Shown here: positions 1 through 38,286 of the stretch, piece by piece
Layout: each line of letters opens with the position of its first letter
Position numbering within the stretch: position 1 is the stretch's first letter
Origin: Butyrivibrio sp.
Lineage (GTDB): Bacteria > Bacillota > Clostridia > Lachnospirales > Lachnospiraceae
Reading direction: 5' to 3'
Assembly (NCBI GenBank): GCA_024692165.1
Contig: JAILMY010000230.1
Coordinates: forward strand, 1-38,286
DNA length: 38,286 nt
Notes under the pieces: model-generated
The model's input: only the letters and a program-made list of their open reading frames with translations
Database searches by the model: none
What the model was told of the DNA's origin: nothing
Program-made: the position numbers and the translations under genes

Positions 1-1374
1 TGAATCAAGAACTATGTAGTCATAAACCGCAAGGCCGTAAGTAGTGTTGGACTTAACAATTGAATACTCATCATTCTGGTACAGAATTTTGATCTGTCTG
101 AAATCCGCATAGCCCTTATTGATGTTATACACGCCTACAAGAGTGTCCTGCTTGCCAACGGCGAAACGCTCTGTGGAATCAGGCTTTATAAGGATATCTC
201 CGTTTCGTAGCGAAGATGTATCAACGTAATACTCCGTTTCAGTCTCGTTATAGACCTGAATATTAACAAACTCTGATGTTTCATTACCCTGTTCATCATA
301 TTTGTTACGCAAAACACCGGTAGAATTGTCGTTGTTCTTTATAATATAAACCTTCGGAATAAGATAAAAGCTCTTATTTACGATAGCTGAGTTAGGAATC
401 TTAAGTCCCTTCTCATCTTCTGTTATTAGCTCGATGTTAAGGTATCTGTCCCGGCAAAAGGTCAACATGGAATTGGTAAAAGATAAAACTACAAAAGTAT
501 CGCCCTCTCCATTTGTAAAGCTTGTGACCTTCGCCCAGGATTCATCCTGGTTCTTGATAAACCTGACCTTAACATAACCGCGATCCATCAGCTCCTGAAC
601 CTTTTCCTGATCATTTTCAAGAATGACCACTGACCAGTCCTCACTGGTACAGAGCTTATATACCGGATCTCCTGATTTCACAAGAGAGTTATTTATCAGC
701 TGCGTCTTGTTGTAGTAGCCTTCCTCATACATTTCGGCTGTCATATCATGAACAATCCTGTCCTCAAAGCCGTCAATTGAGTAAACAACAATACCTGTAT
801 CAGGAGCATATTTATATCCGATAGCTGCAAGAGCCGCACTGTTTGCATTAAGAGATTGAATATTGTCCAGAATGCTGTTATTTGAAAGCTTCTGAACTGT
901 TCCGTCAAGACTCACCTTAAAATCGTACACAGTGTAAAAATTGTGCTCATCAAAGGTAGAACTGAAATCAACAATCTGTGAACGAAGCTCTGACATATCC
1001 TCATCGGAAAGTGCCACCTCATCGGAGCCTTGAGATTTGAGGTATTCAAGAAGTTCGCCTGATTCATCAACGGTATAAACAAGGTTTCCAACAGCGACTC
1101 TTGTTCCCTCTGCGGCAAAATAGTTTACATAGCCGGCCGTATCACTTTTGATTATCTTCTCGTTTCTGATACAGATGGCATTGTAAATATTATTGGTTGA
1201 AAGTGATCCCTCCTTAACTTCATAACCAACAATATGATCCCTTCTAAAATACGTGATAACACTGAAAATAATATAAATGGCAATTACGCCAAAAAAGATC
1301 ATGCCTATGTTCAGGTTGTTCACGGTCTTGGGATATTTGGTAACTTTTCTATTATCTCTATCTCGTGAAGCCAT
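1..1374 (-). CDS. HlyD-family efflux adaptor-like membrane protein, partial (C-terminus beyond window edge)
   Basis: Open minus frame from ATG at 1374 (MASRDRDNRKVTKYPKTVNNLNIGMIFFGVIAIYIIFSVITYFRRDHIVGYEVKEGSLS...) to the window edge (...GVYNINKGYADFRQIKILYQNDEYSIVKSNTTYGLAVYDYIVLDS). One N-terminal TM. Resembles the HlyD-like protein of Lachnospiraceae. Not in the ORF track because it has no stop in the window. Confidence 0.65.
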   Translation of the reverse strand, partial: MASRDRDNRKVTKYPKTVNNLNIGMIFFGVIAIYIIFSVITYFRRDHIVGYEVKEGSLSTNNIYNAICIRNEKIIKSDTAGYVNYFAAEGTRVAVGNLVYTVDESGELLEYLKSQGSDEVALSDEDMSELRSQIVDFSSTFDEHNFYTVYDFKVSLDGTVQKLSNNSILDNIQSLNANSAALAAIGYKYAPDTGIVVYSIDGFEDRIVHDMTAEMYEEGYYNKTQLINNSLVKSGDPVYKLCTSEDWSVVILENDQEKVQELMDRGYVKVRFIKNQDESWAKVTSFTNGEGDTFVVLSFTNSMLTFCRDRYLNIELITEDEKGLKIPNSAIVNKSFYLIPKVYIIKNNDNSTGVLRNKYDEQGNETSEFVNIQVYNETETEYYVDTSSLRNGDILIKPDSTERFAVGKQDTLVGVYNINKGYADFRQIKILYQNDEYSIVKSNTTYGLAVYDYIVLDS

Positions 1375-1396
1375 ATGGCTTAATTTTCCTCTTCAT

Positions 1397-1428
1397 AAGA
1401 TAAGCCGCGGAGCTCCGCGGCTTATCTT
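1397..1428. repeat. 32-bp perfect palindrome (AAGATAAGCCGCGGAG/CTCCGCGGCTTATCTT), hairpin or attenuator candidate
   Basis: Perfect inverted repeat read directly; lies between the P-loop gene stop and the HlyD-like RBS. Confidence 0.8.
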
Positions 1429-1459
1429 AATTATTCTAAATATCCAATTATTCTAATTA

Positions 1460-1879
1460 TCAAAGTGAAATAACAATCTTGGATTTAACTGATTCAGGTA
1501 ACTCTGCCTCATCCATTGAAATACTGAGAACGAAGTCGATACCGAACTTCTCACCTAATTTCTCAAGTTTGTCGATAGTCTCTGTGATATCCTTGCCTTC
1601 AAGGCATGAAATCTTAAGGAAACTATCAAAATACATTTGCTGGAGATCATGGTCTTGGGAAATAATTCCGCTGACAAATCCGATAAATTCATCCGGATTA
1701 GAAATCATAAAGTCTGAAACGACGATCAAACGAATCTTGTTGTTAAGCTCATACATGTGCTTAGTGTTCTTATCGAGAAAGGCTATACTACCGAGTACAT
1801 TCTTAACCTCAGTGTTTACCTTATCCAATAAGCATTTTGTCTTTCCTTTTCCCTTTTTCCCAACAATTAATTGAACCAT
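1460..1879 (-). CDS. Small P-loop protein (Walker A GKKGKGKT), annotated in relatives as PilT-like/twitching motility
   Basis: ORF track 1460..1897 begins at a TTG. ATG at 1879 (MVQLIVGKKGKGKTKCLL) has GGAGGG 7 nt upstream and is the better start. Confidence 0.7.
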   Translation of the reverse strand: MVQLIVGKKGKGKTKCLLDKVNTEVKNVLGSIAFLDKNTKHMYELNNKIRLIVVSDFMISNPDEFIGFVSGIISQDHDLQQMYFDSFLKISCLEGKDITETIDKLEKLGEKFGIDFVLSISMDEAELPESVKSKIVISL

Positions 1880-1952
1880 TGGCATACCCTCCTGCAAGTA
1901 AGACTTAAATTGATATTATTAATTATAGTCGTCTAAACATTAAAAGACAACC

Positions 1953-2918
1953 TTAATTAACAATTTCCTTTAACAATTCGGACATATCATTGTAAAGTGT
2001 TCCGCTGTCTGTATCCCGCATCACTACTGCAATGTAAGGATTTGCTGCCGTATCTCTTGCAAGCAAAATCAGGCAATGACCTGCCGCTGATGTGGTACCT
2101 GTTTTACCGCCTATAACAGTGACTCCGGAGGGCTGTGATTTATTACCGTTTAAAAAGCCATTTGTAGTGGTAATATTTACATCTTTTGATGTGCCCTTGG
2201 AATCAAGATAAGAAGTAGTGTAGGAGGTCATGTTTATGATCTCGCTGAAAGTATCATACTGCATCGCAGCGTTAAAAATCAGGTACATATCGTAAGCAGT
2301 GACATAGTGATCATCTGCTGTAAGTCCATGAGGATTCTTAAAGTGTGACTTTGTAGCGCCGATGGCTTTTGCTTCCTTGTTCATTACCTCCACAAACTCA
2401 TCGATTGATCCGGAAATGTTCGATGCAATTAGGTTCGCCACATCATTTGCCGAATAGATGAGAAGAATATGAAGTGCCTGATCAAGAGTCATTCGATCCC
2501 CCGGCTTAAGTCCTATCTTCTGTGCTCCGCTCTCTGTTACAGAAACATCGTCTCCTGCCACAAGCACCTGCTCAAGACTTCCATACTTAAGAGCCACAAG
2601 TGCCGTCATAACCTTTGTTAGGCTGGCAGGCATAACCTGTTCATTTACATTTTTGGCAAAAAGAGTTTCTCTTTTATTGAGATCAAAAAGACCTGCACTT
2701 GTAATTTCTGAAAGAGAAATATCGGAATCGTTTATGTCTGAATTGACGACACAGATATCAGAGGCATAAGTGGGATAATTGTACGCTGTCCCTGTCTCCT
2801 GCCCGAAGGAACTGACGGAATACTTTGCAGCATAAGGAAAGCCTGCACATCCCGTCAGAAAAGATACTATAAGAATAAATGATAAAAAAACTCCAAAATA
2901 CTTATTTGTACATCTCAC
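1953..2918 (-). CDS. D-alanyl-D-alanine carboxypeptidase (peptidase S11), predicted lipoprotein
   Basis: S11 motifs SLTK, SAN and KTG; lipobox LTGC. ORF track start is 2972; GTG at 2918 ([14 protein letters not shown]...) gives a normal signal peptide and overlaps only the end of the mgsA-like ORF. Confidence 0.85.
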
Positions 2919-3297
2919 GCCACTCAAGGTCCCCTCTGTCAAGTGATTTGATAAGCAGTTCAGCTGATGCAAGGTTAGTTGCCACCGGAATATTATGCAT
3001 ATCGCAAAGGGTCATTACATCATTAACACTGGGCTCATGAGACTTAACAGTAAGTGGATCTCTAAGAAAGATCACAAGGTCGATTTCGTTGTGTTCTATA
3101 GCTGCACCAAGCTGCTGTGCACCGCCAAGATGACCGGCGAGATATTTATGAACAGAGAGATTTGTTACCTCTTCAATAAGTCTTCCTGTTGTACCTGTAG
3201 CATAAAGCTCGTTTTTACTAAGGATACCTCTGTATGCAATACAGAAATTCTGCATAAGTTTTTTCTTTGCGTCATGTGCTATAAGTGCGATATTCAT
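2902..3297 (-). CDS. mgsA: Methylglyoxal synthase family protein with altered active site
   Basis: [38 protein letters not shown] match MgsA. GGDQQ is GGAQQ and HxPD is HEPS, so activity is doubtful. Confidence 0.8.
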
Positions 3298-3302
3298 TTA
3301 AC

Positions 3303-4430
3303 TTATACCCTCCCAAAATTATACTTATTACTCTGAAGTCGTACATTTAATACGAAGCCGATACCCATAAAAGAGCTAAGAAGTGAAGTCAGTCCATAAC
3401 TCACAAACGGAAGCGGAATACCCGTATTGGGAATTACTCCGGTTGCAACGCCGATATTGATAAAGCCCTGAAATCCTATCCAGGCGCCTACTCCGGCTGC
3501 AATTATCTCCCCTGCCTTGTCTCTTGCTCTCATGGAAATTTTGAAGCACTCCAAAGAGATCGCAAGAACTAAAGCTACAACGATGCAGGCTCCTACAAAG
3601 CCAAATTCCTCTCCGATAACGGTGAAGATAAAGTCTGTCGGAGATTCTGAGATGAATCCACCGTTTAGAACAGAACTGATCTCATTTGTATTATATCCCT
3701 TGCCGTAAAGCTGTCCGGATCCAATTGCCATCATAGAGTTAAGTGTCTGATACGCATCTGAATTGGCATAGTCCTCAGGATGAAGCCAAGCCAGGATACG
3801 TCTCTGCTGATACTCATGAAGAAGACTGCTCTCTCCCTGAACTGCGTTATAGATAATAAACAAAGCCCCGGGAATTGCAATGGATAGAACTGCAATGACA
3901 ATTTTGATATTAATTCCTGCCACAAACATGATCACACAAAAGATCGTCATTACCATGATACATGTGGACAGATCAGGCTGCCCCGCGATAAGTCCCAGCG
4001 GAAGCACCAAAAAAGCAAGGCATATAAGAACAAAGCCAAAGTTTTTCACTCTGTCTTTATATTTCATAATAAACTGAGCATAAAATAAAATCAATAATAT
4101 TTTGGCCGCTTCAGAAGGCTGAAAAGTAATACCAAAGAGGTTTATCCATCTCTGCGCACCATTGGTGCTACTGCCCAGAGGAGAAAGTACAAGGGCCAAA
4201 AGTACGGCATTTCCTAAATAAAACAATATATATAATTTAATTATCAGGACATAATCCAAAAGAGAAATAAATACCATCAAAACAGTGCCCACAACAAGGC
4301 CTGCTATCTGTTTCCTGGAAGATCCGGGCTCAGCGGAATTGATAGCCATTATTCCAAATATGGTAAGTCCTATGACCATGAATACGAGCATGAAATCATA
4401 GTCGATAAGTTTGTATTTCTTAATCGGCAT
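3303..4430 (-). CDS. rodA: SEDS peptidoglycan polymerase RodA/FtsW family
   Basis: Multi-TM protein with the ESPTDFIFTVIGEEFGF motif. ORF track start is 4514; ATG at 4430 (MPIKKYKLIDYDF) overlaps the mrdA stop by 11 bp. Confidence 0.92.
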   Translation of the reverse strand: MPIKKYKLIDYDFMLVFMVIGLTIFGIMAINSAEPGSSRKQIAGLVVGTVLMVFISLLDYVLIIKLYILFYLGNAVLLALVLSPLGSSTNGAQRWINLFGITFQPSEAAKILLILFYAQFIMKYKDRVKNFGFVLICLAFLVLPLGLIAGQPDLSTCIMVMTIFCVIMFVAGINIKIVIAVLSIAIPGALFIIYNAVQGESSLLHEYQQRRILAWLHPEDYANSDAYQTLNSMMAIGSGQLYGKGYNTNEISSVLNGGFISESPTDFIFTVIGEEFGFVGACIVVALVLAISLECFKISMRARDKAGEIIAAGVGAWIGFQGFINIGVATGVIPNTGIPLPFVSYGLTSLLSSFMGIGFVLNVRLQSNKYNFGRV

Positions 4431-7278
4431 TTGTAGCTCCATCCTGCAGAGTCTGTGCAGTTCCGTGAATAATCTCGTCTTCGTCCTTGAGGTTAAAGTA
4501 ATATGCAAGGGCATCTTTGGTTATCTGAGCTGCATAGCTTGATGTATAACCATTAGCAATTCTCGTGGCTATGGCTATTTCAGGTCTTTCATAAGGCGCA
4601 TAGCACACAAACAGTGAGTGGTTAGGCTTTGACTTGGATTCCTGTGCTGTACCTGTTTTACCGGCAACAGAAACCCCAAGATTTGCATAATAGCTCTTAT
4701 CCTGAACAACCTGTCTCATCCCAAGGTGAATTGCATTCCAATAGTTCTGAGGCATATCAATGACATTTCTTACAGAAGCATTGTACTCCTCAAGAAGATT
4801 ACCGTTTGAATCTGTAGTCTTATCCAGCAGTGTCAGATTATAGCAGGTTCCGCTGTTGGCAACGGTTGTGACATATCTTGCAAGTCCCACTGTGGTAAAA
4901 GAGTTTGTACCCTGACCGATAGCTGAACGGACAGAGTCCATGTCAGATACCTGAGGTTCAGACTCAACGATCTCAATACCTGATTTCTCTGTAAGGCCGT
5001 AGAGATCAGCATAATTCGCAAGCTTTTGAAGACCTATGTCTGAAGAGTAGCTGTCTCCATCAAGACCAAGCCTGTAACCAACCTCGTAAAAGAAACAGTT
5101 ACAGGAATTTCTGATTCCACCTGTTACATTAAGTCCTCCGTGACCTCTTGGATAAATCCAGCATCTTGGAGAAATATCAAGCTTGTCAAAAATACCGCCG
5201 CAGTAAATAACAGAATCAGTAGTGATAACTCCCTCCATAAGACCTGCGGTGGATGAGACCATCTTAAACGTAGATCCCGGAGCGGTCTTCTGCTGAGTTG
5301 CGTAATTATAAAGCGGATTAGAATTATCGCTTCTTAACTTTGCATAATATGCAGCATCAACTCCGTTAGCCATCATATTATTGTCATATCCGGGATATGA
5401 TACAAGGGCCAGTACATCACCGGTATTAACGTCAGTTATGACCATAGAACCCGTACATGGATCCAAAGCCAGCTGGGCCGGAGTAATGTCCAGATTGGAA
5501 ACTCTGTTGACCATGAAAGTATAGGCGCTCTCTCCGCCTCTTTGCCACAAAGACAACTCTTCGTCATCAATATGTATAGCTTCCTGTTCAAGAAGGATTT
5601 CACATACCTGTGTACCTGTTATATAGCCGTCAAGCAAAAGATACTTATAAAGTCTTGTTTTAAAATCAGCATCATCCGCAAGCTTTGCTATAGTCTGCTT
5701 GATAACATGATTGAATATTTCCTCGGAATCAGCGTACTGATTATCCAGGTTAAGCTTTGAAACATCAACCCAGTTCATGGAAATAGCATATTTAAGATAC
5801 TCAGTAAGAGAAATTGTTTCATCTGTGGTCCATGCAATATACATGGGGTCTTCTCTTACAACCTTTGAAGAATCAAGGATTCCGCTGCTGTATAAGGAGG
5901 CGGCAATATGACTCATATACCACTGATATTCCTTGGATAATTTGTCATAGCTTGTCTTCTTCTCATTAAGCTCTGCAGTCAGTTCATCAATTACTGCATC
6001 GTACTTGGTCAAAAAAGCCTGATAAACTTCTCTTTCGTTTTCTTTGGCGTCAGGCTTTGAGAAGTGGTTTACGTCAACTACCGAATTATCAAAGATAGCG
6101 TAATAAACATCATAAATAGGAATTACAATGTTACTGGAGCTTGATGTCTCTGTGTATGTATAGGTTTTAATGTTCTGAATCTTAGAAGCAAGGATTCCGG
6201 CAAGCGACTGCTCGATGATATTGTAGCAGGCTTCAGTAAGATCCTTGTCTATAGTAAGGTACACATCGTTTCCGGCAACTGAATCCACATAGTTACTGGT
6301 CTCAATAACCTGTCCGGTATTATCAACATATACGGTTTCTGAGCCCTTTGTGCCCTGAAGAACGCTCTCCATAGCCTGCTCAATTCCTGACTTACCTACA
6401 GTATCATTGATGCCATAGCTGCTGTTCTCCAGCTGAAGCTGCGAAAGTTCTTCCTCAGACACCTTACCTGTATATCCCAGTATCTGTGAGAAATATACAG
6501 AATCAACATATTTACGGGCTGTGCTCTCCTCGATAGATACACCTTCAAGAGTATCCGCATTTTCCATTACATCAGCCACAGTCTGCTCACTTACATCAGA
6601 AGCTACAGTGGTATCAATATACTTCTGGTATGAGTTTGAGTTCATGTTATATCTGATATTCAAAACCTTTAAAGCTCTGTCATTTGAATATCCAAGTCTT
6701 GGCACAAAGGTTGAAGATGAGTCTCCATCCTCGTAATCTCCAACACCGTATTTTTTGCACAGATCATCTACAACTTCCTGGGCAGTCTTGATCTTCTCCT
6801 CATATTTCAGATCGTTTACACTGGATCTTCCGTAAACATCCGCCAGAAAACGAAGCAGTGAAGTACCCTCCACCGTAAATTCAAAGGCATTGTTCTCATT
6901 AAGAACGATCTTGAAATCCTGATCTACGCTGTCTCCATTGTCCTCAATAATATCAATAAGCTTACCAAGGGTTTCATTTATGGATTTATTCTTGCCACGG
7001 CCTGACTTGTAAACGTCTTCGATAGTTACAGAGTTAGCCAGTTCATTGTAGGCAAGAAGATTTCCGTTTCTGTCATAAATATTTCCTCTGGTAGCTGCAA
7101 TGCTCTTTTCCTTCTTGATACGAAGCTTAAATGTGTCAAGATAATACTCACCATTAATAACCTGCAGGTAAAACAGTCTGTAGACCATAATTCCTGCAAG
7201 GGCACAAAGAACAGCGCATACCACAACAGCTCTGGACGTTATGAACTTAATAAATCCTTCTTTTAAATCATCAAACAA
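4420..7278 (-). CDS. mrdA: Penicillin-binding protein 2 (class B transpeptidase) with large internal insert
   Basis: STFK, SCN and KTGT motifs. ORF track start 7311 is a TTG; TTG at 7278, behind GGAG and overlapping the mreD stop, is an alternative start. Confidence 0.9.
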   Translation of the reverse strand: MFDDLKEGFIKFITSRAVVVCAVLCALAGIMVYRLFYLQVINGEYYLDTFKLRIKKEKSIAATRGNIYDRNGNLLAYNELANSVTIEDVYKSGRGKNKSINETLGKLIDIIEDNGDSVDQDFKIVLNENNAFEFTVEGTSLLRFLADVYGRSSVNDLKYEEKIKTAQEVVDDLCKKYGVGDYEDGDSSSTFVPRLGYSNDRALKVLNIRYNMNSNSYQKYIDTTVASDVSEQTVADVMENADTLEGVSIEESTARKYVDSVYFSQILGYTGKVSEEELSQLQLENSSYGINDTVGKSGIEQAMESVLQGTKGSETVYVDNTGQVIETSNYVDSVAGNDVYLTIDKDLTEACYNIIEQSLAGILASKIQNIKTYTYTETSSSSNIVIPIYDVYYAIFDNSVVDVNHFSKPDAKENEREVYQAFLTKYDAVIDELTAELNEKKTSYDKLSKEYQWYMSHIAASLYSSGILDSSKVVREDPMYIAWTTDETISLTEYLKYAISMNWVDVSKLNLDNQYADSEEIFNHVIKQTIAKLADDADFKTRLYKYLLLDGYITGTQVCEILLEQEAIHIDDEELSLWQRGGESAYTFMVNRVSNLDITPAQLALDPCTGSMVITDVNTGDVLALVSYPGYDNNMMANGVDAAYYAKLRSDNSNPLYNYATQQKTAPGSTFKMVSSTAGLMEGVITTDSVIYCGGIFDKLDISPRCWIYPRGHGGLNVTGGIRNSCNCFFYEVGYRLGLDGDSYSSDIGLQKLANYADLYGLTEKSGIEIVESEPQVSDMDSVRSAIGQGTNSFTTVGLARYVTTVANSGTCYNLTLLDKTTDSNGNLLEEYNASVRNVIDMPQNYWNAIHLGMRQVVQDKSYYANLGVSVAGKTGTAQESKSKPNHSLFVCYAPYERPEIAIATRIANGYTSSYAAQITKDALAYYFNLKDEDEIIHGTAQTLQDGATNAD

Positions 7279-7795
7279 ACTTTTTGGCGCTCCTTTGTTC
7301 CTGCTCGTCAATCCTGTTATTCACAGCCAGAATAATGGGATAATAAAAAATCGCAACCAGTGCGGTGTAAACCATTTCAGGGATGATCACACTTACCATG
7401 TAGTATCCTATGTCAAACCTTGTTCTGAACAAAAACATCAGTACATAGCACACAAATCCAAAGAGGAAATCCGCAATTGTAATGAACGTTATAGGTATTG
7501 CAATGTTCTGGGAAAAGAAAACCTCATGGAATTTCCCGACTATGAATCCCAGATACATATAGATCAGCGCAAAGAATCCCAAATAGGTACCAAAAAAGAT
7601 GTCCACTAAAAGCCCACTGAAAAATCCGGTAATAAGTCCGGTTTTGTCGCCCTTGATAAATCCCAAAGAGGCAACAACTATCATCATCAGATTCGGAGCA
7701 ATGCCTCCAAAATCCAGTACACGAAACACAGTGGTCTGCAAAATAAAGGACACGATAACAAATATGAAATTAGCAAAAATCCTTCTAATATTCAT
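7271..7795 (-). CDS. mreD: Rod shape-determining protein MreD
   Basis: 174-aa multi-TM protein between mreC and mrdA. Confidence 0.9.
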   Translation of the reverse strand: MNIRRIFANFIFVIVSFILQTTVFRVLDFGGIAPNLMMIVVASLGFIKGDKTGLITGFFSGLLVDIFFGTYLGFFALIYMYLGFIVGKFHEVFFSQNIAIPITFITIADFLFGFVCYVLMFLFRTRFDIGYYMVSVIIPEMVYTALVAIFYYPIILAVNNRIDEQEQRSAKKFV

Positions 7796-7818
7796 ACTTT
7801 CTCAATTCAAAATAATTA

Positions 7819-8685
7819 TTATTTAATGTTTTTCTTCAGTTCCAAAATAACCAGAACCACATTCATGTGTTCAAAATCAACAGCAGGAGTAAGAGTTCCT
7901 GACTTTGTAAGATTATTGGAATCGTCATCGATGGTTGAAATATAGCCTATAAGTATTCCCGGAAGGTACTTGTCACTGATGTTGGATGTAACGATCTTAT
8001 CTCCGATCCTTACTCTGTCTACATCATCCACCAGTTTGGAAAAGCTGATAAAGCCCTGATTGTAAAGTTCCAGATTGCCGGATACGATCAGGTTATCAGA
8101 TGATGATAAAACCATTCCGCTGACAGAAGCATTGTCTGCGATAATTGCCTGAACCTTAGCCCAGTCAGGACCAACATCAATTATTCGACCAACTAAAGCC
8201 CCACCTGCTATGACATTCATATCGACAGCAAGGCCGTCATCAGAACCCTTATCAATGATGAAAGCATGATACCAGTTACCGGCATCCTTACCTATAATCC
8301 TGGCTCCAATCTTCTCATAGTTCTGATAGGCATCATCTAACTGATAGAGATTGCGAAGCTCTGTAAGCTCATATTTTTCCTGTTCCAGCGTGGTATTGGC
8401 AACAGTAAGCTCGTCAATCTTGGATTTCAGCTCTTCATTTTCCTCTAAAAGCTTGGTGATTGATGACAGTCTTTCGGCGGTATCCTTCATATATGTGCCA
8501 ACAGTAGTCATACCCTTTTGAAATGGCACAACAAAAATACCTGCAAAGGAATTCAAAGGTCCGGTGAACAGGTTCGTATTAAAGGTTATGATTATGAGTG
8601 CTGTGCATAGCACTGTTAAAATAAAGAGGAGATATTTACTTGGTAAAGCAAATTCCTCTCCTCTTCTTTTTATGATGGGACTCAT
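7819..8685 (-). CDS. mreC: Rod shape-determining protein MreC
   Basis: N-terminal TM, coiled coil, MreC beta domain (GRIIDVGPDWAKVQAIIADNASVSGMV); overlaps the mreB stop. Confidence 0.93.
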   Translation of the reverse strand: MSPIIKRRGEEFALPSKYLLFILTVLCTALIIITFNTNLFTGPLNSFAGIFVVPFQKGMTTVGTYMKDTAERLSSITKLLEENEELKSKIDELTVANTTLEQEKYELTELRNLYQLDDAYQNYEKIGARIIGKDAGNWYHAFIIDKGSDDGLAVDMNVIAGGALVGRIIDVGPDWAKVQAIIADNASVSGMVLSSSDNLIVSGNLELYNQGFISFSKLVDDVDRVRIGDKIVTSNISDKYLPGILIGYISTIDDDSNNLTKSGTLTPAVDFEHMNVVLVILELKKNIK

Positions 8686-9689
8686 TATTTATCCTCTTCA
8701 ATTCCATATGCAAGAGCTTTGTACTGATCTTCCTTGATGATCTTGGCAAGGCCTAAAGCTCCGCTTCCAATAGGATTCTCAGCGATATTTACATTCAGTC
8801 CTACTCCGTTTGACAATCTCTGAGCAAGGTGTACAACCTGTGATGCACCACCTGTAAGATAAAGTCCATGCTTAAAGATATCAGCAGCAAGTTCCGGAGG
8901 AGTCTTCTCAAGAGCAGCCTTGATGTTATCAAGGATTGCATCGAAGTTCTCAACCAGCGCCTGATTGAGGATCTCTGTAGGAATCTTTCTCTCAACAGGA
9001 AGTCCGGTTACGATATCTCTTCCGTAAACTACAGCATCCTTGCCTTCCTTCTCAAGCTCCTTGAGAGAGATCTTTACATTCTCTGAGGTCTTCTCGCCGA
9101 TAAGAAGTCCGAATTCCTTACGAATTACGTTTCTGATGGATTCATCAAACTTCTTGCCGCCAACCTTAATAAGCTTACTTACAACAATTCCGCGAAGGGA
9201 AAGGATTGAAATTTCTGTTGTATCATATCCAACGTCAACTACGAGAACACCCTGGGAGTTCATAACGTCGACGTTCATTCCAAGGCCATCTGCCAAAGGC
9301 TTTTTAACCATCATGATCTTCTTGGCCTTGATGCCTGCGTCATTGATAAGATCGTGGAACGCTCTTCTCTCAACCTCTGTTACATCCTTAGGAACAGCTA
9401 TATAAACCTCACAAGGCTTAACTGAACCCTTCATCTGGTCAGTCACAAAGAGCTTAACCAGAGTCTCCATGTGCTCGATATCAGCAATAACGCCGCTGTT
9501 AAGCGGATAAGTAATCTTAATCTTATCGGGTGCCTTCTCATACATCTCATATGCTGAGTTGCCATAGGCGAAAACATTAGTCTTGTTCTCAATGGCGATC
9601 ATATTCTTCTCAACTGTAAGAGAATCCTCATCCTTGTTATAAATCTTGATATTGCTTGTTCCAAGATCAATTCCAAATATATTAGCCAA
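8685..9689 (-). CDS. mreB: MreB-like actin homologue (divergent)
   Basis: IFGIDLGTSNIKIY, SGVIADIEHMETL, VVDVGYDTTEISILSLRGIV, LTGGASQV; located at the start of the mre operon. RBS AAGGAGG upstream. Confidence 0.9.
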   Translation of the reverse strand: MANIFGIDLGTSNIKIYNKDEDSLTVEKNMIAIENKTNVFAYGNSAYEMYEKAPDKIKITYPLNSGVIADIEHMETLVKLFVTDQMKGSVKPCEVYIAVPKDVTEVERRAFHDLINDAGIKAKKIMMVKKPLADGLGMNVDVMNSQGVLVVDVGYDTTEISILSLRGIVVSKLIKVGGKKFDESIRNVIRKEFGLLIGEKTSENVKISLKELEKEGKDAVVYGRDIVTGLPVERKIPTEILNQALVENFDAILDNIKAALEKTPPELAADIFKHGLYLTGGASQVVHLAQRLSNGVGLNVNIAENPIGSGALGLAKIIKEDQYKALAYGIEEDK

Positions 9690-9765
9690 AACTTCCTCCT
9701 TAATGCCATAAATTCATGGACATAAAGTCCAAGAATGTAGTAATTTCTGAAAAAACCCACATTTT

Positions 9766-9793
9766 ATTATAGCATCTTTAAGGCAATAATCAA
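9766..9793 (-). promoter_or_regulatory. Putative sigma-A promoter for the mre operon (TTGATT-N16-TATAAT, extended TGC)
   Basis: Minus strand reads TTGATT ATTGCCTTAAAGATGC TATAAT in the carB-mreB intergenic region. Confidence 0.6.
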
Positions 9794-9803
9794 TCGGGAC
9801 CTG

Positions 9804-12800
9804 TTATTTATGATATTCCTGAAGTGAACGAACATTACCGCTTCCGTTTTTCTTAACCTCAGAGATTCCCTCTATAGCAGCTTTTCCTGCAGCTACTGTT
9901 GTTATATAAGGGATTCTTGCTTTAATTGCGGCTTTTCTTAAGTATCCGTCATCATGCTCAGCACCTTTTCCGATAGGTGTATTTATAATAAGCTGAACGT
10001 CACCGTTTTTGATTACATCCTCAACATCAGGTCTTCCGCCCTCATAGTTTTTCATGACTCTCTTGACTGAAATACCTGCTTCTGAAATGAGTTCAAAGGT
10101 CTTTCCTGTAGCATAGATTTCAAAACCATTATCAGCAAACTTCTTTGCCAGCTCTGCTGCGGCAGGCTTATCCTCCTCATTAAGGGAGATAAGTACAGCG
10201 CCTTCAAGCGGAAGTGCTGATCCTGCAGCTTCCTGAGCCTTATAAAAAGCTTCGCCGGGGTTCTTGGCAAGACCAAGAACTTCTCCTGTAGAACGCATTT
10301 CAGGTCCAAGTACAGGGTCAACCTCAGGGAACATATTGAATGGGAATACAGCCTCTTTTACGCCGTAGTAAGAAGGCTCATCCTTGCTCTTATTTGCAAT
10401 AAGCTCAGGCACAGGAGACTTTCTTCCTGTAAGCTGTGAGGTAATAATGTCTGTAGCAAGTGTTACCATTTTAATTCCGCAAACCTTTGAAACAAGCGGT
10501 ACTGTTCTTGAGGCACGAGGATTGGCCTCCAGTACATAAACCGTGTCATCCTCAATTGCATACTGCATGTTCATAAGGCCCACAACATTCATCTCAACAG
10601 CAATCTTCTTAGTATATTCCTCAATAGTCTTAAGGTGCTTCTCTGAGATATGCTTTGAAGGAACTATGCAGGCAGAATCTCCCGAATGAATTCCGGCAAG
10701 CTCTATATGCTCCATAACGGCAGGAACAAATGCCTCTTTGCCATCGCTTATGGCATCTGCTTCACATTCAAGAGCATTGTGCAGGAATCTGTCTATAAGG
10801 ATAGGTCTGTCGGGAGTAACACCAACAGCGGCGTTCATATATCCCTCCATACTCTCCTCGTCTCTTACAATTTCCATTCCTCTTCCGCCAAGTACAAAGG
10901 AAGGACGAACCATTACAGGGTAACCGATCTTAGCAGCGATTTTCTTAGCTCCCTCTACATCGGAGGCCATTCCTGATTCAGCCATAGGAATTCCAAGCTT
11001 TTCCATCATCATGCGGAACTGGTCTCTATCCTCTGCCAGGTCGATAACTTCAGGGGTAGTTCCAAGGATATTAACACCTTCCTCCTTAAGCTTAGCTGCA
11101 AGGTTAAGAGGAGTCTGTCCTCCGAACTGAGCTATAACTCCAAGAGGCTTCTCTTTTCTGTAGATCTGAAGTACATCTTCAAGAGTAAGGGGCTCGAAGT
11201 AGAGCTTATCTGATGTATCGTAGTCAGTTGATACAGTCTCTGGGTTGCAGTTAACGATAATAGTCTCAAAGCCAAGCTTTTTAAGAGCCATAGAAGCGTG
11301 TACACAGCAATAGTCAAACTCAATACCCTGTCCGATTCTGTTAGGCCCGCCTCCAAGGATCATGATCTTCTTATTATCTGAAGATGCCTTCTCTGGTTCC
11401 TCAGCAATATTCTTATAGGTTGAGTAATAGTATGCACTACCCTCTGTTCCGTAAACGTGAACCGGATCCCATTTCTCAACGATTTCTTCCTTATCACGGC
11501 TATTTCTGATATCATCCTCACTTACTCCAAGAAGCTTTGCAAGATATCTGTCTGAGAAGCCGTCCTCTTTTGCCTTGAGGAGACTTTCCTTATACGGAAC
11601 AGAATTCTTGAACTTTGTCAAAAGAGCTGTTTCCTCTTCCACAAGTTCCTTCATCTCGTCAAGGAAATAGTGCTTAACCTTAGTGATATCGAAGAGTTCC
11701 TCTACAGTTATTCCCTTTTTAAGGGCCTCGTACATGAGGAAATATCTCTCAGAAGATGCGTTTTTAAGAAGTCGAAGGAGCTCCTCTTTGGACATATCTT
11801 CATATTTCTTTATAAGACCAAGACCATATCTGTCTTTTTCAAGAGAGCGTATTGCCTTCTGGAATGCCTCCTTGAAGTTCTTACCGATACTCATAACTTC
11901 GCCTACAGCTCTCATCTGAGTTCCGAGTTTATCCTCTACACCTCTGAATTTCTCAAAGGCCCAGCGGGCAAACTTAACTACAACGTAGTCTCCGTTTGGA
12001 ACATATTTATCAAGGGTACCGAATTTTGAATCTGTAAGCTCAGCAAGAGTAAGACCTGTAGCCAGCTTTGCTGAAACAAGCGCAATAGGGAAGCCCGTTG
12101 CCTTACTGGCAAGAGCAGATGAACGTGATGTACGTGGATTGATCTCGATTACGATGATACGTCCGCTCTTAGGATCATGAGCAAACTGAACATTAGTGCC
12201 GCCGATAACACCGATGTGTTCTACGATTTTGTAAGCCTGACGCTGAAGCTCTTTCTGAAGGTCTTCAGAAATTGTCAGCATAGGTGCGGTACAGAAGGAA
12301 TCACCGGTGTGAACACCTACAGGGTCTACATTTTCAATGAAGCAGACTGTGATCATGTTGTTGTCTTTGTCGCGGACAACTTCAAGTTCCAGTTCTTCCC
12401 ATCCAAGTATGGATTCCTCAACAAGAACCTGATGGATAATGGAAGCCTGAAGCCCACGGGCGCAAACTGTCTGAAGCTCTTCTTTGTTGTAAACAAGGCC
12501 GCCGCCGGCTCCGCCCATGGTGTAGGCAGGGCGAAGAACAACAGGATAGCCAAGTTCATCTGCCTCAGCAAGAGCCTCTTCAATGCTATAGCATGCCTTG
12601 GAACGAGCCATCTCGATGCCAAGCATATCCATTGTCTTCTTGAATTCGGTACGGTCTTCACCACGCTCGATGGCATCAACCTGAACACCGATTACCTTTA
12701 CTCCATATTTATCAAGGACACCTGCTTTGTACAGCTCTGAACAAAGATTAAGACCTGACTGTCCGCCAAGGTTTGGCAAAAGGGCATCGGGTCTTTCTTT

Positions 12801-13037
12801 TTCGATAACGGCAGTAACCCTCTCGACGTTAAGAGGCTCAATGTAGGTTCTGTCTGCCATTTCAGGGTCAGTCATAATTGTTGCCGGATTAGAATTAACA
12901 AGAACAATTTCATAGCCAAGACTTCTAAGAGCCTTGCATGCCTGTGTTCCTGAATAGTCAAATTCGCAGGCCTGTCCGATGACGATAGGACCGGAACCAA
13001 TAATCAAAACCTTCTTAATATCTGTACGTTGTGCCAT
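9804..13037 (-). CDS. carB: Carbamoyl-phosphate synthase large subunit
   Basis: Duplicated ATP-grasp architecture (KKVLIIGSGPIVIGQACEFDYSG; KIMILGGGPNRIGQGIEFDYCC). ORF track start is 13055; ATG at 13037 follows GGAGGATCAC. Confidence 0.97.
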   Translation of the reverse strand: MAQRTDIKKVLIIGSGPIVIGQACEFDYSGTQACKALRSLGYEIVLVNSNPATIMTDPEMADRTYIEPLNVERVTAVIEKERPDALLPNLGGQSGLNLCSELYKAGVLDKYGVKVIGVQVDAIERGEDRTEFKKTMDMLGIEMARSKACYSIEEALAEADELGYPVVLRPAYTMGGAGGGLVYNKEELQTVCARGLQASIIHQVLVEESILGWEELELEVVRDKDNNMITVCFIENVDPVGVHTGDSFCTAPMLTISEDLQKELQRQAYKIVEHIGVIGGTNVQFAHDPKSGRIIVIEINPRTSRSSALASKATGFPIALVSAKLATGLTLAELTDSKFGTLDKYVPNGDYVVVKFARWAFEKFRGVEDKLGTQMRAVGEVMSIGKNFKEAFQKAIRSLEKDRYGLGLIKKYEDMSKEELLRLLKNASSERYFLMYEALKKGITVEELFDITKVKHYFLDEMKELVEEETALLTKFKNSVPYKESLLKAKEDGFSDRYLAKLLGVSEDDIRNSRDKEEIVEKWDPVHVYGTEGSAYYYSTYKNIAEEPEKASSDNKKIMILGGGPNRIGQGIEFDYCCVHASMALKKLGFETIIVNCNPETVSTDYDTSDKLYFEPLTLEDVLQIYRKEKPLGVIAQFGGQTPLNLAAKLKEEGVNILGTTPEVIDLAEDRDQFRMMMEKLGIPMAESGMASDVEGAKKIAAKIGYPVMVRPSFVLGGRGMEIVRDEESMEGYMNAAVGVTPDRPILIDRFLHNALECEADAISDGKEAFVPAVMEHIELAGIHSGDSACIVPSKHISEKHLKTIEEYTKKIAVEMNVVGLMNMQYAIEDDTVYVLEANPRASRTVPLVSKVCGIKMVTLATDIITSQLTGRKSPVPELIANKSKDEPSYYGVKEAVFPFNMFPEVDPVLGPEMRSTGEVLGLAKNPGEAFYKAQEAAGSALPLEGAVLISLNEEDKPAAAELAKKFADNGFEIYATGKTFELISEAGISVKRVMKNYEGGRPDVEDVIKNGDVQLIINTPIGKGAEHDDGYLRKAAIKARIPYITTVAAGKAAIEGISEVKKNGSGNVRSLQEYHK

Positions 13038-13089
13038 GTGATCCTCCAATTTCAATATTCTTTTTTCTAATTTTGCCTAAATCTTTTAT

Positions 13090-13118
13090 ATTATAATTAC
13101 CAATTTAAAACTGCACAA
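13090..13118 (-). promoter_or_regulatory. Putative carB promoter (TTGTGC-N17-TATAAT)
   Basis: Minus-strand hexamers with 17-nt spacing, about 55 nt upstream of the carB start. Confidence 0.5.
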
Positions 13119-13137
13119 GGGTAAACTGATAAATTAT

Positions 13138-13185
13138 TATAAAAAAATAGATCAGGATGTTTTTGTCTCATTTCCTGATCTATTT
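13138..13185 (-). terminator. Intrinsic terminator of the PLP lyase/miaA/mutLS transcription unit
   Basis: Stem AAATAGATCAGGA/TCCTGATCTATTT (13145-13185) followed on the minus strand by a T-run, just after the stop at 13191. Confidence 0.85.
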
Positions 13186-13190
13186 CATAT

Positions 13191-14477
13191 TTATTGGATA
13201 TTAACTAACCCTGCATCCACGAGCTTTTGCAGTGTCTTAAGGATTCCAAGCTTTGCATGGGGCCATGTAAGACCCCCCTGGAAAAATACTGAATAAGGTG
13301 GCTTAATTGGGCCATCTGCTGAAAGTTCAATTGAAGAGCCTGAAACAAAGGCTCCTGCCGCCATGATAACCTGAGCATCATAACCCGGCATATCCCAAGG
13401 CTCCGGATTAACGAAGGAATCTACAGGAGCTGCAGCCTGAATACCTTCACAGAAGGCAATAACGCCTTCGGGTTTGCCAAAGGTAACAGCCTGGATAATA
13501 TCGTGTCTGTCCTCAGTGGCATTAGGGCATACCTCAAAGCCAAGCTTCTCATAAATATTGGCAGCAAAAATCGCGCCCTTAAGGGCTGATGCTGTAACAG
13601 TAGGTGAAAGGAAAAATCCCTGATAAAACTGAGGGAGAATTCCAAGAGAAGCACCTACCTCTTTTCCAAGACCCGGAGATGTGAGTCTGAATGCCGCGTT
13701 CTCAACACATTCTTTTGTTCCGGCAATATATCCGCCAATTGGAGCCAGTCCGCCGCCGGGATTCTTGATGAGAGATCCTACGACCATATCTGCACCAACG
13801 TCTGATGGCTCAATTGTTTCTACAAATTCTCCGTAGCAGTTATCTACCATGCAGATAACATCACTCTTTATGCCCTTGATAAAGGAAATAAGTTCTCCGA
13901 TTCTTGTAACAGAAAGTGTAGGTCTTGTCTGATATCCCTTGGATCTCTGGATAGTAACAAGCTTGATATTAGAATTCTCTTCCAAAGTCTTTCTGATATT
14001 GTCAAAATCAAAGCTTCCGTCAGAAAGAAGGTCAACCTGAGAATAGGTTACGCCGTATTCAGCTAAAGACCCCTTGGATGGTCTGATACCGATAACCTCT
14101 TCCAGTGTGTCATAGGGCTTTCCAACAGGGGAAAAGAGCATGTCCCCGGGGCGAAGATTACTCATAAGAGCCAGTGCCAGCGCATGGGTTCCGCAGGTAA
14201 TCTGAGGTCTTACAAGTGCATCCTCGGTATGGAAAACTGATGCATAAACTGCCTCCAGCTTCTCTCTTCCGATGTCGTTATAACCATATCCGGTGGTTCC
14301 AAGAAGGCATGCTTCGCTTACCTTATTCTCCTGCATTGCCTTAAGGACCTTAAGCTGATTGTACTCAGCATTTTCATCAATCTTTTTAAATCTTTCTTCA
14401 AGACTCTTTAAAATCTCTTTGCCAAATTCAAAAACCCTCTGTGAAATTCCTAATTCTTCGTAAATCTTACTGTTCAT
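13191..14477 (-). CDS. Methionine gamma-lyase family PLP protein (YnbB / 'aluminium resistance' family)
   Basis: PLP fold, likely Schiff-base Lys in VVGSLIKNPGGGLAPIGGYIAG; next to miaA as in Bacillus. Confidence 0.85.
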   Translation of the reverse strand: MNSKIYEELGISQRVFEFGKEILKSLEERFKKIDENAEYNQLKVLKAMQENKVSEACLLGTTGYGYNDIGREKLEAVYASVFHTEDALVRPQITCGTHALALALMSNLRPGDMLFSPVGKPYDTLEEVIGIRPSKGSLAEYGVTYSQVDLLSDGSFDFDNIRKTLEENSNIKLVTIQRSKGYQTRPTLSVTRIGELISFIKGIKSDVICMVDNCYGEFVETIEPSDVGADMVVGSLIKNPGGGLAPIGGYIAGTKECVENAAFRLTSPGLGKEVGASLGILPQFYQGFFLSPTVTASALKGAIFAANIYEKLGFEVCPNATEDRHDIIQAVTFGKPEGVIAFCEGIQAAAPVDSFVNPEPWDMPGYDAQVIMAAGAFVSGSSIELSADGPIKPPYSVFFQGGLTWPHAKLGILKTLQKLVDAGLVNIQ

Positions 14478-15405
14478 AAATCCTTATCATCTCTTTCAAA
14501 ATACGTTCATCATCGTGATCAAATTCGTTTTTATCGATCCAGATCACATCTTTTTCCCTTCGAAACCAGGTAAGCTGACGCTTTGCAAAATGCCTTGTAT
14601 TGAGCTTAATAAGGTAAATTGCTCTCTCCAGGTCGTACTGCCCTTCAAGATAACCTATCATTTCTCTGTAGCCAAGGCTCTGCATACTGGTAGCAGTCTT
14701 AGGGATATTCAGCTTTTCCAGGTCCCTTACTTCTTGTTCGAGACCTTCTTCGATCATTTGATCTACTCTTTTGTCTATGCGAGAGTATAGCGTTTTTCTC
14801 TCATCTGTCAATACAAAGTATCTAAAATCGTATGGAGAAACATTCTGATGTTGCTCCTTGTTGTGCTCAGATATTGGCTTTCCGGTCTTTTTATAATATT
14901 CCAGAGCCCGGATAACTCTTTTTACATTATTCTCATGAATAATATCAGCAGAAACAGGATCTACTTTACGCAGTTCTTCGTGAAGAACATGACATCCTTC
15001 TATCTCAACTCTTTTTTCCAATTCTGTTCTGTATTCATCGTCCTCATCAGTCTCGGTAAAATCAATATCATAAAGAACTGCCTGAATATAAAAGCCCGTT
15101 CCTCCAACAAGTATTGGCACATTCCCTCTGCCTGATATTTCAGCGATCTTCTCTTTTACCAGCTTCTGGAACATGAAGACATTAAAATCTTCGGTGGGTT
15201 CAAGAAAGTCAATGAGATGATGGGGAACACCGCACATTTTCTCTTTGCTTATCTTGTCAGTACCAATATTCATGCATTTGTACACCTGCATAGAATCAGC
15301 GGAGATTATCTCTCCGCCAATTCTCTTTGCAAGCTCTATAGAAAGTTTTGATTTACCTACTGCAGTGGGGCCTGTGAGAATCACAAGCTTTTGCTTTGCA
15401 CTCAT
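14467..15405 (-). CDS. miaA: tRNA dimethylallyltransferase
   Basis: VILTGPTAVGKSKLSIELAKR, ISADSMQVYKCMNIGTDK, PHHLID, TRHFAKRQLTWFRRE. Confidence 0.96.
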   Translation of the reverse strand: MSAKQKLVILTGPTAVGKSKLSIELAKRIGGEIISADSMQVYKCMNIGTDKISKEKMCGVPHHLIDFLEPTEDFNVFMFQKLVKEKIAEISGRGNVPILVGGTGFYIQAVLYDIDFTETDEDDEYRTELEKRVEIEGCHVLHEELRKVDPVSADIIHENNVKRVIRALEYYKKTGKPISEHNKEQHQNVSPYDFRYFVLTDERKTLYSRIDKRVDQMIEEGLEQEVRDLEKLNIPKTATSMQSLGYREMIGYLEGQYDLERAIYLIKLNTRHFAKRQLTWFRREKDVIWIDKNEFDHDDERILKEMIRIYEQ

Positions 15406-15407
15406 AA

Positions 15408-17432
15408 TTACTCCACAACTCTCTTAAACTTCTTATCAATCTCGTATTTGCTCATGGATATGATAGTTGGTCTTCCATGAGGACAGTTATATGGGTTCTC
15501 CAGGGTAAGAAGCTCATCCAAAAGAGCTTCCATCTCTTCTTTGGTCATGGAACTGTTTCCCTTTACAGATGCCTTGCAGGCCATGCTGGCAATCTTGTAA
15601 TTTATGACGTCCGGAGTTCTTGAAAGTGAAGTCTCGTGGGTCAGCTCATCAAGAATATCAAGGAACATCTCCTTTTCATTATCACAACCAAAGAGATCTA
15701 TCGGTATAGCTCTCATGGCATACTCATGTCCGCCAAAGTTTTCAATATTAAAGCCCAGCTTCTCAAAGTACTGTCTGTAGGCCAAAAACATTTCTTCTTC
15801 CTGGGCGGACAGTGTAAGAATCACCGGAGGATTTACCATCTGTGACAGCATCTCGCCGGATTTATATCTCTTCATCATGCGCTCATAATTGACTTTCTCA
15901 TGGGCTGCATGCTGATCTACCATGAAAATCTTGTCCTTAAAGCTGATGATCCAGTAGGTACCAAATATCTGGCCCAGGATCTCATACTCTTTTACATTGT
16001 CTTTGGTGAGAACCTTTTCATCAAAAAGGTTGAGCTGCATAGGTTTTTCTACCACAATTGCATTTTGCTGCTTGATGATGGATGATGGTTTCTCGGCTTC
16101 CTTGGCCTTAGAGCCGTCGGCATCGCCAAAGATCCTTGTCCACACAGCTGACTTGTTGCTGTCTTCAATCTTTATTGGCTGCGCTGTTACGCCCTTTGCA
16201 TAAACCGGCTGATTCTCAACAATCTTGTGCTCCTCAAACCTCAGCTTTTCAAATGGTTCCGGAGCATGAGGCTTCTCTTTATCTTTATCTTCGTCATCAA
16301 AATTGATTTCGAATCTGCTCTTGTTCTTTGTGTTTACTTCACTACTTAGCTGGGAAAATTCCTTAATGCCTTCTGTTATAGCTTTTACAGACTTAGAAGC
16401 CTTAGCATCCTCCTTGGAGTCCAGCAGGGCATCCGGAATCATTTCGTTATGACTAAGCACATCCTCCACGCTTGTCCTTATAGCCTCATAGAGAATAGGC
16501 TGATTGCCGAATCTGACCTCCAGTTTGGCAGGGTGCACGTTAACATCTACCATGGCAGGATCCATCCTGATGTGCAGGATTGCAAAGGGAAACTTATGCA
16601 TCATAAGGTACTGTTTGTAGCCTTCTTCCAGAGCCTTGGAGATTATCTTGTCCTTTACGTACCTGCCGTTAACAAAGAAAATCTCGAAGTTTCTGTTGGA
16701 TCTGTTGATGGAGGGCTCACCAAGATATCCTTCTATAGTGATTCCATCCTTAGTGACGTTAATAGGTCTAACGCTTACGGAAACATCTCTTCCGTAAATC
16801 CTGTAGATAAGCTCCTTAAGGTCGCCGTTTCCTGAGGTTGAGAACTTATCATCCTTATTGTTTATGTAATGGAAGGATATGGTTGGATTATCAAGAGCCA
16901 TATGCTCCATAACATCACCGATATAGCTTCCTTCCGTCTGTGGCGTCTTCAAAAACTTCTTTCTAGCCGGGGTGTTATAGAAAATATTTCTGATGATAAA
17001 AGTTGTTCCGTCAGGAGCACCTACTTCCTCAAAGCCTTTCTCTTCCCCGCCTTCAATAGTGTATTTTATACCTGTAAGATCATCAGCGGTTTTTGTGATC
17101 ATCTCCACCTGAGCCACCGCAGAAATACTTGATAAAGCTTCTCCCCTGAATCCCAGGGAGTGAATACTGTAGAGATCGTCAATTGTCTTAAGCTTACTGG
17201 TGGCATGTCTCTTAAAGGCTTTCCTGATCTGGCTCTTTTCAATTCCAGAGCCGTTATCGGTTACCCTTATCATATCGATTCCGCCGCCCTTTATCTCAAC
17301 AGTAACTGCTGTGGCACCGGAATCTATGGCATTTTCCACCAGTTCCTTAACTATGCTGGCAGGTCTTTCTACAACTTCTCCGGCAGCAATCTGATCTATA
17401 GTATTCTTATCAAGCTCATTTATGAAGGCCAT
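15408..17432 (-). CDS. mutL: DNA mismatch repair protein MutL
   Basis: GHKL motifs (ELVENAIDSGA, DNGSGI), endonuclease motif DQHAAHEKVNYE, CPHGRPT. ATG at 17432 (MAFINEL) overlaps the mutS stop. Confidence 0.97.
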   Translation of the reverse strand: MAFINELDKNTIDQIAAGEVVERPASIVKELVENAIDSGATAVTVEIKGGGIDMIRVTDNGSGIEKSQIRKAFKRHATSKLKTIDDLYSIHSLGFRGEALSSISAVAQVEMITKTADDLTGIKYTIEGGEEKGFEEVGAPDGTTFIIRNIFYNTPARKKFLKTPQTEGSYIGDVMEHMALDNPTISFHYINNKDDKFSTSGNGDLKELIYRIYGRDVSVSVRPINVTKDGITIEGYLGEPSINRSNRNFEIFFVNGRYVKDKIISKALEEGYKQYLMMHKFPFAILHIRMDPAMVDVNVHPAKLEVRFGNQPILYEAIRTSVEDVLSHNEMIPDALLDSKEDAKASKSVKAITEGIKEFSQLSSEVNTKNKSRFEINFDDEDKDKEKPHAPEPFEKLRFEEHKIVENQPVYAKGVTAQPIKIEDSNKSAVWTRIFGDADGSKAKEAEKPSSIIKQQNAIVVEKPMQLNLFDEKVLTKDNVKEYEILGQIFGTYWIISFKDKIFMVDQHAAHEKVNYERMMKRYKSGEMLSQMVNPPVILTLSAQEEEMFLAYRQYFEKLGFNIENFGGHEYAMRAIPIDLFGCDNEKEMFLDILDELTHETSLSRTPDVINYKIASMACKASVKGNSSMTKEEMEALLDELLTLENPYNCPHGRPTIISMSKYEIDKKFKRVVE

Positions 17433-20125
17433 TAGTTTTTCCACCTGTTCTTAAGGTCACTCTGCAGCTTGTAGAGTGTATTTAATGCATCCATTGGCGT
17501 CAGTGTTGTGATATCAATCTCCTGAAGCCTCTTTAGTACATCCTCATCTGTCACTGTGTCAAAAAGTGACATCTGATCTATATCCACGTCGTCATAGTGT
17601 ACGACTTTAACCTTCTTATCATTTTTGTTCTCTTTAACAAGGCTCTGAACCTTATCGGTAATATCATTGTCCGTAAGCTCAGTCACAATTTCTTTTGCCC
17701 TGTCAATTACCATATCCGGCACTCCGGCCAGCTTAGCAACCTGAATTCCGTAGCTCTTATCGGCACCGCCCTTAATGATCTTACGTAAAAAGACAATGTC
17801 ATCACCGTTTTCCTTTACGGCAATACAGTAGTTGTTTACGTTGTCCATCTTGCCCTCAAGCTCTGTGAGCTCATGATAGTGAGTTGCAAATAAGGTCTTC
17901 GCTCCAAGGATCTTTCGGTTACTGATATGCTCCGTAACTGCCCAGGCTATGGCAAGTCCGTCATAGGTTGAGGTTCCTCTTCCAATCTCGTCCAGTATCA
18001 AAAGAGAATCCGGTGTAGCGTTACGCAGGATGTTAGCCACCTCGTTCATCTCTACCATAAATGTTGACTGTCCGCTGCCAAGGTCATCAGAAGCCCCAAC
18101 TCTTGTAAAGATCCTGTCCACAATACACATATCAGCCTTGGCTGCAGGAACAAAGCTTCCAATCTGAGCCATCAGCACAATGAGAGCTGTCTGCCTCATA
18201 TAGGTGGATTTTCCCGCCATGTTAGGTCCTGTAATGATGGAAATGCAGTGCTTTTTATTATCAAGGAATGTGTCATTTGAGATAAACATATCCGAGGTAT
18301 CCAGCATCTGCTCTACAACCGGGTGACGTCCATCCTTGATATTAATAACGCCCTTGTCATTCATGGTTGGTTTTACATAATGGTTCTTCTCAGCCACATA
18401 GGCAAGGGATGCATATACATCCAAAAGAGCTATCGCCTTGGCTGTAGTCTGTATTCTGTCAATCTCAAGGGCTATGGAATCCCTTATCTTGCAAAACATC
18501 TCGTACTCAAGGTTGTTTAACTTATCCTGTGAGTTAAGGATTGTATCCTCCAACTCTTTAAGTTCCGGAGTTGTATATCTCTCGCAGTTGGTAAGGGTCT
18601 GTTTTCTGATAAAGTAATCAGGTACCTTGTCCTTGAAGGAATTTGTTACTTCGAAGGAATAGCCAAACACATTGCTGTATTTTATCCTGAGGTTCTTGAT
18701 ACCTGTCTTTTCCTTCTCTTCCTCTTCCATCTTGGCAAGCCAGGATTTACCATTAGTTCCTGCTTCTCTGAAGTGATCAATGTCAGCATCAAAGCCATCC
18801 TTAATGATTCCGCTTTCCTTTATTGCAAGTGGTGGCTCCTCAACAATTGCCTGATCTATAAGATCATGGATATCCGTAAGGGTATCGAGCTGCTCAAAGA
18901 GCCTCTTAAGCTCAGGGTCATCCTGAACATCCTCTAAAGATGCCTTAATTCCCGGAATCATCTTAATGGAGTTTCTGAAAGCCAGAAGATCTCTTGGATT
19001 TGCAGTCTTAAATACAATCTTGGACATAAGTCTTTCAAGATCGTAGATTGGTCCCAGGTACTCCCTTATTTCTTCCCTTGTCACCACATTTTTTACAAGA
19101 GTCTCTACCGCTCCCTGACGAAGAAGGAGCTCCTGCTTATCAATAAGAGGCTGTTCGATGAAGCCTCGAAGAGTTCTGGCTCCCATGGCAGTTTTGGTTT
19201 TATCCAAAACCCATAAAAGAGTTCCTCTCTTTTGTTTATCCCTCATGGTCTCCACCAGCTCAAGATTTCTTCTGGTTGATGAATCAAGAAGCATATACTT
19301 GCTGGCAAGATATGGATAAACGTGGGTGATATTTGAAATGTCGGACTTCTGCATATCTATGAGATACTGAAGAAGAGCTCCGGCAGCCACAACACCGTTA
19401 GGGAAATCATCGATTCCAAGTCCGATAAGTGAAGAAACCTTAAAGTGCTTCATAAGAAGCTTTTTTGCAGAATCCTCGTCAAAGTATCTGGCATCTAACG
19501 GATTTACAAAGGTCTGAAGCCTGCTCCTTAGCTCGTCTATATCAACACCGCTGAAGCTGAAGGCATCATTACAGATGATCTCGGAAGGGGTATATTTTCC
19601 TATCTCATCCATGGCCTCACGAAGAGTATCCACTTCTGTAAGATAATAATCACCGGTAGTAACATCAGCAACTGAAATTCCGATCTTATCAGAGGTATAA
19701 AGAACGCTCATGATATAGTTGTTCTTTGTTTCCTCAAGAGACTGCATATTTAGATTTGTTCCCGGAGTAACTATCCTGGTAACTTCTCTTTTTACAATTC
19801 CCTTTGCAAGCTTGGGATCTTCAACCTGCTCGCAGATAGCCACCTTAAAGCCTCTTGAAACCAGCTTGGTCAGGTAAGCATCCACTGCATGAAAAGGAAC
19901 TCCACACATGGGAGCTCTCTCTTCCAATCCGCAGGCTTTTCCGGTCAGGGTGAGCTCAAGCTCCCTTGAAGCCACCTGAGCGTCATCAAAGAAAAGCTCG
20001 TAAAAATCTCCTAACCTGTAAAAAAGAATGCAGTCCTTATTCTCATCCTTGGTCTGCAGATAGTGCTGCATCATCGGTGATACTTTTTCTCTATCTACAT
20101 TTGCAAAACTAATGCTACTCTCCAC
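17432..20125 (-). CDS. mutS: DNA mismatch repair protein MutS
   Basis: FYELF motif, ITGPNMAGKSTYMRQTALIVLMAQIGSFVPA, LLILDEIGRGTSTYDGLAIA. Confidence 0.98.
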   Translation of the reverse strand: MESSISFANVDREKVSPMMQHYLQTKDENKDCILFYRLGDFYELFFDDAQVASRELELTLTGKACGLEERAPMCGVPFHAVDAYLTKLVSRGFKVAICEQVEDPKLAKGIVKREVTRIVTPGTNLNMQSLEETKNNYIMSVLYTSDKIGISVADVTTGDYYLTEVDTLREAMDEIGKYTPSEIICNDAFSFSGVDIDELRSRLQTFVNPLDARYFDEDSAKKLLMKHFKVSSLIGLGIDDFPNGVVAAGALLQYLIDMQKSDISNITHVYPYLASKYMLLDSSTRRNLELVETMRDKQKRGTLLWVLDKTKTAMGARTLRGFIEQPLIDKQELLLRQGAVETLVKNVVTREEIREYLGPIYDLERLMSKIVFKTANPRDLLAFRNSIKMIPGIKASLEDVQDDPELKRLFEQLDTLTDIHDLIDQAIVEEPPLAIKESGIIKDGFDADIDHFREAGTNGKSWLAKMEEEEKEKTGIKNLRIKYSNVFGYSFEVTNSFKDKVPDYFIRKQTLTNCERYTTPELKELEDTILNSQDKLNNLEYEMFCKIRDSIALEIDRIQTTAKAIALLDVYASLAYVAEKNHYVKPTMNDKGVINIKDGRHPVVEQMLDTSDMFISNDTFLDNKKHCISIITGPNMAGKSTYMRQTALIVLMAQIGSFVPAAKADMCIVDRIFTRVGASDDLGSGQSTFMVEMNEVANILRNATPDSLLILDEIGRGTSTYDGLAIAWAVTEHISNRKILGAKTLFATHYHELTELEGKMDNVNNYCIAVKENGDDIVFLRKIIKGGADKSYGIQVAKLAGVPDMVIDRAKEIVTELTDNDITDKVQSLVKENKNDKKVKVVHYDDVDIDQMSLFDTVTDEDVLKRLQEIDITTLTPMDALNTLYKLQSDLKNRWKN

Positions 20126-20189
20126 AACAAAACCCCTGAATTTATATATTAATGATCTTAGCAGATCATGAAATTATTTCAGATCAATG

Positions 20190-21644
20190 TCAAACCAATT
20201 TACCCATGAAATAGAATCCATGGCACTCATCAAGGCTGACCTTTACAATACTTCCGATAAGTTCCTCATCCCCTTTGAAGTGAACCAGAGTATTGTTTGA
20301 AAGTCTTCCTGTAAGAAGACTCTCATCGTGTTCATTAACTCCTTCAACCAGCACATCTTCAATCCTGCCTGTAAGCTTTTCTGAAGCGGTCCTTGCAGTC
20401 TCCTGTACAACCTTAAGAAGTCTGTCAAAGTTCTCCTTTACTTCGCTTTCAGGAACCTGATCCGTAAAGCCTGCAGCAGGCGTACCTGTTCTCTTGGAAT
20501 AGATAAATGTAAAGGCATTGTCAAACTGAGCCTTCTTGACCACATCTATTGTGTCATCTACGTCAGCAGCAGTCTCACCTGGGAATCCAACAATGATATC
20601 TGTTGTAATAGCAACCTCAGGAAGCATTTCTCTTATCTTGGCTACCAGCTCAAGATACTGCTCCTTGGTGTATTTTCTGTTCATTCTTCTTAAAATCTCA
20701 GTGTTTCCGGACTGCAGAGGCAGATGAATATGCCTTGCAATCTTAGGATTTCTCTTTATGGTTTCAAGAAGCTCATCTGAAAAATCCTTGGGATGAGGAG
20801 TCATGAAGCGGACTCTCTCAAGACCTTCAACCTTACATACTTCCTCAATAAGCTCAGGGAAGCTGATCTTATTTGGATCACCCTCCTCAAAATCATTTCC
20901 ATATGAATTGACGTTCTGTCCAAGAAGCATAACCTCTTTAACACCGTCTGCTGCGAGCTTCTCACACTCTCTGATAATATCCTTGGGAGATCTGCTTCTT
21001 TCGCGCCCTCTTACATAAGGCACGATACAATAGGTACAGAAGTTATTGCAGCCAAACATAATGTTTACGCCGGACTTGAAAGGATACTTTCTGAATACAG
21101 GAAGATCCTCAACGATCTTGTCTGTATCCTTCCAGATATCAATGATCATTCTGTCGGATAAAAGGCTCGTGTAAAGAAGTTCAGCAAACTTATAGATGTT
21201 GTGGGTTCCGAAAATAAGGTCCACAAACCTGTAGCTCTTCTGAATCTTCTCAACCGCTGACTGTTCCTGCATCATACAGCCGCAGATAGCAATCTTCATA
21301 TGAGGATTCTTTTTCTTAAAGCTTCCGCACTGTCCAAGGCGGCCTAAAACTCTCTGATCCGCATTGTCTCTTACTGTACAGGTGTTATATATTACAAAGT
21401 CAGCATTTTCCGACTCTGTCTCTTCATAGCCTGCAAGCTTCAGTATAGCAAGGAGCTTCTCTGAATCCCTGGCATTCATCTGGCAGCCAAACGTAACAAC
21501 GCATGCAGTGAGCTTTCTTCCAAGTTCCTTTGAAAGATTTTCCACATGCTCCTTTGCCTTATCTATGAACTCAAGCTGTCTAAGGCTCTCGGCATCTATA
21601 ACTTCATTTTTGTTACTGTTTAAAATATTGATTTCTTTTGACAT
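20190..21644 (-). CDS. miaB: tRNA-2-methylthio-N6-dimethylallyladenosine synthase
   Basis: TFGCQMNARDSE, radical SAM CNNFCTYCIVPYVRGRERSR, TRAM-like C-terminus. Confidence 0.96.
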   Translation of the reverse strand: MSKEINILNSNKNEVIDAESLRQLEFIDKAKEHVENLSKELGRKLTACVVTFGCQMNARDSEKLLAILKLAGYEETESENADFVIYNTCTVRDNADQRVLGRLGQCGSFKKKNPHMKIAICGCMMQEQSAVEKIQKSYRFVDLIFGTHNIYKFAELLYTSLLSDRMIIDIWKDTDKIVEDLPVFRKYPFKSGVNIMFGCNNFCTYCIVPYVRGRERSRSPKDIIRECEKLAADGVKEVMLLGQNVNSYGNDFEEGDPNKISFPELIEEVCKVEGLERVRFMTPHPKDFSDELLETIKRNPKIARHIHLPLQSGNTEILRRMNRKYTKEQYLELVAKIREMLPEVAITTDIIVGFPGETAADVDDTIDVVKKAQFDNAFTFIYSKRTGTPAAGFTDQVPESEVKENFDRLLKVVQETARTASEKLTGRIEDVLVEGVNEHDESLLTGRLSNNTLVHFKGDEELIGSIVKVSLDECHGFYFMGKLV

Positions 21645-21695
21645 AAAATATAACTATCTACTTTCTAAAACAAAATCCAAAATACAAAACTAATA

Positions 21696-22943
21696 TTACT
21701 GATAATCCTCGCCGTACTTATCCACAATTCCAAGAAGGATCTCTACAACCTTTCTCATTTCCTGAACAGAGGCATATTCATACTTACCGTGGTAATTGTA
21801 GCCACCTGTACAAAGGTTAGGACAAGGAAGTCCCTTATATGAAAGTGCTGCGCCGTCTGTACCACCGCGGATTGGAGAATCAATAGGTGTAATGCCCATC
21901 TCCTCCATAACCTTCTTGGCATTGTCCACAAGATGCATATGAGGACGAATCTTCTCGATCATGTTGTAGTACTGATCGCGAACGCTGACTTCCACAGTGC
22001 CTTCCCCGTATTTTTTGTTAAGGAACTCACCGGCATCAAGGAATAACTGCTTCTTCTGCTCAAAGAGCTTCTCATCGTGATCTCTGATTATGTATGATGC
22101 AAAAGCCTTTTCAGTTCCACCCTTAACCTCAGTAAGGTGGAAGAAGCCCTCTCTTTTCTCAGTGTACATAGGATTCATGAACACCGGTAAAAGAGCATGG
22201 AACTCATAGCAAAGAAGAGCTGCATTGATCATCTTGTTCTTGGCATCTCCCGGATGAACGCTTCTGCCGTTGACCTTAACGATGCCCTCTGCTGCATTGA
22301 AGTTCTCGTATTCAAGTTCTCCAAGCTTGCCGCCGTCTACTGTATAGGCATATTTGGCTCCAAACTTTTCAATGTCAAAAAAGGCTGTTCCTGCGCCAAT
22401 TTCTTCGTCTGGAGTAAATGCAATCTTGATGTCACCGTGTTTAATGTCAGGATTTGTTAAAAGAGTCTCAGCCATAGCCATGATCTCTGAAACCCCGGCC
22501 TTGTCATCAGCTCCAAGTAAAGTGGTTCCGTCTGTTACGATAAGGTCCTCTCCCTTATGATTTAAAAGCTCCGGGAAATCCTTAGGTGATAAAACAACAC
22601 TTCCATCTGCGGAAAGAGTAATGTCATCTCCGTCGTAGTTCTCCACGATTCTGGCCTTTACATCCTTGCCGCTCACTTCATCAGATGTGTCCATGTGAGA
22701 TACAAATCCTATGGCAGGCCTGTCCTTGCCATCATCAATGTTTGAAGGAATTGCTGCATATACATAGCAGTGCTCCTTGTCATAAGTCACATCAGATGCT
22801 CCGATAGCCAAAAGCTCCTCATAGAGCATTTTGGCAAGATTGTGCTGCTTCATGGTTGAAGGCGAGGTTCCTGTGGTGTCATCTGACTGGGTATCCACCT
22901 TCACATATCTTAAAAACTTTTCAATGCAATCTACCTTTGCCAT
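21696..22943 (-). CDS. pepT: Peptidase T (tripeptidase, M20 family)
   Basis: FVSHMDTSDE, LLGADDKAGVSEIMA, FTPDEEIGAGT, RGGTDGAALSYKGLPCPNLCTGGYNYHGKYEYA. Confidence 0.95.
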   Translation of the reverse strand: MAKVDCIEKFLRYVKVDTQSDDTTGTSPSTMKQHNLAKMLYEELLAIGASDVTYDKEHCYVYAAIPSNIDDGKDRPAIGFVSHMDTSDEVSGKDVKARIVENYDGDDITLSADGSVVLSPKDFPELLNHKGEDLIVTDGTTLLGADDKAGVSEIMAMAETLLTNPDIKHGDIKIAFTPDEEIGAGTAFFDIEKFGAKYAYTVDGGKLGELEYENFNAAEGIVKVNGRSVHPGDAKNKMINAALLCYEFHALLPVFMNPMYTEKREGFFHLTEVKGGTEKAFASYIIRDHDEKLFEQKKQLFLDAGEFLNKKYGEGTVEVSVRDQYYNMIEKIRPHMHLVDNAKKVMEEMGITPIDSPIRGGTDGAALSYKGLPCPNLCTGGYNYHGKYEYASVQEMRKVVEILLGIVDKYGEDYQ

Positions 22944-22981
22944 TTTCTAACTACTCCAATTCTAAATTGATTTAAATATGT

Positions 22982-24988
22982 TCAGCTTTTCTTTGTGCTC
23001 TTTACGGCTTTGCGATTTATGCGCCTCTTTTTATAGTTCTCATCTACCTTGCTTATATATATGCGAACCGAGCGTTCCTTCTGGATCTGAAGATTTGCTT
23101 CACTGTTTTCCGATGCTGTAACGTCCTTTTCGGTATTCTTACCTGCCTGCGCGCCCTGGTCACCTTCTTCTGTATCAGAGAGTATAGTCCACTTAAGTCC
23201 CTCAGGGAGCTTTGGAAGAGCAAACTCAGATTTCTGCCAGTGCATGTTGTAGCACACATAGATGAAAGGCTTATCCTCACTCTTTTCATAAAGGCCGCAG
23301 TAAAGCATTCCCAGTACATGACTGTATCCCGAAAGATCAGGCCTCCAGGCTTCCTTGCCGTGGCAGGAAATATCCGGATAGCCGCAGGAAATATAATCCA
23401 TAAGCCTGAAGGGAGCCTTGCCATGTAGCATATTGTGGCTAAAGCGAAGTTTTGACAGGAACAATACATAGTCAAACAGTTCTCTGTTCTTCTCAAGAGC
23501 CTTCCAGTCAACCCATCCGGTCTCGTTGTCCTGACAGTAAGGGTTGTTATTGCCTCCCTGTGATGAGCCGAACTCATCTCCGCTAAATATCATGGGAACT
23601 CCCTGGGACAAAAACAGCATGGTGAGAATATTCTTCATCTGCTTCTGTCGCAGCTGTAATATATTATGCTTTCTGGTCCTGCCTTCAATTCCGCAGTTCC
23701 AGCTAAGATTGTTATCTGAGCCATCCTTATTGTTCTCGCCATTTTCCTCGTTGTGCTTGTGTTCATAAGCTACAAGGTCAGAAAGTCTAAAGCCCTCATA
23801 GTCACATACATAGTTAATGAAGGCATTTTCTTTTGAATTGGCGATCATAGCCTTAAAGAAGTCGCTGACTGTATTGTCATCGCTCTTTAAAAATCTCCTG
23901 GAAGCGTACAGGAAGTTATTGTTATAAATCGCAAGGTTTCTGTTTTGTACTTCTCTGCCGCCATAGAGATCATAGGTATCAAACCAGTCATACCAGATCT
24001 TTACATCAGTAAAAAGAGGCTCCTTAACAATCTGCCTCACCGGAATTCTGGCACCCTTTAAGTGGAATCCATCCACATGATAGGTGCATCTCCAGTAGCG
24101 AAGGGCATCTATGATAATGCTCTCATTCTCGTTTTCCTCGAAAAAGAACTGCATAACTACTTCAAGTCCATTTTCATGGAGGGTCTTAACTAAGTTCTTA
24201 AACTCATCCTCAGCATTTGCAGCATCTTCACAATACGCTGTCCTTGGGGCAAAATAATAACCCTTTTTATAGCCCCAGAAATTGAGTCTTTTTATGATAT
24301 CATTTTTGCCAAGCAGACTTCCGTCCCTTGAATAAATTACAGCCTCCTCTTTGCCCTTAGCAGCGGATGAAATAGGATTTTCCACCTCATTCATCTCGTA
24401 GCATGGCATCAGCTCTAAGGTAGTAACTCCAAGCTCCTTAAGATAGGGAATCTTCTCAATAATACCGTTAAAGGTTCCTCTTCTTGATGTACTGACACCG
24501 CTGGAAGAACTTTTTGTAAAGCCCCTTACGTGAAGCAGGTAGATAAAGCTGTTCTCATATCCTATGCAGGGGGAGACATCTTTTCCCCAGTCAAAACAGT
24601 TATCCAGGTTTCCTCTTACAGACTTGTTATCCAGCTTGGCTCTTATATCGCAGTCAGGAACATCCTTGCCAAATTCCTCCAGTCCCAGAACATGCTTGGC
24701 ATAAGGGTCGCAGAAATACTCGTCGTCCTTAAAATAGTTGTAGGATACATATTTGTCGATATCCTCAATATCACGAACTCTTGCAGAATAGATCGCACCT
24801 CTTTTAAGGGATTTGGTAAATGTAATCGTCAGCGGCTCAAGATTCTCATCCGATGCTGCGGGATAAAGCGTAACTCCGCATTTCTTACCGTCTTCAAACA
24901 CAGCCCTTACTACAAGGCTCTTATCATAGTCAATATAGCACCCAAGTGGATAGGGCTTTTCGTTACAAATCTTATATTTCCCCAGCAT
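22982..24988 (-). CDS. GH13 glycogen-debranching/isoamylase-like protein with degenerate catalytic motifs
   Basis: Retains GlgX-like blocks KHNEENGENNKDGSDNNLSWNCGIEG and LSQGVPMIFSGDEFGSSQGGNNNPYCQDNETGWVDW; catalytic regions I-IV are altered. Confidence 0.8.
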   Translation of the reverse strand: MLGKYKICNEKPYPLGCYIDYDKSLVVRAVFEDGKKCGVTLYPAASDENLEPLTITFTKSLKRGAIYSARVRDIEDIDKYVSYNYFKDDEYFCDPYAKHVLGLEEFGKDVPDCDIRAKLDNKSVRGNLDNCFDWGKDVSPCIGYENSFIYLLHVRGFTKSSSSGVSTSRRGTFNGIIEKIPYLKELGVTTLELMPCYEMNEVENPISSAAKGKEEAVIYSRDGSLLGKNDIIKRLNFWGYKKGYYFAPRTAYCEDAANAEDEFKNLVKTLHENGLEVVMQFFFEENENESIIIDALRYWRCTYHVDGFHLKGARIPVRQIVKEPLFTDVKIWYDWFDTYDLYGGREVQNRNLAIYNNNFLYASRRFLKSDDNTVSDFFKAMIANSKENAFINYVCDYEGFRLSDLVAYEHKHNEENGENNKDGSDNNLSWNCGIEGRTRKHNILQLRQKQMKNILTMLFLSQGVPMIFSGDEFGSSQGGNNNPYCQDNETGWVDWKALEKNRELFDYVLFLSKLRFSHNMLHGKAPFRLMDYISCGYPDISCHGKEAWRPDLSGYSHVLGMLYCGLYEKSEDKPFIYVCYNMHWQKSEFALPKLPEGLKWTILSDTEEGDQGAQAGKNTEKDVTASENSEANLQIQKERSVRIYISKVDENYKKRRINRKAVKSTKKS

Positions 24989-25100
24989 TGTCTCTCCCGA
25001 TTGGTAATCTGATTCCCCAATTAGCCTTTACTAACAGATGTAAATCTACATACGCCGTAATATTTTACCACAAATTCGCTTTTATTCACAGTAATTATGT

Positions 25101-25106
25101 TATAAT
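25101..25106 (+). promoter_or_regulatory. Putative extended -10 (TGTTATAAT) for the DUF1292 gene
   Basis: TGnTATAAT about 48 nt upstream of the ATG at 25154; -35 is weak. Confidence 0.45.
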
Positions 25107-25153
25107 TGATGTACACAAGCACAATGAAAGCATAATAATTAGGAGACTTAAAT

Positions 25154-25519
25154 ATGGAATTTTCCAAGATTGCAACTGATATGAACACAAGAATTGAGAA
25201 CGACGAGCAGATGACCGTTGACGTGGAGCTGGAAAGCGGCGAAACCATTACCTGTGCCATCATCATCGTTTTAACTGTTAATTCAAAGGACTACATTGTT
25301 CTTCTTCCGCTGGATAAGAACGGTCAGAACAATGATGGAAACGTATGGTTCTATGAATTCATCTATCACGGCGAGGATGGAGAACCTGAACTTGGCTATA
25401 TCAGCGATGATGCTGAATACGAGGCTGTTTCTGAGGCCTTCAACCTCTACCTTGACGATGTTGAATTTGATGAACTTGTTGAGCTTCCCGAGGAGGGCCT
25501 TGACGGAGAAGAAGAATAA
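25154..25519 (+). CDS. DUF1292 family acidic protein
   Basis: ETITCAIIIVLTVNSKDYIVLLPLD...FYEF with acidic C-terminus; RBS AGGAG. Confidence 0.8.
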   Translation: MEFSKIATDMNTRIENDEQMTVDVELESGETITCAIIIVLTVNSKDYIVLLPLDKNGQNNDGNVWFYEFIYHGEDGEPELGYISDDAEYEAVSEAFNLYLDDVEFDELVELPEEGLDGEEE

Positions 25520-27396
25520 TCTTTTTCTTCCCACAAATCCCTTAGTGGTCTTAAGAATCTTGACGGAAGCATTGGGTTTTCACTGCTTCCTGTTAAATAA
25601 CTCATCACGAGCGCTGTTTTTGCCCTGGTCATTCCGACGTAGAGCATACGGCGCTCTTCTTCTATCTGCTCCTTTGTTATTGAACTTCTGCTTGGTATAA
25701 TTCCTTCATTGAGATTAGGGAGCCACACTATGTCAAACTCAAGCCCCTTTGATCCATGCATTGTCATGAGCTTGACACAGTCCTTTTTATTGCGCACGCC
25801 CTTATTTTTCACTTCCTGTCCGCTTTCATCTATAGCTTTTTTTATAAAACCAATGAGTTCCTTGTTTGATTCAAACATGACAGTTTTTTCCGAAAGTTCA
25901 TTAAGGGCATCTATTTCTCCAGGATATAGCGTATCGATTCCGAGCTCATTTCTAAGAAACCTCACAGAAAGGGTCGGTCGCATCTTTGCTATGATTCCAA
26001 CCTGACGAAAAAATTTATCAATAACCTTCTGCATCTTGCTGTTACCCCTGTAGTAGCTTTTTACCTTACATTCGCTGACAACCTCCTGCTGTGCGCATTC
26101 TCTGGAGATATACCTAAGTGGCTTATTCATGATCCGGAAAAAGAGCTCCCGGCTTTTCTCAACACATGCAAAGGATAGATAGTCTATGCACAGCTTTACT
26201 GCAGGGCTTTCATAAAACTCTTTTGCATTACCCTCAAGATTTGTGGGTATTCCTTCTGCTTTAAGAACACTGGCCAGGGAATATGCCTCCTGATTTGTCC
26301 TGAAGATGAAAGCTATCCTGTCATAGGAATCCTTATGGGACTTAAGGAAGCTTACAATAGCACTGCTTTGATGCTTCTTTGACGTATACCTCCTGGGGAT
26401 AAGGAAGCCTTTGCCGTTTGAGTTATCTGCTCTTAGAACCTTTTTGTATCTTACAGTGTTTTCCTCAATAAGCCTCATGGCTGTATCCAAAATAACCTTC
26501 CCGCATCTGTAATTGGTATCAAGACTGATTATCTTTGGGAAAAAATCCCTATATTCCTCAGGAAACTGCTGCATGATTCCGGGATCTGATCCTCTAAAGC
26601 CATAGATCGACTGATCATCATCCCCCACTACAAACAAATTTTTGCTTTCACAGATCTGATCTATTATCCTGTACTGCAAAAGATTTATGTCCTGATATTC
26701 ATCGATGAGGATATATCTGAACTTTTTCTGCCATAATCCAAGGGTATCAGTATCCTTTTTAAACAGTTCAAAGCAGTTTAACAGCATATCATCAAAATCA
26801 ATGAGATTAAACTCAGAAAGGCTCTTATTATATTCTTCATAGATTCTTTTAAAATGTAATTTTCCCGGTCCGTTTAAGCTGTTATTTGAAGGACTTTCCA
26901 TTGTATTCTTAATTCTGGAAATTTCAGAAATAACATCTCCCAGAATTTCCAGAACATCCTCTGTTTCAGAGTTTTTAATTACGCCACTTGCTTTCAGGCG
27001 CAGAATAATATCCCTAAGCAGCTTATACTTAGTGTTCTCGCTAATGATCTGTAATTTAGTGTGTGGATTTGATCTTCGAATTATCTGATAAAAGACAGAA
27101 TGAAATGTGCCAAAACTAACTTCCGGATAAGAACTATCCGTGATCTTCATAAATCTTTGCTGCATCTCGATGGCTGCAGCCTTCGTAAAGGTAATGACTA
27201 ATATGGATGATGGATCGACATTCTCCCGGGTAATAAGATGCCTTAGTCTTTCCACTATAACAAAGGTTTTGCCGCTCCCGGGCCCTGCCAAAACCATTGC
27301 AGGGCCATCTTTATGGAGTATTGCCTCCATCTGAGCGGCATTTCCTTTTACGTCACTACTCTTACCTGTAGTGATATTATTTCTCAAGTAACTCAA
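25447..27396 (-). CDS. UvrD/PcrA-type ATP-dependent DNA helicase (SF1A)
   Basis: [68 protein letters not shown]. Confidence 0.93.
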
Positions 27397-28855
27397 TTCC
27401 TTTTTTAATTCTCTTAATTGTCTCTTCCTTGCCGATAACCTCCATAAGCTCAGTAGCTCCGCATGGAGTCATCTCTTTGCCGGAAACAGCAATTCTTACA
27501 GGCCAGAGAACATATCCGTTCTTGTACTCATGCTCCTTGATATAGTCAGAAAGCATAGCATAAAGAGCATCGTTAGTGTAATCCTCGTGGGCTTCAAGAA
27601 GTGGAAGCACCTCTTTAAGTACTGTCAGTGATGTCTCCTCATTGGTCTTCATCTTCTTGTGAGAATAGATTGCTGTATCATACTCAGGAAGCTCGTTGAA
27701 GAAATCTACCATTCCCTTGATGTCAGGGAAAATCTCGATACGAGTCTTAACCATGTTAGAAATCTTCTTAAGCTTGTCATCTGACTTAAGTGCAGGATTT
27801 GTGATAGCCTCCTCAAGATAAGGCTTTGCCATCTCGAAGAACTTGTCCTCATCCATAGCCTTAAGGTACTCACCGTTCATCCACTTAAGCTTTGTGTAGT
27901 CAAACACAGCAGGTGACTTATTGATACGATGGTAATCAAACTTTCTGATAAGGTCCTCAAGGCTCATGATCTCGTTATTGTCATCAGGTGACCAGCCAAG
28001 AAGAGCAACAAAGTTAACTACCGCCTCAGTAAGGAATCCCTGCTCGATAAGGTCCTCAAAGGATGAGTGTCCGCTTCTCTTAGAAAGCTTGTGGTGATCC
28101 TCATCAGTGATAAGTGGGCAGTGGATATACTTAGGAATCTCCCATCCGAAGGCATCATAAAGTCTGTTGTACTTCGGTGAAGAAGAAATGTACTCGTTAC
28201 CTCTTACAACATGAGTGATACCCATGAGATGATCATCAACAACGTTGGCAAAATTATATGTTGGGAAGCCGTCTGACTTAATAAGGATCATATCATCCAG
28301 CTCTTTGTTCTCAACAGTTACATCTCCGTAAAGCTCGTCGTGGAAGGTTGTTGTTCCCTCTGTAGGGTTATTCTGTCTGATAACAAAAGGCTTGCCCTCA
28401 GCCAGATTCTTCTCAACTTCCTCCTTGGAAAGATGGAGGCAGTGCTTATCATAGAAGCTGATCTCCTTCTTGCCGCCGTTTCCATCATCAACTTCCTGTA
28501 CAAGAGTAGCAAGTCTCTCCTGGTCACAGAAACAGTAGTAAGCCTCTCCTTTGTCAATCAGCTCTTTTGCATACTTCATGTATATGCCGGCCTTCTGTCT
28601 CTCACTCTGAACGTAAGGTCCGCATCCCTTGTCCTTATCAGGTCCCTCGTCATGAATAAGTCCTGTTTTCTCAAGGGTTCTATAGATGATCTCAGTAGCG
28701 CCTTCTACATAGCGCTCCTGATCTGTATCCTCAATTCTAAGAAGAAAATCTCCGCCCTCATGTTTTGCGATCAGAAACTCATAAAGAGCTGTACGCAAAT
28801 TTCCAACATGCATGCGTCCTGTAGGGCTTGGCGCATATCTTGTACGAATTTTCAT
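27377..28855 (-). CDS. gltX: Glutamyl-tRNA synthetase
   Basis: [33 protein letters not shown] at 28855 follows AGGAGATGAGACT. Confidence 0.95.
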
Positions 28856-28897
28856 AGTCTCATCTCCTAAAACCATTTAATAATTAGACAAATGTTG

Positions 28898-28926
28898 ATT
28901 GTAGCACATTGTAAAGCACTGGTCAA
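28898..28926 (-). promoter_or_regulatory. Putative gltX promoter (TTGACC-N17-TACAAT)
   Basis: Minus-strand hexamers with 17-nt spacing between the upstream gene and gltX. Confidence 0.65.
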
Positions 28927-28929
28927 AGC

Positions 28930-29463
28930 TTAATGTATATAACCGAAGCTGCTCTTTCTCAGTCCGCTGATAACCCTGAGGATTGCAGAATATACAAGTC
29001 CTGCTGCAAATATCATCACAACGAATGTATTATTCTGGATAAATACTACGCATAAAATAACAATTACAAGATTTGCGATTCCGTGAGAAAATTTGAGCTT
29101 CCAATGCTTTTCTCCGAACCGTTTCTCTTCTAATGCCCTAAGGATTTCCACCAGCCCGGCAAAGGCATGCATTATCATTAAATAAAGTAAAATGTAAATC
29201 CTTGGTACATCTGTAATAGAACTGGCCAGGTAGCCAAAATCAATCATGATAACGCCCTGTATCAGCGCCATTCTTCCATCTACCATAAATCTTGCCATAA
29301 CCAGGTAATACCAGATATTTTTATATCCGGTAAGAATAAGATAAAGTCCCACCATCAAAAGCGCCAGTCTGGTGCCGTCTTCAGGAATGGCAAACATGAT
29401 TATTCCCATAGCCAGCTGAACAAGGCCATATAAAATTATCCTAAATCTCTGAAAAAACGTCAT
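28930..29463 (-). CDS. HdeD/DUF308-like multi-TM membrane protein
   Basis: Six or so hydrophobic segments, e.g. GLVQLAMGIIMFAIPEDGTRLALLMVGLYLILTGY; ATGA overlap with the upstream gene. Confidence 0.55.
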   Translation of the reverse strand: MTFFQRFRIILYGLVQLAMGIIMFAIPEDGTRLALLMVGLYLILTGYKNIWYYLVMARFMVDGRMALIQGVIMIDFGYLASSITDVPRIYILLYLMIMHAFAGLVEILRALEEKRFGEKHWKLKFSHGIANLVIVILCVVFIQNNTFVVMIFAAGLVYSAILRVISGLRKSSFGYIH

Positions 29464-30548
29464 AATCTAAAACCTGCAATTGTATTATTGGATTCAATAA
29501 TTCTTGAGGTCACCATTTTCTTATGTGCCAGTGCTGCAGTAACAAATTTCCCGATAAAGCTCTTTTCCTTCATGTCCGCAGGAACAGTTCTATAGGAGCT
29601 CTGATATTTTTCAATGTCAAAGTCTTCTATTTCCTGCCCTGAAAGCTCTTCTCCAAGCTTTTTCCAGTCTTCGGATGCATCAGGCTGTCTCTTTTCAAGA
29701 ATTTCCTTGATTCTTTCGCTGTATTTCTCAATAGCTTTAAAGTCATAGGTATTCTTTTCAAAGGTCTCGTATTCACCCCTGATATATTTAAGAGCATAGA
29801 CCATTTGCGCAAAGGCCTTGAAATAGTCAGTGGGGTTATCCTTGATCATAAGCTTAAAATCATTCCATGCCGGCATATATCTGTATTTAATAAAACTGTA
29901 ATCAGGAATGTGTCCTGCCCTTCCATGTCCCAGATTCATGACGGAAATCTCTTTGTTGCTATAAATACAATTTACATAGACTGCGCTGTCTATGTTATCC
30001 TTCATGCTGACATTGTGCTTGAAATTGATCTTTCTTTCTTTAAATCCCTCTTCATCTTTGATGATCTCAAAGAAATCAAAATTCGTATTGTTTATGACCA
30101 GGGAAGGCGTTCCTGCAAAATACATATGGGCCCAGGTGTCCGCAAGAACATGCATGGCAATACCTATGGCCTGGGTTGTTTTGCCTTTTGCAAGATCAAC
30201 TGTATCCACCAAAAGGTCACCGTTAGGACCGCAAATAAGCCTGTATCTGTTTAAATACACTTTGGTTCGCCACTTCTTTTTTGCATAAAGATCCGCAGGT
30301 AAAAAATGGAATGATGTCCAGATTCTTGTGATGTCATGAAGTGCAAAAATATCGACTCTTGAATCCATAAGCTCCATTTGAAGCTGCGTGGTTGCAGCCT
30401 GTAGCGGAGCATTTATCTTCTTTAAAAGTGTCCTGGAACACACATCAACAAACTGGGCGCTGTATGCGATTTCAAGGCATTCATCATGACTGAATCCGGC
30501 GATATATGCAGCACAATATGTGGCATAATAATGAAAATCTTTTTGCAT
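29460..30548 (-). CDS. DUF6765-like protein with HxxxDxxxH motif
   Basis: MQKDFHYYATYCAAYIAGF... start at 30548 with GAGG RBS (ORF track start is 30620); AMHVLADTWAHMYFAG motif. Confidence 0.65.
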   Translation of the reverse strand: MQKDFHYYATYCAAYIAGFSHDECLEIAYSAQFVDVCSRTLLKKINAPLQAATTQLQMELMDSRVDIFALHDITRIWTSFHFLPADLYAKKKWRTKVYLNRYRLICGPNGDLLVDTVDLAKGKTTQAIGIAMHVLADTWAHMYFAGTPSLVINNTNFDFFEIIKDEEGFKERKINFKHNVSMKDNIDSAVYVNCIYSNKEISVMNLGHGRAGHIPDYSFIKYRYMPAWNDFKLMIKDNPTDYFKAFAQMVYALKYIRGEYETFEKNTYDFKAIEKYSERIKEILEKRQPDASEDWKKLGEELSGQEIEDFDIEKYQSSYRTVPADMKEKSFIGKFVTAALAHKKMVTSRIIESNNTIAGFRL

Positions 30549-30552
30549 GACT

Positions 30553-31026
30553 TTACCTCTTACGTTCCGAGAGTTTTTTGATCTTTCTGTTGGAATACAA
30601 AATATCTCCAAGACAGACAACCAGGGTCAGATCAACAAAAATTGCTGCAAATATTGTATCCCATGTGGCCGGCTCTGCCATTGTAGCAAAATAAGAAGGA
30701 ATATTTGACAGTGAAATAATGATCAGTATCACACACGCTACAAGGAAACGTCTTTTCCTTCTCTCACCTTTTCCCACTTTCATTGCATTTGTGCCTATAT
30801 ACAAATGTATTGAGAAAAACAGTCCTGAAACAACTAATATGATAAGAACTATAAAGATATTGATAAAAAATCTCTCTGTTGCTGTGTAATCTTCAGGGTT
30901 ATAATTGAGGTCTGTTCCTGCGGTCATGATAAGTATAGTCTTTACCACGTTCCAGAATCCCAGAATAACGACTCCAAATCCGCTAATATATATATTATGT
31001 CTAAAACGTCTGATTTTATCCTGCAT
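30553..31026 (-). CDS. Hypothetical multi-TM membrane protein
   Basis: ATG at 31026 (MQDKIRRFRHNIYISGFGVVILGFWNVV); about four TM segments; upstream of and coupled to the DUF6765-like gene. Confidence 0.6.
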   Translation of the reverse strand: MQDKIRRFRHNIYISGFGVVILGFWNVVKTILIMTAGTDLNYNPEDYTATERFFINIFIVLIILVVSGLFFSIHLYIGTNAMKVGKGERRKRRFLVACVILIIISLSNIPSYFATMAEPATWDTIFAAIFVDLTLVVCLGDILYSNRKIKKLSERKR

Positions 31027-31095
31027 TTTAAGCCTTCTTTTATATAAAAAAGAGTAAAAAATTATTCCATATAAAAAATTATATGTGTTCAATTT

Positions 31096-31123
31096 TTGAC
31101 TTGCAACCTTCTCCTAGTATACA
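31096..31123 (+). promoter_or_regulatory. Putative CDF transporter promoter (TTGACT-N16-TATACA)
   Basis: Hexamers at 31096 and 31118, about 50 nt upstream of the start at 31175, which has RBS AAGGAG. Confidence 0.6.
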
Positions 31124-31174
31124 ATTATTTTGGAATATAGCAATATGACTTCATGAGAGGACTTAAGGAGATTT

Positions 31175-32281
31175 ATGGATAGAACAGGCAAAATTGTAAT
31201 AACCAGTGTAATAGGAATTGTCGCAAATCTTTTTTTATCTGCCTTTAAAGCAGTTATCGGATTAATCTCCGGCTCCGTATCAATTACTTTGGATGCCGTT
31301 AACAACTTGAGCGATGCCATGTCTTCACTCATTACCATTATCGGTGCCAAGCTCTCAGCCAAAGAACCGGACAGAAAGCATCCTTACGGGTACGGACGAA
31401 TCGAGTACTTATCTACTATGGCTATTGGTGGTATCATTGCCTACGCCGGTATCACGTCCCTGATTGAATCAATTCAGAAAATCATCCATCCATCTGCTCC
31501 TGAACATACAACCGCTTCTCTTATAATCATCGGAGCTGCCATTTTAGTAAAAATATGGCTTGGACTGTTTACCAAAAGCTCCGGCGTAAAGTATGACTCT
31601 GAATCCCTTGTGGCTTCAGGAAAAGACGCTTTGAATGATGCCATAATCTCCACATCTACGCTGATAGCTGCCATCATTTTCATCACAACCCACATCAATA
31701 TCGAGGCATTTATTGGTCTTATTATTGCAATAATGATCATTAAAACTGCCTACGAAACCATTGAAACAACCATAAGTGAGCTATTGGGAGAAAGAGTTCC
31801 GGCAACGCTTTCAAGGGCAGTTAAAAACTCCATCAAAAATTTCCCTGAAGTATATGGTGTTTATGATCTTGTTATTCATGATTACGGAAAAGACAGAATG
31901 GTTGGCTCCGCTCACATAGAAGTTGATGAAAGCCTTACAGCTGCTTATCTTGACGGTCTTGAACGTAGTATTGCCGAAAAAGTATATGAGGACACAGGTG
32001 TAGCTCTTTCAGGAATCTCAATATATTCCGCAAATATAAACGATACCGATGCACTGGAAGCCAAAAGCAGGATCAAAGCTCTTTTACCTGATTTCCCCGG
32101 AATCCTTCAGATGCATGGCTTTTATTTCAACCGCCTGACCAAGGTTATAAATTTTGATATTGTAATTGATTTTGATGTGGAAGGTAAGCAGAAAACGAGG
32201 GATGAGCTGGCTGACAAAGTTCAGAAGCTCTATCCGGATTACGAAGTAAAAATCACAATCGATTACGATTTTTCAGATTGA
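31175..32281 (+). CDS. Cation diffusion facilitator family transporter
   Basis: GSVSITLDAVNNLSDAMSSLITIIG, HPYGYGRIEYLS, SGKDALNDAIIS; C-terminal cytoplasmic domain. Confidence 0.93.
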   Translation: MDRTGKIVITSVIGIVANLFLSAFKAVIGLISGSVSITLDAVNNLSDAMSSLITIIGAKLSAKEPDRKHPYGYGRIEYLSTMAIGGIIAYAGITSLIESIQKIIHPSAPEHTTASLIIIGAAILVKIWLGLFTKSSGVKYDSESLVASGKDALNDAIISTSTLIAAIIFITTHINIEAFIGLIIAIMIIKTAYETIETTISELLGERVPATLSRAVKNSIKNFPEVYGVYDLVIHDYGKDRMVGSAHIEVDESLTAAYLDGLERSIAEKVYEDTGVALSGISIYSANINDTDALEAKSRIKALLPDFPGILQMHGFYFNRLTKVINFDIVIDFDVEGKQKTRDELADKVQKLYPDYEVKITIDYDFSD

Positions 32282-32320
32282 TTTATTGATTTAGTAATTT
32301 AGTAATTAATTGATTTACAA

Positions 32321-32352
32321 AAAATGGGATGAATCTTTTATGGATTCATCCC
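32321..32352 (-). terminator. Stem-loop terminator between CDF and dut (strong on minus strand; possibly bidirectional)
   Basis: GGGATGAATC-TTTTATG-GATTCATCCC (32326-32352) with a T-run on the minus strand; lies between convergent genes. Confidence 0.8.
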
Positions 32353-32363
32353 TTTATCATGTC

Positions 32364-32801
32364 TTACTTTGTTCCGGTGGATCCAAAGCCGCCGCGATCT
32401 GCACCCTCTAAGTGATCACACTCGTTAAAGGTTATCTGTGGCTGATTTTCCATGATCCTGAACTGACAGATACGATCGTTAAAGGAAATATGCGTATCTC
32501 TCATGGCTATTACAGGCATAAACCACTGATCGTTGTCACCACAATAGGAATGGTCTATGATTCCCATGCTATTAGCCTGAATTATCCCAAAATTCTTAAA
32601 GGTTGAGCTTCTTGGAACCACGTGAGCCTCGTACCCCTCCGGAATCTCCATTGCAATTCCCAGAGGAATAAGCTTAAACTCCCCCTGCTTAAGATCAATG
32701 TCATCAGCACTTCGAAGGTCTATCCAATCAGATTTACCATCAATATACTGAAGTTTCTCAAGCTTATCACTAAAATATTTGATCTTTATTTCTTTATTCA
32801 T
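32364..32801 (-). CDS. dut: dUTP diphosphatase (trimeric dUTPase family)
   Basis: Motifs [47 protein letters not shown]. Confidence 0.85.
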
Positions 32802-32853
32802 ATCCTGACTTCCCCTTTGGATTTTCTTATGATCACTTTATTATAGCAAGCTA

Positions 32854-34065
32854 TTATTGATTTGAGTCTTTTAATTCCATGAATTGCAACCGCATGGAGT
32901 TTAAAATCACAAGACCACCCACGATGAGCGAGGTCAAGAGACCTGCTACAGGATCGACCAAAAGACCTGCAGCCTTAAATAAAGCTCCCAAAGCAATAAT
33001 GGCCCCTGAAACTGCATAAATTAACGAGATGATCAGATTCCATTTGATAATACTGTTTATCGATCTTGAGAGCCTTATTGAAGCTTCCACATCCTGCAAA
33101 GACTTTTTCATCACCAGCACTTCCTTGCAGCCGCATTTTTCGCCTATAAGGGTAACTTTTCCTCTTCCGGAAAGCTTTCTTAGAATCTCATCCCTATCCT
33201 CAGGCAGAACCTCAGCAATTACGTCCTCGATTCCTATCTTTTCAGCGATAGCTTTTCCGGTATATTCATTATCTCCGGTAAGCATTATCACTTTAATGCC
33301 CATACTCTTAAGATCAGCTATATACCTGGCTGTGTTATCAATAAGACTGTCTGCTACAGCAATGATGCCAAGGAGCCTTTTCCCTTTTGAAAAATAAATT
33401 GGGGTCTTGCCCTGCCCTGAGAACACCAGAGCTCTTTCTCTTATTTCCGGAGGAACAATAGCATTTTCTTCAATGAATCGCAAACTACCGCCTCTTACTG
33501 TTGTCCCGCCAATAGTCCCTTCAAGGCCGCCTCCTGCGTGAACCTCACAGTCATCCAGTTGTTCTTCTGCCTCCACGTAAAGCTCGCTTGTATGCTTATA
33601 TATAGCCTTTGCCATGGGATGGTCAATATTTACAGCCAGAATCTGTGCAGTCTCAAGCAATTCGTCATCTCCGGCAAAAACTCCTGCATTATAGCCGCTT
33701 TTGGTAATATGATCTGCACTGAAAACATCAGTGGTCACATATTTCCCCTTAGTAATCGTTCCTATTTTATTCATGGCAACAATCTGAGTCTTACCGACAT
33801 CTATCATATTCTCAACGCAGTCAAACTCAAGTCCATTTTTTAAAGCTGCTTTTTTGCCAAATCTTATGGCTATTGGCGCCGATAAGGCAAAAGCTATGGG
33901 ACATGCCACAAGAAGAACCGACAGTGCTCTCGTTAGCGCAAAAGATGTATCATTTACCGCCACCTTCCATGCACCAAATGTCAAAAGTGTTGCGGCCATC
34001 AAAACAAGTGTATAAATACAGATTATCTTTTTTGTTTTCTTCAGTACAGCTGCATTATCTCCCAT
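32854..34065 (-). CDS. Truncated heavy-metal P1B-type ATPase homologue lacking the phosphorylatable Asp (predicted pseudoenzyme)
   Basis: LLVACPIAFALSAPIAIRFGKKAALKNGLEFDCVE, NKIGTITKG (canonical DKTGT), HPMAKAI, MLTGDNEYTGKAIAEKIGI; two C-terminal TMs. ATG at 34065 has AAGGAAGG RBS (ORF track GTG at 34071). Confidence 0.85.
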   Translation of the reverse strand: MGDNAAVLKKTKKIICIYTLVLMAATLLTFGAWKVAVNDTSFALTRALSVLLVACPIAFALSAPIAIRFGKKAALKNGLEFDCVENMIDVGKTQIVAMNKIGTITKGKYVTTDVFSADHITKSGYNAGVFAGDDELLETAQILAVNIDHPMAKAIYKHTSELYVEAEEQLDDCEVHAGGGLEGTIGGTTVRGGSLRFIEENAIVPPEIRERALVFSGQGKTPIYFSKGKRLLGIIAVADSLIDNTARYIADLKSMGIKVIMLTGDNEYTGKAIAEKIGIEDVIAEVLPEDRDEILRKLSGRGKVTLIGEKCGCKEVLVMKKSLQDVEASIRLSRSINSIIKWNLIISLIYAVSGAIIALGALFKAAGLLVDPVAGLLTSLIVGGLVILNSMRLQFMELKDSNQ

Positions 34066-34091
34066 TTGCACCTTCCTTTATTTAGAAAACC

Positions 34092-34670
34092 TTACAATTC
34101 GATTATTCTCGCAAATTCCAGACCATGTATATCTCTTGCTGTAATAAAAAGCGGACCTGATCCCTGTTTGTCTCTGATAAACTTTATAGCGGTATTTCTC
34201 TCATCTTCCGTAAGTCCATCAAAGGGCTCATCCATGATAAGAACGTCATTGGGAATGCAGCATGCCCTTGCTATGGCTACCATTCTTCGCTGTCCCTTTG
34301 TCAGATCCTTAACCGGCTTAAGAAGAGCATCCTCAGGAAGAAGCTTTAACAGTTCCTCCGTTACTGTCTCTCTAAAGAGTTTGCTGCTTACCATAAAGCA
34401 ATTATCAATGGCATTGAGACTTTGTACCATTCTATCATCCTGGAACACAGTTCCCGAAACAATATATGGATATTTATAATCTCCCAAAAGTCCCACATTT
34501 CCACTGTCCGGATTTTCAAGACCGAGAATTATCCTTACCAGTGTAGTCATTCCGCATCCGGGCTTACCTGTTACTACATAGGCATGCTCAGATTCTATAT
34601 TTAAACTGAAGTTGTCCAGTACCTTTTTCCCTCCGTAGGACTTGGACACCTCCTTAACTTCGATTATCAT
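34092..34670 (-). CDS. Degenerate ABC-transporter ATPase subunit (NitT/TauT-like)
   Basis: Walker A position GKPGCGMTT, Q-loop VFQDDRMVQSLNAIDNC, signature LTKGQRRMVAIARA, Walker B VLIMDEPFDGL; no H-loop His. Confidence 0.85.
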   Translation of the reverse strand: MIIEVKEVSKSYGGKKVLDNFSLNIESEHAYVVTGKPGCGMTTLVRIILGLENPDSGNVGLLGDYKYPYIVSGTVFQDDRMVQSLNAIDNCFMVSSKLFRETVTEELLKLLPEDALLKPVKDLTKGQRRMVAIARACCIPNDVLIMDEPFDGLTEDERNTAIKFIRDKQGSGPLFITARDIHGLEFARIIEL

Positions 34671-34701
34671 AACTCTACCTTCTGCTCTCTGTTTTTCTGT
34701 C

Positions 34702-34827
34702 TTATTTCTTTGAAAACTTATTTTTTATAAATGAAATGATCTCAGGAATATAAATGTACTTAATCACCCTATCTGTGGGCATTCTGTAAACCTTTGCCAT
34801 TTCAAGCAGGTTCTTATCAACTATCAT
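34702..34827 (-). CDS. 41-aa ORF resembling the EAA coupling loop of an ABC permease
   Basis: MIVDKNLLEMAKVYRMPTDRVIKYIYIPEIISFIKNKFSKK; ATG at 34827 with GGAG 7 nt upstream; stop TAA at 34702. Below the ORF-track length cutoff. Confidence 0.6.
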   Translation of the reverse strand: MIVDKNLLEMAKVYRMPTDRVIKYIYIPEIISFIKNKFSKK

Positions 34828-34919
34828 TTTATGCTCCAAATTTATATTTATTCTTTTTATACTCTAATAATATTATTAAACCATATTTCGAAGTATGAAT
34901 TCAATTCAATTAAGAACAG

Positions 34920-34952
34920 AAAGTCCCGCTGCCAAGTAGGCAGCGAGACTTT
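34920..34952 (-). terminator. Stem-loop after the acyl-CoA synthetase gene
   Basis: AAAGTCtCGCTGCC-TACTT-GGCAGCGgGACTTT on the minus strand, 12 nt after the stop at 34964. Confidence 0.7.
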
Positions 34953-34963
34953 AAATCCGAAAA

Positions 34964-36598
34964 TCAGCCCTGATTCTGTTTTTCTACAAGGTGATCACCG
35001 CAGTACTTCTGCCGTAGCTTTGGCTTGTCGATCTTTCCTGTAGGGTTGCGAAGAACTGTGTCAAAGATGATCTTTCTAGGTCTCTTATAACGAGGAAGAT
35101 CCACGCAGAAGCTATTTACATCCTCTTCTGTCAGGGTCATTCCCTCTTTTACCTGAATTATCGCAGCTGCAATCTCACCAAGACGCGGATCCGGAAGGCC
35201 GATAACTGCCGCATCGTGAATCTTGTCATTCTTCATCAGGAAGTTCTCAATCTGTACAGGATACAGGTTCTCACCTCCTGAAATGATAACGTCTTTTTTA
35301 CGATCCACAAGGAAGATAAAGCCATCCTCATCCAGGCGGGCCATATCACCGGTAAAGAGCCATCCATCCTTAAGAATTTCAGCTGTTGCCTCAGGATTCT
35401 TGTAGTATTCAACCATTACACCCGGGCCCTTTACGCAGAGCTCGCCGATTTCACCCTGAGGTGTAGGATTTCCGTTTTCGTCAACAATCTTTGTTTTCCA
35501 GCCGTAGCCCGGAACTCCAATGGCGCCAACCTTATGAACATTCTCCATTCCAAGATGTACGCAGCCGGGGCCTGTGGACTCTGAAAGTCCGTAGTTGGTG
35601 TCATACTTGTGATGTGGGAAGTACTCAAGCCAGTGTCTTACCAGTGACGGCGGAATAGGCTGAGCACCAATATGCATAAGCCTCCACTGGCTAAGCTGGT
35701 AATCCTCAATCCTCAGTTTTCCTGAATCCAGTGCAGCAAGGATATCCTGTGCCCACGGAACCAGGAGCCATACTATTGTGCAATGTTCCTCTGATACAGC
35801 TCTGAATACTGCCTCAGGAGAATTTCCTTTCAAAAGAACTGCTCTGCTTCCTGTATAAAGAGAGCCAAACCAGTGCATCTTTGCTCCTGTGTGGTAAAGA
35901 GGCGGAATGCAAAGGAAGTTATCGCTGTGTGTGGTCTCGTGGTGCATGGCTTCCATTTTTGCAGACTGCATAAGTGCAGTGTGAATATGCAAAATTGCCT
36001 TAGGAAAGCCTGTTGTACCTGATGAGAAATAAATTGCTGCATCATCTTTGTCTTCAATGAGTACTCTCGGTGCCACGGATGAGGCGTTTGAAACCTGTTT
36101 GTAATAATCTTCTGCGTAGGACGGTGTCTGATCTCCTACATAGAAAAGAAGCATCTCCTTCTTAAGCTTCTCGGCAATATCCTCGATTCGGCCGATAAAC
36201 TCAGGTCCATAGAAAAGGACATCAGAATCTGAAGCCTTTAAACAGTAATCGATTTCCTCTGAGGTGAATCTGAAGTTCAGCGGAACTGCCACCGCACCGG
36301 CTTTTAGTATTCCAAAATAAATAGGAAGCCACTCAAGGCAGTTCATGAGAAGTATCGCACACTTCTGTCCTTTCTTGATTCCCCTGTCCATTAACATATT
36401 TGCAACACGGTTTGCCTTTTCATCAAAGACTGACCATGTGATCTGACGTCTGTAATAAGAAGTGGACGTTGGCTGGATCAGTTCATACTCTTTCCAGGTA
36501 ACCCTCTGCTCCTCTCTGATCTCAGGATTGATTTCAACAAGAGCAACTTCTTCCCCATATAGCTTGGAATTGCGTTCAAGTAAATCTGTAATAGGCAT
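34964..36598 (-). CDS. Acyl-CoA synthetase / AMP-dependent ligase (ANL superfamily)
   Basis: IYFSSGTTGFPKAILH, NYGLSESTGPG, LFTGDMARLDEDGFIFLVDRKKDVIISGGENLYP, NPTGKIDK. ATG at 36598 has GGGAGAGGG RBS. Confidence 0.92.
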   Translation of the reverse strand: MPITDLLERNSKLYGEEVALVEINPEIREEQRVTWKEYELIQPTSTSYYRRQITWSVFDEKANRVANMLMDRGIKKGQKCAILLMNCLEWLPIYFGILKAGAVAVPLNFRFTSEEIDYCLKASDSDVLFYGPEFIGRIEDIAEKLKKEMLLFYVGDQTPSYAEDYYKQVSNASSVAPRVLIEDKDDAAIYFSSGTTGFPKAILHIHTALMQSAKMEAMHHETTHSDNFLCIPPLYHTGAKMHWFGSLYTGSRAVLLKGNSPEAVFRAVSEEHCTIVWLLVPWAQDILAALDSGKLRIEDYQLSQWRLMHIGAQPIPPSLVRHWLEYFPHHKYDTNYGLSESTGPGCVHLGMENVHKVGAIGVPGYGWKTKIVDENGNPTPQGEIGELCVKGPGVMVEYYKNPEATAEILKDGWLFTGDMARLDEDGFIFLVDRKKDVIISGGENLYPVQIENFLMKNDKIHDAAVIGLPDPRLGEIAAAIIQVKEGMTLTEEDVNSFCVDLPRYKRPRKIIFDTVLRNPTGKIDKPKLRQKYCGDHLVEKQNQG

Positions 36599-36641
36599 TG
36601 TAACCCTCTCCCTTCTACTTCGCTTTAAAGCGCTAAAGTAA

Positions 36642-36670
36642 AGTATACATTCTTTTTCCAAAAAGGTCAA
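36642..36670 (-). promoter_or_regulatory. Putative sigma-A promoter of the acyl-CoA synthetase gene (TTGACC-N17-TATACT)
   Basis: Near-consensus hexamers with 17-nt spacing on the minus strand. Confidence 0.75.
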
Positions 36671-36747
36671 ACTACATATACAATTTCCTGGTTTTAATAC
36701 TATAATCAGTAATAAGTATATTTATACAAAAAAGGAGGATTACCAAA

Positions 36748-37140
36748 ATGGAACGAGTAGAAAAATTTTTAAAAGACGCAAATACATATTATCTTGCAAC
36801 TGTTGATGGGGATCAGCCAAGAGTGCGCCCCTTCGGAACAATCAATAACTTTGAGGGCAAGCTCTACATTCAGACCGGTAAAGTAAAGGATGTATCAAAG
36901 CAGCTTCACAAAAATCCAAAGGCTGAGATCTGTGCATTTAAGGACGGCAAGTGGCTCCGCGTTGCATGCACACTTGTTGCAGATGATCGTTTTGAGGCAA
37001 AGAAGTCTATGCTTGATGCATATCCATCACTTCAGGGCATGTATAAAGCAGATGATGACAACACAGAAGTTTTCTATATGAAAGACTCTACTGCTACCTT
37101 CAGCTCTTTTGCAGGCGCACCTGAAATTGTCACCTTCTAA
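36748..37140 (+). CDS. Pyridoxamine 5'-phosphate oxidase family (FMN-binding split barrel) protein
   Basis: MERVEKFLKDANTYYLATVDGDQPRVRPFGTINNFEGKLYIQTGKVKDVSKQLHKNPKAEICAF; RBS AAGGAGG. Confidence 0.88.
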   Translation: MERVEKFLKDANTYYLATVDGDQPRVRPFGTINNFEGKLYIQTGKVKDVSKQLHKNPKAEICAFKDGKWLRVACTLVADDRFEAKKSMLDAYPSLQGMYKADDDNTEVFYMKDSTATFSSFAGAPEIVTF

Positions 37141-37238
37141 TCCTTGATTTTATAAGACAAATACTATATTCTAGTATTTAGGTTTGCTTTACCACTTTAA
37201 AGCAATAATGATGCAAAACAAAGGTAGGAGGTTACACA

Positions 37239-38286
37239 ATGAATGACACTAATGCAAAGCAGCTCATGCTGGGCAATAAGGCTGTTGCCCGTGGTCTGTA
37301 TGAGGCCGGAGTCTGCTTTATCTCCAGTTACCCAGGTACCCCAAGTACCGAGGTTACTGAGGAAGCTGCAAAATATGATGAGATATACTGCGAGTGGGCT
37401 CCAAATGAGAAGGTGGCTATGGAATCCGCTTTCGGCGCTTGCCTCGCCGGCCGCAGAAGCTTTTGTGCTCAGAAACACGTAGGTCTTAACGTAGCCGCAG
37501 ATCCTCTTTACACCATGTCTTACACAGGAGTAAATGCAGGTCTTGTTATCGACGTTTCGGATGATGCCGGAATGCACTCTTCTCAGAATGAGCAGGATTC
37601 AAGACACCACGCCATCGCTGCCAAGGTGCCTATGCTCGAGCCTTCAGATTCAGCTGAAGCCCTTGAGTTTACAAAGCTTGCTTTCGATATTTCCGAGAAG
37701 TTTGACACTCCTGTTCTTCTGAAAATGTGTACAAGAGTTGCTCACTCTCAGTCAATCGTAGAAACCGGCGAGCGCACTGTTCCTGACAAGCCATATGTAA
37801 AGGATATTGCTAAATACGTTATGATGCCGGGCAACGCTAAAAAGCGTCACCCAATCGTTGAACAGAGGACTAAGGATCTTATCGCTTATGCAGAAACTGC
37901 TCCTGTAAACCGCGTAGAAATGGGCGGATCAGAGATTGGTATCATCACATGTTCAACCTCCTATCAGTATGTAAAAGAGGTATTCGGAGATTCAGTAAGC
38001 GTTCTTAAGATTGGTATGACCAATCCCCTTCCTGAAAATCTGATCAAAGATTTTGCTTCAAAGGTTGATAAGCTCTTTGTTGTTGAGGAGCTTGATCCTA
38101 TCATTGAAAATCACGTAAAAGCTCTTGGTCTTACTGTTACAGGAAAAGAGCTTCTTCCAATAGTTGATGAGTTCTCACAAAAGCTCATCGCAAAAGCATT
38201 CGGTAAGGGCGACGACAGCTCTTTTGCCCTCTCTGATGCTATTCCAAACAGACCTCCTGTAATGTGCGCAGGCTGCCCTCACAGAG
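37239..38286 (+). CDS. iorA: Indolepyruvate ferredoxin oxidoreductase alpha subunit, partial (runs off window)
   Basis: MNDTNAKQLMLGNKAVARGLYEAGVCFISSYPGTPSTEVTEEAAKYDEIYCEWAPNEKVAMESAFGACLAGRRSFCAQKHVGLNVAADPLYTMSYTGVNAGLVIDVSDDAGMHSSQNEQDSRHHAIAAKVPMLEPSD... through PPVMCAGCPHR; RBS AGGAGG. Not in the ORF track. Confidence 0.93.
   Translation, partial: MNDTNAKQLMLGNKAVARGLYEAGVCFISSYPGTPSTEVTEEAAKYDEIYCEWAPNEKVAMESAFGACLAGRRSFCAQKHVGLNVAADPLYTMSYTGVNAGLVIDVSDDAGMHSSQNEQDSRHHAIAAKVPMLEPSDSAEALEFTKLAFDISEKFDTPVLLKMCTRVAHSQSIVETGERTVPDKPYVKDIAKYVMMPGNAKKRHPIVEQRTKDLIAYAETAPVNRVEMGGSEIGIITCSTSYQYVKEVFGDSVSVLKIGMTNPLPENLIKDFASKVDKLFVVEELDPIIENHVKALGLTVTGKELLPIVDEFSQKLIAKAFGKGDDSSFALSDAIPNRPPVMCAGCPHR

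Follow-up and report, generated by a model that had tools for sequence, protein, structure and literature searches.

The gene at positions 22982–24988 (minus strand) of the window, by which we mean the whole 38,286-nucleotide Butyrivibrio stretch analysed here, encodes a full-length relative of GlgX and isoamylase that lacks the nucleophile Asp and is almost certainly not a canonical GH13 hydrolase. Its fold, the loss of catalytic residues throughout its lineage and strong purifying selection identify it, with its homologues (together referred to as pseudo-GlgX), as a noncatalytic paralogue within GH13_11. What has been taken for an enzyme is probably a specialised helper that binds glycogen.

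The ORF starts with ATG, encodes 668 amino acids and is preceded on the same strand by a Shine-Dalgarno-like GGGAGAG (24992–24998), read from the sequence, 3 nt 5' of the start codon; its limits and the motifs quoted in a preliminary description of this DNA proved exact. The best NCBIfam model is GlgX (TIGR02100), with 291.5 bits, below the cut-off of 640.9, while Pfam covers the alpha-amylase domain (PF00128, 46.5 bits) only in part, at residues 156–282. Among PDB sequences the best match is plant ISA1, followed by GlgX, TreX and ISA2. The AlphaFold2 (AF2) model (pLDDT 85, pTM 0.87) has its nearest Foldseek neighbours in ISA1-ISA2, ISA1 and GlgX structures (E down to 3e-45, prob 1.00), and it predicts a GH13-type (beta/alpha)8 barrel within a GH13_11-like fold, flanked by an N-terminal and a C-terminal beta domain.

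The preliminary description had reported changes in all four catalytic regions, and a profile-profile alignment (hhalign) of pseudo-GlgX with 15 active GlgX proteins (605 columns, 32% identity, E = 9e-156) brings the four regions into register exactly where they had been placed. In region I (GLEVVMQFFFEEN, residues 274–286; 24131–24169, minus strand) the GlgX motif LDVVFNH is replaced by MQFFFEE, with Q280 for Asp, E284 for Asn and E285 for His, and the family carries the signature [M/L]QF[Y/F]F instead. In region II (VDGFHLKGA, residues 305–313; 24050–24076, minus strand) DGFRFD reads DGFHLK, with H309 for Arg and K311 for the nucleophile Asp. Region III (VKIWYDWFD, residues 329–337; 23978–24004, minus strand) has YDWFD for AEAWD, so that the acid/base Glu corresponds to D334, a position variable in the family, and Trp to F336, while HDGF of region IV (INYVCDYEGFR, residues 391–401; 23786–23818, minus strand) reads YEGF, with Y397 for His and E398 for Asp. 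When the GH13 catalytic set is defined as the Asp nucleophile of region II, the Glu acid/base of region III and the Asp stabiliser of region IV, the window protein, with K311, D334 and E398 at these positions, lacks it, and no member has all three.

The homologues share this loss, as the preliminary description had proposed to verify. The nucleophile Asp is missing from all 120 homologues, which have Met (37), Lys (34), Asn (17), Leu (11) or other residues at this position, and is present in 17/17 GlgX controls. Glu occupies the acid/base position in 32/120 homologues and Asp the stabiliser position in 28/120, both being found together in five; no homologue keeps more than two of six pocket residues, whereas all six are kept by each of the 17 controls. 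The blocks described earlier as well preserved are mostly 95–100% conserved in the family.

A feature missed by the preliminary description is the shortened spacing between the regions: regions I and II are 27 residues apart in 81/81 pseudo-GlgX members versus 71–73 in GlgX, and regions II and III 25 residues apart versus 37–39. Two active-site loops, of approximately 45 and 13 residues, are therefore absent from all members measured, being deleted to the same length in each of them. The I-to-II spacing and the hhalign gap place the site of the larger deletion, that of the beta3-alpha3 loop (~45 residues in GlgX), at 24122–24133 (minus strand). The absence of the nucleophile in 120/120 homologues, the loss of both loops and strong purifying selection strongly support the suggestion of a pseudoenzyme with regard to the canonical GH13 mechanism.

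The homologues are up to 81% identical to the window protein in Butyrivibrio and approximately 38–45% identical in many other Lachnospiraceae. In a tree of 32 pseudo-GlgX and 17 GlgX sequences the two groups lie on opposite sides of one branch with SH-aLRT support of 100, demonstrating a single pseudo-GlgX clade; both this grouping and the score against TIGR02100 place the window protein outside the GlgX equivalog. The ratio omega is 0.04–0.08 in three closely related pairs, synonymous sites being saturated in the remaining pairs, those involving the window gene among them. This strong purifying selection shows that pseudo-GlgX is a maintained protein rather than a dying gene. One sub-branch (L146–L150, L152–L155, L159 and L162) has a shorter version of approximately 562–587 amino acids, with a gene for a Peripla_BP_4 periplasmic sugar-binding protein often lying before it and a TraX-family gene coming after it at several loci.

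Most other residues that contact sugars in GlgX are retained. In the complex of Streptomyces venezuelae GlgX with acarbose, the −1 sugar is contacted by Trp222, Tyr224, His271, Asp342, Glu378, Trp380 and His449, and the sugars further along the chain by Arg212, Glu470, Asn534 and Tyr536 (PMC9530166). We mapped these contacts by phmmer alignment to the chain 7u39_A, whose numbering equals that of PMC9530166 plus three. The motif WGY (24269–24277, minus strand) corresponds to Trp222 and Tyr224: W238 is kept in 120/120 members, and the position of Y240 is Tyr in 107 and Phe in 13 of them. The conserved beta7 loop (residues 407–436; 23681–23770, minus strand) holds KHNEENGENNKDGSDNNLSWNCGIEG and E418, the equivalent of Glu470, which is Glu in all 120 pseudo-GlgX proteins but only in 9/17 GlgX controls and is thus more conserved in pseudo-GlgX. 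In the conserved beta8 loop NNNPYCQDN (residues 480–488; 23525–23551, minus strand) N482 and Y484 correspond to Asn534 and Tyr536 and are kept in 120/120 and 119/120 homologues, respectively; the loop with the equivalent of Arg212 is variable. The beta7 and beta8 loops have low confidence in the AF2 model. The possibility that this reflects partner-dependent folding was rejected: in an AF2 control of active GlgX, made with a shallower alignment built without E. coli GlgX, the beta7 loop is also of low confidence, and so the low confidence is uninformative either way.

It is reasonably likely, mainly because the hydrolytic residues are lost while most other sugar contacts are kept, that pseudo-GlgX still binds alpha-glucan. 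The carbohydrate binding suggested in the preliminary description thereby gains indirect support from the retention of acarbose contacts outside subsite −1. With the machinery of this subsite gone and the covering loop deleted, the cleft would form an open, nonhydrolytic groove for alpha-1,4/1,6-glucan chains, and its ligands could be glycogen, limit dextrin or maltodextrin. Bound to glycogen, pseudo-GlgX might then, more speculatively, act as an accessory protein (in targeting, scaffolding or sensing) for turnover enzymes not limited to GlgX; being almost always present, GlgP and GlgA are candidates. We consider the chances about even that pseudo-GlgX is a noncatalytic, alpha-glucan-binding GlgX paralogue with an accessory role in glycogen metabolism not tied to GlgX, and the role of a regulator or scaffold of glycogen metabolism put forward earlier is plausible.

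The genomic neighbourhood could suggest a role of another kind. No linkage to glycogen genes was seen in the genomic context of pseudo-GlgX at 120 loci, and a glycogen gene cluster was also rejected for loci outside the usual context, where the neighbours are unrelated (NRDD, CLC channel, tRNA ligase, decarboxylases). In the window the gene is flanked upstream by a divergent gene for a DUF1292 protein (25154–25519, plus strand; PF06949), a gene for a UvrD/PcrA-like SF1 helicase of 649 amino acids (25447–27396, minus strand) and the glutamate-tRNA ligase gene gltX (27377–28876, minus strand; TIGR00464), members of the same clusters being found at 76, 77 and 72 of the 120 loci, respectively. Downstream lies the peptidase T gene pepT (21696–22943, minus strand), usual there in Butyrivibrio; in many genera other than this one, a DUF5662 gene is located directly 3' of pseudo-GlgX (63/120 loci). 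It encodes a protein of approximately 190 amino acids (e.g., L074:8058-8630), and its frequent 4-nt overlap with the pseudo-GlgX stop codon suggests cotranscription. For DUF5662 we found no PDB relative and, in the open-access literature, no paper. A function that has nothing to do with glycogen, exercised for instance together with the DUF5662 protein or the linked gltX, helicase and DUF1292 genes, would be in line with these conserved neighbours and the overlap. However, DUF5662 does not track pseudo-GlgX significantly (136/159 vs 30/41 genera, p = 0.07), which led us to reject a functional pairing of the two, the gltX/helicase/DUF1292/DUF5662 neighbourhood has been lost in many genera, and the retained sugar-contact residues would be unexpected for a function outside carbohydrate metabolism, making this explanation unlikely. 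As a separate observation, the helicase (25447–27396, minus strand) falls far short of the thresholds for PcrA, Rep and UvrD, with 354 bits against 911, and its position between gltX and pseudo-GlgX is conserved across the Lachnospiraceae; it probably represents a separate SF1 helicase family.

The distribution of the family was determined in 200 genera of Lachnospiraceae, each represented by one genome, with pseudo-GlgX called by the family profile at E <= 1e-100. It was found in approximately 159 of the 200 genera, that is, in about four of every five, and since a true GlgX can barely reach this threshold (G505, 6e-102), one or two of the weakest calls may be misassigned, G095 being the most doubtful. 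No pseudo-GlgX was found outside Lachnospiraceae among 250 genomes sampled from the phylum, two Butyrivibrio genomes being its only carriers, and in 24 other families of the order there was no pseudo-GlgX and at most true GlgX, as judged by the catalytic residues. Fixation of pseudo-GlgX early in the history of Lachnospiraceae is the best explanation. GlgA (193/200), GlgC (193/200) and GlgP (196/200) are near-universal in these genera, and because they are so widespread, their co-occurrence with pseudo-GlgX says little. Among debranching enzymes, true GlgX is present in 60, type I pullulanase in 50 and GDE in 39 of the 200 genera, and at the thresholds used 72 genera have pseudo-GlgX but none of these three types.

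One conceivable role in these 72 genera is that pseudo-GlgX stands in for GlgX in turnover, governing the handling of branches either by passing branched ends on to a different enzyme or via some unrecognised chemistry, which we regard as quite unlikely. A rival explanation, that the protein is still an enzyme, with relocated residues or a different alpha-glucan reaction, and serves as the debrancher where GlgX, type I pullulanase and GDE are missing, could draw on the same genera, nearly all of which have GlgA and GlgP, and on residues whose conservation is new in this family (Q280/F281, H309, D531, D539 and W548). However, among the 120 homologues there is no conserved Asp/Glu pair at the triad positions that could replace the lost residues, the −1 positions vary freely among members, all members measured lack the 45-residue active-site loop, and the debrancher gap is defined by GlgX, type I pullulanase and GDE, whereas alpha-1,6-glucosidases also include other GH13/GH31 enzymes. 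Continued enzymatic activity is therefore very doubtful.

Equally doubtful is that pseudo-GlgX is an obligate noncatalytic subunit of GlgX, directly analogous to ISA2 in the ISA1-ISA2 heteromer. Plant ISA2 likewise lacks catalytic residues, and its binding to ISA1 makes the latter more active (PMC12510319, PMC12892837); 58 of the 60 GlgX-bearing genera also have pseudo-GlgX, and in two genomes (L170, G193:C30; and G186:C6) the two genes lie only approximately 2–4 kb apart. The genome that contains the window encodes an intact GlgX (G000:C77) in a 735-aa frame with all catalytic residues present, answering the earlier suggestion to look for a separate active copy. Yet GlgX is absent from 101 of the 159 pseudo-GlgX-positive genera, which makes an obligate subunit unlikely as the general role and led us to reject it as such. 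Moreover, GlgX comes and goes on the tree while pseudo-GlgX stays: a tree built from the main GlgP of 100 genera implies 22 changes in GlgX and 11 in pseudo-GlgX, and of 14 independent pairs whose members differ in GlgX, approximately 13 show no difference in pseudo-GlgX. The pseudo-GlgX profile also fits ISA1 and GlgX better than ISA2.

We also considered an association with a second glycogen phosphorylase. At least two such genes are found in 113/159 pseudo-GlgX-positive and in 7/41 negative genera (raw p = 4e-10), but the association is not significant on independent pairs, although those pairs that do differ tend in this direction; a single clade accounts for half of the negatives sampled, and hence the link is unsupported once relatedness is handled.

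Finally, a decaying pseudogene or a sequencing or assembly artefact, to which nothing but the missing catalytic residues would point, is refuted for practical purposes by intact ORFs over many genera and assemblies, the omega values of 0.04–0.08, identical losses and deletions in 120 homologues, and the family's own invariant positions.

Plants are known to have noncatalytic relatives of debranching enzymes, and debate continues over what ISA2 does there; pseudo-GlgX is a bacterial, family-wide variant of this kind. Kept across a dominant gut and rumen family even without the active enzyme, it offers a simple system for probing the function of a dead glycogen cleft. Furthermore, counts of GlgX in Lachnospiraceae and annotations as "glycogen debranching enzyme" are likely inflated by this protein without an active site, which bears on metabolic models of glycogen storage in the gut.

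Compared with GlgX and TreX, the bacterial and archaeal debranching enzymes of GH13_11 (TIGR02100), pseudo-GlgX shares the three-domain fold and keeps the beta7 and beta8 loops, but has lost the set of nucleophile, acid/base and stabiliser along with two active-site loops, and falls well short of the model's score. Control by c-di-GMP, as in S. venezuelae GlgX, was among the readings rejected; PMC9530166 reports the pocket residues to be lacking in the other debranching enzymes compared there. In the open-access literature searched, we came across no account of a noncatalytic GlgX from bacteria. In Butyrivibrio hungatei MB2003, a GH13 protein of 648 amino acids without CBM48, "glgX2", is listed beside a 726-aa glgX1 with CBM48 (PMC5716241), and glgX2 is among the CAZyme genes listed as having increased expression on pectin in monoculture (log2 3.27; PMC6344614). 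It matches pseudo-GlgX in size, genus, GH13 annotation and the missing CBM48 call, but is annotated as an active debranching enzyme. Judging from length and annotation alone, glgX2 probably belongs to the pseudo-GlgX family; if so, the family is expressed and is carried in the literature as an enzyme.

Plant ISA1 is the best PDB match of pseudo-GlgX both by sequence and by fold, but it is catalytic and keeps the residues that pseudo-GlgX has lost. ISA2, in turn, is a noncatalytic GH13_11 paralogue whose nucleophile was lost in the green-plant ancestor (PMC12510319), and it attaches to ISA1, raising ISA1 activity (PMC12892837). With pseudo-GlgX it shares the subfamily, the ancient disappearance of the nucleophile together with most of the catalytic residues, and long retention under selection (PMC12510319). 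The two nevertheless differ: the pseudo-GlgX profile scores ISA1 and GlgX at 386 and 361 bits, respectively, and ISA2 at 217 bits; the extra N-terminal beta-sandwich of ISA2 is missing, the 668 residues leaving no room for it, since query residue 12 aligns near ISA2 residue 150; and ISA2 works with ISA1, whereas pseudo-GlgX often occurs without any catalytic GH13_11 partner. Given the better match to ISA1 and GlgX, the lack of the extra domain and the persistence without a catalytic partner, pseudo-GlgX is not an ISA2 orthologue; in kind, ISA2 is the nearest known thing to it.

Follow-up and report, generated by a model that had tools for sequence, protein, structure and literature searches.

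A truncated CopA homologue of Butyrivibrio without its catalytic residues and with a constrained ATP-binding domain

What keeps a reading frame open when its product descends from a copper pump and has lost the residues on which pumping depends? This question was raised by a 403-residue protein, termed pseudo-CopA, encoded in a contig of Butyrivibrio sp. (GenBank assembly GCA_024692165.1, JAILMY010000230.1; the whole stretch of 38,286 nt is referred to as the window). A sequence-only reading had described a P1B-ATPase homologue with NKIGT for DKTGT and no actuator domain, and this was confirmed by the motifs and by a partial E1-E2_ATPase match. The frame, its start codon, the ribosome-binding site and the NKIGT codons lay exactly where that reading had placed them (Table 1). 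TIGR01525 matched pseudo-CopA with an E-value of 7e-61, and the scores fell under the curated NCBIfam cut-offs (139 vs 397 bits for TIGR01511; 207 vs 346 bits for TIGR01525). The best solved relative by sequence was 3rfu (E 3.5e-33), and an AF2 model (pLDDT 79.7, pTM 0.69) gave a TM-score of 0.86 to the CopA structure 7r0g.

Table 1 Features of the pseudo-CopA locus in the window and of related loci in other genomes.
Feature	Position	Strand	Evidence
Pseudo-CopA, truncated, catalytically dead P1B-ATPase homologue, 403 aa	32854..34065	minus	ORF, profile and alignment evidence
Shine-Dalgarno-like AGGAAGG ahead of ATG 34065	34071..34077	minus	sequence
First remaining transmembrane helix, M3-equivalent, residues 14-32	33970..34026	minus	hydrophobicity; helix in predicted model
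CPx helix, residues 49-67, CPC to CPI	33865..33921	minus	
MNKIGT phosphorylation motif, Asp to Asn99	33757..33774	minus	
N (ATP-binding) domain, residues 109-230, near-normal constraint	33376..33741	minus	
Clade-specific N-domain insert FSADHITKSGY	33691..33723	minus	
HP motif of N-domain, His149-Pro150, kept	33616..33621	minus	
GxG motif as GGG, residues 178-180, kept	33526..33534	minus	
TGDN of P-domain, residues 263-266, kept	33268..33279	minus	
In-frame loss site, about 22 residues, GDGxNDAPAL to GTDVA, now GEKCGCKEVL	33115..33144	minus	alignment
Last two transmembrane helices, residues 344-362 and 369-387	32905..33036	minus	
dUTPase-like gene, synteny anchor, 52 nt downstream of pseudo-CopA	32364..32801	minus	
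TGCTATAAT, extended -10-like, between pseudo-CopA and dUTPase	32840-32848		
Orphan ABC-transporter ATPase, Walker A Lys to Met, 26 nt ahead of pseudo-CopA ATG	34092..34670	minus	
Broken full-length CopA, G023	L152:4502-7150	plus	
Broken full-length CopA, G051	L150:1782-4391	minus	
HMA ORF between truncated CopA and dUTPase, G038	L127:3246-3533	minus	

CopA is the P1B-1 copper-exporting ATPase (TIGR01511, TIGR01525; solved as 3rfu, 7r0g and 3j09), to which pseudo-CopA is homologous by sequence and fold. Compared with it, pseudo-CopA has lost both the N-terminal and the C-terminal HMA domains, the first helices, the TGE actuator domain (the Pfam E1-E2_ATPase match being limited to profile positions 110-180), the phosphorylated Asp, the CPC motif and the GDGxNDAP hinge. 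The HP and GxG motifs of the ATP-binding N-domain were present, as was MLTGDN, all as the earlier reading had claimed. That reading had seen GEKCGCKEVL at the hinge; the hinge is indeed gone, though not by simple substitution, as the alignment indicated an in-frame loss from VGDGIND[APALTRADTGIAIGAGTDVAID]AADVVLMK in the intact protein to IGEKCGCKEVLVMK. It had likewise put the start near the CPx helix. The N-terminal parts are missing, but the start lies one helix earlier and four helices remain, against eight in CopA.

The nearest homologue among 79 genomes of the genus was found in genome G033 (52% identity over 307 residues, in an 893-residue open frame), where an intact 884-residue CopA stands beside the same dUTPase gene; identity between the syntenic pair was 48-52%. 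No closer relative was found in a family-wide search of 397 genomes with a strict cut-off, and other P-type ATPases found by a scan of the genome's contigs were 24-43% identical. The order gltX, three small genes, cation-efflux gene and dUTPase is common to the window and G033. On the basis of this orthology and synteny with an intact CopA, pseudo-CopA is CopA by descent. After CopA, G033 carries genes for a CsoR-type repressor, Aat, ClpA, ClpS, an ABC ATPase and an acyl-CoA ligase, whereas the window lacks the CsoR-to-ClpS stretch, and 26 nt separate its ABC gene from the truncated copA. The Aat-ClpA-ClpS block between CopA/CsoR and the ABC ATPase was seen in G033 only (L085:10010-13247, minus strand). 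Since ClpA of the window genome sits on another contig, G033 may have gained the block by insertion, and the window need not have lost it. When the deletion junction was aligned locally with G033, the 3' end of the ABC gene aligned and the copA side did not; the new start codon possibly came from the clpS start region.

An intact, full-length orthologue at the same place, which the sequence-only reading had taken as a sign of simple decay, therefore does exist in G033, and this orthologue and the draft state of the genome would fit a recent neutral pseudogene or an assembly or sequencing error. The evolution of the frame is, however, not neutral decay. From the neighbouring genes, the window branch was calibrated at 1.44 neutral substitutions per codon, at which about 22 stops are expected; no stop or frameshift was seen despite 51% residue change. 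The probability of no stop was ~4e-11, and ~1e-7 even at the smaller distance that matches the observed 49% identity, a test that for the window lineage alone rests on one branch. All four helices are hydrophobic as in the pump (each P <0.04 against a neutral simulation matched for divergence). A free-branch codon model was unusable (t ran to 33) because synonymous sites were saturated on long branches, and neighbour-calibrated times and scale-free tests were used in its place. An assembly or sequencing error is improbable, given that the losses affect several distinct motifs and that the flanking gene order matches G033 and G038 on both sides; moreover, the same pattern occurs in five other species. 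We thus regard a neutral pseudogene or an error as very improbable.

The recurrence of the pattern was examined by reading the dUTPase locus in 44 genomes. CopA was apparently intact in 23 (motifs were checked in 22, as that of G075 is cut by a contig end), full-length with broken motifs in 2, truncated in 6 and absent in about nine. The truncated copies are those of the window, G038, G028, G070, G047 and G027, and the broken full-length ones those of G023 (GDGIID, HP to RP) and G051 (DKRGT, GDGVTD). Orthologues with Asn at the DKTGT position, for which a search had been proposed, were found: of the six truncated copies, four have Asn in place of Asp, and five have lost the hinge residues as a block. 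HP and GxG are lost in G038, and the HP histidine in G023. In the gene tree, the truncated copies fell among their expected relatives, each with intact sisters (support was 65 for G038 beside G064 and 98 for the trio G028/G070/G047), on terminal branches several to more than 10 times longer than those of the sisters. Taken with a neighbour tree, this gives at least four separate origins of the degenerate state, and beside each of them stands an intact sister.

Several further arrangements were observed at these loci. An HMA domain resembling the C-terminal one of CopA survives in G038 as a separate 95-aa ORF without its CxxC. The copA frame overruns the dUTPase start in G028, G070 and G047 (L128:8428-8491, L129:6590-6653 and L131:7380-7431, respectively), and the three overrunning frames share the tail KRSRSNxLTISLKS. 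In G039, G012 and G006 (L136, L137 and L138), two unrelated genes of ~610 and ~830 codons take the place of copA; a 2356-aa CopA frame in G006 was dismissed as an artefact of masked N bases.

A second full-length CopA was found in all eight genomes with a broken copy and in one of the 23 with an intact copy, namely G069 (Fisher 1.1e-6, ignoring the kinship of the genomes). That of the window genome, a 901-residue frame in which no motif is broken, is adjacent to a gene for a CsoR-type repressor (PF02583) and lies on contig C86, a different contig from pseudo-CopA in an incomplete draft (87%). The simplest reading of these genomes is that the first pump was displaced by the second and then degenerated, and G023 and G051, both with a second CopA, are an early stage of the same process. 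The case resembles gene displacement by a second homologue followed by decay in its strong association with another complete CopA in the genome, and differs in that the frame is undisrupted and one domain is still selected. The co-occurrence of every broken copy with CopA2 could also mean that the dead protein became a regulatory partner, dimerising with CopA2 or competing for ATP or chaperone and so tuning copper export. However, the same co-occurrence is equally expected under displacement, the N-domain of CopA2 lacks the SGY loop described below, pseudo-CopA no longer has its copper site or HMA domains, and no CsoR-type regulator is left at the locus; we consider such a partnership improbable.

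The distribution of changes along the protein differed sharply between intact and broken copies. Among intact pumps, no core part evolves faster than the N-domain (omega 0.075 vs 0.013-0.029 elsewhere); in broken copies, none evolves more slowly. Unique changes in the window versus its intact sister G033 numbered 17:11 in the N-domain, 81:3 in the membrane part and 42:3 in the P-domain, so that the membrane part is accelerated ~27-fold and the N-domain is near-normal (Fisher for N-domain against membrane part 5e-6; 6e-4 with another outgroup). The corresponding copy:sister counts for N-domain and membrane part were 15:11 and 63:2 in G028, 15:13 and 62:3 in G070, 19:13 and 66:3 in G047, 13:14 and 76:1 in G027, and 19:10 and 52:2 in G038, and the inversion ran in one direction throughout the eight broken copies. 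Among residues invariant in 21 intact pumps, the window keeps 20 of 25 in the N-domain and 62 of 152 elsewhere.

The trio G028, G070 and G047 shares the loss of the actuator domain, and its divergence therefore probably all postdates degeneration. Its N-domain omega (0.09) was close to the 0.075 of intact pumps. The absolute size of omega is uncertain owing to synonymous saturation and a fitted rate factor r = 2.6, whereas the domain contrasts do not hinge on it. As per-domain three-taxon omega fits for the N- and P-domains hit parameter bounds, codon-position counts were used instead. Between G028 and G070, differences at positions 1/2/3 were 0.15/0.14/0.53 in the N-domain, as in intact pumps, and 0.35/0.24/0.48 in the membrane part. 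Third positions differ to a similar extent inside and outside the N-domain, and on this ground two other causes of its conservation were rejected: gene conversion from an intact pump, and constraint at the DNA or RNA level. The earlier suggestion of a recent pseudogene is thus very improbable, for although intact orthologues exist, the frame carries no stop or frameshift and its evolution is non-neutral by domain, not the neutral dN/dS that decay would leave.

The main rival to a retained function is that the gene is a relic kept open for other reasons. After displacement it would have had no role; nonsense and frameshift changes would be purged by polarity on, or translational coupling to, dUTPase and by the cost of a misfolded soluble domain, and missense changes and in-frame deletions would be tolerated until the gene is lost. 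The genus does present a graded series, from an intact copy with a second CopA (G069) through motif-broken full-length (G023, G051) and truncated copies to absence, and all broken copies are co-oriented with and directly upstream of dUTPase, with the small HMA ORF between them in G038. The overlap of the copA frame with the dUTPase start in the trio and the loss of ATP-site residues in G038 and G023 also fit such a relic. On the other hand, polarity accounts for an open frame and not for an N-domain evolving at the normal rate, as in the trio, while other parts accelerate severalfold to more than 20-fold. A promoter serving dUTPase alone may lie in the 52-nt gap of the window, as the TGCTATAAT there suggests, although a consensus scan did not list this sequence as one. 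We judge the relic to be a serious possibility, short of probable. Several relatives have lost copA altogether, and any function of pseudo-CopA is therefore dispensable.

What the N-domain might do was considered from its sequence. Nearly all CopAs linked to dUTPase, broken ones included, carry an insert of ~12 residues (FSADxxxxSGY), from which G023 has lost SGY; the second CopAs lack the insert, as do 54 CopA-like proteins from beyond the genus. The kept HP and GxG, together with the insert, point to a domain tethered to the membrane that may bind nucleotide, a partner or both. G038 has lost HP and GxG and G023 the HP histidine, and nucleotide binding is therefore not a shared constraint everywhere. 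The proposal of a repurposed nucleotide-binding membrane protein was hence partly supported, because the N-domain is selectively protected and the helices are kept hydrophobic, while HP is lost in G038, one of the six truncated copies. With its catalytic residues lost, its fold retained in the predicted model and its N-domain under selection, pseudo-CopA has several marks of a pseudoenzyme.

The gene upstream of pseudo-CopA, probably on the same transcript, is also a leftover. Canonical orthologues of this ABC ATPase sit with a permease and a binding protein; neither partner was found beside the window gene, and no such permease was found in the draft window genome, G033, G038 or G050. Its signature (LTKGQ) and switch (ARD) motifs are eroded, and the Walker A change from Lys to Met occurs in the window alone among 30 orthologues compared. 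Its 88% identity to G033 and strong codon-position bias indicate that it is under strong purifying selection. Thus, two neighbouring transporters have both been cut down to parts holding a nucleotide-binding domain.

Our best explanation, which as a whole has about an even chance of being correct, is that a displaced CopA degenerated and its ATP-binding N-domain was kept by selection for a second role. The CopA beside dUTPase would have been freed of its job once the lineage had a second CopA. A deletion would then have removed the N-terminal half with the HMA domain, first helices and actuator domain. Phosphorylation (D to N), the hinge that binds Mg, and the copper site would have been lost through point changes and the in-frame deletion. 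The remnant would presumably be expressed as a four-helix, membrane-anchored protein with a folded ATP-binding N-domain and no transport. The second role, held by the intact pump as well, would most likely be to bind, at the membrane, nucleotide and/or a partner by way of the SGY loop. Plasmodium guanylate cyclase beta likewise keeps a degenerate P4-ATPase-like domain from which the signature residues of P-type ATPases are gone (PMC6592433). That domain is of the eukaryotic P4 type and fused to a cyclase, whereas pseudo-CopA is a stand-alone bacterial P1B remnant, for which no bacterial precedent was found in the open-access literature.

Here, we propose, tentatively and as somewhat unlikely in this specific form, that the N-domain of CopA in this clade has a further function that needs no transport (docking or the sensing of nucleotide, possibly via the SGY insert), which survived on a membrane stub after a second pump took over. 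If so, the pump part dies and the N-domain function outlives it, and this happened at least four times. The recurring inversion of constraint is a natural experiment, which suggests that a P-type ATPase can contain a part whose importance does not depend on transport, and the intact, broken, truncated and absent copies within one genus form a test set for the change from pump to non-pump.
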